From: a virus
DNA: 40,800 nt
Reading direction: 5' to 3' (one strand)
IMG/VR virus record: IMGVR_UViG_3300021076_000643
Coordinates: 1-40,800 of that record
Part shown: piece by piece, positions 1-40,800 of the stretch
Layout: each line of letters opens with the position of its first letter
Position numbering within the stretch: the first letter of the stretch is position 1
Translations under genes and position numbers: made by a program
Notes under the pieces: model-generated
What the model saw: only the letters and a program-made list of their open reading frames with translations
The model's database searches: none
What the model was told of the DNA's origin: nothing

Positions 1-525
1 TCATGCTTTCCCCCTCTGCTCCCACTTGCCAGCGTGCTGCAACATACCTTTGAGCGCCCAGCGCACGCGGTTGGCGTCGGCCACGGTGACGATCGACGGC
101 GCGGCCTTATGCTTGAGCGGCGAACGCGGCGAGCGCAGCCAGGCGTCGAATTGTGCGCGCTCCCATCCAAGGCGCGCGTAGTAACTCTCAATGGTGGCCA
201 GATCGGCCGCAGAGGCTATCTGTGGGGCGTTGGAGAACTCCTGGCCATCGTGACGCCCATCGAGGCCGGCGCGGCGCGCCTGGGTGCGTTTAGGCCGGCT
301 CTTGAGCGGAGCCTTCACGCCCAGGCTCTCCTGCAGCCCATCAATCAGGAAGCCGGCGTCGGCCGAGCTGAGGTCACGAAAACTCGTCACTGCCTTGCGA
401 AGCCGCAGCGAGGCCCAAGCTATCCGCTCGTCGCGACCTGTCCCCACGCCTATCTCGTGACGGGCAAATTGCGAGTAGAGAGTCTGAAGCCTTCCGAGTT
501 GTGGCTTAGTGATCTGCATACTCAT
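1..525 (-). CDS. GemA/gp16-like early regulatory protein
   Basis: This 174-aa protein starts with an ITKPQLGRLQTLY segment. That resembles the start of the Mu gp16/GemA family (DUF1018), small DNA-binding proteins at the distal end of the early operon of transposable phages. The middle (about residues 75-105) is a basic, low-complexity linker, and the C-terminal 60 residues carry a second folded part with aromatic positions (YYARLGWE). The ATG at 525 overlaps the stop of the upstream gene by four bases (ATGA); an internal ATG at residue 3 is also possible. It is the last gene of the leftward operon in the window. The family call rests on N-terminal resemblance plus position, so it could be another small regulator. 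Confidence 0.5.
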   Translation of the reverse strand: MSMQITKPQLGRLQTLYSQFARHEIGVGTGRDERIAWASLRLRKAVTSFRDLSSADAGFLIDGLQESLGVKAPLKSRPKRTQARRAGLDGRHDGQEFSNAPQIASAADLATIESYYARLGWERAQFDAWLRSPRSPLKHKAAPSIVTVADANRVRWALKGMLQHAGKWEQRGKA

Positions 526-707
526 CCCTTACGACTTAGAGCCTTTCTACATTCAGAGCAAAGTACCGGAGGCCGTAACTTGCGCATCTCGCGTCCATCC
601 GCCTGGCGACAAGCATCCGAGCAGAACTTAGCCGTTCTCCGCTTCGGATCGATCAGGTTCTTGCATCCCATGTGCTGGCATTGTCTTTGGTACCCGTGTT
701 CTTGCAA
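522..707 (-). CDS. Small zinc-ribbon protein with TTG start
   Basis: This 61-aa protein has three cysteine pairs (C10/C15, C29/C33, C50/C53) embedded in basic residues, the look of a treble-clef or zinc-ribbon nucleic-acid-binding protein. The FCSDACRQADGR segment is typical of small phage and bacterial zinc-finger proteins. The start is a TTG chosen because AAAGGAGA lies about eight bases upstream, the best Shine-Dalgarno in this stretch. The gene therefore begins 80 bases inside the upstream gene, an unusually long overlap for this operon. Its stop overlaps the next start as ATGA. No specific function can be assigned. Confidence 0.6.
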   Translation of the reverse strand: MQEHGYQRQCQHMGCKNLIDPKRRTAKFCSDACRQADGREMRKLRPPVLCSECRKALSRKG

Positions 708-846
708 CTCTGTTCTCCTTTGTAGGTTGCGCTTTCTTCTGCTCTGCCTCTCGGATCAATTTGATTAGTCGCTGGCCGGCTGCACTTTTCAAAAAGCCCT
801 TCGGGTTAGTTGCGGTGATTGTGATCGTACAAACTTGCTTCGTCAT
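628..846 (-). CDS. Small basic hypothetical protein
   Basis: This 72-aa protein is rich in Lys, Arg and Thr. It has a short beta-like start (QVCTITITATNPKG), then a helix (SAAGQRLIKLIREAEQKK) and a polar tail. The ATG at 846 is chosen over one seven codons upstream because it overlaps the preceding stop as ATGA and has GCGAGG just upstream. Its last 80 bases also encode the start of the next gene in another frame. I do not recognise a family. Operon position and charge would fit a small nucleic-acid-associated early protein, but that is inference. Confidence 0.55.
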   Translation of the reverse strand: MTKQVCTITITATNPKGFLKSAAGQRLIKLIREAEQKKAQPTKENRVARTRVPKTMPAHGMQEPDRSEAENG

Positions 847-1217
847 TGTGCCTCGCTGGTCATCCATCGACGCCCCCAGTGAATGATTTGACCTTTGAAG
901 GGCAAACGGCCTTCCCAGAAGCCCATCATCTCTGCATAGCAGGAAAAGCCATCGCGCCGTGCGAGCTGCTCAGCTTCGTCGGGGCAAAGACGGATCGAAT
1001 CGACGAAAATTATTCCGGAGGCGTCAATAGAAATCTCCTCAACCCGTGTGCAGAGCGCACGCATCAACAATTGCGCGCCCTTCTGGCGCAGTCCCGTGTA
1101 GAGGTAAAGCCAATTACCTGATCTATCGGGATGAGCCCTCTCAGCCCGAATGGTGTGTGTCTTACTGCCATCTAGGATCATCGGTACGAATCGCTTTTGG
1201 AAGTTATAGAGGCCCAT
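843..1217 (-). CDS. ASCH-domain protein
   Basis: This 124-aa protein begins MGLYNFQKRFVPMILDGSKT and continues HTIRAER. That is the signature start of ASCH (PUA-related) domains, in which a KTxTIR-type motif lies in the nucleic-acid- or nucleotide-binding cleft. The C-terminal FKGQIIHWGRRW strand fits the domain end. The length equals a stand-alone ASCH domain. Phage ASCH proteins are thought to bind RNA or modified nucleotides; the substrate here is unknown. The start codon overlaps the upstream stop by one base (TAATG) and has GGAGG upstream. Confidence 0.75.
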   Translation of the reverse strand: MGLYNFQKRFVPMILDGSKTHTIRAERAHPDRSGNWLYLYTGLRQKGAQLLMRALCTRVEEISIDASGIIFVDSIRLCPDEAEQLARRDGFSCYAEMMGFWEGRLPFKGQIIHWGRRWMTSEAQ

Positions 1218-1654
1218 TACGCGAGCCTCCGATCTGCCGTTGACATCAAAGGCACAGGCACAGCTATGGGCTGCTTGCGAATCGAGCGCGGGCCGCGCTT
1301 ACGTGCGGTGAGTATCTTCACCCGCTCCAACAATTCAAATGAGGAGCAACCGCCGCGCAGCAGCACAGCGTCTGTATTGAGACCGGCTGGCGACGACGTA
1401 AGGCCAGGAGCTAGCACTAGAGAGCGCATGGCGGGATCGATCTCGTAGGCTTGGTTGAGCAGATGCTCGATGCCAGGCAAAGGCCAATGCTCGCAGAACA
1501 GCAGCTCGTAGGTTTGCGCGCGGAGCTGCTCGATGGCCGCCGCCGCGCCAACCACAGCCGTAACGGCAAAACCATTGGTGTCGAGCATGAATCGCAATAT
1601 CGAAAGACGGTCCTCTGACGCGCCCACCAACAGAATCTTCTTTTTGGGCCTCAT
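1217..1654 (-). CDS. Degenerate response-regulator receiver protein
   Basis: This 145-aa protein follows the CheY pattern: first strand KKILLVGASED (residues 5-15), helix, second strand FAVTAVV, then LLFCEHWPLPGIE (51-63) where receivers have LxLxDxxMPGxDG. The phospho-acceptor Asp is replaced by Glu55, the acidic pair after strand 1 is displaced, and the conserved Lys region reads LLRGGC. So it has the fold but probably not the phosphotransfer chemistry. The ATG at 1654 is chosen over a start 16 codons upstream because it overlaps the preceding stop as ATGA and has GAGGTG upstream. The last 25 residues form a basic tail. A receiver with no output domain is unusual in a phage early operon. 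Confidence 0.6.
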   Translation of the reverse strand: MRPKKKILLVGASEDRLSILRFMLDTNGFAVTAVVGAAAAIEQLRAQTYELLFCEHWPLPGIEHLLNQAYEIDPAMRSLVLAPGLTSSPAGLNTDAVLLRGGCSSFELLERVKILTARKRGPRSIRKQPIAVPVPLMSTADRRLA

Positions 1655-1893
1655 GCGGTCACCTCTACAATGCGGAAGAGGTTCGGCTGTGTTCCGTGCC
1701 AAACGATGGCTTCCCTCAAGCTCAAGTAGCGCAGCTCATCTTTGAGCTGGATACCGAGGGGAAAGCCATCGTCCTCGCTATCGATGTCGCGCCATTCCAC
1801 TCCATCTATCTCGACAACTTTCGTGCTAGCTTCGAGCACTCCGATTGCGGCCTGCAGCGCCAGGGCGTTGGCCAGCTTATTCACTTCGCTCAT
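1651..1893 (-). CDS. Small hypothetical protein
   Basis: This 80-aa protein starts at MSEVNKLANALALQ, where GGAGGAATTAACT precedes the ATG; longer readings of the frame lack such a site. It has an N-terminal helix (residues 4-22) and then alternating short strands rich in acidic residues (VEIDGVEWRDIDSEDDG). No family is recognised. It is coupled to the next gene by an ATGA overlap and separated from the previous one by 35 bases, which hold its ribosome-binding site. Confidence 0.55.
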   Translation of the reverse strand: MSEVNKLANALALQAAIGVLEASTKVVEIDGVEWRDIDSEDDGFPLGIQLKDELRYLSLREAIVWHGTQPNLFRIVEVTA

Positions 1894-1928
1894 AGTTAAT
1901 TCCTCCTCAAAATGATCTCGATGGGCAG

Positions 1929-2282
1929 CTATCGTTTCGCCAGTTCCGCGCGAAGATCTGCGCGTACCCGGTCGAGCTTCGCTTCGAGCACGCTCATATC
2001 TATGCCGTGCAGCTTGCCAACGTGAATAAGTGCCGTAAGTCGCGCGACCATGTAAGGCCGCAAGCTTTCTCTGCCTTTGAGCCATGCATCCAGGGTGAGA
2101 TAGACCTCAGTGCGCGTAACCTGGGGCACTTCAAACCAATGCGTCGGGCACATCAATTGATTACGCTCGATGGCCACTGCGCAGCCGGGAATCTGGCATA
2201 CAAAGATAGCCTCGGATGGCAGCTTCGATCCATTTGCGGAGCCGGGTTGCGCATCGGCCTTGTGTATCGATCTGACAAACAT
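1929..2282 (-). CDS. Zinc-binding phage protein (CxxPGC...CPTHW type)
   Basis: This 117-aa protein has FVCQIPGC and MCPTHWFEVP, giving a likely C/C/C/H zinc site at about residues 29-48. A helical C-terminus (ARLTALIHVGKLHGIDMSV and a charged final helix) follows. The CPxHW..VP motif recurs in small early proteins of GC-rich phages, whose role is unknown. The ATG at 2282 overlaps the upstream stop as TGATG; a TTG one codon earlier is possible. AAGAGGA lies upstream. Confidence 0.6.
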   Translation of the reverse strand: MFVRSIHKADAQPGSANGSKLPSEAIFVCQIPGCAVAIERNQLMCPTHWFEVPQVTRTEVYLTLDAWLKGRESLRPYMVARLTALIHVGKLHGIDMSVLEAKLDRVRADLRAELAKR

Positions 2283-2512
2283 CAACGTCCTCTTTTCGTG
2301 GACTGCTTGTGGCAGCGCACTGCGATGGAGGTCGCGACGGCAGCCACGACGAAGACCCCGGCGCCCAGCCAGTAGATGATTTTGAAGATCTGCAAGCCGG
2401 GCGTGTCTGAATTGAGATGCGGCAGGATGAGTCCGCCGATCAAGATCAGAACGACAGCGCAGTAGATGATTGTGTAGACCAGCATGGTGGGTGGATCTGA
2501 TTCGCGACGCAT
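2282..2512 (-). CDS. Small two-helix membrane protein
   Basis: This 76-aa protein has two strong hydrophobic segments (about residues 10-30, YTIIYCAVVLILIGGLILP, and 43-65, IFKIIYWLGAGVFVVAAVAT) separated by a short polar loop, with a basic tail (HKQSTKRGR). The positive-inside rule puts the C-terminus, and probably the basic N-terminus, in the cytoplasm. GGAGGTAAGC precedes the ATG, which overlaps the upstream stop as TAATG. Mu-like early regions often carry small membrane proteins acting on the host; no specific role is visible. Confidence 0.6.
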   Translation of the reverse strand: MRRESDPPTMLVYTIIYCAVVLILIGGLILPHLNSDTPGLQIFKIIYWLGAGVFVVAAVATSIAVRCHKQSTKRGR

Positions 2513-2979
2513 TAGCTTACCTCCAGTTGAAGTTGTCCGAGCAGCTCCAGCGCAGCTCGCGGACCGTCCACGGACTTGAGCACTTCCAGCTCGGCGCGGA
2601 CCTGGTCGAGAACTTGATTGCGCAGAATGGAGTGGTCTTCGTCGGTGAGCATGATGAAGTAGCCGCCGCCGCTGCCCTGTTTACTGGAGCCGATGGGTAT
2701 GCGGAAGTTGATGCGCAGGGTTCGCACAGCCTTTTTGATCTCACGGTCAGTCAGGCGCTCGCAGCCCGGCCGCCGCTGTATCTCGCGGATCGAGCAGGCA
2801 TTGGCCGCGCCGCGGGAATAGCGGATCGCCGCCAGAACAGCTTTTTCGTCGTCGGCCAATGTGAGCTTCAACGGGCCGCCCGGCCTGCCGAAAAGCAGCC
2901 AGAGAATCTCCGCGTCGATGGTCTGTCTGCGCTGCTCGATGGAAACTGCCAGGTCCGGGAAGAGCGACTGTTCTGTCAT
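2512..2979 (-). CDS. Winged-helix-like early protein
   Basis: This 155-aa protein has a central region (about 42-112) built like a winged helix: a helix (DEKAVLAAIRYSRG), a second (SIREIQRR), a recognition helix (TDREIKKAVRTLRIN), then a glycine-rich wing (GSSKQGSGGGYFIML). The C-terminal helices (HSILRNQVLDQVRAELEVL) could mediate dimerisation. Similar proteins occur in transposable-phage early operons with no assigned role; DNA binding is inferred. Start and stop are coupled to neighbours (ATGA and TAATG), with GGAGGCACGCA before the start. Confidence 0.55.
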   Translation of the reverse strand: MTEQSLFPDLAVSIEQRRQTIDAEILWLLFGRPGGPLKLTLADDEKAVLAAIRYSRGAANACSIREIQRRPGCERLTDREIKKAVRTLRINFRIPIGSSKQGSGGGYFIMLTDEDHSILRNQVLDQVRAELEVLKSVDGPRAALELLGQLQLEVS

Positions 2980-3239
2980 TGCGTGCCTCCGAAGAGTGAA
3001 GCCTGTTCCGCAGCGGGTTTCTGATCGCGGTGGTTCGGGCAGTAGTCAATTTCAGGGCCGATTGATGTGGCGCATTTCGAGCACATGCCGGCATCGCAAG
3101 TTTTGCCGTGCTTGCCAACCGGGAAATCGCAAAGTCTACTCACCGGCTGGATGCGGCAGAATTTGCAGGTCTGACGGCGCGCATGATTGCAGAGAATCAT
3201 CACCTGGCCGCGCTCGGTTTGGATGACTTCGCAGGTCAT
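2976..3239 (-). CDS. Cys-rich zinc protein
   Basis: This 87-aa protein has CNHARRQTCKFC (residues 17-28), then SRLCDFPVG, KTCDAGMCSKC and DYCPNH. It contains about eight cysteines plus histidines, enough for two zinc sites. The order LCDFP...KTCDAxxC...DYCPxH matches a small zinc-finger family widespread in phages and plasmids. The function is unknown; a structural or nucleic-acid-binding module is likely. The start overlaps the upstream stop as TAATG and has only a weak AAAGAG upstream, so coupled translation is probable. Confidence 0.6.
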   Translation of the reverse strand: MTCEVIQTERGQVMILCNHARRQTCKFCRIQPVSRLCDFPVGKHGKTCDAGMCSKCATSIGPEIDYCPNHRDQKPAAEQASLFGGTQ

Positions 3240-3460
3240 TACCCACGCTCTTTCTGCGCTCTGATCGCAGCCAAGGCCGTTTGGCGCAGTAGCGCGATGC
3301 CGGTGATGAGCTTGTCAACGTGCACGTCAAGCGCATCGCAGAAGCGCCGCGCGGCTTCCGCGTCAAAACCTGCGTCAGGGTTGTCTCTCCAGGTGTCGGC
3401 AAGAGAATGAAGCCTCCTGAAAATGTTGCGATGCGCGGCGCTGAGAGCGGCGTTGCTCAC
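3239..3460 (-). CDS. Small helical hypothetical protein
   Basis: This 73-aa protein starts with GTG at 3460. It is chosen because GGAAGGGAG lies upstream and the codon overlaps the preceding stop as GTGA; the longer frame upstream has no supporting site. The sequence is almost entirely alpha-helical (SNAALSAAHRNIFRRLHSLA, then ARRFCDALDVHVDKLITGIALLR). No family is recognised. Confidence 0.55.
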   Translation of the reverse strand: MSNAALSAAHRNIFRRLHSLADTWRDNPDAGFDAEAARRFCDALDVHVDKLITGIALLRQTALAAIRAQKERG

Positions 3461-3801
3461 TGGACGCTCCCTTCCAGGCGAATCACGTAGTTGCTGGAGA
3501 AGATCGCGGCCTTGTCGCCGAGCGTGAGGCCCTTCCACCAGTTGTCCACGATTTTGTCGGTGACGAGGAACGTGGCCTGAGCCGTGTTGGCGAGAGCATG
3601 GCCCCTCTCTTCTGGTTTGGCCTGGGGGCGAGAAGTCGTCGGCTCCTTCGTCGGCTGCTCGACATGCCACTCGTTGCGCATTTTGCAGCGGTAATAGGAG
3701 ACGTGACCATCAGTTATACCGAGCCGCTTTCCGATTGAAACGTTGCTCTCGCCTGGATCGGCCTCGCGAATCGCCTTTTTCATCGCTGCTGTAACTTTCA
3801 T
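3457..3801 (-). CDS. Possible internal-start short form (HTH domain only)
   Basis: Within the 207-aa zinc-ribbon/HTH gene, AAAGGAGGAAACG directly precedes an in-frame ATG at 3801. Translation from there would give a 114-aa protein that starts exactly at the HTH domain and lacks the zinc ribbon and linker. The Shine-Dalgarno match is better than that of the full-length start. Either two products are made or the upstream segment is a separate reading. The short form is an inference from the site. Confidence 0.4.
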   Translation of the reverse strand: MKVTAAMKKAIREADPGESNVSIGKRLGITDGHVSYYRCKMRNEWHVEQPTKEPTTSRPQAKPEERGHALANTAQATFLVTDKIVDNWWKGLTLGDKAAIFSSNYVIRLEGSVQ

Positions 3802-4080
3802 CGTTTCCTCCTTTAAAGGTTGCTGGTTGGAAGGTTCAGAGGAGGTCGCCGCGCGCGCTATTGATCCAGTAGGCGTTGCCTCCCCCTCCTCTTGAGCCGA
3901 ATGGTTGGCCGCATCCGGCTCAAACTTGTTGTGGCGTTCTGGAAGCGCCGGGTGTGTGCCGTCGTCGCAGGCGGCGCAGAGAGCCTCGCCGGCGAAGACG
4001 ATGATGGCGTCACAGCAGAGGCAGCGCGAGCAGCGCTTTCCGCGCGGGGCCGTGGTGGTTGTCTCAGGCGTTGGCAGCAT
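3457..4080 (-). CDS. Zinc-ribbon plus HTH protein
   Basis: This 207-aa protein has an N-terminal cysteine cluster (C17, C20, C22, C23, C35, C38), then a Ser/Thr/Glu-rich linker (about 45-92). From residue 94 follows a helix-turn-helix (IREADPGES, SIGKRLGITDGHVSYYR) like those of small transcription regulators, and a C-terminal tail ending WWKGLTLGDKAAIF. GGAAGGAAG precedes the ATG at 4080. A second, stronger ribosome-binding site lies inside the gene before Met94. The HTH part suggests DNA binding; no operator is evident nearby. Confidence 0.6.
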   Translation of the reverse strand: MLPTPETTTTAPRGKRCSRCLCCDAIIVFAGEALCAACDDGTHPALPERHNKFEPDAANHSAQEEGEATPTGSIARAATSSEPSNQQPLKEETMKVTAAMKKAIREADPGESNVSIGKRLGITDGHVSYYRCKMRNEWHVEQPTKEPTTSRPQAKPEERGHALANTAQATFLVTDKIVDNWWKGLTLGDKAAIFSSNYVIRLEGSVQ

Positions 4081-4252
4081 CAGACTCTTCCTTCCCTGAG
4101 CAGTAAACCGGCCGCCCCGATGTGGAGACCGACGCGGCCACCTCTGCGGATACGTGCGGGCATGTCTTCCACACGTCGAGAAGCGAGCCGCAGTTGGGGC
4201 AGGTCGGCCACAGGTCGCGAGACAGCGGCGTAACGACGGCGGTAGCTTCCAT
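4064..4252 (-). CDS. Small zinc-ribbon protein
   Basis: This 62-aa protein has WPTCPNCGSLLDVWKTCPH (residues about 16-34), a compact rubredoxin-like knuckle with a further Cys pair partner, and YCSGKEE near the end. It starts at ATG 4252, overlapping the upstream stop as TGATG. Its last 17 bases overlap the next gene. One of several tiny Cys-rich proteins of this operon; function unknown. Confidence 0.5.
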   Translation of the reverse strand: MEATAVVTPLSRDLWPTCPNCGSLLDVWKTCPHVSAEVAASVSTSGRPVYCSGKEESDAANA

Positions 4253-4458
4253 CAGGCAGCCTGCTTTCTGAGGGACTTTGGGAGCCATGTGTGGGCGCTC
4301 TTCCATGCGGCCCTCGGCGAGGCGCAAATTTGGCTGATGGGTTCGCCCTGGATGCCGCGCCGGATAAACCAGCAAGGCTCTCCCTGGCCGCGCAGCAGCT
4401 CGTAGTAATCGAGCATTGCGTCGGGTTCCGCTGCGAGAACAATTTGTCTGTGCTTCAT
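4252..4458 (-). CDS. Small hypothetical protein
   Basis: This 68-aa protein starts at MKHRQIVLAAEPDAM, with AAAGG nine bases upstream and an ATGA overlap with the preceding gene. It looks like a small alpha/beta domain (YYELLRGQGEPCWFIRRG, then ISQICASPRAAWKSAHTWL). The pattern of a short strand followed by SPRAAW-type helices recurs in phage hypothetical proteins. I cannot name it. Confidence 0.5.
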   Translation of the reverse strand: MKHRQIVLAAEPDAMLDYYELLRGQGEPCWFIRRGIQGEPISQICASPRAAWKSAHTWLPKSLRKQAA

Positions 4459-4655
4459 CTCGCGCGGCCTTTCTTCATGTACTGCCTGACCAGAAGCTCT
4501 TGCAGTTGACTGGCGTGGGTCTGAATCTTCTTGGCGGCATCGCACAGAAACGCGCCCTGGCTGATGCAGTGGCGTGCCTTGATTTCCTCTAGGTGCGACT
4601 TCGCCTCAGCGATAGCCATTTCCACGCGCTCGATGCGGCGTTCGATGGGTGTCAC
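4455..4655 (-). CDS. Small coiled-coil protein
   Basis: This 66-aa protein starts with GTG at 4655, overlapping the upstream stop as GTGA. The whole chain is predicted helical with heptad spacing (IERRIERVEMAIAEAKSHLE, AAKKIQTHASQLQELLVRQY) and a basic end, so it probably oligomerises. Function unknown. Confidence 0.5.
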   Translation of the reverse strand: MTPIERRIERVEMAIAEAKSHLEEIKARHCISQGAFLCDAAKKIQTHASQLQELLVRQYMKKGRAR

Positions 4656-5209
4656 TTCGCGCCGCCTTTCTTCGCGGCCTTGGCGGCTTTGCGCTCGGCC
4701 TTCGCAATGGCCTCAGCTTCTTTCTGGCGGAGCGCGGCGGCCAGCTCCACCGAGAGCGCCGGAGCCTTCGAGTTCACGTTGAAGCACGACGAGAAGAGTG
4801 CGAGCAGGCGTGTCTGCACGTCGTCCGCGAAACCACCGATAGCCAGCTTCAACGTGCCGGCCGCATCCTTGCGCAGCGTGTGCTTCACCTTGCGCTCAAA
4901 GAGTTTCATGAAGACTTTGGGCAGCTTGAGGCGCGAGAGTTCGCTCTGCAGCTCGCCAACCGGAGCCTCGACGATTTCGACGGTAGAGGCCACAGTAGCG
5001 TCGGCAATGTAGAGCGTGCCTTCGAGCCGCTTGGTTTTTTCGGCGTTGGCCGGGACGTAACCGAAGTTCTGCACAATGGCCAGCAGCGCGCCTTTGGCGG
5101 CGGAGAAGTTTTGCTGCGCTTCCTCAACGGCAGCCTTCGCCGCGTCGAAGTTCATGCAGAGTCCATCCACCATTTCGGGAGTGGGCGGTTGTTTCTTATT
5201 CGGAGTCAT
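4652..5209 (-). CDS. Helical early protein, possible Gam-like analogue
   Basis: This 185-aa protein begins MTPNKKQPPTPEMVDG. It then has a coiled-coil-prone helix (about 20-45), a strand region (KTKRLEGTLYIADATVASTV), a helix LQSELSRLKLP and LFERKVKHTLRKDA, and ends in an Ala/Lys-rich basic helix. Helix, then KT...G-strand, then helix with a conserved basic turn recalls the layout of Mu Gam, the dsDNA-end-binding protein encoded after A and B. I see no decisive motif, so this is a suggestion from layout and operon position. CGAGG precedes the ATG at 5209. Confidence 0.45.
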   Translation of the reverse strand: MTPNKKQPPTPEMVDGLCMNFDAAKAAVEEAQQNFSAAKGALLAIVQNFGYVPANAEKTKRLEGTLYIADATVASTVEIVEAPVGELQSELSRLKLPKVFMKLFERKVKHTLRKDAAGTLKLAIGGFADDVQTRLLALFSSCFNVNSKAPALSVELAAALRQKEAEAIAKAERKAAKAAKKGGAK

Positions 5210-5471
5210 GGTCAGCCTCGGTTTTCTGTGCGTTGAAAAATTCGTTGAGATCGTCGAGGTAGCGGCCATGGCGCTTGAGAGAACAGCCCTGGCCGCAGAT
5301 TTCCTCGTAGATGAATTCGGGATTGCGCGGCTCTTCGACGGTCTCGATAGGCTGGAAGATGATGCCCTCGAAGCCCGGCTTTGTAATAGCCATCTGCCAG
5401 TGGTTGGAGTCGCGCTTGGGCGCGCCGCAGACCTTGCAAACATAGGGCGGGGCCGGCAGTGGAGCTAGCAT
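5196..5471 (-). CDS. Zinc-ribbon hypothetical protein
   Basis: This 91-aa protein has YVCKVCGAPKRDSNHW near the N-terminus (C12, C15) and EEICGQGCSLKRH (about 59-71) as a second half, making a split four-Cys zinc site around a central acidic segment. The start overlaps the previous stop as TGATG, and its end overlaps the next gene by 14 bases. The C-terminus is acidic. No family is recognised beyond the zinc-ribbon pattern. Confidence 0.55.
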   Translation of the reverse strand: MLAPLPAPPYVCKVCGAPKRDSNHWQMAITKPGFEGIIFQPIETVEEPRNPEFIYEEICGQGCSLKRHGRYLDDLNEFFNAQKTEADHDSE

Positions 5472-5686
5472 CAGGCCACCGCCTTTCCGTCGTGATATAT
5501 GAGGTCGAACGGGTGAACAGGCACGTCAAACTTCTGCCCATCGAATCGAACATGAACATAATGGTCGTACGACCGCTTGCCGACGACGACGCCTGTTCTC
5601 ACAGTGCGGAGTTTGTCTTTCATCGTGACTCGCTGCCCGACCTCGACAGGAACGCCGTAGTATTGCTTCACGTATTCGTAAGCCAT
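5471..5686 (-). CDS. Small SH3-like beta protein of phage early regions
   Basis: This 71-aa protein has YGVPVEVGQRVTMKDKLRTV, GVVVGKRSYDHYVHVRFDG and HPFDLIYHDG. The strand-rich order and the YYGVP...G..V...G.V.G......V.FDG...HP pattern match a common small phage protein with an SH3/KOW-like barrel and no assigned role. The ATG at 5686 overlaps the upstream stop as TGATG (a TTG lies one codon earlier), with GAGGTG upstream. Confidence 0.6.
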   Translation of the reverse strand: MAYEYVKQYYGVPVEVGQRVTMKDKLRTVRTGVVVGKRSYDHYVHVRFDGQKFDVPVHPFDLIYHDGKAVA

Positions 5687-5955
5687 CAATGCACCTCGAC
5701 TTTCGGTGAGCAGTGGATGGCCATATCGATGGCGGCGTGCGCCGGTTCCATGTTGCGCAGGATGGCCTTGGCGACGGGCACCGGTATGCCGCCGAAGAGA
5801 TCAATGCATTCGAGCGCGATCAGCATGTCGGCGCACAGCGTTTGGAGGCAATCGCCGAACTCGGAGGGCATAGCGCTGACAGCCTTGGCGCTCACGCACT
5901 TCGCATTGCCGTGCTGGTCGATGTAGACCATGCGATTCTGAGGTTGGTCACTCAC
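5686..5955 (-). CDS. Small hypothetical protein
   Basis: This 89-aa protein starts with GTG at 5955 (GGAGGCGGCAA upstream, GTGA overlap with the preceding stop). A short strand pair (RMVYIDQHGNAKCV) is followed by helices containing cysteines (FGDCLQTLCADMLIALECID, then MEPAHAAIDMAIHC). No family is recognised. The ATG-type coupling and codon use match the operon, so it is probably real. Confidence 0.5.
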   Translation of the reverse strand: MSDQPQNRMVYIDQHGNAKCVSAKAVSAMPSEFGDCLQTLCADMLIALECIDLFGGIPVPVAKAILRNMEPAHAAIDMAIHCSPKVEVH

Positions 5956-6194
5956 TTGCCGCCTCCGATCTTGTCAAGCTGGTCGATCTTGTCGAGCTGC
6001 TGCTTGGCTTTGTCGAGGCAGTCGGTGATGGAGCGGCTGATGCCGCTGGCTTTTCCAAGCTCAAAGGCCATTGCTCCAACGGTGTGACCGGCGTTCAGGT
6101 CGATGCGCATGATTCGCGCCATCTGAGCCTTGAGGTCTTCAGCCTGGCTGGCGCTCCGAAGCAGGAATTTGTCGAGGGCGCAAATGTCTCTCAC
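5952..6194 (-). CDS. Small helical hypothetical protein
   Basis: This 80-aa protein starts with GTG at 6194, supported by GGAGGTGGCCGGTG upstream and a GTGA overlap. It is fully helical, with coiled-coil character at the end (TDCLDKAKQQLDKIDQLDKI) and a central ARIMRIDLNAGHTVGAMAFE segment. Function unknown. Confidence 0.5.
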   Translation of the reverse strand: MRDICALDKFLLRSASQAEDLKAQMARIMRIDLNAGHTVGAMAFELGKASGISRSITDCLDKAKQQLDKIDQLDKIGGGK

Positions 6195-6349
6195 CACCGG
6201 CCACCTCCAAGCACGCGCTCGACCGCGCCGCCAGGCAGAAAGGCCATAGCAATCGTGATGAAGAGATAAATGGCGGCGAGAATCACGGCCGCCTTGAGTA
6301 GACGGTCTGCGGCGGCGAATTCGAGGCTCCAATCCCGATCTGCTTTCAT
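6191..6349 (-). CDS. 52-aa single-span membrane protein
   Basis: A 52-aa product directly follows the MuB-like gene (ATGA overlap). It has a charged N-terminus (MKADRDWSLE), one hydrophobic helix (about residues 18-38, including AAVILAAIYLFITIAMAF) and a short Gly-rich end. It fits the operon spacing exactly, with both ends coupled. Small membrane proteins after A/B occur in several transposable phages; no function is evident. Confidence 0.5.
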   Translation of the reverse strand: MKADRDWSLEFAAADRLLKAAVILAAIYLFITIAMAFLPGGAVERVLGGGRW

Positions 6350-7347
6350 GCGACGGCCTCTGCCCTTTCCGCCGCCGGCGCTTTGGTAGCGGCGGCCGCT
6401 TCCGCGATTGCGTTGCGGGCGTCCTCTATCGCAAAAAACAAATTGCGGGCGCTCACGTACTGGAACGGCTTGCGGTCGCGCACAGCCTCGACCGTGGCGT
6501 CCTTGATGCTCTCGGCGATGTCGTCCGAGTACATCGGCCCCAGTTCGGCCTGGAGAATGCTGGATGCCTCGCCGGTGCTGAGGCCTTTGAGCAGGTGTGT
6601 GCGCCGCAGGCGGCTGCGCCACTGTTCCATGCGCCAATCGCCCAACCGGACTGAGAGATCGTGTGACCCGCCCAGCACGACGCCAAAGTACGGCGGCGTA
6701 TCGAGGAGCTGGCGCAGAATCTCCAGCCCGCTCAGGCCCAGGTGCTGAGCCTCGTCCACGATCAGCAGCGTCCGCTGTGTGCCCAGAAAGAAGCGCAGCT
6801 TGCGGAGGAGCTGGTCGATGGTGCCGCGATTGGGAATGCCGGCCTCGGTGCAGCACTCAATCAGAAACGACTGCGGGCTGTGCTCGACGCGGGCATAGAC
6901 ATACACCGCTTTTCCCTCGCTGCTACGGTTGATCTCCTGGGCTACGCGGCGAAAGGTGTAAGTTTTCTGCGTTCCCGGCGGCCCGTCAACGAGAAAGGCC
7001 GTTCCCTGGCGCAGCGCGGCCCACATCGAGCGGCGCACCGCGTCATACTCGGCTGTGTCGTAGTGCTTGCCCTGCACAACCGCGCCGTGCTCGATCTCGT
7101 AGCGGTCGATCACGCCTTTGAGGGCGGCGCGCACGGCCAGCGAGTTGTCTTCCGCGGCATGATGGTCGCCATAGTGGCCCGACAAAAAGACGCGCAAAGA
7201 ACTTGGATTGAGGGTGGCCAGATCCGCCAGCTCCCCGAGTGTGAGGCCGGAGTGGAGCACAAAAGCTCGCGTCCGGCGAATCATCTCCGCATCGCTCGGC
7301 AAACCGAGTGACTTGAGATACGGTTTCCGCTTATAGAGAATGGACAC
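6346..7347 (-). CDS. B: MuB-like transposition target-delivery ATPase
   Basis: This 333-aa AAA+ ATPase is the partner of the MuA-type transposase. In Mu it binds target DNA, delivers it to the transpososome and gives target immunity. Visible parts are an N-terminal HTH (about 22-60, LTLGELADLATLNPSSLRV), Walker A GPPGTQKT (122-129), Walker B LLIVDEA (194-200), a sensor region (FGVVLGGSHDL) and a C-terminal helical lid. The length is close to Mu B (312 aa). The GTG at 7347 is chosen because GGAGGAATA precedes it and it overlaps the transposase end by only 17 bases. An ATG at 7419 would add 24 residues but has a weak site. Confidence 0.9.
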   Translation of the reverse strand: MSILYKRKPYLKSLGLPSDAEMIRRTRAFVLHSGLTLGELADLATLNPSSLRVFLSGHYGDHHAAEDNSLAVRAALKGVIDRYEIEHGAVVQGKHYDTAEYDAVRRSMWAALRQGTAFLVDGPPGTQKTYTFRRVAQEINRSSEGKAVYVYARVEHSPQSFLIECCTEAGIPNRGTIDQLLRKLRFFLGTQRTLLIVDEAQHLGLSGLEILRQLLDTPPYFGVVLGGSHDLSVRLGDWRMEQWRSRLRRTHLLKGLSTGEASSILQAELGPMYSDDIAESIKDATVEAVRDRKPFQYVSARNLFFAIEDARNAIAEAAAATKAPAAERAEAVA

Positions 7348-9400
7348 TATTCCTCCGAAGTCGTTCCGCCAAGCGATCGGCTGCCTGGCCCGGTATGAGA
7401 CTGTTTGTTGGTTCTTCATTTCCCGCCTGGAGGTGCGTCGGCTGTGGCCGGTGAACCACCAGGTGGGAGACATCGATGGGGAGGCCGCCGAGTTGAAGCA
7501 TTTGATCGTTTTGCGGGACGTAGCCCGAGCGAAGAACGCGGCGCGAGAGCGCATCGAGCTGGTCGCGTGTTTCGTGGTAGCGGTGTTTGCGCTCGCGCAT
7601 ACTGGCGCCGATGGCAGCTTGTGTCTCCGCGTCCTTGGCCTGGCGCAAGAAGGTCTCCGGCTCCAGATAGGCAAAGACATATCCGTCTTCGTCGATAGCG
7701 GCTATGCGGTCCGTTTCCAGCGGATCGAAGGCCACTGTGACGGTCTGGCCGGTGCGGTTATGCAGCTCGCGGCCGCTCTCCGGGTCCGCCGCGACGTAGC
7801 GGCGATTGAGCAGCTCGATGGAGCACTCGCGGACCATGCGCGTGGTGCGCTCGGTCAGCAGGCAGGCGAGCACGGCAGGTTCGGGAGCGGGCGGCTGCTT
7901 GGTCCAGCGGTGTTGCTCGAAAGCCTCGTTGGGCGTCAAGCCTTCCATGCCGGGAACATCCTTAACGCGCAAGTGATACTCCTGCTCGATCCAGAGCACG
8001 GCGGCGCGGATGAACTCGCTGGCCAAGGGAAGATCGGATTCGTCCGCGCGGCCCTGTGCCAGTAGCTTGTGGTGGCGCGCTAACGCGGCGTGGCAACGGT
8101 CAGGGCGCTGCTCGGGAGTGGGGCCGGTGTAAGTCTTCCAGCGGCGATCAAAGCGCTGGTGCATGGTGTTATTGAATCGCTCGATCAGCTTGCTCTGCGG
8201 GTGGAACTTGATGCAGTAGTCAACCGAGATGCCCAGGCGCGCCAGCACTCCCATAGCCTCGGGCGGAATCTCCGCAACGTTCCACGCGGAACTGTGCGCG
8301 CCCTTGCCGACTTTCTGATAATCCTTGCCGTTGTCGGTGTAGAGCGTGCGCGGCGGTCCGAAGTTCTGAATGGAATGGCGCAGGGTGGTGACGATGGAGC
8401 GCGATGAGCCTGCCTGCGACCAGGCGTAGCCGGTAACCTTGCGGCTGCGCATATCGATCAGCCCGGTAAAGTCCAGGCGCATGTGCTGGCGGTCCTTGTC
8501 GTCGAAGAGGTCATTTTGAACAAGTACGTCGTGGTGAGCGTGATCCGAAACGAGGATTTCGCCGGCTTCGAAGTCTGTGTAGCCACGCCGGATGTAGGGA
8601 GCGAAGATTTCGTCGTATTCGCGCCGGCCTTTCAAGGCCAGCGTGGTCACTGCACCGGGCAGGTTTTCGAGAAAGCTGCGGATGGTCTCGTAGCTGGGCG
8701 GCTCGATTTGCATCTGCTTGGCGCGGCAGTCAACGATCTCCCACGCCATGCGCTTGTTCAGGTGCTCGTTGAGGTAGGCGTAAGTGGCCAGGTCAGCCAG
8801 CTCGGCGTGCTGCTCGCTCTGCGCTGACCAGCGCGAGACGCCCTTGTCGCGGCGCGGCTGATCGGCCAGGGCCGCAAAGCCACCAGCGCGGAAGCGCGCC
8901 AGCCAGAGCTTGAGCGTGCGCTCGGAGACATTGCGGGTCTGTGCGATGTATTGAATCAGGGTTGTTTGCGAGGTGACGGGGCGGCCATCGGCGAGGCGGA
9001 AGGCGGAGAAGCGTTGCGGGTCGGATGCATACTCCAGAACCATCTGGAGGATCTCCAGCCGTTGCTCGGCTTGAGCCTGGGCTTCTTCACTGGGCAGAGC
9101 GATGCGCAGCGTGGCGGCCGGAGCCGGGGCAACATCCGCGAAGAGAGGCCCTTGGATGCTGGAGGTGTGGGCGCGATTGAACTTTGCGCGGATTGCGGCG
9201 GGGAAAGACGCGGCGAGGTAGAGCTTTCCGGCGCGGCCGTTGGCGGTCTTTGTTTCCGACTCGCGTGAGATGATCTCGCCGTTCTTCGCCTTCTCGCGCA
9301 GCCAGCGATCGGTCCAGCCTGTCAGAGCGACGGCTTCTTCGGCGGTGAGCCAATGTTCTTGCGGCGGGGCGATCAAGCAGAGTTGCGGTTGTGCGCTCAT
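7331..9400 (-). CDS. A: MuA-like DDE transposase
   Basis: This 689-aa transposase pairs phage ends and joins them to target DNA for integration and replicative transposition (Mu A is 663 aa). An N-terminal winged HTH (about 15-75, TAEEAVALTGWTDRWLREK) would bind the internal enhancer or operators. Residues 115-245 form the end-binding HTH domains. The catalytic core has D286 (VSDHAHHD), D356 (LYTDNGKDY) and E407 (SKLIERFNN), matching the Mu D269/D336/E392 triad in order and rough spacing. A C-terminal beta-barrel (about 525-585) precedes the tail, which in Mu contacts B. GAGGTGACAGC precedes the ATG. The end overlaps the MuB start, so A and B are coupled. Confidence 0.95.
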   Translation of the reverse strand: MSAQPQLCLIAPPQEHWLTAEEAVALTGWTDRWLREKAKNGEIISRESETKTANGRAGKLYLAASFPAAIRAKFNRAHTSSIQGPLFADVAPAPAATLRIALPSEEAQAQAEQRLEILQMVLEYASDPQRFSAFRLADGRPVTSQTTLIQYIAQTRNVSERTLKLWLARFRAGGFAALADQPRRDKGVSRWSAQSEQHAELADLATYAYLNEHLNKRMAWEIVDCRAKQMQIEPPSYETIRSFLENLPGAVTTLALKGRREYDEIFAPYIRRGYTDFEAGEILVSDHAHHDVLVQNDLFDDKDRQHMRLDFTGLIDMRSRKVTGYAWSQAGSSRSIVTTLRHSIQNFGPPRTLYTDNGKDYQKVGKGAHSSAWNVAEIPPEAMGVLARLGISVDYCIKFHPQSKLIERFNNTMHQRFDRRWKTYTGPTPEQRPDRCHAALARHHKLLAQGRADESDLPLASEFIRAAVLWIEQEYHLRVKDVPGMEGLTPNEAFEQHRWTKQPPAPEPAVLACLLTERTTRMVRECSIELLNRRYVAADPESGRELHNRTGQTVTVAFDPLETDRIAAIDEDGYVFAYLEPETFLRQAKDAETQAAIGASMRERKHRYHETRDQLDALSRRVLRSGYVPQNDQMLQLGGLPIDVSHLVVHRPQPTHLQAGNEEPTNSLIPGQAADRLAERLRRNSVHSL

Positions 9401-9531
9401 GCTGTCACCTCATCCACCGTCGTGGAGGGCGCAGATCCAATCGTTGCGCCAAATGGAGATACAAGAGTTCCATAAACACTCCGATTGGAGTTTTCGGAAA
9501 CGCGTGTCTGCCCGCTCAATGGTGTCTGCAT
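9397..9531 (-). CDS. Possible 44-aa peptide before the transposase
   Basis: An ATG at 9531 opens a 44-codon frame (MQTPLSGQTRVSENSNRSVY and onward) that ends in TGA, overlapping the transposase ATG as ATGA. It fills the whole gap between the upstream regulator stop and the transposase start. The tight coupling argues for translation. Against it, there is no clear Shine-Dalgarno, the third-position GC is low for the region, the composition is Ser/Thr-rich and unfolded-looking, and two operator-like palindromes lie inside it. It may be a leader peptide or simply open regulatory DNA. Confidence 0.35.
   Translation of the reverse strand: MQTPLSGQTRVSENSNRSVYGTLVSPFGATIGSAPSTTVDEVTA
9447..9490. 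promoter_or_regulatory. Two operator-like palindromes upstream of the transposase
   Basis: CGCCAAATGGAG (9447-9458) and CTCCGATTGGAG (9479-9490, extended by matching A/T to ACTCC...GGAGT) fit the CTCC-N4-GGAG pattern found repeatedly around the repressor. They lie 47-100 bases before the transposase start and could let the repressor or Ner-like protein act directly on transposase expression. An alternative is a MuA N-domain (enhancer) site. Confidence 0.5.
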
Positions 9532-9533
9532 AA

Positions 9534-9959
9534 TTACTTTCTATCCCGGAGAATGATCGACCGCTCAAGAGCCGACATGCTCTCGTCTGCGGCCTTGCGG
9601 GCCAAGTAGGTACGACCCAATTCGAGGATTTCGGCGTCTTCTTTGTCGATTACTGTGAATCCAGCAAGCTCAGCGACACATCGAACGAGCCGCCAATTTT
9701 CAGTGGCAATGCAAAATGCCCGGCTGAAATGTAAGGGAAACCGGTGTTTCTCCATCGCGCCGGAAGTCCAGGACGCGAGCATTCTGTCTGTCACCTTATC
9801 TCCAAGCAAATAAGACATTTCCTCAGCGATCTGCGTGCGACTCTTTTTGGAGGATTTGATCGCCTGAGTGATGATTCCGCGGACCAGGTCGTCGTCGTTC
9901 ATACTGCCCGGCAGCGTGGAGCCGCCACCTGAATCGTTGTGATTTCTTTCTTCGCTCAT
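9534..9959 (-). CDS. Early DNA-binding regulator (HTH)
   Basis: This 141-aa protein is taken from ATG 9959 (MSEERNHND); upstream in-frame TTG and downstream ATG starts are possible because none has a strong Shine-Dalgarno. Residues about 40-70 form an HTH (SRTQIAEEMSYLLGDKVTDR, then MLASWTSGAMEKHRFP), followed by a helical domain (RAFCIATENWRLVRCVAELAG). The pattern R.QIAE.MS.LLG..V...ML..WT...KE..RFP recurs in a regulator placed just upstream of transposases in B3-like phages. It probably contributes to control of the early operon. Confidence 0.65.
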   Translation of the reverse strand: MSEERNHNDSGGGSTLPGSMNDDDLVRGIITQAIKSSKKSRTQIAEEMSYLLGDKVTDRMLASWTSGAMEKHRFPLHFSRAFCIATENWRLVRCVAELAGFTVIDKEDAEILELGRTYLARKAADESMSALERSIILRDRK

Positions 9960-10036
9960 TCTCGTAGACGCCCCGGCTAATCTGTTCCAACCTTTGAGAG
10001 GTGAGATCAACTTCTCACTTAGGAGGTTTTATGCGA

Positions 10037-10237
10037 TTAAGCCGCTTCCCCGGCAACCGTCGCCTTTCGCCCTTTCTTCCGCGCGCGGTCAAACCGCTCC
10101 ATCTCCAAATGGAGCGCATCGGCAACACGCTGCGACTTGTGGAGTCCCAAGTCGACCTTTCGGACATGGCTCGGAGAGACGCCAAGCGTTCGCGCAACGC
10201 GGCTGTACAGCCCGTAATATTTGCCATATTGAGTCAT
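10037..10237 (-). CDS. Ner/Cro-like small HTH protein, first gene of early operon
   Basis: This 66-aa protein has a clear HTH (about 8-38: YGLYSRVARTLGVSPSHVRK) followed by a basic tail (KSQRVADALHLEMERFDRAR, KKGRK). The position, divergent from the repressor and first in the transposase operon, is that of Ner in Mu or Cro in lambda: a protein that shuts down both divergent promoters after induction. CGAGG lies upstream of the ATG at 10237. An operator-like palindrome (10103-10114) lies within the gene. The opposite strand is also open here; the HTH match favours this frame. Confidence 0.7.
   Translation of the reverse strand: MTQYGKYYGLYSRVARTLGVSPSHVRKVDLGLHKSQRVADALHLEMERFDRARKKGRKATVAGEAA
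10103..10114. promoter_or_regulatory. Operator-like palindrome inside Ner-like gene
   Basis: CTCCAAATGGAG is another copy of the CTCC-N4-GGAG element, with an A/T-rich spacer as in most copies. It lies within the 66-aa Ner-like gene, about 190 bases downstream of the proposed early transcription start. A role as an auxiliary operator is inferred. Confidence 0.45.
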
Positions 10238-10305
10238 GGCGCCACAACCTCGGTCATTCGTGATAATTTGGAGCTTCAAAACTTGTCCCTCGTGGAGATG
10301 GACAA

Positions 10306-10335
10306 ATCGTACTCCGAACGGAGATTGGACGTCAA
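10306..10335 (-). promoter_or_regulatory. Candidate early promoter (leftward)
   Basis: On the minus strand TTGACG (10335-10330; five of six matches to the -35 consensus) and TACGAT (10311-10306; four of six to -10) are spaced by 18 bases. Transcription would start near 10299 and give a leader of about 60 bases before the Ner-like ATG. The 18-base spacer contains an operator-like palindrome, so bound repressor would block polymerase directly. Confidence 0.5.
10312..10323. promoter_or_regulatory. Operator-like palindrome in early promoter spacer
   Basis: CTCCGAACGGAG fits the local CTCC-N4-GGAG family and falls entirely between the -10 and -35 elements of the leftward early promoter, the expected place for a repression site. 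Confidence 0.55.
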
Positions 10336-10343
10336 CAAGAAAG

Positions 10344-10355
10344 TTCCAATTGGAG
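10344..10355. promoter_or_regulatory. Operator-like palindrome at repressor ribosome-binding site
   Basis: TTCCAATTGGAG (core TCCAATTGGA is a perfect palindrome) lies just upstream of the early -35 element and includes the GGAGA that serves as the repressor ribosome-binding site. The centre-to-centre distance to the previous site is 32 bases, about three helical turns, which would suit cooperative binding. Autoregulation of the repressor is plausible. Confidence 0.5.
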
Positions 10356-10366
10356 AGAAAAATCTT

Positions 10367-11026
10367 ATGCGCGCGCAGATCGGGAAGCGTATGCAAGAAA
10401 CGCGTTCCAGATTAGGCTTGACGCAAGAGCAGATGGCTCAATACTTTAGCGTCCAAACAGCGGCCTACGGCAAGTGGGAAACGGGGATGAACTTCCCGCG
10501 CGGGACAGTGTTTGCAACGCTTGCTCGTCTGGCTCCAGACGATGAAAAGCCCTTCTGGCTCCAATTGGCGGGTCTCCAACCGGAGCAAAGACCCAAAGAA
10601 GATGAACTCCGAACCATTCCTTTTTTTCAAGACGCTCTCGCCGCCGGAATACCCAGAGAGGTAAGCGATTGCGAGATGCGAGCGCCGCTCGTCCTTCCTC
10701 GCGCGTGGTTGCCGGGCCCAGGAAATCTAGTCGCCGTTTGTGTGCGAGGTGATTCCATGGCCCCAATCGTGCTGGACGGCTATATTGTGGTGATCGATAC
10801 CCTCCAGCGGGCACCGGAAAGGCTCGCGGGCCGAATGGTGGCTGCCCGCGAGGGCGATGGCGTAACCATCAAGTGGCTAAGGAAAGATGGCGACACATTC
10901 TTTCTGGAAGCCCAGAACATCTCGCGCCGCCACCAGGTACGCGTCCTCCGTTCAGATGGAGATTTCTCTATCATCGGCGCGGTCGTAAAGCTGATTGGAG
11001 ATGTTCCGAAGCTCGGAGTGGGATAA
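10367..11026 (+). CDS. LexA-type (S24) phage repressor
   Basis: This 219-aa repressor from ATG 10367 (GGAGAGAAAAATCTT upstream) has an N-terminal HTH (about 3-45: GKRMQETRSRLGLTQEQMAQ) and a C-terminal S24 peptidase domain. The catalytic Ser130 is in VRGDSMAP and Lys169 in GVTIKWLRK. An Ala-Gly bond in LAAGIP (93/94), 36 residues before the Ser, is spaced like the LexA cleavage site. Cleavage stimulated by RecA would make the prophage SOS-inducible, unlike Mu c. It is divergent from the early operon and surrounded by operator-like palindromes. The same frame stays open upstream to 10001, but that region is better read as the Ner-like gene on the other strand. Confidence 0.85.
   Translation: MRAQIGKRMQETRSRLGLTQEQMAQYFSVQTAAYGKWETGMNFPRGTVFATLARLAPDDEKPFWLQLAGLQPEQRPKEDELRTIPFFQDALAAGIPREVSDCEMRAPLVLPRAWLPGPGNLVAVCVRGDSMAPIVLDGYIVVIDTLQRAPERLAGRMVAAREGDGVTIKWLRKDGDTFFLEAQNISRRHQVRVLRSDGDFSIIGAVVKLIGDVPKLGVG
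10559..10585. promoter_or_regulatory. Two operator-like palindromes inside the repressor gene
   Basis: CTCCAATTGGCG (10559-10570, one mismatch) and CTCCAACCGGAG (10574-10585) lie 15 bases apart within the repressor coding region. They match the element found in the control region. They may be auxiliary operators for looping, or partly reflect codon choice for the LQLAGLQPE stretch. Confidence 0.35.
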
Positions 11027-11063
11027 GCGTGGCTGTAGCTCTACATCAGAAAGTGAGAACGTG

Positions 11064-11303
11064 ATGGCAAAGTGCAATCTGTGCGGCGAATGGGCGGGTC
11101 TTGGTTCGAGTGAGCATCCGTTGTGCCGCGAAGCTGTTGATGCCGGCAAGCCGCTGCCAGATGGCCGGGGCCTTGCGTCCACGGCGCGAGCTGTTCCCTT
11201 GCCGTTGACGCCCCGGAGCATCTTCTGGGCAATCTTCGGCGCGCTGTGGGCCTTTTCGGTATCGGCGGGAATTGTCTACGCTCTCATCCGGGCTATTTCC
11301 TAA
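11064..11303 (+). CDS. Small Cys-containing membrane protein
   Basis: This 79-aa protein starts MAKCNLCGEWAGLGSSEHP, a CxxC knuckle followed by LCREAVDAGK, then a proline-rich linker and one membrane helix near the C-terminus (about 52-76, FWAIFGALWAFSVSAGIVYA). The layout is a cytoplasmic zinc knuckle tethered to the membrane. It follows the repressor by 37 bases with only a weak GTGAG ribosome site. A lysogeny or exclusion role would fit the position but is not shown. Confidence 0.55.
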   Translation: MAKCNLCGEWAGLGSSEHPLCREAVDAGKPLPDGRGLASTARAVPLPLTPRSIFWAIFGALWAFSVSAGIVYALIRAIS

Positions 11304-11356
11304 GCGCCTTTATCTTCGCCTTGTGTTCGCCTTTGTTCCGAGCTATGCTCGGAAGC

Positions 11357-12166
11357 ATGAATTCCCCCTTCGCGTGGCCTGGCGGAAAACGAGCGTTGCA
11401 AAAGACTCTCCTCAGCCTGATTCCTGAACACAAGATTTATGCTGAGGTCTTCGCCGGCTCGGCAAAGCTGCTCTTTGCCAAGGAGCCGGCCAACCTTGAG
11501 GTGATAAACGATCTCAACGGTGATCTCATCAATTTTTTCCGCGTTGCGAAGCATCGGCCATCTGAGCTGGCCGAGCAGTTGCAATTGGACTGCATCCACG
11601 CCGCCCGCTTTCGAGAGCTGCGGGCAAAGAAAGAATCGGCAAACGAGATCGACCGTGCGCTGCGTTTTGCGTACTTGGTCTGGTATTCATTCGGCGCGAA
11701 AGGGGAACATTTTGCCAGTAGCTCGGCTCGCAGCCCAAATTCCAAGCGGCCACTGAGCCGGGTGCGCGATCTGCTGGGAGCCACAGCCGAAAGGCTTGCA
11801 GCCGTGCTGATAGAGCAGCGGGACTTTGCGGAGATCCTCGCGAGGTACGATTCAGCGGAAACGTTTTTCTATCTTGATCCTCCCTATGTTGCCTTCCAGC
11901 CGAACGGCAGGTATGAGCCGTTGTCGAAAGAGCGCCGCGCAGAGATGTTCGCGCAGCTCGCCGAGATCAAGGGCAAGTTCCTGATGAGTTTCGATGATTC
12001 CGCTGAGATTCGCTCGCTGGCGCGAACGTACAGTTTTAAGACGCGACGCGTTGGAGTGGTTTATACAATATGCGGCGCGGCCCGGCGCACGGTGTCTCCC
12101 GAACTGCTGGTCGCCAACTACGCGATCAGGAACACGACGCGGATCATTCCAGCTATCACACCTTAA
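11357..12166 (+). CDS. Dam-like DNA N6-adenine methyltransferase
   Basis: This 269-aa protein has the D12-class adenine methyltransferase order: FAWPGGKRALQKTLLSLIP (2-22), the AdoMet site YAEVFAGSAKLLFAK (28-42), NDLNGDLINFFRV (about 51-63), the catalytic DPPY (174-177) in FFYLDPPY, and the C-terminal FLMSFDD motif. The length matches the Dam family. It probably methylates adenine in a short target and protects phage DNA or modulates transposition or late expression, as modification does in Mu. The ATG at 11357 is preceded by CGGAAG; upstream in-frame starts would prepend a non-homologous hydrophobic stretch. Confidence 0.85.
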   Translation: MNSPFAWPGGKRALQKTLLSLIPEHKIYAEVFAGSAKLLFAKEPANLEVINDLNGDLINFFRVAKHRPSELAEQLQLDCIHAARFRELRAKKESANEIDRALRFAYLVWYSFGAKGEHFASSSARSPNSKRPLSRVRDLLGATAERLAAVLIEQRDFAEILARYDSAETFFYLDPPYVAFQPNGRYEPLSKERRAEMFAQLAEIKGKFLMSFDDSAEIRSLARTYSFKTRRVGVVYTICGAARRTVSPELLVANYAIRNTTRIIPAITP

Positions 12167-12180
12167 TCGCCTCTCACAAC

Positions 12181-12197
12181 GCGCGGCGAAGCCGCGC
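12181..12197 (+). terminator. GC-rich hairpin after the methylase gene
   Basis: GCGCGGC-GAA-GCCGCGC forms a seven-base perfect stem with a three-base loop 14 bases after the methylase stop. No T-run follows, so it is a weak candidate for an intrinsic terminator and could instead be an mRNA 3'-end stabiliser or part of the larger structured region that follows. Confidence 0.4.
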
Positions 12198-12219
12198 CCC
12201 ATACTGGCCACTACTGGCC

Positions 12220-12320
12220 CCGATGGAGTCCTTCCGAAAGGAAGCCCATTCGGTGCAGCCGATGGAGAGGCCCTGGGCTTGGAAGTAGCGCAGTAGGCGC
12301 GTCCCAAGCCCCGGCCTCCG
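12220..12320 (+). ncRNA. Structured RNA-like segment upstream of the lysozyme
   Basis: This gene-free segment can fold into consecutive hairpins: CTTCC-GAAA-GGAAG (12231-12244, GNRA-type loop), TCGG-TGCAG-CCGA (12250-12262) and a long arm. In the arm GAGG/CCTC, CC/GG and GGGCTTGG/CCAAGCCC (12275-12282 with 12304-12311) pair around a 21-base loop that itself holds GCGC-AGTAG-GCGC. A direct repeat CCGATGGAG occurs at 12220 and 12259. It ends just before the lysozyme ribosome-binding site (GAGGTGAGGCG). It could be a late leader, a transcript-processing element or a small RNA; no known family is recognised. Confidence 0.4.
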
Positions 12321-12335
12321 ACTTGAGGTGAGGCG

Positions 12336-12785
12336 ATGGAATTCAGTGCGGCGGGAATGGCGTTGCTCAAAAAGTCAGAGGGATTCCGGGGCAAGGTGTA
12401 TCTCGACGTGGCCGGTTTCCCGACGATCGGCTACGGCCACCGCCTGTTGCACCCCGAATCGTTTCCCGCCGGCATAACAGAAGATCTGGCCGAGCACATA
12501 CTGGCCTGCGACGTAGACGACGCCGAAGAGGCTGTGCAGCGCCTGGTCAAGGTTCCGCTCAGACAGGGCCAATTCGACGCGCTGGTCGATTTCGTTTTCA
12601 ACCTGGGCGCGGGGCGGTTGGCCGCTTCAACACTTCTCAAGTACCTCAACTCCGGGAACTACGACACGGCGGCCCAGGCGCTGCTGCAATGGGATCACTC
12701 CGGCGAGAAGGAAGTTCCGGCGCTTAAAGCGCGGCGTGAGGCGGAAGTGGCGCTCTGGAGGCAGACCGATGGCTTTCAAGGGTAG
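12336..12785 (+). CDS. T4-type endolysin (GH24 lysozyme)
   Basis: This 149-aa muramidase cleaves peptidoglycan at lysis. The catalytic triad is visible as E15 (KKSEGF), D24 (YLDVAGF) and T30 (PTIGYGH), with the same spacing as T4 lysozyme E11/D20/T26. GQFDALVDFVFNLGAG and the C-terminal ARREAEVALW match the family. There is no signal peptide, so export needs a holin; membrane proteins follow at 15031-15905. GAGGTGAGGCG precedes the ATG. Confidence 0.93.
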   Translation: MEFSAAGMALLKKSEGFRGKVYLDVAGFPTIGYGHRLLHPESFPAGITEDLAEHILACDVDDAEEAVQRLVKVPLRQGQFDALVDFVFNLGAGRLAASTLLKYLNSGNYDTAAQALLQWDHSGEKEVPALKARREAEVALWRQTDGFQG

Positions 12786-13014
12786 ACCAAATCGGGGCGT
12801 CAGACGCCTTCGGGAAATAGCGGAAAGGCTCGGTCTTTCCCTCAGGACCGTGAATACCGATTACAAGAACGGAATCGCCAAGCTGAAAGAGATTCCGGGC
12901 GCTTATGAGCTGATTTTGGAGTGCGTTCAGGGCGTGGACGCGAGCAAGGAAAACCTCATACGTTGCGCATCGGTCGAGTGCGACAAGCGCTTCATTGAGC
13001 TTTACGGGGAATAG
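12769..13014 (+). CDS. Small sigma-like HTH protein
   Basis: This 81-aa protein starts at ATG 12769 with GGAGG upstream and overlaps the lysozyme by 17 bases. It contains LREIAERLGLSLRTVNTDYK, a helix-turn-helix of the sigma-70 region-4/LuxR kind. A C-terminal segment follows with two Cys in CASVECDKRF. Position inside the lysis cluster suggests a small regulator or packaging-linked DNA-binding protein; neither is shown. Confidence 0.55.
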   Translation: MAFKGRPNRGVRRLREIAERLGLSLRTVNTDYKNGIAKLKEIPGAYELILECVQGVDASKENLIRCASVECDKRFIELYGE

Positions 13015-13055
13015 AACACAACGGAATCCCGGCATAGCCGGAGGAGGAGAGAAAG

Positions 13056-13793
13056 ATGAAGATGCCTTTTCGTAGTGCGCGCCCGCTGTGGCGTGTGAGC
13101 TTCGTATTCGTGCTGGCCTTCGCGTTCATGACGGGGTTGTGTGCCTGGACTTCGAGCTGTGGCACGGCGCAACACAAGGCCGCGGTGGCGGCCGACTCGA
13201 TCGCCAACAGCCTCAAGACGGCGGCCGATCTGAATCACAGCCTTGCCGCCACCGGTCAGATTACCGTTGCCGAGCGGCAACAGGTAGCCACGCTGATCGA
13301 CCAGGCCTCCCAGGCTAATGATGTCCTGGTAGCGCAACTCACAACGGCCGAGGCGAACCAAGGCCCGGTGAACACGGCTTCGATCCTGGCCGCCTTCAGC
13401 AAATTCACAGACTCGCTCAATACCCTCGAAGCAAACGGCGTTCTGCACCTGAAATCGACAACTGCTCAGGCTTCCTTCGAGACGATTATTACGGCCATCC
13501 GAGTCGAGACCACCATTCTCCAGGCGCAGATAGGGTCGAGTACGAGCCGAAACCAGAATCCGCCTCGAAGTCCGCTGAACGGCGGAATCTTGTCCTTCGC
13601 TGCCCTGGCTCTGACTCCCGAGGAAATTGCGGCGCTCATTACGCTGGCTACCGAGGCGTTCGGCGAGGGCGCCTCCCTGGTACAGAAATTGATAGGCATG
13701 AAAGGCAAAGCTGATACAGCGCTTCTGGCCGACGCCGCGACCGAAGATGCGGCTGCGCGGAAGGAAGCGCAGGCCGACGAAGCCGCGGAGTAA
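13056..13793 (+). CDS. Exported Ala-rich hypothetical protein
   Basis: This 245-aa protein has a basic N-terminus, a hydrophobic signal/anchor (about 13-32, VSFVFVLAFAFMTGLCAW), then SSCG, which could serve as a weak lipobox although the -3 residue is not typical. Residues 45-150 are amphipathic helices with coiled-coil spacing. A less ordered linker follows, then LTPEEIAALITLATEAFGEG and an acidic Ala-rich tail. GGAGGAGAG precedes the ATG. It may be a periplasmic component of the lysis region (spanin-like role), but no spanin motif is decisive. No homologue is recognised. Confidence 0.55.
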   Translation: MKMPFRSARPLWRVSFVFVLAFAFMTGLCAWTSSCGTAQHKAAVAADSIANSLKTAADLNHSLAATGQITVAERQQVATLIDQASQANDVLVAQLTTAEANQGPVNTASILAAFSKFTDSLNTLEANGVLHLKSTTAQASFETIITAIRVETTILQAQIGSSTSRNQNPPRSPLNGGILSFAALALTPEEIAALITLATEAFGEGASLVQKLIGMKGKADTALLADAATEDAAARKEAQADEAAE

Positions 13794-13918
13794 CGAGATA
13801 TACCCAAACAGAGAGCAAGACCTCAGATTGTGGCCAGCGGCTTTGTGAATGGTTTGGCGCGCTGGTTTCTTGGATGACTGACAGTGGTCAGCACGCGTAC
13901 CTGGGGAACTCAACCAAC

Positions 13919-13956
13919 CTTCCGCCGCCGGGATTAACCAGCCCCGGCGGCGGAAG
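13919..13956 (+). repeat. Long GC-rich hairpin
   Basis: A perfect 14-base inverted repeat (CTTCCGCCGCCGGG and its complement) around a 10-base A/T-containing loop, in a 217-base gene-free stretch (13794-14010). It is followed by an A-rich stretch, not Ts, on this strand. On the opposite strand the downstream Ts are also absent. It looks like an intergenic palindromic element or a bidirectional transcription block. Confidence 0.6.
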
Positions 13957-13967
13957 CAAAAAGCAGA

Positions 13968-13999
13968 AAAATGCAAGATTTGTACAAATCTTGCATTTT
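13968..13999 (+). repeat. 32-bp perfect palindrome
   Basis: AAAATGCAAGATTTGT is followed directly by its exact reverse complement (16-base arms, no spacer, centre between 13983 and 13984). It ends in TTTT on both strands, so it could act as a bidirectional Rho-independent terminator, or be the binding site of a symmetric dimer. A smaller inverted repeat CTGAC-AGTG-GTCAG lies at 13878-13891. Together with the GC-rich hairpin 11 bases upstream it forms a composite intergenic element. Confidence 0.7.
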
Positions 14000-14010
14000 G
14001 AGGCATACGG

Positions 14011-14262
14011 ATGGCAGCGCGCCTCACGTTCAATTCGATCTCCCGGCTCAGGTATCACGCGGTCCGCGCGCGTATTCGGGCGCAGGCCGAGGAGATGAGC
14101 TGCACGGGAGATGCGGGAACGGCGACAGGCGACAATATCACCATCGCGTGGACCTACGACGAGGACACGCAAAGATTGGCGTTCACCTGCATGAAGCTGC
14201 CCTGGTACAAGACTGAGGGCTTTGTGTGCGGCAGGATTTTCAGCCTGATGGAGGCACTATGA
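14011..14262 (+). CDS. Small hypothetical protein
   Basis: This 83-aa protein from ATG 14011 (GAGGC upstream) reads LTFNSISRLRYHAVRARIRA, then CTGDAGTATGDNITIAWTYD and LAFTCMKLPWYKTEG. A helix followed by a beta-rich part suggests a small folded domain. The start lies 11 bases after the 32-bp palindrome. The stop overlaps the next gene as ATGA, so it is in one unit with the phospholipase-D-like lipoprotein. The family is not recognised. Confidence 0.55.
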   Translation: MAARLTFNSISRLRYHAVRARIRAQAEEMSCTGDAGTATGDNITIAWTYDEDTQRLAFTCMKLPWYKTEGFVCGRIFSLMEAL

Positions 14263-14852
14263 GAAATCAAATTCGCAGTTGGGCTTTTCTGGCTGTGGGG
14301 TTCGCCCTGAGCGTGTGGATGGCAGGCTGCAACGATTACGCCTATGCGCAGCAGCTTCTACCCTCGGACACCTATTACTCGCCGGAGACGAATCTGGAAG
14401 CGCGGGATGTGGCCGTGCTCGGGTCGGCGCAGAAGACGATCAGCTTGGCGGCTTTCAGTTTGACCGACGACGCCATTGTGAAAGTGCTGGCGGATCGGGC
14501 GGCGCACGGCGTACTGGTGCTGATCTACCTGGACCGGGGCGAGCTGCAGGCCGAATGCCGTGGCGATGCAACCTGTGCGCGGATTCCATTGCACGCGCTG
14601 ATTGGTCTGGCGAATGTTCAGATCCGCGTGAAGAATTCCAAAGTTCTGATGCACCTGAAAAGTTATTGCGTCGATTCGGGCATGGTACGCGGCGGCTCCG
14701 CCAATTTCAGTGAGCAGGGCGAACGGCGGCAGGACAATTCGGCCACCTTTTCGGTCGATCCTGAGAGCGCTAAGGCATTCGAGACCAAGTTCGCAGCGAT
14801 GTGGGCGAGGCCGGACAACCTGACCGTCGCCCAGGCGGTCGCCGGCACCTGA
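14259..14852 (+). CDS. Phospholipase-D/Nuc-family lipoprotein
   Basis: This 197-aa protein has a signal peptide ending in a lipobox (WMAGC, Cys24), so the mature protein would be anchored in a membrane and face the periplasm. The body is a single PLD domain of Nuc-endonuclease size. The HKD motif is H132-x-K134-x4-D139 (MHLKSYCVD), followed by GGSANFSEQG with Asn149. Single-HKD proteins act as dimers and cleave phosphodiester bonds, in nuclease cases of DNA. GGAGGCACT precedes the ATG. Possible roles are degradation of incoming DNA (superinfection exclusion), membrane damage at lysis, or nutrient nuclease; the first is inference from location and lipidation. Confidence 0.8.
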   Translation: MRNQIRSWAFLAVGFALSVWMAGCNDYAYAQQLLPSDTYYSPETNLEARDVAVLGSAQKTISLAAFSLTDDAIVKVLADRAAHGVLVLIYLDRGELQAECRGDATCARIPLHALIGLANVQIRVKNSKVLMHLKSYCVDSGMVRGGSANFSEQGERRQDNSATFSVDPESAKAFETKFAAMWARPDNLTVAQAVAGT

Positions 14853-15030
14853 GACCGGCAAAAGACAAAAACGCGCCAGAAGGCGCTAGGACGCGCCGGG
14901 CGGATTTTTGGCGGGGGTAGTACTAAAAAAATGAGTGAACGGGTACGACGCGGCCTTTGTGGCGCGGCACCGGGGCAAAAAATGGCCAGGTCTGACCAAA
15001 AAAGCGGTCTTCGGGTGTCAAGGGGGTTTT
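14853..15030 (+). other. 178-base gene-free stretch with hairpins
   Basis: GCGCC-AGAA-GGCGC (14873-14886) is followed at 14905 by GGATTTTTGG, a weak terminator-like arrangement after the lipoprotein gene. Further on are an A-run and GACC...GGTC (14994-15009). A 35-codon frame from 14931 lacks a convincing ribosome site. I see no tRNA or promoter of quality. Confidence 0.35.
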
Positions 15031-15369
15031 ATGGGTAAGTTTTGGGCTGGGGTGGTGGTTTGGTGGCAGGGCAAGAAAACCATCGTCGGGGGCGGCCTGG
15101 TGATGGCGGCGGCGGTGGCCGGTGTTGCGTATGGAAAACTCGGCGTAGTCGATGGCCTGACGCTACTCGGCGTAGGGCTCTCGATCGCCGGATTCAGCGC
15201 CAAGGCGAACCGGCATCAGGCAGAGCTGCTGACGGCGGTGCAAGGCATAGCGCAGATCGGAGTCGATGTGCGCACCGGTAACTCGAACCAGACGGCGGCC
15301 GTGGTTGAGCAGGTGATGCAGCAGATTTACAGCGAGGCTCGCCAAGCGCCGCAGGTGCCTGCCAAATGA
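15031..15369 (+). CDS. Small membrane protein, holin candidate
   Basis: This 112-aa protein from ATG 15031 (AGGGGGTTTT upstream) has two hydrophobic helices (about 19-36, TIVGGGLVMAAAVAGVAY, and 41-57, VDGLTLLGVGLSIAGF) with a short turn, preceded by WWQGKK and followed by a polar amphipathic tail with QTAAVVEQVMQQIYSEARQ. Size, topology and location after the endolysin fit a class II-like holin; there is no sequence proof. An in-frame upstream extension to 14935 is unlikely. Confidence 0.55.
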   Translation: MGKFWAGVVVWWQGKKTIVGGGLVMAAAVAGVAYGKLGVVDGLTLLGVGLSIAGFSAKANRHQAELLTAVQGIAQIGVDVRTGNSNQTAAVVEQVMQQIYSEARQAPQVPAK

Positions 15370-15905
15370 CGACTCTGGGCCTGGCGGGAAACGGAACACC
15401 GAAGGCGGAACTGGGCATGGGCTTCAGAGCGGGCTGGCTCAAGCATGTGGGCCTGGCGATCAGCGGAGCAAGCGGCGCGGCCGTGGTGATGGGCGCTTAC
15501 GAAGTTTTGCGCAGCCAGCCGGATAAAGCCTTCGCATTGCTTCAAGGCTGGGGGCCGGTGTTTCTCGTCGCGATTGTGGGACTGTTCGTCGTGGGGCGGC
15601 TCTTTGAAGGGCTGAATGCTACGGTGCGCGAGAGTTTCACCGTTGTGGCTGGCGGTCTGGAACACTCAGCCAGCTCCGCCGGGCGCACAGCGGATGCGCT
15701 GACCAGGCTGGCCGATCAGGGTAACCGCCAGTTCGAGCAGGTGGAACGCCTGGCGATTTATGCGGCCAGCGAGTTTCCGGGCGTTTATGAGCGGCTCGAC
15801 CAGCAGGACAAGGTTTTGAAAGAAATTGCGCTGTCAGTGAACACACTGGTGGTTATGCGCAATCGAGGCGGAGGGCAAGGTGGCGGCGATGGAAGCGGAT
15901 CGTAG
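15366..15905 (+). CDS. Membrane protein with coiled-coil tail
   Basis: This 179-aa protein is coupled to the preceding gene by ATGA. It has two membrane helices (about 26-45, VGLAISGASGAAVVMGAY, and 62-80, WGPVFLVAIVGLFVVGRLF), then a long polar helical region with heptads (SSAGRTADALTRLADQGNRQ) and a Gly-rich end. With the previous gene it may form a holin/antiholin or other lysis pair. No family is recognised. Confidence 0.5.
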   Translation: MTTLGLAGNGTPKAELGMGFRAGWLKHVGLAISGASGAAVVMGAYEVLRSQPDKAFALLQGWGPVFLVAIVGLFVVGRLFEGLNATVRESFTVVAGGLEHSASSAGRTADALTRLADQGNRQFEQVERLAIYAASEFPGVYERLDQQDKVLKEIALSVNTLVVMRNRGGGQGGGDGSGS

Positions 15906-16209
15906 AGAAATCCAGATGCGGCGCAGGCGGGGCATCATCCTCAAGATGGTGCGCGAGGGGCACGAAAACCAGCTCTCCCGGATGGACAACTTCGAGGTGT
16001 GGGCTGTTCTGCAAAAGATGGGCCAGACTATGGGCCAGGAGCAGGTGACCACCCTGCTTCAGGATCTCGCTGTGCTCGACTATCTCGATTTCAAGACTCA
16101 GGTCAATGACATCAGCGGCCGCGTGGAGTTGAGCCAGATTATGCTCACGGCCGCGGGCCTGCGCTTTGTGACCGCCGGGCGCAGCAACGACGACGTGCTC
16201 TTCAACTAA
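15880..16209 (+). CDS. Winged-helix-like small protein (gp26-region)
   Basis: This 109-aa protein starts with GTG 15880 (GGAGGGCAAG upstream) or ATG 15889 (AGGTGG upstream). It reads RREIQMRRRRGIILKMVREG, FEVWAVLQKMGQ, QVTTLLQDLAVLDYLDFKTQ, then ELSQIMLTAAGLRFV, the layout of a winged helix ending in a beta hairpin and tail. Transposable phages commonly carry such a protein between the lysis genes and the gp27-like gene (Mu gp26 position). The role is unknown. Confidence 0.55.
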   Translation: MAAMEADRREIQMRRRRGIILKMVREGHENQLSRMDNFEVWAVLQKMGQTMGQEQVTTLLQDLAVLDYLDFKTQVNDISGRVELSQIMLTAAGLRFVTAGRSNDDVLFN

Positions 16210-16223
16210 CTGGCGAGGAAGCT

Positions 16224-16376
16224 ATGAGCGTTGGGTGTATGCACAATCCTGGAATCGCTTGCTCTCAATGCCAGGCGGCCTTCAACAGGCAAAATCCCGA
16301 TGGTCGCGAGATGCAGAGGCGTCGGGAGTTCGAAGAGCTTCTTGATGAGGTCTGCCCCTCAAGAAAGAAAGCATGA
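16224..16376 (+). CDS. 50-aa Cys-containing mini-protein
   Basis: ATG 16224 has GCGAGGAAGCT upstream, and the 50-codon frame ends in TGA overlapping the next ATG as ATGA. The peptide has CMHNPGIACSQC (C5, C13, C16), a helix rich in Arg/Glu (REMQRRREFEELLDE) and a final VCPSRKKA. This is probably a tiny zinc-binding protein. Perfect coupling on the downstream side and a good ribosome site support translation. Confidence 0.6.
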   Translation: MSVGCMHNPGIACSQCQAAFNRQNPDGREMQRRREFEELLDEVCPSRKKA

Positions 16377-17119
16377 CGAAGCCCAAGCCAAAAACCGGAG
16401 AGCCGCGCTCGACCAGACAGCCGCTCAAGATCGATCGCCTGCCGCAGAGCGTGCGGGATGCGATCCAGCATCTTTATGACACCGGCCACACCTGGGTGGA
16501 GATCGCCGAGCAGTCGGCGAAGCCCTACAGCGCCGAATGGCAGAAGGACGGCGGCGGCTTCATCGACTGGGAACAGGTAGACACTGACGCACTGGATCTT
16601 TTTCCGGGCTTGCGGCTGCCCAAGTCGTCGTTGCAGCGCTGGTTTGATTTGCGCGTATCCCAGGTCAGGAAACAAGTCCTAGCCGAGAGCGCCAAGGCTC
16701 GCGAGTGGGCGGCGGCATTCGCCGGCAACGATCTGCCGGGCACGAACGCGGCGGTAATGAACGCCATGCGTGACCAGGTCTTCACGCTGATGCAGCAGGT
16801 CGGCTCCGGCGACCAGGCCAAGTTCCTCGACGGTTTGAATGTTTTATCGCTCACCCTCAGCCGCCTCCAGCGTGTGGATCTGCAAGCGAAGCGGGTCGAG
16901 GTGGACGCACGTAAGATGAAACTGCTCGAAGACCGGGAAAAAGCTGCGCGGGAGCGGGTTGATGAAGCTACCCAGTCCGCCGCGAAGAAAGGCACGGGGC
17001 AGTTCTCCATTGCGGACATTAACCTCCTCCGCGAGCGCACCTTTGGTTTGCCGCCACTGCCCCACCCCGGCGACAAGGACCCGTCGCCGGGGACCCCGGT
17101 GGTGATCGCTCATGATTGA
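16373..17119 (+). CDS. Mu gp27-like protein (DUF3486), small-terminase role
   Basis: This 248-aa protein has an N-terminal HTH region typical of DUF3486/Mu gp27 (KIDRLPQSVRDAIQHLYDTG, HTWVEIAEQ) followed by long helices (RVSQVRKQVLAESAKAREWA; coiled coil 150-205). It ends in a Pro-rich tail (PPLPHPGDKDPSPGTP). In Mu this gene lies directly before the large terminase and is thought to act in DNA recognition for packaging. The same order holds here, with an eight-base overlap into the terminase gene. Confidence 0.75.
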   Translation: MTKPKPKTGEPRSTRQPLKIDRLPQSVRDAIQHLYDTGHTWVEIAEQSAKPYSAEWQKDGGGFIDWEQVDTDALDLFPGLRLPKSSLQRWFDLRVSQVRKQVLAESAKAREWAAAFAGNDLPGTNAAVMNAMRDQVFTLMQQVGSGDQAKFLDGLNVLSLTLSRLQRVDLQAKRVEVDARKMKLLEDREKAARERVDEATQSAAKKGTGQFSIADINLLRERTFGLPPLPHPGDKDPSPGTPVVIAHD

Positions 17120-18581
17120 GGTTCTCGACCACGAAATCAAGCTGCCGGCCGTGCTGCAGATGCGGCCGTATCAGCAACGCTGGATTGACGACAATACCCG
17201 CTTCAAATGCGCGGTGAAGGCCGCACGCATCGGTTACTCCTTTGCCACGGCCTATCGCCGCGACGAAATTTCGATGCGCGTTCCCGGCCGCACCACAACC
17301 GTTCTGTCAGCCTCAAAAGCCCAATCCATCGAATTCGTCGAGACCTGCGCGAAGCTCTGCCAGCTCATGGGTGGCACCGCGCAAATGATCGCCAACGAAG
17401 ATTTTGTCGATGCGCTGGGACGCATCGAAGCCATCCAAAGCAAGATCACTTTTCCCAACGGTAGCCGCATCATCGCTCTGCCGGCCAATCCGCGCACAGC
17501 GCGCGGCTATCCCGGCGACGCTGTGCTCGACGAGTACGCGCATCACGAAGACAGCTACGCGATCTTTGCGGCCGTTTTCCGCCAGGTCGCCCTGGGCAAC
17601 TCGCTCGAAGTGCTTTCCACGCCCAACGGCGAGCAGGGCAAGTTCTACGACATTGCCCGCAACCTGGGCCTGGAGATGGGCGTTGCGCCCGAGCAGCCCA
17701 CGGTAAGGAAAGACGGATGGTCCGGTCACTGGGTGGATGTCTACCGCGCCGTGGCCGAAGGCTGCCCGATCGACATCGAGGGAATGCGCCGCGGCCTCAA
17801 CGATGACGACACCTGGAATCAGGAGTTCTGCTGCGTCTTCCTCAAGAGCACCGGGGCCTGGCTGACTCTCGACCTGATCGCCGCCTGCGAAGACGCCGAG
17901 ACGCGAGCGAAGCTGCTGCACCTTGATCCAAATGGTGGCTTAAAGATCGATCTCGATCCGAACTTCAATCCGCGCGGGCCGCTGTTCCTCGGCATGGATG
18001 TGGGCCGCGATCACGACGCAACCTGCGCGTGGCTGGATGAGAAGGTCGGCGACGTGGCCTGGACACGCGGCATCTTCTGGCTGCATGAGATTACCTTTCC
18101 GAATCAGTCCCGGATTCTCAACCCGATCGTGAAAATGTGCGCGCGGGCAGCTATCGACAAAACCGGCATGGGCTCGGGGCTTTTCGACTTGCTGAATGAA
18201 ACCAACGCCGGCCGCCTGCTGGGGGTCAGCTTCGGCGGAACCAACGATAACGGCGTGCGGATGAAGACGGACCTAGCTATCCGCACCAAGAAGCGCTTTG
18301 AGCAGGCGCGCGTGCGCATTCCCTACGACCCGCAGATCCGCACCGAGCTGCAGGCGATCAAACGCCAGGCCACGCCAACCGGCGTCACCTTCGATGCGCC
18401 GCGCATCGAGGTGGACACGGCCGTCGCCGGCGGCGTCAAGAAAAAGCTCTTTGCCCACGCCGACGCCTTCTGGGCTAAAGCTCTGGCGGATCTGGCGGCC
18501 GACGACGGCATCTGCCGGCTCGCCGGCGTCCAGGCGTCGGAAAAGCCCACCTCCTATTCACAAATCAAGGGGTTCCTGTGA
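17112..18581 (+). CDS. Terminase large subunit (Mu gp28-like)
   Basis: This 489-aa packaging motor/nuclease has an N-terminal ATPase with MRPYQQRWIDDN, a divergent Walker A (KAARIGYSFA, 36-45), TTTVLSASKAQ, and Walker B AVLDEYAHHED (137-147) with the catalytic acid. A C-terminal RNase-H-like nuclease begins with FLGMDVGRDHDAT (about 291) and DKTGMGSGLFDLLNE. Length and motif order fit the Mu gp28 family. Mu-type packaging is headful from the phage end into flanking host DNA. It is directly followed by the portal (TGATG). Confidence 0.88.
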   Translation: MIEVLDHEIKLPAVLQMRPYQQRWIDDNTRFKCAVKAARIGYSFATAYRRDEISMRVPGRTTTVLSASKAQSIEFVETCAKLCQLMGGTAQMIANEDFVDALGRIEAIQSKITFPNGSRIIALPANPRTARGYPGDAVLDEYAHHEDSYAIFAAVFRQVALGNSLEVLSTPNGEQGKFYDIARNLGLEMGVAPEQPTVRKDGWSGHWVDVYRAVAEGCPIDIEGMRRGLNDDDTWNQEFCCVFLKSTGAWLTLDLIAACEDAETRAKLLHLDPNGGLKIDLDPNFNPRGPLFLGMDVGRDHDATCAWLDEKVGDVAWTRGIFWLHEITFPNQSRILNPIVKMCARAAIDKTGMGSGLFDLLNETNAGRLLGVSFGGTNDNGVRMKTDLAIRTKKRFEQARVRIPYDPQIRTELQAIKRQATPTGVTFDAPRIEVDTAVAGGVKKKLFAHADAFWAKALADLAADDGICRLAGVQASEKPTSYSQIKGFL

Positions 18582-20053
18582 TGGCCAACAAAAAGACTTC
18601 CGCCGTTCCGCCGCTGCCGCCCAAGGGCGAGATGATCTCGTCGAACAGCCTCTACATGCAGCAGATCTCGCTCTATCGCAATACGCTAGCCTTCGGCGGA
18701 TCGCGCAACCCCTCCGACATTTACGCGAGCATGACTTACAACCTGCCGCAGACCATGGCTTACTATCGCGAACTGGAGGACAAGGACGAGGACGTAGGCA
18801 ACGCCCTGGACGGCCTGAAGCTGAGCGTGATGGAGCGCGCCACCTCTGTGCTGCCGGCCAATGACAAGGATTCGCTCGCCGTAGACGTGAAAGAATTCAT
18901 CGAAACACAACTGCAGTGCGTGAATTTTGACGAGGTGCTGGATTGCGTGCTCGATGCGCCCGGCTACGGCTTCTCTGTTCAGGAGATGGTCTTCGACACT
19001 TCCATGGGCCAGGCGGAGTTGGTGGACATCAGCGATTGCCCGCAGGAGCTTTTTCTTTTTGGCAACCGCTCCTATCCGCAGGTGAATAATCTGCAACTGC
19101 TCGATAATCCCTGGGCCTCGGAAGGCAAGGAAGTCCCCGAGCAGAAGTTCCTCATCTTCAGCTACCGCAAGCGCAGCCGCAACCGCATGGGCCGGCCGCT
19201 GCTCAAGAACGTCTTCTGGCCGAGTTGGTTCAAGCGCAACATTCAGCGCCTGTGGATGCAATTCGCCGAGAAGGGGCCCGGCACGGCCGTGGTCCACTAC
19301 AACGACGCTGACAGTGATTCGGAGCGCAAACAGGCCGTAGATATTGCGCAGGCTCTGATCGACAATGTCGCGGTTGCTGTGCCGAAGGGCTTCGAGTTCG
19401 AGCCGGAGATGCTGAAAATCGCCCGCGCGCAAGACCCCAAGGTTTACCAGGCGTTCTTCAACACCATGCAGCTCTCCATCGTGCGCCGGATACAGGGCGA
19501 AACGCTGACCAGCTTCGGCAGCGAGGATGGCAAAGGATCGCAGGCCCAGGGCAAAACTCATGCCGACACCTTTGATACGCGCTCTGTCTCGCTATGCAAA
19601 GCCGTCATGTCCGTGGTCAACGATCAGCTCGTCCGTCCCCTCGTTCTGTGGAACTACGGTCCCAGCGCGCCCATGCCCAAGTGGCAGATCGAAATCAAGG
19701 CGGGCGAGGATCTCGACGAACGGCTCGGCGTTGACATGGGACTGCAAAGCATGGGCAAGAAGTTCACCGTGGGCTATGTCTCCGACCGCTACGATGTGCC
19801 ACTGGCCGCCGGCGAGAATGGCGAAAACCCGGATGACATTCTGGTGCCAAAGGCCGGAGCGGCTCCCCAGGTGAAGATCGCCGATCGCTCGACCGCGACA
19901 TTCGCCGAGCGGCAGGACGAGGCGCGGACGCTCGCGCAGATGGCGCAGTACGACAAGCTCTTCGAACAGTTGCAGGGCGAAGCCAAGGGCATCTTCGCGC
20001 GGCGCGTGCACGAGATCGCCTCCACGGTAGTGCCTCCGAGAGCTGAGGTATGA
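18581..20053 (+). CDS. Portal protein (Mu gp29-like, DUF935)
   Basis: This 490-aa protein forms the dodecameric DNA channel at the capsid vertex. The order LYRNTLAFGGSRNPSDIY, then PGYGFSVQEMVFD, FLIFSYRKRSRNRMGRPLLK and WMQFAEKGPG matches the DUF935 portal family, followed by the crown/barrel helices (ERQDEARTLAQMAQYDKLFE). The ATG at 18581 overlaps the terminase stop as TGATG; a GTG one codon earlier is possible. AAGGGG lies upstream. The next gene overlaps as ATGA. Confidence 0.88.
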   Translation: MANKKTSAVPPLPPKGEMISSNSLYMQQISLYRNTLAFGGSRNPSDIYASMTYNLPQTMAYYRELEDKDEDVGNALDGLKLSVMERATSVLPANDKDSLAVDVKEFIETQLQCVNFDEVLDCVLDAPGYGFSVQEMVFDTSMGQAELVDISDCPQELFLFGNRSYPQVNNLQLLDNPWASEGKEVPEQKFLIFSYRKRSRNRMGRPLLKNVFWPSWFKRNIQRLWMQFAEKGPGTAVVHYNDADSDSERKQAVDIAQALIDNVAVAVPKGFEFEPEMLKIARAQDPKVYQAFFNTMQLSIVRRIQGETLTSFGSEDGKGSQAQGKTHADTFDTRSVSLCKAVMSVVNDQLVRPLVLWNYGPSAPMPKWQIEIKAGEDLDERLGVDMGLQSMGKKFTVGYVSDRYDVPLAAGENGENPDDILVPKAGAAPQVKIADRSTATFAERQDEARTLAQMAQYDKLFEQLQGEAKGIFARRVHEIASTVVPPRAEV

Positions 20054-20874
20054 CGCTGCTCTCCCAACACGCAGAGCAGGTGAAGCTCGGCGATCTGCTG
20101 GCTCGGCACCTGGCCGCGGCGAACCTGCTGGGCAGACTGCACGTCACCAAGGTTGGCCTGGTCAAGCTGCATCGGCCCGTGCGCCTGGCCACCAGCTCGC
20201 GTCTGAGGAACTTTGCGGACGACGACGCCCAGGCCGACACCTTCAATGTCGGCTTCAGCTTCGAGATACCGCCGACGGGCGCGGTGAACTATCTGCGCAA
20301 CCTGACGCCAGTCACGAAGGATCTCTTCGACGGACTGACAAGCCAATACCGAAAGGACGCTTTCACGGTTGCCGGTGTGAGCGATCAGCGGCTGATAGAG
20401 AAGATCCGCGATGCGCTCTCAGAGACGTTGGCCAAAGGTGGAACACACGAAGACTTCCACCGTGCCGTCGATAAGTTGACATCCGACGCTGGTGTCGAGC
20501 AGCTCGCGGCCTTCGAGTTAGACACTGTCTTCCAAACCAACGCGGGCAAAGCCTACGGCGCCGGTCGCCTCGAACAGATGCAGGAGCCGGGGTTGATGGA
20601 GGCGTTGCCTTATTGGCAATACTGGACAGCCGGAGATCTGCGCGTGCGGCCGTCGCACGCCGCGCTGGATGGTTTCTGCGCGCGGGCCATCGATCCGGTC
20701 TGGAGACAAATTTACGCGCCATGGGATTACAACTGCAGATGCTCTGTGATTCCCGTTCTTCCCGAAGATGCGCCAGAGGGCAGCGATGAAGGCGGCTTGG
20801 AGCGGCTCCCGCTCCTCACGCGCCTGCGGCTTGCCGATCCGAAATTCGACTTCAACCCTCTATCTGGAGCGTAA
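20050..20874 (+). CDS. Mu gp30/F-like head morphogenesis protein
   Basis: This 274-aa protein is of the SPP1 gp7/Mu F family (phage Mu protein F-like). After a variable N-terminal 75 residues come AVNYLRNLTPVTKDLFDGLT, a helical section, TVFQTNAGKAYGAGRLEQM, the YWTAGDLRVRPSHAALDG segment and the closing PWDYNCRCSVIPV. The latter two are the conserved Arg/His and CRC motifs of the family. Such proteins are minor head components needed early in assembly. It is coupled to the portal gene by ATGA. Confidence 0.85.
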   Translation: MTLLSQHAEQVKLGDLLARHLAAANLLGRLHVTKVGLVKLHRPVRLATSSRLRNFADDDAQADTFNVGFSFEIPPTGAVNYLRNLTPVTKDLFDGLTSQYRKDAFTVAGVSDQRLIEKIRDALSETLAKGGTHEDFHRAVDKLTSDAGVEQLAAFELDTVFQTNAGKAYGAGRLEQMQEPGLMEALPYWQYWTAGDLRVRPSHAALDGFCARAIDPVWRQIYAPWDYNCRCSVIPVLPEDAPEGSDEGGLERLPLLTRLRLADPKFDFNPLSGA

Positions 20875-20888
20875 GCATTCCATGTTAC

Positions 20889-20942
20889 GCAACCGTCTCA
20901 GCTATCTACCGGACAGGCGTCGCGGCCCGGTAGGTTGGTTGC
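20889..20942 (+). promoter_or_regulatory. Nested inverted repeats abutting the protease start codon
   Basis: GCAACC (20889-20894) pairs with GGTTGC (20937-20942), and inside it CTACCGG (20906-20912) pairs with CCGGTAG (20927-20933). The outer arm ends directly before the ATG at 20943, and no good Shine-Dalgarno is present (only TAGG within the stem). Translation of the protease gene may therefore be low or controlled. Confidence 0.4.
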
Positions 20943-22286
20943 ATGGCAGACGCTCTCACCAAAACAGTGGATGGCAAACCGCTCCCAGCGGAAAAGTTTG
21001 CCTACGTCGGCGATGCAAAGGATATTTCCACCTGGCATCTGCCCATTGATGACGATCACATCGAATCCGCTCTGAAGATGTTCGGCCACGAAAAGAATGT
21101 GCCTGAAGCTAAAAAGGCCGCTGTGGCGCGCAAGATCGAGGCGGAAGCCAAAAAGCACAATCTCGATACGGAAAACTTCCACAAGACTTATCTCTCCAGC
21201 GTCGAGCACGGCGAAGCCCCGCGCCCCTGGATGGAGATCTTTCGCGCCGGCGATTATTCCAAGGCTGGCAAGGGCGTCATCACCGCCGCTGACCTGAGCC
21301 GCGTGGTGCGCAACTACGATCCCACTTACCACGAAGCCCCGGAGACACTCGGACACCGCGCCGACGATCAGCCCGCTTACGGCTGGATCGACGCCCTGGC
21401 TGTTGACGGCGACAAGCTGCTAGCCAGAGAGCGGCAGGTCGATCCGAAGTTCGAGGAAGCGCGCAGAGCGGGGAAATTCAAAAAGCGTTCGGCCGCTTTC
21501 TATTGCGACGAAAACGGCCAGGTTACAGGCTTGCGGCATCTTGCGTGGCTGGGCGCCGGCATTCCCGAGGTGAAGGGCTTGCAGGATGTCGCATTCAACG
21601 ATCACGCCCAGAAGTTCATTGAGGTGGACTTCGGCGAGGAGGAAGCAGTGGCAGAGAAATCCGTTCCCGATCAGATCAAGGAAGGTATCAAAACCTTCTT
21701 CGCGGAGATGTTCAGCTCCTCCGCGCAACCCAAAACTTTCAGCGAGGACGACGCCAAACGCATCGCCACGGAAGCAGCCACCGCAGCAGCCGCGCCTCTC
21801 CAGGAGAAGATTACCTCTCTAGAAGGCGAGCTAAAGGCGCAAACCACCAAGTTTGCCGAGCGCGAAACGGCCATCGCCGGCGGGGAAGTGAAGCAGCGCG
21901 CCGTGGATGCCGTCAATCGCCTGAAGGGCGCGGGCAAGTGGATTCCGGCCTTCGAGAAGATGGGCCTCGGCCCGCTCTTCGAAGAACTGGCCAAGTCTAC
22001 CGCAACCGTCGAATTCGGCGAGGGCGACGCGAAGAAGAAGCTCACCACGCTGGAAACCCTGGTGCTCTTCCTCGAAGGGCTGCCGAAGATTGTGCCCGGC
22101 GGCCGCGTTGTGGAAGGCGCAGCTCACACAGGCAAAGGGAAGGCATCCAGCGGCGATCCTCTCACCGACGCGGCCAGGGCGCGCCAGAAGGATAAGAACA
22201 TCTCTTTTGGCGAGGCGCTGGCGCAAATCGCCGAAGAGCAGCCCGAGCTGACAGTGGCAGGTAACGCTACTGGCGGCGCAGTCTAG
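20943..22286 (+). CDS. Head maturation protease/scaffold with N-terminal DUF6582-like domain
   Basis: This 447-aa protein has an N-terminal domain (about 1-90; FAYVGDAKDISTWHLPIDDD and AVARKIEAEAKKHNLD) resembling DUF6582, a phage-associated domain of unknown role. Residues 90-235 match the Mu I-type protease (EIFRAGDYSKAGKGVITAAD, LGHRADDQPAYGWIDAL, FKKRSAAFY, HLAWLGAGIPEVKGL). The remainder is helical and charged (coiled coil 280-320) like an assembly scaffold, ending with DAARARQKDKNISFGEALA. In Mu the protease I and scaffold Z share one gene. The fusion with the DUF6582-like domain differs from Mu. Confidence 0.8.
   Translation: MADALTKTVDGKPLPAEKFAYVGDAKDISTWHLPIDDDHIESALKMFGHEKNVPEAKKAAVARKIEAEAKKHNLDTENFHKTYLSSVEHGEAPRPWMEIFRAGDYSKAGKGVITAADLSRVVRNYDPTYHEAPETLGHRADDQPAYGWIDALAVDGDKLLARERQVDPKFEEARRAGKFKKRSAAFYCDENGQVTGLRHLAWLGAGIPEVKGLQDVAFNDHAQKFIEVDFGEEEAVAEKSVPDQIKEGIKTFFAEMFSSSAQPKTFSEDDAKRIATEAATAAAAPLQEKITSLEGELKAQTTKFAERETAIAGGEVKQRAVDAVNRLKGAGKWIPAFEKMGLGPLFEELAKSTATVEFGEGDAKKKLTTLETLVLFLEGLPKIVPGGRVVEGAAHTGKGKASSGDPLTDAARARQKDKNISFGEALAQIAEEQPELTVAGNATGGAV
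21648..22286 (+). CDS. Possible nested scaffold (Mu Z-like) from internal start
   Basis: An in-frame GTG at 21648 is preceded by GAGGAGGAAGCA, a strong ribosome-binding site in the middle of the protease gene, just after the protease domain. The 212-aa product would contain only the helical scaffold part. Mu makes its scaffold Z in exactly this way, from within gene I. The site is visible; use of it is inferred. Confidence 0.5.
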   Translation: MAEKSVPDQIKEGIKTFFAEMFSSSAQPKTFSEDDAKRIATEAATAAAAPLQEKITSLEGELKAQTTKFAERETAIAGGEVKQRAVDAVNRLKGAGKWIPAFEKMGLGPLFEELAKSTATVEFGEGDAKKKLTTLETLVLFLEGLPKIVPGGRVVEGAAHTGKGKASSGDPLTDAARARQKDKNISFGEALAQIAEEQPELTVAGNATGGAV

Positions 22287-22302
22287 GAAATCAAAAGGTC
22301 CG

Positions 22303-22415
22303 GTCCTGGTGGGCACATCGACGCAGTAACGCCCATGGACAATGCGGCACCTCGGGAATAGTGCCAGGCGGAAGCCCGAGGGCAACACCAAGTTTCATAG
22401 CCCCAAGGAGGGCAC
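22303..22415 (+). ncRNA. Structured leader with possible pseudoknot before decoration gene
   Basis: In the 129-base gap, 22303-22314 pairs with 22331-22340 (ten pairs including one G-U, with a two-base bulge, closing a 16-base loop). Downstream, GGCAC (22346-22350) pairs with GTGCC (22361-22365), while CTCGGG (22351-22356), in that loop, pairs with CCCGAG (22375-22380). This is an H-type pseudoknot, or two exclusive hairpins. It ends 20 bases before the ribosome site AAGGAGGG of the decoration gene. It looks like a cis-regulatory RNA; no known class is recognised. Confidence 0.4.
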
Positions 22416-23150
22416 ATGGCAAACATCAATGTCGAAAACAAATATCCGAAGGGGCCGCAGGAAAAAGAGAGCCTGCTCGCGCTCGCGGTAATCGGCTACA
22501 CGCGCGGGCTGTTCGTGATTCCCGGCAATCTGAACGGCTCGGACGCGAATCACTGCTCACTGCCGACAGCGGCTGGACAGCGCTGCATCGGCGTGATCGA
22601 GGAAGATCAAACGGTTGGTCAGGGCGCCACCGCGCCCACCGTGCCGCTTTCGATCATCGAGCGCGGTGAGACCGTGGTGCAGATCGGCGCCGCTGTGACT
22701 CCTGGCCAGGCGCTTACCAACAATGCCGCCGGGCAGGCGATTCCCGCTGGACCGGGGCAACCGGTGCTGGCGATCGCGCTCGATGGCAATCCGAACGTGG
22801 GCGATTTCATCACCGCCACCGTCACTCCTCCTGCCTCTTATAACCAGGGAGATGCTGTTACGCATTACATCGTGGCCGGCGCGATTCCCGTGCAAACGGG
22901 TTGCTATGGCCTCGGAAGCGCGGCCGCGCTGGCAATGACCCTGCCTGCGCCAACGGCGCTGCAGGACGGCGCGAACCTCTTCATCACGGCGGAGACGGCG
23001 CACGCTCACACCATCACCACTCCCGCGAACGGGATCAACGGGAACAAGCATATCTGCACCTTTGCCGCCCAGGGCGATGCCTTGGAGGTCGAGGCGGTTG
23101 GTGGCGTATGGAACGTTCGCGGCCTGATCGGCGGGGCGGCGCTCACTTAA
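22416..23150 (+). CDS. Capsid decoration-like protein
   Basis: This 244-aa protein lies between the protease/scaffold and major capsid genes. It is beta-rich: residues 20-120 resemble DUF2190-type capsid decoration proteins (CIGVIEEDQTVGQGATAPTV, VQIGAAVTPGQALTNNAAGQ). The C-terminal 75 residues (LPAPTALQDGANLFITAETA, AHTITTPANGING) form a second beta domain found on phage structural proteins. It probably binds the outside of the head or serves as a capsid-stabilising protein. AAGGAGGG precedes the ATG. Confidence 0.65.
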   Translation: MANINVENKYPKGPQEKESLLALAVIGYTRGLFVIPGNLNGSDANHCSLPTAAGQRCIGVIEEDQTVGQGATAPTVPLSIIERGETVVQIGAAVTPGQALTNNAAGQAIPAGPGQPVLAIALDGNPNVGDFITATVTPPASYNQGDAVTHYIVAGAIPVQTGCYGLGSAAALAMTLPAPTALQDGANLFITAETAHAHTITTPANGINGNKHICTFAAQGDALEVEAVGGVWNVRGLIGGAALT

Positions 23151-23163
23151 GGCAGATCTGATT

Positions 23164-23196
23164 GCCTGGCGCGCGGCTGGACGGCCCGCGCCAGGC
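23164..23196 (+). terminator. Strong hairpin between decoration and capsid genes
   Basis: GCCTGGCGCG (23164-23173) pairs perfectly with CGCGCCAGGC (23187-23196) around a 13-base loop that can itself pair GGC/GCC. No T-run follows, so read-through or RNA processing is more likely than full termination. It may set the capsid mRNA 5' end or stability. Confidence 0.5.
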
Positions 23197-23198
23197 GT

Positions 23199-23245
23199 AA
23201 CGGTTTAGAGATTTCAGGCAGGGCCGTTCAAGCAACGGCAGGAGG
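23199..23245 (+). promoter_or_regulatory. Hairpin next to capsid ribosome-binding site
   Basis: GCCGTT (23223-23228) pairs with AACGGC (23234-23239) immediately before the Shine-Dalgarno AGGAGG (23240-23245) of the major capsid gene. A second AACGG copy (23199-23203) could pair with the same CCGTT, giving two alternative folds. A stem directly 5' of the Shine-Dalgarno often raises ribosome access. Confidence 0.35.
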
Positions 23246-23252
23246 CAGTTTT

Positions 23253-24308
23253 ATGGGCGGTTTCGCAGGACTGATGCCGGTGGGCGCATTGAATGTTGCC
23301 CTTTCGAACTTCGCCAAGGAGTTCACCAACAACGCTCTGGTGGGAGATTATTTCGCGCCCAAGGTTCCTGTGGCGCGCCAGAGCTTTCAGTACGTGGTGT
23401 GGAACCGCGACGACTGGCGCGTGCCTGGCTCAACGCTCCGCGCTCCGGGCGACCGGCCCACCAGCACGCGGCGCGGCTACTCGGTTGCGCCGTACATGGC
23501 GCAGTCTCATGCGCTGGAGAGCTTCGTGCCTTTCGAGTCGGAGAGCTACGGTCTCGGCCTGGGATTCAGCACCAGGCAGGCTCTCACCAAGCAGCTCATC
23601 GCGCAGATCCATCTTGACCGCGAGGTCCGGATCGCCAGCCTGCTCACGAGCACGGCCAACTACCCCAACGGCGTGAGCCTGGTGGCGGCAAACCAGTTTG
23701 ACAACTACCCAGCGGTGGCGGAAACGGGCAGCGGTTCGCATCCGGTGGTCCTCATCGAGCAATACAAGTCCGTATTGCGCCAGGCTGGCATCCAGGACGC
23801 GGATATGGTGCTCCTGATCTCTGATCCGGTCGCCCTGGTGCTGCGCAATCACCCCGACACCATCGACCGCTTCAAGTTCACCAACGCCGGCGGCATCATC
23901 ACCAACGAGATGCTCAGCCAGCTTTTCGGTGTCAAGGTGATCGTGGGCAGCGCCATCAGCCTCAATCAGCAGAATGTGCCGTCGTGGGTTTGGGGTAACA
24001 ACTGCTTCCTCGGCTATGCGCAGCAGGCTCCGACGCAAGAGGATATTTCCTGCGCCAAGACCTTCACCTGGACGGGCGGCAACGATGGCAACGGCGGCAC
24101 GATTTCCGGGCCTCCCTCCACAGTGGACGGCTATGGCGTTCTCGAATGGCTTGAGCCGCATCTGAGCGAGAAGAAGTACTGGCAGTCGGTTGACTGGTAC
24201 TACGACTTGCGCGCCACGGCTCCCGAGGCGGGCATTCCGATTCTCAATTGCCTCGGCACCTATCCGCCGGTGAGCATGGGCGCCATCGCAGGCGACATCG
24301 AAGGCTAA
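23253..24308 (+). CDS. Major capsid protein
   Basis: This 351-aa protein fits the position and size of the HK97-fold major head subunit. It follows the scaffold and decoration genes, has the strongest ribosome site of the region (AGGAGGCAGTTTT) and is flanked by hairpins. Visible features are an N-terminal arm (ALNVALSNFAKEFTNNALVG), VPVARQSFQYVVWNRDDW, a helix-rich A-domain part (SVLRQAGIQDADMVLLISDP) and the C-terminal SEKKYWQSVDWYYDLRATAP strand common in such capsid proteins. It is not closely like Mu T by eye, so the call rests on context and length. Confidence 0.8.
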   Translation: MGGFAGLMPVGALNVALSNFAKEFTNNALVGDYFAPKVPVARQSFQYVVWNRDDWRVPGSTLRAPGDRPTSTRRGYSVAPYMAQSHALESFVPFESESYGLGLGFSTRQALTKQLIAQIHLDREVRIASLLTSTANYPNGVSLVAANQFDNYPAVAETGSGSHPVVLIEQYKSVLRQAGIQDADMVLLISDPVALVLRNHPDTIDRFKFTNAGGIITNEMLSQLFGVKVIVGSAISLNQQNVPSWVWGNNCFLGYAQQAPTQEDISCAKTFTWTGGNDGNGGTISGPPSTVDGYGVLEWLEPHLSEKKYWQSVDWYYDLRATAPEAGIPILNCLGTYPPVSMGAIAGDIEG

Positions 24309-24337
24309 ACCAGACGGCGAAGGGCCGTATACCGCAC

Positions 24338-24366
24338 GAGGCGCGCATCCAGGTGATGCGCGCCTC
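24338..24366 (+). terminator. 11-bp perfect hairpin after the capsid gene
   Basis: GAGGCGCGCAT (24338-24348) and ATGCGCGCCTC (24356-24366) form a perfect 11-base stem with loop CCAGGTG, 29 bases after the capsid stop. No T-run follows. It probably stabilises the 3' end of capsid mRNA or partly terminates, lowering expression of downstream genes. Confidence 0.55.
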
Positions 24367-24400
24367 ATGCAAAACGCAACGGGTCAAAAGAGAGGAACAA

Positions 24401-24637
24401 ATGACTGACCAGAAGAATCCACAGAAGCCTGCGGCTCCGCGCGCGAAGAAGAGTTACCGCGTACTCAGTAACGTGCTTGGCGAGCCAGAAGACGGCACAG
24501 CGACACGCCTGAATCCCTTCAAGCTCTTCCGCAAAGGCTCCGCTATCGAACTGAGCGATAAGGATGCCAAGGCGCTCCTCGCATCCAAGGCAATCGAAGC
24601 GATCGAAACCGTCGAGCCTGTCAAGGTAGCCAAGTAG
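24401..24637 (+). CDS. Small Mu gp35-position protein
   Basis: This 78-aa protein starts at ATG 24401 with GAGAGGAACAA upstream. A basic N-terminus (QKNPQKPAAPRAKKSY) is followed by strands and a helix (IELSDKDAKALLASKAIEAI). The pattern of a small basic protein with a LSDxxAxxLLxxxAIE helix between the capsid and gp36-like genes is that of Mu gp35-type proteins. The function is unknown; it is perhaps a head-completion or connector-associated protein. Confidence 0.6.
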   Translation: MTDQKNPQKPAAPRAKKSYRVLSNVLGEPEDGTATRLNPFKLFRKGSAIELSDKDAKALLASKAIEAIETVEPVKVAK

Positions 24638-24649
24638 CTTCGGAGAACA

Positions 24650-25093
24650 ATGGCCTACGCAGCCCAATCCGACCTGGTCCCCCTTCGCATGACAACGAAG
24701 GATCTGACCGAACTGACCGACGACGACAATACCGGGCAGATCAACACCGCTATTGTCACGGCGGCGCTCGAAGAGGCGTCGGGCCGCGTAGAGAGCTATT
24801 GCCGGATGCGCTATATCACGCCGCTACAGCAGTCGGACGACGTGAAAGCGCTCACGCTGGACATCGCGGTTTATCTGCTCTTCAGCCGGCGGCGCGAAAC
24901 CACCATCGGCGAAACGGTGCAGCAGCGCTTCGACCAGGCGATTGCTTTTCTGAAGGACATCGCGGCAGCCAAGGCGTCGCTCGATCAACCCTCCACGGCT
25001 CTCCAGCCGCAGGTTTCGCTGGGCGGCCCGGAGATCTCCCGCAAGGACCGCCATCTGCAATTCAGCGATCACCATTTGGAAGGATTCGTATGA
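24650..25093 (+). CDS. Mu gp36-like head-tail connector (DUF1320)
   Basis: This 147-aa protein starts MAYAAQSDLVPLRMTTKDLT, with TAIVTAALEEASGRVESYCR and ALTLDIAVYLLFSRR, the standard order of the DUF1320/gp436 family. Family members are helical head-tail connectors that dock below the portal. The end (SRKDRHLQFSDHHLEGF) is the usual polar tail. The stop overlaps the next ATG as ATGA. Confidence 0.8.
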   Translation: MAYAAQSDLVPLRMTTKDLTELTDDDNTGQINTAIVTAALEEASGRVESYCRMRYITPLQQSDDVKALTLDIAVYLLFSRRRETTIGETVQQRFDQAIAFLKDIAAAKASLDQPSTALQPQVSLGGPEISRKDRHLQFSDHHLEGFV

Positions 25094-25737
25094 GCGCGGA
25101 AGTCATCCAGGTCGATGATGCCAACGTGAAAGTCGCGTTGGGAAAGTTCCGCCTCTCGCTGGCGCAGAAGGACGATCTGATGTTCCAGATCGGCGCGGCC
25201 ATGCTGGTTTCGGTCCGGCGCACCTTCCGCGAACAGGGATCTCCGGCCAGATCCTGGATGCCGCTCGCGCCTTCGACCATCAAAAGTGACCCCAAGAAGT
25301 ACGGCACTGGTCACCAGCTCCTCATCGACTCGGGGCATCTGCTCGCCTCGATCGGCTTCAAGCCCGGCCCGAACAGCGTAACCATCGGCACCAACCTGGT
25401 CTATGCAGCCGTGCATCAGTTCGGCTCGCGTGATCGCGCAGGCATAGGAGCCGGCCCGCGCACCAAGGCTATGCAGGACGCCACGGTCAAGGTGAAAGAG
25501 CACAGCTACGCGCGGCTCTCAGCGGCGCTCGGCAAAGGCAAACTCGGCAATCGCTCGCTGAATATCCGTGGCCCGCGCAACCAGGTGAAGATCAACGTCG
25601 CCGGCCACACGCGCCACCAGAACATTCCGGCGCGGCCTTACCTGGTCTTCAGGCCCGAAGATCCTCAGCGCATCCAGGGCCTGGTCAATGGCTACATCCG
25701 CCGCGCGCGGTCCGCGGCCGGACTGGGAGGCGAGTGA
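25090..25737 (+). CDS. Mu G-like virion morphogenesis / tail completion protein
   Basis: This 215-aa protein begins at ATG 25090 (ATGA overlap). It has RRTFREQGSPARSWMPLAPS, HQLLIDSGHLLASIGFKP, YAAVHQFGS and the closing IPARPYLVFRPEDPQRI, the hallmark order of the phage virion morphogenesis family (Mu gpG), which acts at the head-tail joint or tail completion. In Mu G sits beside F; here it lies after the gp36-like gene. Confidence 0.85.
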   Translation: MSAEVIQVDDANVKVALGKFRLSLAQKDDLMFQIGAAMLVSVRRTFREQGSPARSWMPLAPSTIKSDPKKYGTGHQLLIDSGHLLASIGFKPGPNSVTIGTNLVYAAVHQFGSRDRAGIGAGPRTKAMQDATVKVKEHSYARLSAALGKGKLGNRSLNIRGPRNQVKINVAGHTRHQNIPARPYLVFRPEDPQRIQGLVNGYIRRARSAAGLGGE

Positions 25738-26297
25738 TGGGCGCTCCCTCGCAATTTCGCATTGATTTCGTCGAGGCAGCGCTGATCGCGCTGCTCAACA
25801 GCACCATGCCTGCGGCCTACGGCTTGGCTCTTAATCCAAACGGCGTTACCGATGGCCAAGGCAATGTCACCTATCCGCCCGCGTCGGTTGATGTGAATTC
25901 GGTCAACAGCAAAGACTTCAACGCTCAGGGTCAGCTCGCGCTCAAACCGCCGTCGTTGCGCGTCCAGTTCAGCGACGCCGATTTCAGCAACCTGCGCGAT
26001 AACCAGCGGCTCACATATCAATCCGGGCTGCTCTTCGACGTGCTCTGCTTTGAATCCAACCTGCGCTCCAAGGCCGATGAACGGCTGCAAATTCTCGGCC
26101 TGGTCGCCGTTACGCTGAATCAACTTGCGGGCGCGCGGTTGGCGCTGGCCGATGGCACTTTCTCGATGCCGGTGGAGATCAAGCGCGTTTCTCTTGTGCT
26201 TCCCAACGATGGAGGTCCGGTCGATCAGCTCTTCGCCATCACCGTGCTGATCGGCGGCATTGCGCAATTCGATGGTCCTAATGGAGGTTCACTCTGA
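25737..26297 (+). CDS. Mu gp37-like protein (DUF1834-like)
   Basis: This 186-aa protein starts at ATG 25737, overlapping the previous stop as TGATG, with GGGAGGCGAGTG upstream. A helix (FRIDFVEAALIALLNSTMPA) is followed by a beta-rich body (LRVQFSDADFSNLRDNQRLT, YQSGLLFDVLCFESNLRSKA). This and its position after G-like match the gp37/DUF1834 tail terminator-type proteins. The family call is moderate. Confidence 0.6.
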   Translation: MGAPSQFRIDFVEAALIALLNSTMPAAYGLALNPNGVTDGQGNVTYPPASVDVNSVNSKDFNAQGQLALKPPSLRVQFSDADFSNLRDNQRLTYQSGLLFDVLCFESNLRSKADERLQILGLVAVTLNQLAGARLALADGTFSMPVEIKRVSLVLPNDGGPVDQLFAITVLIGGIAQFDGPNGGSL

Positions 26298-26635
26298 TGG
26301 CAACAGAAACTCCCGATTTTGTTCAGGTGCAATTGTCCGCCACAGGCGTCGCCTACGCCGGCGCGGGTGCAAAAGTGGTTGTCGCCAACGGGCATTACGC
26401 CTATGCGTTCACGCCCGGTCAATCGGTGAAGGTGCTCACCAGCGAGTGGCGGAGTTCTCTCTCGCTCAAGATGAGCGACGGGCAGCCTATTTTTGAAGTC
26501 GCATCCGGCGCTGCGAAGACATCTTCTGGGCGCACCATTTCTCCGGACGCAAGCCACACGGATGCACCCGAGCAGTCAACCAAAGCAACGCAAACTGCGG
26601 CCGCTGCAAGTGCCGCTGATCCCGAGGTGAAGTGA
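26297..26635 (+). CDS. Small hypothetical tail-region protein (gp38 position)
   Basis: This 112-aa protein is coupled on both sides by TGATG. Residues 8-70 form a strand-rich part (VQLSATGVAYAGAGAKVVVA, YAFTPGQSVKVLTSEW) typical of small DUF2635-like proteins before the tube or sheath gene. The C-terminal 45 residues are Ala/Ser/Thr-rich and probably disordered. The function is unknown. Confidence 0.5.
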   Translation: MATETPDFVQVQLSATGVAYAGAGAKVVVANGHYAYAFTPGQSVKVLTSEWRSSLSLKMSDGQPIFEVASGAAKTSSGRTISPDASHTDAPEQSTKATQTAAAASAADPEVK

Positions 26636-27654
26636 TGGCAGGTCCCTACAATTTCCTCACGCAGTGGAAAGAAGCTCGAAACCTTGTGCTCAGCGCGGCT
26701 TCCCAATCCGCATGGCAGGGCGCGTTGCTGCAGGCGTCCATGACTCAACGCCAACGCTTTGACGGTGGCGCGGTCCTCGAATTGACCCACACGCGGCGCA
26801 GCGACCTGGCTTCCGCCGGCAAGGGCACGGCCTTCGCCACCAACGGCCAGGTCACGAGCATAGACGCCAAGTTCACCGGTTTTAAGGCGGAACTCTCGCC
26901 CTGGCTCGCTGGCTGGCTTTTCGCCTTCCTGATGGGCACTGACACGGTGACCGGCAGCGCGTCGCCGTACACGCACGCTTTTACTTTCGACGAGACCACG
27001 CGCACCGCGGTGCCCACGACGATCTACCTCGAAGATACTGCGGCCGTTAAGTACCTCTGCCCGGACATGTGCATCGACGATGTCACAATCACCATCAGCG
27101 AAATCGGCGCCATCATGGCGGAGATGACAATGCAGGGTACGGGCTACCAGACCATGGGCGCTTTGGGTGCGGTACCCGCGCTGGCTGCGGAGAGCTATAT
27201 CCTGGGCTCCGACGCGGCGCTTACTCTTGGCCCTGTTGGCTCGCCGGCCTCGATGATCGGCCGTCACATGAGCACTACGCTCAAACTCGAAAACCAGCTC
27301 CAGGTGCATCGCGCGCCAGGCGGCGGCCTCTACGGCCTCTTCGTCAAGAAACAGAATCCCAAGTTCTCGATCGCGACAACCATCGCGGCCAAGGACACGG
27401 ACGACATCTACACGCTCTTCACCAACGACACGGCCTGCGCTTACTCTCTCGCGGTCAATTCCGGCGCGACAGCTCAGCTCACAGTCTCCCTCCCCCAGGT
27501 CCACCTGAAAACCACCAAGCTCGGCTTCGACGGCGAAATGACGGTCTGGCAGCTCGAAGGCGACGAATCTAGTTGCTACCAAGTGGCCGGCGCTCCTCCG
27601 ATCTCTGTTGGCGTTGTCAACGCGGTTCCGGCATATCTGATCGGCGCTGCTTAA
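26635..27654 (+). CDS. Major tail tube protein
   Basis: This 339-aa beta-rich protein lies where Mu has sheath and tube genes, but only one gene is present and it is not sheath-like. RRSDLASAGKGTAFATNGQV, LSPWLAGWLFAFLMGTDTVT, YTHAFTFDETTRTAVPTTIY, then MCIDDVTITISEIGAIMAEM follow the layout of non-contractile tail tube proteins with an early loop and a later Ig-like part. The start overlaps the prior stop as TGATG. A good terminator follows, consistent with a highly expressed structural gene. Confidence 0.75.
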   Translation: MAGPYNFLTQWKEARNLVLSAASQSAWQGALLQASMTQRQRFDGGAVLELTHTRRSDLASAGKGTAFATNGQVTSIDAKFTGFKAELSPWLAGWLFAFLMGTDTVTGSASPYTHAFTFDETTRTAVPTTIYLEDTAAVKYLCPDMCIDDVTITISEIGAIMAEMTMQGTGYQTMGALGAVPALAAESYILGSDAALTLGPVGSPASMIGRHMSTTLKLENQLQVHRAPGGGLYGLFVKKQNPKFSIATTIAAKDTDDIYTLFTNDTACAYSLAVNSGATAQLTVSLPQVHLKTTKLGFDGEMTVWQLEGDESSCYQVAGAPPISVGVVNAVPAYLIGAA

Positions 27655-27665
27655 CTTTTCCTCCG

Positions 27666-27698
27666 GGGCGCGCTCCAAGGCAGCGCGCCCTGCTTTTT
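27666..27698 (+). terminator. Rho-independent terminator after tail tube gene
   Basis: GGGCGCGCT-CCAAGGC-AGCGCGCCC (27666-27690) is a perfect nine-base GC-rich stem followed by TGCTTTTT, 12 bases after the tube stop. This is the best intrinsic terminator in the window. The rest of the 167-base gap holds a smaller inverted repeat (AGGGTT/AACCCT, 27769-27785) and the next ribosome site. No clear promoter was seen. Confidence 0.75.
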
Positions 27699-27821
27699 CC
27701 GCACTACCCGCGCCACCCCTTCGGCGCGGCTGGAAGCTCCGCATGACCTGCGCGGGACTTCGGCTTCAAGGGTTCCTTCAACCCTCTGGCATTACAAAAT
27801 CCCACACGAAAGAAGGAACCT

Positions 27822-28553
27822 ATGTCAGCTATTGAACTCAAACAGTCCCGCGTCATTGTCATCGAAGATCGCGGCAAGCAGTACTCGTTCACTCTCGCGC
27901 GCATCGCGAAAAAGCTGTGGTTGCGCTACTTCGAGGGGATTCTCTCGACCAGCGAAAATCAGGGCGGCAAGCGCGTGGACAGCTTCGATTCGAGCGCCGC
28001 GCGGCTTGACCTGGTGGAACAAAGCCTCGTCACCGCCAGCGGCTATCCGCTGCCAGACGGCAAAACCAGCATCGAGCAGCTCGATGGCTGGAAGGGAATG
28101 CTGCCTCTCTCGCATCGTCTGGGCGTGGCTAACGCCATCATCTCCGTTTCGGCCAGCGAGCCATCCGACGACGATCCGATCTCGCTCGGTACTGAATCGG
28201 TGTACCTGGACGCGGTATGGAGCGCCGACGAAAAAGGGGTGATGCGCAAGTTCAAGGGACTGCGCCACAACTTCAAATCGCCCACCTCCGAGCAGCAGCG
28301 CCGCGTCTCGCGCGACGGCAGCCGCTCGCGCGTGGTGGGCGGCAGCCGCAACGGCAAGACACAATGGCTGGGCGCGCAGGCGACTCTCGCCGAAATCTAC
28401 GATGAGCTGATCGTGAGCGTCGAGGGCTACACGGTGGATGGCGTTGAGCCGGACCGCGATGCCATCGTCGAGTTCATGGACACCTACCACAAGGTTGCGG
28501 CCGTTGACGTGCTCTTCGCGCCCGCTGCGCCCAAAGTCGAAGAGGAACAGTGA
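27822..28553 (+). CDS. Tail assembly protein upstream of tape measure
   Basis: This 243-aa protein starts at ATG 27822 with GAAGGAACCT upstream. The N-terminal 60 residues are mixed alpha/beta (VIVIEDRGKQYSFTLARIAK, KLWLRYFEGI), the middle is helical, and the C-terminus has TLAEIYDELIVSVEGYTVDG. Between tube and tape measure, siphophages carry tail assembly chaperones of about this size. No frameshift site in the proper phase was found at the junction to the next gene. The assignment is by position. Confidence 0.5.
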   Translation: MSAIELKQSRVIVIEDRGKQYSFTLARIAKKLWLRYFEGILSTSENQGGKRVDSFDSSAARLDLVEQSLVTASGYPLPDGKTSIEQLDGWKGMLPLSHRLGVANAIISVSASEPSDDDPISLGTESVYLDAVWSADEKGVMRKFKGLRHNFKSPTSEQQRRVSRDGSRSRVVGGSRNGKTQWLGAQATLAEIYDELIVSVEGYTVDGVEPDRDAIVEFMDTYHKVAAVDVLFAPAAPKVEEEQ

Positions 28554-28589
28554 CCACCCCAGCGAGCAAAGACCGCTCGCCGAGGACCC
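28553..28589 (+). repeat. Dispersed hairpin repeat, copy 1
   Basis: From the last base of the preceding stop codon, ACCACCCCAGCGAGCA and the following 20 bases match copy 2 at 33828-33864 at most positions. The core GCGAGC/GCTCGC stem (28562-28567 with 28575-28580) is flanked by CCCC and GAGG. Both copies start immediately after a tail-gene stop codon. Confidence 0.6.
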
Positions 28590-28594
28590 GGGAG

Positions 28595-28990
28595 ATGATC
28601 GATGTCTGGAAAGATGCGGAAGGCGTGCGGATGGCTCTCGAAGAGATCTTCGAGAGCGACTTCGTGCGCAGCCGCATCCGCGAAGAAGGCGCCAGCCCCG
28701 ATACGGTCGAGCGCATGGAGCGCCAGGTTCCACCGCGCACTCTGGCGTGGGGCTACTACAGCTTTGGCGAACATCTGCTGCACCTCGACGCTCTCCAGCA
28801 AGCCGGGATTGGAGTTGCATCGGCGGATCTTGCAGCCTGTGAGGCGGAGGGCTTGCTCGCTCTTCGCCGCGCCCGCTCAGCATTTGAATCGCGGCATCCG
28901 GCGTGCAGCGCCTGCGGAATGCGCCAGCAGAATCGCTTCTCGCCCGCATGTCCCGGCTGCGGAAGCAAGTCTCTGCGCAAGAAGGAATAG
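28595..28990 (+). CDS. Second pre-tape gene with C-terminal zinc ribbon
   Basis: This 131-aa protein is taken from ATG 28595 (MIDVWKDAEGVRMAL), after the dispersed repeat; GAGG lies nine bases before the GGGAG-ATG. A GTG at 28550 overlapping the previous stop (GTGA) is the alternative and would encode 15 residues from the repeat. A helical N-terminal part (LEEIFESDFVRSRIREEG) resembles small pre-tape proteins. The C-terminus has CSACGMRQQN...CPGCG, a four-Cys zinc ribbon unusual for a tail chaperone. It lies three bases before the tape measure. Confidence 0.55.
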   Translation: MIDVWKDAEGVRMALEEIFESDFVRSRIREEGASPDTVERMERQVPPRTLAWGYYSFGEHLLHLDALQQAGIGVASADLAACEAEGLLALRRARSAFESRHPACSACGMRQQNRFSPACPGCGSKSLRKKE

Positions 28991-28993
28991 CTC

Positions 28994-31900
28994 ATGGCGG
29001 TAGAGACCAGCGCGGTTCAAATCTCGGTGAACGTCACTGACAACACCTCCAGCCAGGTGCTCGCGGGCGTTGAGCAAAATCTGACCAAGCTGGGGGCGGC
29101 CGGGACTCGCTCTGGCAAACAAGTCGAAGAAGGCATGAAGGGCGCGGGCAAGGAGATACTCTCCGCGACGGAAAGGACGCGGCTGGCTTCTGAAGAGATG
29201 GGCGTGCGCCTCCCGCGCGCCATGGTCTCGCTGATCTCACAGTGCAAAGGCGCGCAGGCCGCGCTTAGCGCGGTCAGCGGCGCGATGATAGGCTTCGCCA
29301 CTATCCAGATCGGCGCGATGGTCTTCGAGGCCGCAATTCGAGGCGCTGAGAAACTTTGGGATGCTCTCACCTCTCTGCCAAAGTCGGTCCAGGACTATCA
29401 GGCCCAGGTCGCAAAGACCAAAGAAGACGATTTCGGCAATACCCATTCGATTGAGACCACCAGACAGCGCATCGACGAGGCTACAGAGGCGGTGAAAAGG
29501 TACCGCGATGAGGCGAACGGTCCGCAGACCGGCATGGGCTGGCGCACATCATTGGATTTGCTTTTGCCGGGAGTGGGTGATGCTTGGCAACATTCGCACG
29601 ATAGAGGAGAGCAGAACGATCAAGCTATTGAAGGGCAAAAGAAACTCGACAAGCTCAACCATGTCAACGAAGGGCAACAGTACCACGAGCAGAGGTTGGG
29701 CAATATCGCCCTGGATCACGCTGGGGACGCCGCATTAAAAGATCCGCAGGCAAAGCATGACGCGCAAATCAAAGAGGCTAGAGATCGTGCAGCGGAAGAG
29801 CGCCGATACGACAAAGAGCAGGAAGGGATGCTGGGCAACTCCGTTCCGCGCGACGCGGGCGCGGGGAAAGAGGCCCAAACCATCGCGGCCGCGAAAATCA
29901 AGGCCGATGCCGAGCTTGCCGATGCGCAAAAGCATCACAGTGACGAGGCGAAGGCGCAGGCCCAGGAGCTGGCCCACATCCACGAGCAGGCCCTGCAATC
30001 CGGTCTGCGCGGCTCCGCCCTCTATCACGAACAGGAATCAGCGGCAGTCGAGGATCTGAAGAGCAAGCACATCGCCACAGCCCAGGCCGTCGAAGATGTT
30101 CACGCGACGTTCCATAACAAGGAGATGGACCGGCTGCGCGAGCAGGAACGTGAAGTGGCTAAGATGCACGAGCAAACCCAGCTCGCGGGACTCACCGGCA
30201 CGGCGCGCATCAAGCAGGAAGGCCAGAACCGCATCAACGATGTCTATGCCAGCACAAACCTCAATCCAGGCCAGCGCCTGGCCGAGATCAACGAGATCAA
30301 CAAACAGACTGCGCAGCAGATTGGAGAGCTGAACAAGAACTTCACCGACCGCGTGAACGACATCGTGGGCCGGAGCGCGTCGCGAGAGTTGCAGGGCTTT
30401 GCGCGGATTCGCGCCGACGCGGAAAACCAGATCCGCGACCTCCAAAAGGATGCCAGCAAAAACGGTGGGACCGCCGCAGATCTGGCTCGCGGCGAAGCCG
30501 GAATCAACGCCGGCGCGGCTGGTCAGGCCGCCGATCTGACGCGGAAAAATGCCGACGAAACGGCCAAGATCGAAGAGGAGGCGCGTGTCAAGTTCCTCTC
30601 GGCCGAGAAACAGAAGACGGCAGCGATCAGCGCTGAGTTGGAGGAGCGCCAGCAAAAGTACCTTGATGAGCTGAACTCCCAGGAGATCTCGCAGGACGAT
30701 TACAACCGGCGTGTGGCCGCTGCGCAGCAAAATGCCAATGCGGAGATGATCGAGGCTTCAACCGAAGCGCGCAAAAAGATGGCCGGCGAATTCACGTCCT
30801 TCTTCGAAGGCATGGATCATCCGGGCAAATACTTCGCAAAGCTGGGCGACAAGGCGGCGGGCGAAGCTGCGGCCTCGCTGTTTCAACGCTTCCAGGGTGA
30901 CAAGGGTGCGGATGGAGCGCAGCGCGGCTCGTTCGGCGATATGTTCAAAGGCTTCGGCTTTGGCCATAGCGCGAAGAAAACGCCTGGCGCTGGCGGCGCA
31001 AGCATATATGCCGAGGCCGGCAAGATGTTCTCTATCAACTCGGCCACCATCCAGATCGGCAACGCCACTATCGGGAGCGGAAACGCGGGCGTCGGGACTG
31101 GCGGCGGCGCAAACGCCATCGGACCGGCCGGCAGCACGACACTGCTCGCACCTGGCATGACCGGCGCAACCGGCGGCATTGGCGCGGGCGGTCCTTCCAC
31201 ATCTGCCGGAGCCGCGGCATTCAGCAGCAGTGGTTCGACCGTTGGGGGCGCGGTTGCTTCAGGCCTCTCCGCGCCTGGCGGAGGCGTTGGGCCATCGAGG
31301 ACCTCGCAAGTGGGCGGCGCGCTCGGCAATGCTGCGCAGGATTATGGCGTCTTTAAGCAGCTTCAGAAGGATTTCAGTGGCGGCAAGAAAAAAGGCTCCG
31401 GATCGGGTGATTTAGCAGAAACCTCCAACTACCAGATTGACGGCCAGTTCGATAAGGACGGGAATTTCGTCCAGGGCAAGAAGCCTGGGAACGGCTCGAT
31501 GACGAGCAGCGGTATCAGCCAGGCGAACGCAGAAGGCGCAGTGCAAGGCGGCATGGGCGTCTGGGCGGCGCACGAAGGCGGCGGAGGGTGGGGCGGCGCG
31601 GGCAAAGGCGCGGCCAGCGGAGCGGAGATGGGCATGATGATCGGCGGCCCGCTGGGCGCAGCGATCGGCGCGGTCGCCGGCGCGGTCATTGGCGCCATCG
31701 GCAGCAGCCACGCTGCCCGCGATTACGATCTCAAGACCGTGCGCCCGCGCATTGCCAACGATCTCCAGGCGTACCACTCCGGCGGCATGAACTATATGGA
31801 CGCCTATTCGGACGGCCAGAGCCTGGAGATGGAAGCGCAGACGACTACGAAGAAGATGGGCTCGGCCGACAGCCGCTATTACAACAACACGATTCTGCCC

Positions 31901-32260
31901 GAGATCAAAGAGTTCATGGGCAAGCTCACCAGCGAGCAAAAGGCCGGGCGCAGCCAATACACAGCCTCGGGCGCTTCCTACGCGACAGGTACACCCTACG
32001 TTCCCCAGACCGGCTTGAATATGAATCACGCTGGCGAACGCATTTTTTCGAGCGTTGACAATAGCCAGATCACCAAGGCCATTACCGAAGGGAATCGCGG
32101 CACAATGCCGGTGCAGCCCGCTTCGATGGGCGATGTGCATCTACACGTTCACGCTATCGACGCGAAGGGCGTCTCGCAGTTCCTCGACAAGTACAAGCAC
32201 AATATCCGCTCGGCAGTAAATGACAGCTACGCGGAGAACTCGGGCGGAGGGATGAACTGA
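28994..32260 (+). CDS. Tail tape measure protein
   Basis: This 1088-aa protein, the longest in the window, sits between tube and tip genes as tape measures do. The N-terminus (VQISVNVTDNTSSQVLAGVE) and a membrane-capable segment (about 89-115) are followed by long coiled-coil helices rich in Gln, Glu, Lys and Ala (about 200-650). A Gly-rich low-complexity zone (about 670-830) and a second hydrophobic stretch (GGPLGAAIGAVAGAVIGAIG, about 885-905) come next, then a conserved-looking end. At about 0.15 nm per residue the tail would be near 160 nm. AAGGAATAGCTC precedes the ATG. Confidence 0.85.
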   Translation: MAVETSAVQISVNVTDNTSSQVLAGVEQNLTKLGAAGTRSGKQVEEGMKGAGKEILSATERTRLASEEMGVRLPRAMVSLISQCKGAQAALSAVSGAMIGFATIQIGAMVFEAAIRGAEKLWDALTSLPKSVQDYQAQVAKTKEDDFGNTHSIETTRQRIDEATEAVKRYRDEANGPQTGMGWRTSLDLLLPGVGDAWQHSHDRGEQNDQAIEGQKKLDKLNHVNEGQQYHEQRLGNIALDHAGDAALKDPQAKHDAQIKEARDRAAEERRYDKEQEGMLGNSVPRDAGAGKEAQTIAAAKIKADAELADAQKHHSDEAKAQAQELAHIHEQALQSGLRGSALYHEQESAAVEDLKSKHIATAQAVEDVHATFHNKEMDRLREQEREVAKMHEQTQLAGLTGTARIKQEGQNRINDVYASTNLNPGQRLAEINEINKQTAQQIGELNKNFTDRVNDIVGRSASRELQGFARIRADAENQIRDLQKDASKNGGTAADLARGEAGINAGAAGQAADLTRKNADETAKIEEEARVKFLSAEKQKTAAISAELEERQQKYLDELNSQEISQDDYNRRVAAAQQNANAEMIEASTEARKKMAGEFTSFFEGMDHPGKYFAKLGDKAAGEAAASLFQRFQGDKGADGAQRGSFGDMFKGFGFGHSAKKTPGAGGASIYAEAGKMFSINSATIQIGNATIGSGNAGVGTGGGANAIGPAGSTTLLAPGMTGATGGIGAGGPSTSAGAAAFSSSGSTVGGAVASGLSAPGGGVGPSRTSQVGGALGNAAQDYGVFKQLQKDFSGGKKKGSGSGDLAETSNYQIDGQFDKDGNFVQGKKPGNGSMTSSGISQANAEGAVQGGMGVWAAHEGGGGWGGAGKGAASGAEMGMMIGGPLGAAIGAVAGAVIGAIGSSHAARDYDLKTVRPRIANDLQAYHSGGMNYMDAYSDGQSLEMEAQTTTKKMGSADSRYYNNTILPEIKEFMGKLTSEQKAGRSQYTASGASYATGTPYVPQTGLNMNHAGERIFSSVDNSQITKAITEGNRGTMPVQPASMGDVHLHVHAIDAKGVSQFLDKYKHNIRSAVNDSYAENSGGGMN

Positions 32261-33117
32261 TGCCGGCTAGCGACATTCTGAACCCGACGACGGTGTGGGA
32301 AGAATCGATCCAGGATTCAATGACGCCCAACTATGGCTTCCCGCGCAAGCGCACTAACACGAAGCTCAACAAGAAGGCAGTGGGCGGTACGCCTTGGACG
32401 CGGGAGACGCAAAACACCGGGCACGCATTTACCCTCAGTTGGATCGGCCGCTCCTGGGCCTGCGTGCAAAAGCTCAAGTGGTACTACGAGCAATACGAAG
32501 ACGGCTTCTTCACCATCATCGACTGGGACGGCGGAGGCCGTCAGTACGTGGGGCGCTTCACCTCTGAGGTTATTCCCGTCGAGACGGGCAACGGCATGTG
32601 GGACGTGCAGAATGTGACCTTCGAGGAGATCCCGCAGCAGCAAATGGTTGCGTTCCCCAGTGACTGGGCCAACGATGCGATCGCGTTCTTCATCACCAAC
32701 GATTTCGGCGACCAAAAACTTGCCACCAGCGGCGCGTGGCAGCAGACGGCGCGCGCGGCCGTTGTCGGCGCGCAGGGTACTGAGCATGTGAGCCTGGCCA
32801 CGGTGGGCACGGCTTACGTCACCATGGATGATCCGGGCACCGCCGGCGACTGGGCCTGCTACGAATACCGCGGCTACGGCTTCCGGCTCTATATGCTGAA
32901 AGGCCCGGAGTTCGGCAAAGTGGATGTGTATGTTGACGGCGTGTTGCTGGAGACGGTCGATCTCTACAATGCCGCCGACATTGGGCCGCAGATCGTAGTC
33001 ACACGGCAGAACATGCCGCTGGATATTCATCGCGTCCAGGTAAACTGCAACGGCACAACGAACGTAGCGGCCACCGGCACCGCAGTGAGCTGGTATGCGC
33101 TGGAGGTGATGAGGTGA
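32260..33117 (+). CDS. Distal tail-type protein
   Basis: This 285-aa protein is coupled to the tape measure by TGATG (GGAGGG upstream). The N-terminal half reads like a distal-tail/minor-tail domain (FPRKRTNTKLNKKAVGGTPW, HAFTLSWIGRSWACVQKLKW, YYEQYEDGFFTIIDWDGG). The C-terminal half is a beta-sandwich, carbohydrate-binding-like module (about 150-285; YRGYGFRLYMLKGPEFGKVD, YVDGVLLETVDLYN). It probably forms the ring below the tube and may touch the cell surface. Family call by position and fold pattern. Confidence 0.6.
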   Translation: MPASDILNPTTVWEESIQDSMTPNYGFPRKRTNTKLNKKAVGGTPWTRETQNTGHAFTLSWIGRSWACVQKLKWYYEQYEDGFFTIIDWDGGGRQYVGRFTSEVIPVETGNGMWDVQNVTFEEIPQQQMVAFPSDWANDAIAFFITNDFGDQKLATSGAWQQTARAAVVGAQGTEHVSLATVGTAYVTMDDPGTAGDWACYEYRGYGFRLYMLKGPEFGKVDVYVDGVLLETVDLYNAADIGPQIVVTRQNMPLDIHRVQVNCNGTTNVAATGTAVSWYALEVMR

Positions 33118-33827
33118 TTGACCTCGCTCCTCCTTTACTCGCCACTGGCGGCGCCCGCACAGGCATAGCGCCCGTCAACCTGCTCGACGTGTGCGACATC
33201 AACGGGAATCTCTACTACTGGGCTGATCGGAAGATCCTCGCGCCGAATGCGATCACCGCAGCTCCACCGCTGCCCGATTATGGTGGAACGCTTTCAACCT
33301 GGACGCCGCCGGCGTCAGTGCTCACTCAATATCAGCCTTGGCTGCTGGGTGTTCCGCAGATCAGCTTCCATCGTTCGCTGGTGACAGACACCGGCGCTTT
33401 CGTGCTGCAGAATCTCAGCGGCGACACACTCAGCCGCGACTTCGAGCGCATCGCCCGCAGCAGCGCATTGGAGGGCGCGTTTTTCATTTATCGCTGCTGG
33501 CAGCCCGACGCGGCTGCCGCGTGGATCGAGGTGCATGGCACGCTCAGCATCGATGGCGCGGATACAGAGACGGGAAAGCTGAAAGGCAGCCAACTGCTGA
33601 ATCCATCGCAGGACGACACGCCACTTGAAATCTATTCGGAGACCTGCCAACTCCAGTGGGGCGGCGTCCGCTGTGGCGCGCAAGGATCGACCGAGTGCAG
33701 CTATAGCTATCAGAGCTGCCAGATGCTCTCGCGCATCATGTGCGTGATGAATAACTACGAGACCAACTTCGGCGAGACGGGCGCGAACATAGCGCTGAAC
33801 GTGACCAATCGGAGGCGCACGATCTAA
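33114..33827 (+). CDS. Tail-tip protein with lambda gpL-like cysteine motif
   Basis: This 237-aa protein overlaps the previous gene by four bases. Residues 75-165 are beta-rich (QISFHRSLVTDTGAFVLQNL) as in DUF2163/minor-tail L families. Near the end C178-x8-C187 and C195-x6-C202 reproduce the spacing of the two cysteine pairs that hold the [4Fe-4S] cluster in lambda gpL (C173/C182 and C205/C212), with a shorter gap between pairs. It is thus a likely iron-sulphur tip protein linking the distal ring to the hub. The cluster itself is inference. Confidence 0.65.
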   Translation: MIDLAPPLLATGGARTGIAPVNLLDVCDINGNLYYWADRKILAPNAITAAPPLPDYGGTLSTWTPPASVLTQYQPWLLGVPQISFHRSLVTDTGAFVLQNLSGDTLSRDFERIARSSALEGAFFIYRCWQPDAAAAWIEVHGTLSIDGADTETGKLKGSQLLNPSQDDTPLEIYSETCQLQWGGVRCGAQGSTECSYSYQSCQMLSRIMCVMNNYETNFGETGANIALNVTNRRRTI

Positions 33828-33864
33828 ACCACCCCAGCGAGCAGAGATCGCTCGCCGGGGCCCC
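33828..33864 (+). repeat. Dispersed hairpin repeat, copy 2
   Basis: It begins right after the TAA of the tip gene and matches copy 1 (28553-28589). CCCC-A-GCGAGC, a seven-base loop, GCTCGC-C-GGGG form a stem of ten pairs with one mismatch (33832-33860). It ends 11 bases before the hub ATG, where an A-run replaces a normal Shine-Dalgarno, so it occupies the leader of the hub gene. Confidence 0.6.
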
Positions 33865-33875
33865 CGAAAAAAACT

Positions 33876-36800
33876 ATGGCGAACTCATCCACAACCGCGA
33901 CCAGCTCAGCCAGCGAGACCACTGGGACTCCGATTCCACTGACCTATGGCTATGCCTGGGTCACGGGGAAGCGCCATGCATACTACATGCTGCAGAACAC
34001 CGGCGATTCGGTCAACCTGTACACGCGCCTCGGAATCTGGCTGCTGGGCCATGGCGAGTGGGACGGAGCTATTTCGCTCTGGATCAACGATCGGCTCGTC
34101 TGGATGGGCGGCGACGCGCTCTCAACCAGCCAGATCCGCACCTACGGCTTCACCTGGCTGAAAGCGCTCGACAATCCCGAGGGCTTCGTCTTCAACTTCC
34201 ACAGCGGCTGCGATACGCCGCTCAATGCTTCGCTTACGCCGTCTTCTACCGGTCCGGATCAGAACGTGGATGTGCTGTGGCCGCTCTTTCCGCCCGCTAT
34301 CCAGCCGCTAGCCTTCTCGCGCATCGCCTACTATTCGCTGATGCGCAAGCAGCCCATCGTCAACCAGACGAGCAACAACGGCAACGATCCAACGCAGTGG
34401 ACAGACATCGCACCGATCGGTCTCTGGCGCGCCCTGAAATGCCGCCTCTTCGACGACGAAGGAAACCAGACCGGCTACGCCTTCACGACGAACCCCGCCT
34501 GGCATTTTGTGGATGTGCTGCTGCGCCGCAAGCTCATGCCCGATTACGGCCTCACGCTCGATGCCGGTCCTGATGCGCTCTCCGCCGCCGTGAAAAACCG
34601 TTTTGACTGGGGTTCTATCTATCAGGCCGCGCAATATTATGACGAGTTCCTGGCCAACGGACGGCCTCGCTTCTCGGGCAACTATTCCTTCAGCTCGCAG
34701 ACCACGCTGCAGGCGTGCCTCGAACAGATCCTGCTGTGCTGCCGGAGCTTTTCTTCTGAGTATGCGGGGAAGATCTCGCTCAACTGCGATATGCCCCGGC
34801 CGAGCGTCTTCACCTTCAGCCGCGCAAACATTCTGCCCGGTTCGTGGGATGCGAGCGGTCAGACGCTGCACAAGAGCGCCAACCGCTACATCGCGAAGTT
34901 CCGCGAACTGCTGGTGCCCCTGTGCAGCTACATCGAATCGATCACTATCGCTGGAGATGGCCGCCCAGAGGTGACCACCAAAGCGCCGCATCCTTTTGAA
35001 GCCGACGACTGGATCGCCATCGGTGGAACGGACACAACCTACGACGGACAATGGGAGGTTTACAGCGTTCCGGATGTCATCAACGAAGGCACAGCGCAAG
35101 AGATCGATCCGACGACATTCGAGCTGGTGCCCAAGGGATCGAATTATCCGAAGAACGTTGGCGCGGTGGGCGGCTGTGGGCTGCTCTATTCGCGTTTCAA
35201 AGAGCGTTCGCCGGAGTTCTGGCACAAGACCAATATGCTGGCGCGCGGCGCGGTGGGCTTGGGCATTCCGCGCCAGCGCAACAAAGTGAAACAGAGTCTC
35301 GATTTCGCCACGATGACATGGGATCAGGCCAGCCGCCTCACCACGTATGAACGTGACCGGCTGCTGGGCATCGACCAGACTCCTTACGTCACGCCGCCCT
35401 GCGCCAAGCTGCGCACGTCGATGTTTGCCAAAGACATCTACGGCAACCTGGCCTGCGCCGTCCGGCCCGGCGATCACGTTACCGTTGACCCGACGCTGGA
35501 TTATCAATACGCCGGCGAATATGAGGTGCTTGAACCGCTCACCGTCTATCCACCGACAGCGCAGGCTACCGGCTCCGGCGGCTCGATCGCGCTCAAGCCC
35601 GACGAAAACAGCGGTGAGATCGAGTTCCCGCTCGGACCATACAACGAAGCAGTCATGTACGATACCAGCGATCCGCTGCAGGCAGGCTGGCCTTCAGTGC
35701 CGGGCAGCGATCCGGGCAACGACAGCAACTACACCAGCATTCCGCTGGCGAATGGCGGCCAGTTCGTCTTCTTCAGCGGGCAGCTCCCCAGCGGCCAGGC
35801 GTTTCAATTACCAGCATCGGGCTTTAGCCCCGCCAACCTTCTCGCCTGGGCATCCGCCGCCGGCGCAGATATAGCCGAGGGGCTGAATGGCACAACAATC
35901 TCTGGCGGACATTCCGCCTCGGCTATTGTTTTGTGCCAGGCAGATACGACGCGACTTCTAACCTTGATTTACAGAGACTGGGAGGGATTAGAGTGGCTCG
36001 GCGATGTGAACTATGCCGCGCTGGCGTGGCTCAGCCCGGATGTGCCCTTCACTAGCAATGGAATCACCTGGCTCGAACTCACGCTGCCCGGCGGTGAAAT
36101 CATCCTCTTCGGCCAAGGCGTTCTTGCCAATGGAGCAACTATCGAACTGCCCGCGGGTTTCACAGCCGCGCAGTGCTTCGCAGTCGCAAACATGCACGAC
36201 GGGCCGACCAGCGGCAATAACGTGGCGCACCTGATGGGAGCCTACGTCGACGCCGGCATGGTGGTGCATTACGACGTTACCGACGGCTCGGGAAATCACT
36301 GGCACGGCAACGCTTCGATTCTCGTCTTTGCCTGGAAGAACAATATGGGCACCGTCACCAAGCAAACGCTCGGCGGTGGGGTCTGGATTGCAATACCGCT
36401 GACCGATGGGACGACCTTCGGCGCCGGGTGCGCACTGAACATGGCAAATGGGGCAACCTTTGAGCTGCCAGCGGCAGCGGGCGACGGTTCGACGCTGGAA
36501 GTGAATATCGGTTCGCATAACGGCTTGCCCGAAAATGGCTCGAATCATGCGCAGGGTGTGGGCGCGTGCTATCTCGATGCTGACAACATCGTCCACATTT
36601 ACTTTCAGGATGGCTCCGGCGATCAATGGCCCGGTACTGCCGATGTCTTCGGCATCTACACCACGCCCGGCTCGGCAGCGCCCACGCTGGTTCGAGTTAC
36701 ACCCGCATCGGCCACCATCGCCGCTGGCACGACATTGCAGTTCTCGGCCACAGTTACGGGCAACGCGAATCCCAACGTGGTCTGGAGCGTGGACGGCATC

Positions 36801-37040
36801 GCGGGCGGCAACGTGACCGTGGGCACGATTAGCGCGACCGGAAACTACGCGCCCAACATCGCGGGATCGCATACCATCACCGCGACCAGCTTGGCTGACA
36901 CGGCAGCTAAAGGCTCGGCGGCTGTGACGGTCTTTGGCGCGCCGTCGTCGAGTTTGCCGCCCGGCGAAGCAATTTTGACTGACGACAGCGGCCACTACAT
37001 TTACCTGAACGGCGATGTGATCTACATCGCGGAGGACTGA
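33876..37040 (+). CDS. Tail hub / host-recognition protein with repeated domains and an Ig-like domain
   Basis: This 1054-aa protein has residues 1-580 resembling large tail hub proteins (TPIPLTYGYAWVTGKRHAYY, FHFVD-like FVDVLLRRKLMPDYGLTL, and SFSSQTTLQACLEQILLCCR), as in phage TipJ/J-like proteins. From about 620 to 928 three copies of a roughly 95-residue beta domain follow, marked by a strand with L..G..., then LPAGF/LPASGF, a central SGGH/SGNN/NGSNHA turn, and DGSGxxWxG. A BIG2-like Ig domain (about 935-1020; ITATSLADTAAKGSAAVTV) and a short tail complete it. The repeats probably bind surface sugar or protein. No usual ribosome site precedes the ATG. Confidence 0.7.
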   Translation: MANSSTTATSSASETTGTPIPLTYGYAWVTGKRHAYYMLQNTGDSVNLYTRLGIWLLGHGEWDGAISLWINDRLVWMGGDALSTSQIRTYGFTWLKALDNPEGFVFNFHSGCDTPLNASLTPSSTGPDQNVDVLWPLFPPAIQPLAFSRIAYYSLMRKQPIVNQTSNNGNDPTQWTDIAPIGLWRALKCRLFDDEGNQTGYAFTTNPAWHFVDVLLRRKLMPDYGLTLDAGPDALSAAVKNRFDWGSIYQAAQYYDEFLANGRPRFSGNYSFSSQTTLQACLEQILLCCRSFSSEYAGKISLNCDMPRPSVFTFSRANILPGSWDASGQTLHKSANRYIAKFRELLVPLCSYIESITIAGDGRPEVTTKAPHPFEADDWIAIGGTDTTYDGQWEVYSVPDVINEGTAQEIDPTTFELVPKGSNYPKNVGAVGGCGLLYSRFKERSPEFWHKTNMLARGAVGLGIPRQRNKVKQSLDFATMTWDQASRLTTYERDRLLGIDQTPYVTPPCAKLRTSMFAKDIYGNLACAVRPGDHVTVDPTLDYQYAGEYEVLEPLTVYPPTAQATGSGGSIALKPDENSGEIEFPLGPYNEAVMYDTSDPLQAGWPSVPGSDPGNDSNYTSIPLANGGQFVFFSGQLPSGQAFQLPASGFSPANLLAWASAAGADIAEGLNGTTISGGHSASAIVLCQADTTRLLTLIYRDWEGLEWLGDVNYAALAWLSPDVPFTSNGITWLELTLPGGEIILFGQGVLANGATIELPAGFTAAQCFAVANMHDGPTSGNNVAHLMGAYVDAGMVVHYDVTDGSGNHWHGNASILVFAWKNNMGTVTKQTLGGGVWIAIPLTDGTTFGAGCALNMANGATFELPAAAGDGSTLEVNIGSHNGLPENGSNHAQGVGACYLDADNIVHIYFQDGSGDQWPGTADVFGIYTTPGSAAPTLVRVTPASATIAAGTTLQFSATVTGNANPNVVWSVDGIAGGNVTVGTISATGNYAPNIAGSHTITATSLADTAAKGSAAVTVFGAPSSSLPPGEAILTDDSGHYIYLNGDVIYIAED

Positions 37041-37417
37041 TGGCGACACCGACGATTCCTCTTTCGAGCGTCCTCATGGCGGGTCTTTATGCCGCGATCC
37101 CCGCTGCCGGCATGGCGGGGCGCGTCTACTTTGCGACGGACACCAACGCAACCTGGTACGACAACGGCGTGGCCTGGGTGAATGTGACGCCCGCGCCAGC
37201 CGCGCCGCTTTCGGTGACATCCGTCGCGCTCGCGCCCTCCGCGCCCGGCAATTTTACCGTGCCTCACGGACTCAGCGCAGCGCCGTCGGCCGTCACAATC
37301 TCGATGACTTCGTTAGGCCAGATCTGCCTGCAGTCGTCTCTCTCGTTCGACGCCGTCAATCTCTACCTGATTGCGTCGGACGCGGGCGTCACCGGCAAAG
37401 CAATTTTGTTCCATTAA
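37040..37417 (+). CDS. Small tail-fibre-associated protein
   Basis: This 125-aa protein is coupled to the hub gene by TGATG. It starts PTIPLSSVLMAGLYAAIPAA, then GRVYFATDTNATWYDNGVAW, the short pattern of many phage fibre proteins that describe an attachment strand. Its beta-rich end is GLSAAPSAVTISMTSLGQIC. It may be a fibre connector or tip. The family is not firmly recognised. Confidence 0.5.
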   Translation: MATPTIPLSSVLMAGLYAAIPAAGMAGRVYFATDTNATWYDNGVAWVNVTPAPAAPLSVTSVALAPSAPGNFTVPHGLSAAPSAVTISMTSLGQICLQSSLSFDAVNLYLIASDAGVTGKAILFH

Positions 37418-37432
37418 TCATGGAGGTTTGAT

Positions 37433-40339
37433 ATGAAGTTTTTACGTTGCGTTTTTCTCTCTCTGGCTGCAGCTCTGCTCTTCGCGGACGTGACTGCCTG
37501 GTCTCAAAGCGTCGAGTATCTGCGGCCCACAGCGGACAGCTTTTACAATGCAGCCCCTTGTAATGCCGGAACTTTCATAGATGACAGCCCGATCAGCGGC
37601 GTGTATAGCGGAAAGAGTGGAGCGGGACCAACGGGCACCGCTAATTTGTTAGCCGGAGTTTATGGCTCCAAGCAGTATTTCAGCGGAGAGGTCTACACAG
37701 CCTTTCAATCTGCCACAAAGACCTACACAGCATTAACTATCAACATTTCCGCCGCCACTTCGCATACCGGCGCTGCGGGAGTGTCGAGTGCGTACTACTC
37801 GACGAACAGCGGCTCATCATGGACGGCGCTTTATAGCACATCGGGGACAACATCACAGACAACCTACTCAGCTAGCATCACCGGAACGGCAATGAGCGGT
37901 GTCGAAGTGGTGATCTGCGCGTCAAGCGGTACAAGCGCGTCAACGGTCAACAACAACGTCTATGACATCTGGACGGCAGGCACTTATGGAGCACTCATCT
38001 CCCAGGGAATCACTTTCACCGCCCCGACGACGCCAGTAAACTATGGAGTCGCGCCGATCACTCTCGTAGCGACGGGGGGCGCGTCGGGCAATCCGGTGAC
38101 CTTCAGCGTGCTCTCCGGACCCGGCACGGTCAGCGGAAATATCCTGACGGTCACGGGCGTGGGAACTATCACGGTCGCCGCAGACCAGGCGGGCAATAGC
38201 TCTTATTCCGCCGCCGCGGAGGTTACGCAGAGCATTGTCGTCAATCAGGCATCTCAGACCATCGACTTCATCGCGCCGGCCTCGCCTGAGGCTTATGGAG
38301 CTTCGCCTATAGGCTTGTCGGCTACGGCCAGTTCCGGGCTGACTCCTACATTCAGCATCATCTCTGGCCCTGGCTCTGTCTCTGGCAACACGCTGACAAT
38401 GACCGGCCAAGGCACGATTGTGATCGCCGCAAATCAGGCTGGCAACGCTAACTATGCCGCCGCGCCGCAGGTTACGCAGAGCGTCGTAGTTACGCTGCCG
38501 AGTCAGACGATCAGCTTCACTGCGCCATTGACGGAACCTTATGGCACCGCGCCAATCACTCTGACTGCGACGGCAACGTCTGGCCTCGCTGTGAGCTTCA
38601 GTGTCCTCTCCGGGCCTGGCACGCTCTCTGGAAGCACCTTGACCTTCACCGGCTCAGGAACTGTGGTTGTGGCCGCAAATCAGGCGGGGAGCTCCTCTTA
38701 CGCTGCCGCACCACAAGTGACTCAATCCATTACGGTCGCAGCGGCCACGGGCGCCCAGCCCCAGACGCAGCTTGCACCCATCAGTGCTGTTAATGCGAAG
38801 TACGTCCAGGGCGTCGGTCCTGGCTTCTGGCCCACAGCGGGAAGCGGCCTTTCCGTTACTCTGACGGCCGGCACGGCAAACTGTGCTGGCACCATCGAAA
38901 ATTACTCGGCAACCGCGCTCGCCCTGATCGCCTCGACGACTAACTACATCTACCTCAACACGGCAGCGGCCTGCGCGCCGGCAGTGAAAACGACAGCTTT
39001 CACTTCTAGCGATATACCCATCGCCACTATCGTCACCGGCGCATCTTCGATCACCAGCATCCAGGATGACCGGACTATGTTCGGGAATGGAGGAATTGGG
39101 CTGACAGGCCCAGCGGGCACTAATGGCAACACCATCTGGAGCGGAATCAGTGCACCCAGCAGCGGCACCGGAGTCAACGGAGACTTCTATCTGAATATGG
39201 CTAATTCGTGCCTCTATGGCCCGAAGGCGAGCGGCACATGGCCGGGCACATGCATTTCACTTATCGGACCCAGCGGAAGCTCAGGAGCGGCGGGCACGAA
39301 CGGCAACACAATTTGGAACGGCACCAGCGCGCCCAGCAGCGGGACTGGAGTCAACGGAGACTTTTATCTAAATACGGCTAACTCGTGTCTCTACGGCCCG
39401 AAGGGGAGCGGCGCATGGCCGGGCACCTGCACCTCGCTGATTGGTGCAACGGGCGCATCGGGCACAGGCAGCGGTACGGTCAACACATGCGGAACGGCAA
39501 ACTATATTGCCTATTACGCGGCCACCGGCACGACTGTGAGCTGCGAGGCTACGATTCCTAACTCAATGGTCTCTGGACTCGGTTCCGCGGCGCTTGAGCC
39601 AATCTCATACTTTGACCTGGCCGGCGCGGCCGCTGCTGCCATTACGACTGCGGAGGCAGCGATACCCGCAGCATCTTCGATGACACCAGCGATGAACGGA
39701 ACTGGGGCGGCCGGCACATCTAGCGCATACGCCCGCACTGACCACGTTCACCCGACAGATAGCAGCCGCGTATCGACCGGCACCACGGTCAACGGCCACG
39801 CCTTGAGCGCCAATGTGACGATAAGCGCGTCGGACCTGACAACCGGCACGCTGCCTCACGCGCAACTGCCAGCGCTAGTATCCGGCGACATACCCGCCAA
39901 CGCGGCGAACACCACAGGCACGGCGGCGAATATCACCGCCGCCGCTACGTTGCCGTCTGGCACGACTATTAGCGGAGCCACTCTCAACGTCGCGGTTCTC
40001 TCTTTCGGTTACGCTGGAACGCCGCCAGCATCGCAGTATCTCGGCTCCATGTTGCCAACCTCGCTGACTTATTCGGTGGCGTCCGGCTGCACAAACAGCA
40101 AAGGCTTTGGCAGCGCGGCTTCCACCACCACGGACGTGTTCCAGATCAACAAATGCACGGCGGGTGAGACAACCTGCGCCAGCGTCGGCACGGTCACATT
40201 CACCAGTTCGGCGACGGGCGTGTTTGCCTGCTCAAGCGCATTCACCATCACGAGCGGCCAATCGCTCAACATCACGGCTCCGAGCACCGCGGCCACCATC
40301 GTCAACCCGACTTTCAGCATTGAAGCGACGCATAACTAG
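37433..40339 (+). CDS. Exported fibre-like protein with Ig-like and collagen-linked repeats
   Basis: This 968-aa protein has a signal peptide (1-25; CVFLSLAAALLFADVTAWSQ). Residues 27-185 form an N-terminal beta domain whose first 390 coding bases recur in the next gene. Three Ig-like repeats of 82-84 residues follow (190-440; each ends near QAGxxxYxAAxxVTQS). A middle domain and two 59-residue units come next (about 556-674; TGPAGTNGN Gly-rich start, then APSSGTGVNGDFYL and NSCLYGPK). A region with YARTDHVHP (about 762-770), typical of phage fibre knobs, precedes a C-terminal domain. AGGTTTGAT precedes the ATG. A secretion signal on a fibre gene is unusual. It may instead be a cell-surface protein encoded by the prophage. 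Confidence 0.7.
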   Translation: MKFLRCVFLSLAAALLFADVTAWSQSVEYLRPTADSFYNAAPCNAGTFIDDSPISGVYSGKSGAGPTGTANLLAGVYGSKQYFSGEVYTAFQSATKTYTALTINISAATSHTGAAGVSSAYYSTNSGSSWTALYSTSGTTSQTTYSASITGTAMSGVEVVICASSGTSASTVNNNVYDIWTAGTYGALISQGITFTAPTTPVNYGVAPITLVATGGASGNPVTFSVLSGPGTVSGNILTVTGVGTITVAADQAGNSSYSAAAEVTQSIVVNQASQTIDFIAPASPEAYGASPIGLSATASSGLTPTFSIISGPGSVSGNTLTMTGQGTIVIAANQAGNANYAAAPQVTQSVVVTLPSQTISFTAPLTEPYGTAPITLTATATSGLAVSFSVLSGPGTLSGSTLTFTGSGTVVVAANQAGSSSYAAAPQVTQSITVAAATGAQPQTQLAPISAVNAKYVQGVGPGFWPTAGSGLSVTLTAGTANCAGTIENYSATALALIASTTNYIYLNTAAACAPAVKTTAFTSSDIPIATIVTGASSITSIQDDRTMFGNGGIGLTGPAGTNGNTIWSGISAPSSGTGVNGDFYLNMANSCLYGPKASGTWPGTCISLIGPSGSSGAAGTNGNTIWNGTSAPSSGTGVNGDFYLNTANSCLYGPKGSGAWPGTCTSLIGATGASGTGSGTVNTCGTANYIAYYAATGTTVSCEATIPNSMVSGLGSAALEPISYFDLAGAAAAAITTAEAAIPAASSMTPAMNGTGAAGTSSAYARTDHVHPTDSSRVSTGTTVNGHALSANVTISASDLTTGTLPHAQLPALVSGDIPANAANTTGTAANITAAATLPSGTTISGATLNVAVLSFGYAGTPPASQYLGSMLPTSLTYSVASGCTNSKGFGSAASTTTDVFQINKCTAGETTCASVGTVTFTSSATGVFACSSAFTITSGQSLNITAPSTAATIVNPTFSIEATHN
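37514..37903 (+). repeat. 390-bp direct repeat, copy 1
   Basis: From GAGTATCTGCGG, immediately after the signal peptide of the first fibre-like gene, this block is identical by eye to 40411-40800. The identity starts at the codon for the same Glu in both genes, and the sequences upstream (two different signal peptides) do not match. Confidence 0.9.
38003..38749 (+). repeat. Three tandem Ig-like domain repeats
   Basis: Units begin at 38003, 38255 and 38504 (252, 249 and about 246 bases). Each encodes a strand set starting near Q(T)I.F.AP and containing SGPGT/SVSGN and AANQAG or AADQAG. They are diverged in DNA but clear in protein, so they are old duplications, in contrast with the identical 390-base block. 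Confidence 0.75.
39101..39456 (+). repeat. Two tandem 177-base repeats
   Basis: The coding segment containing GGCAAC at 39125 recurs at 39302 (offset 177 bases, 59 codons) with high similarity over the APSSGTGVNGDFYL and SCLYGPK stretches. Each unit begins with a short Gly-Pro/Gly-X-rich collagen-like piece. The repeats are recent enough to see at DNA level and could change copy number by recombination. Confidence 0.75.
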
Positions 40340-40347
40340 GAGACAGC

Positions 40348-40800
40348 ATGAGAAGGATATTTGCAGCAGTGATTCTGCTCTATGTGGCGTCAGCGTCATG
40401 GGCCTCGACAGAGTATCTGCGGCCCACAGCGGACAGCTTTTACAATGCAGCCCCTTGTAATGCCGGAACTTTCATAGATGACAGCCCGATCAGCGGCGTG
40501 TATAGCGGAAAGAGTGGAGCGGGACCAACGGGCACCGCTAATTTGTTAGCCGGAGTTTATGGCTCCAAGCAGTATTTCAGCGGAGAGGTCTACACAGCCT
40601 TTCAATCTGCCACAAAGACCTACACAGCATTAACTATCAACATTTCCGCCGCCACTTCGCATACCGGCGCTGCGGGAGTGTCGAGTGCGTACTACTCGAC
40701 GAACAGCGGCTCATCATGGACGGCGCTTTATAGCACATCGGGGACAACATCACAGACAACCTACTCAGCTAGCATCACCGGAACGGCAATGAGCGGTGTC
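40348..40800 (+). CDS. Second exported fibre-like protein (runs off window)
   Basis: ATG 40348 has TAGGAGACAGC upstream, overlapping the previous stop. The first 151 codons are open to the window end. The protein has its own signal peptide (RRIFAAVILLYVASASWAS), different from that of the preceding gene. It then repeats the preceding N-terminal beta domain with no base change that I can see (from codon 22 on). The remainder, which should show whether the C-terminus differs, is outside the window. Confidence 0.75.
   Translation, partial: MRRIFAAVILLYVASASWASTEYLRPTADSFYNAAPCNAGTFIDDSPISGVYSGKSGAGPTGTANLLAGVYGSKQYFSGEVYTAFQSATKTYTALTINISAATSHTGAAGVSSAYYSTNSGSSWTALYSTSGTTSQTTYSASITGTAMSGV
40411..40800 (+). 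repeat. 390-bp direct repeat, copy 2
   Basis: Same orientation as copy 1 (37514-37903), 2897 bases apart. It continues to the window edge, so the true length may be greater. It codes for the same N-terminal domain of a second fibre-like gene. Confidence 0.9.

Follow-up and report, generated by a model that had tools for sequence, protein, structure and literature searches.

In the T4-type tail-fibre adhesin gp37, domain duplications alter the host range, and the G segment of phage Mu, together with Gin, constitutes an invertible tail-fibre cassette, with the fibre genes located near the right end of the genome. Temperate phages, furthermore, exchange modules of their fibres and adhesins. The locus described here resembles each of these systems in part. 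As in T4 gp37, a small domain in a phage fibre locus appears to have been duplicated by recombination, leaving direct repeats; however, in T4 the duplication resides within one adhesin tip, whereas here it connects the N-terminal region of a fibre gene with a separate small downstream gene, both starting with a signal peptide. With Mu, the locus shares Mu-like transposase genes and the genome region concerned, but there is no Resolvase-family gene in the record, the repeats are direct instead of inverted, and no alternative tip is seen. As in module exchange among temperate phages, individual fibre domains have been recombined among relatives; what differs is that this genome contains two undiverged copies of a single module. 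No description of this arrangement was found in the literature.

The window analysed is the entire virus record IMGVR_UViG_3300021076_000643, comprising 40800 bases. It is a Mu-like (transposable) phage, the host of which is probably a soil acidobacterium. A Mu A-type transposase (7331–9400, minus strand; phrog_310, E 1.4e-83) and a B-type DNA transposition protein (6346–7680, minus strand; phrog_296, E 4.8e-25) are encoded, while the plus strand carries, in this order, terminase, portal, head protease, major head protein and tail genes, preceded by genes for a CI-like repressor, a DNA adenine methylase and a lysozyme. Upstream of the fibre gene lie a central-tail-fibre J-like gene (33876–37040, plus strand; phrog_31) and a small tail gene that is present in many relatives (37040–37417, plus strand). 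The J-like gene served as the query for finding relatives, which are, in the following, the 30 fetched loci bearing a relative of it.

The window ends within a long direct repeat. Copy 1 (37514–37903) and copy 2 (40411–40800), both on the plus strand and offset by 2897 bp, were found to be identical at 390 of 390 bases when compared within the record, as stated in the preliminary description of this DNA; a chance origin is excluded by this match. The identity opens at codon 28 of the fibre gene (gene 1) and at codon 22 of the downstream gene (gene 2). Towards the left, the edge is abrupt, with no base shared directly upstream of the two copies, and the DNA encoding the two signal peptides, described before as unrelated, is so except for a TGG codon. 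Since the window is the whole record, copy 2 stops at the contig end, and the 390 bp represent the visible part of the repeat, with the right edge beyond view. A simple terminal repeat of a circular contig is rejected, as copy 1 is internal. Elsewhere in the window, no other exact repeat of at least 25 bp is present. The neighbouring duplications are diverged, in agreement with the earlier account: the three Ig-like repeats of gene 1 are 61–64% identical to each other in DNA, and a 177-bp tandem duplication in its collagen-like part (39105–39444) is ~83–85% identical.

Gene 1 (37433–40339, plus strand; 968 aa) is composed of a signal peptide, the repeated block, the three Ig-like repeats (38009–38750), a “QPQTQ...NAKYVQGVGPG” domain common to the fibre genes of Mu-like relatives (38753–39100), the collagen-like stretch, and a C-terminal domain ending in ATHN (39968–40336), all in the plus orientation. 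Neither gene 1 nor gene 2 gave a match in Pfam or PHROGs. The previous designation of two fibre-like genes claims more than the sequence shows, since only the first 151 codons of gene 2 are contained in the window.

How the block is placed in gene 1 becomes evident upon comparison with L004, the closest relative found, whose J-like protein is 88% identical. The DNA of L004 matches the window at 36901–37486, including the start of gene 1 and its signal peptide, and again at 38003–39081; within the segment encoding the signal peptide and the first mature codons (37433–37513, plus strand), the homology thus reaches to ~37486. The intervening stretch (37487–38002, plus strand) is missing from L004, where an additional Ig-like repeat takes its place; it contains the whole block domain and is homologous, up to 37987, to L003, an integrase-carrying phage contig. 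Wherever else among the relatives this fibre gene can be recognised, its signal peptide is immediately succeeded by the “QPQTQ” domain. From these layouts, the N-terminal part of the fibre is a site of module exchange, at which the lineage of the window placed the block. More generally, the block, the Ig repeats, the “QPQTQ” domain and the C-terminal domain are combined differently across relatives. At either end, the block meets its neighbour in frame and at a domain limit, for which reason a chimeric join creating the block of gene 1 is judged unlikely. None of the 30 J-like loci contains the block, with the record of L004 itself ending inside its fibre gene, and no close relative carrying both copies was found in searches that may have withheld near-identical records.

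The homologous domain exceeds the visible repeat, extending over approximately residues 24–185 of gene 1 (~160 aa), and its start, EYLRPTAD, is kept even in distant members. A structure model of low confidence (mean pLDDT 60, pTM 0.64, three sequences) predicts a beta sandwich. In Foldseek, this jelly-roll-like model gave weak matches to CBM4, CBM16 and MAM domains and to phage minor tail proteins, and the resemblance to carbohydrate-binding jelly rolls suggests that the block may be ligand-binding. No match to the block was obtained among PDB sequences, and no relative was recovered from an annotated phage collection (DNA search) or in phage and plasmid protein searches. A search of 396 genomes of the phylum yielded only the source MAG (two copies), besides four weak partial matches. 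Searching viral contigs with the C-terminal domain of gene 1 alone retrieved nothing, and the corresponding search with an alignment of this domain retrieved only a near copy of one of the prophages described below (L034).

Outside the window, the block is encoded as a gene of its own. In L003, the same domain (74% identical) constitutes a stand-alone protein of 193 aa with its own signal peptide, the gene being located directly 3' of a fibre gene. Two prophage regions of one Acidobacteriaceae MAG (L034 and L037) likewise contain a fibre gene followed by a signal-peptide and block gene, at a spacing of 10 bp in L034 and ~300 bp in L037, and the terminal domain of both fibre genes shares 46–47% identity with the C-terminus of gene 1. 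Gene 2 (40348 to the contig end at 40800, plus strand, open) encodes a second signal peptide and the first 130 codons of the block in 151 aa. It begins 8 bp past the ATHN end of gene 1 and, thus, matches the genes of L034 and L037 in its position after an ATHN-type fibre gene, its own signal peptide and its N-terminal block. Based on the synteny in L003, L034 and L037, gene 2 is the expected member of a two-gene unit of fibre and block. It is, therefore, probably a short gene rather than another fibre, judging from the 193-aa homologue. An exact search of IMG/VR with signal peptide 2 gave no match. Between L034 and L037, the C-termini of the fibre genes are 81% identical and the block genes look much less alike in the alignment, which may point to faster change in the block gene than in the neighbouring fibre gene.

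In other relatives, the slot 3' of the fibre gene is occupied by different, unrelated signal-peptide proteins (L008:16414, L010:15634), which gives it the look of an accessory position with variable content. Sec-type signal peptides start both fibre-position genes and block genes (window 37433 and 40348; L004:13477, L008:13575, L010:14397, L011:14052, L014:13586, L019:14196, L034:2649). Such signal peptides are unusual for virion parts, and they may indicate that the products are exported to the surface of the host.

In many relatives, a conserved TATGRAAAATGGAAT followed by GCCACA is present near the right end, shortly after the last tail gene (L006:15756, L011:16657, L023:16282, L024:14344, L028:14368, L029:14586), beyond which the DNA is unlike and probably that of the host; the two elements are likely a set of transposase end sites. 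The TATGRAAAATGGAAT motif has no match in the window at up to 2 mismatches. As the window is without a good match to the right-end motif of the relatives, we infer that the contig probably ends a little before the end of the phage and that gene 2 is probably the last phage gene. In L006, L007 and L021, an exact direct repeat of 160 bp was observed past the last tail gene (L006:14293 and 15469).

Taken as a whole, we consider it probable that a mobile block, normally a separate gene after the fibre gene, has also been copied into the front of gene 1, and that the two copies are identical owing to very recent copying or conversion. The block would be a mobile beta-sandwich domain whose usual form is a small secreted protein encoded immediately 3' of the fibre gene, with gene 2 as this usual downstream gene. 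A copy of the domain would have been inserted in frame into gene 1 between the signal peptide and the Ig repeats, where L004 carries an Ig repeat, and the identity over at least 390 bp would stem from very recent copying or from homogenising gene conversion. This view is built on four observations, namely the repeat itself, the limits of the domain, the syntenic position of gene 2 and the lack of a block in the L004 ortholog; the shortness of gene 2, a divergence of the copies after 37903, the direction of copying, its recency and the ligand-binding role are presumed. Recency is supported by the fourfold sites, 0 of 76 of which differ between the block copies versus 54% of comparable sites between gene 1 and its L004 ortholog; a recent duplication or gene conversion, as previously proposed, is thus the likely origin. 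If the genes diverge after 37903, the restriction of the identity to a core with differing flanks would be the pattern of a recent copy or of a gene-conversion tract.

Block sharing between unrelated phages, namely the integrase phage L003 and the Acidobacteriaceae prophages, implies that the block moves horizontally, and this opens another route to two copies: both could have been acquired independently from one donor lineage, one entering gene 1 and the other becoming gene 2, with no copying within the genome. The residues preceding the block would fit such a history, since W-S-Q-S-V of gene 1 is closer to W-A-Q-S-I of L003 than to W-A-S-T of gene 2. However, 390 identical bases would require two transfers from a near-clonal source in a short time, where a single intragenomic event is simpler, and we regard a double acquisition as improbable.

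Assembly offers the main alternative explanation, according to which both genes hold the domain, but the true block of gene 2 is merely similar to that of gene 1, and the assembler entered the gene 1 block via a stretch common to both, rewrote the block and then stopped. The contig does end within a repeat, which is the usual site of an unresolved break, and the conservation of EYLRPTAD in distant members makes a shared k-mer plausible. Nonetheless, we find such a collapse doubtful: 390 bp is longer than the usual short-read k-mers, and simple wrap-around in a de Bruijn graph would yield only k repeated bases. Whichever assembler was used, the stop at 390 bp would rather fit the edge of a repeat whose exits differ at 37903/37904, and no other fetched locus terminates in a sequence that recurs exactly in its interior. 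The artefact raised in the preliminary description could explain why the identity is exact, but hardly why both genes have the block, each occurrence of which is backed by anatomy—gene 2 by synteny in three contexts and gene 1 by in-frame junctions at domain limits.

Long exact direct repeats inside genes of a fibre locus, in frame in both, could in principle allow the recombination system of the host to swap or delete C-terminal parts of the fibre and, thereby, to alter receptor specificity, which was the cassette system suggested at the outset. The comparison does not support it, and we consider it very unlikely. A pair of such blocks is present in 0 of 30 relatives, none of which contains an exact repeat of at least 25 bp within its fibre gene. 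Recombination between the copies would remove 2897 bp, taking out the Ig repeats and all of the distal fibre, and the predicted product is a block protein secreted by means of signal peptide 1; hence, the fibre would be deleted and no tip swapped. For an exchange of tips, gene 2 would need to continue into a second tip, against which the syntenic genes, such as the short stand-alone gene of L003, argue. Furthermore, the record gave no match to the serine recombinase family (Resolvase, PF00239), with control genomes positive, or to reverse transcriptase (PF00078), and of the two weak inverted pairs within 33800–40800, neither flanks the block or the fibre tip. An invertible cassette of the Gin/G-segment type was rejected on the grounds of the missing PF00239 match and flanking inverted sites, and a diversity-generating retroelement on those of the missing PF00078 match and an identical repeat without adenine-specific changes. 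The event, thus, looks like ordinary phage domain mobility, with a single recent copying of the domain, and not like a switching system.

The probable recent copying of a mobile block between the fibre gene and its neighbour adds a fresh case of domain traffic at the fibre locus of uncultured Mu-like phages, probably of Acidobacteria, and the unnamed block domain is now tied to a conserved two-gene unit consisting of a fibre and a small secreted block protein. It is conceivable, albeit highly improbable in our estimation, that recurrent gene conversion preserves the identity of the domain shared by the fibre and its secreted partner, whereby both would always show the same binding face; the secreted copy could then, for example, serve as a fibre-matched decoy or blocker. 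If the copies are truly identical in the reads, copying between the fibre gene and its neighbour would be in progress.
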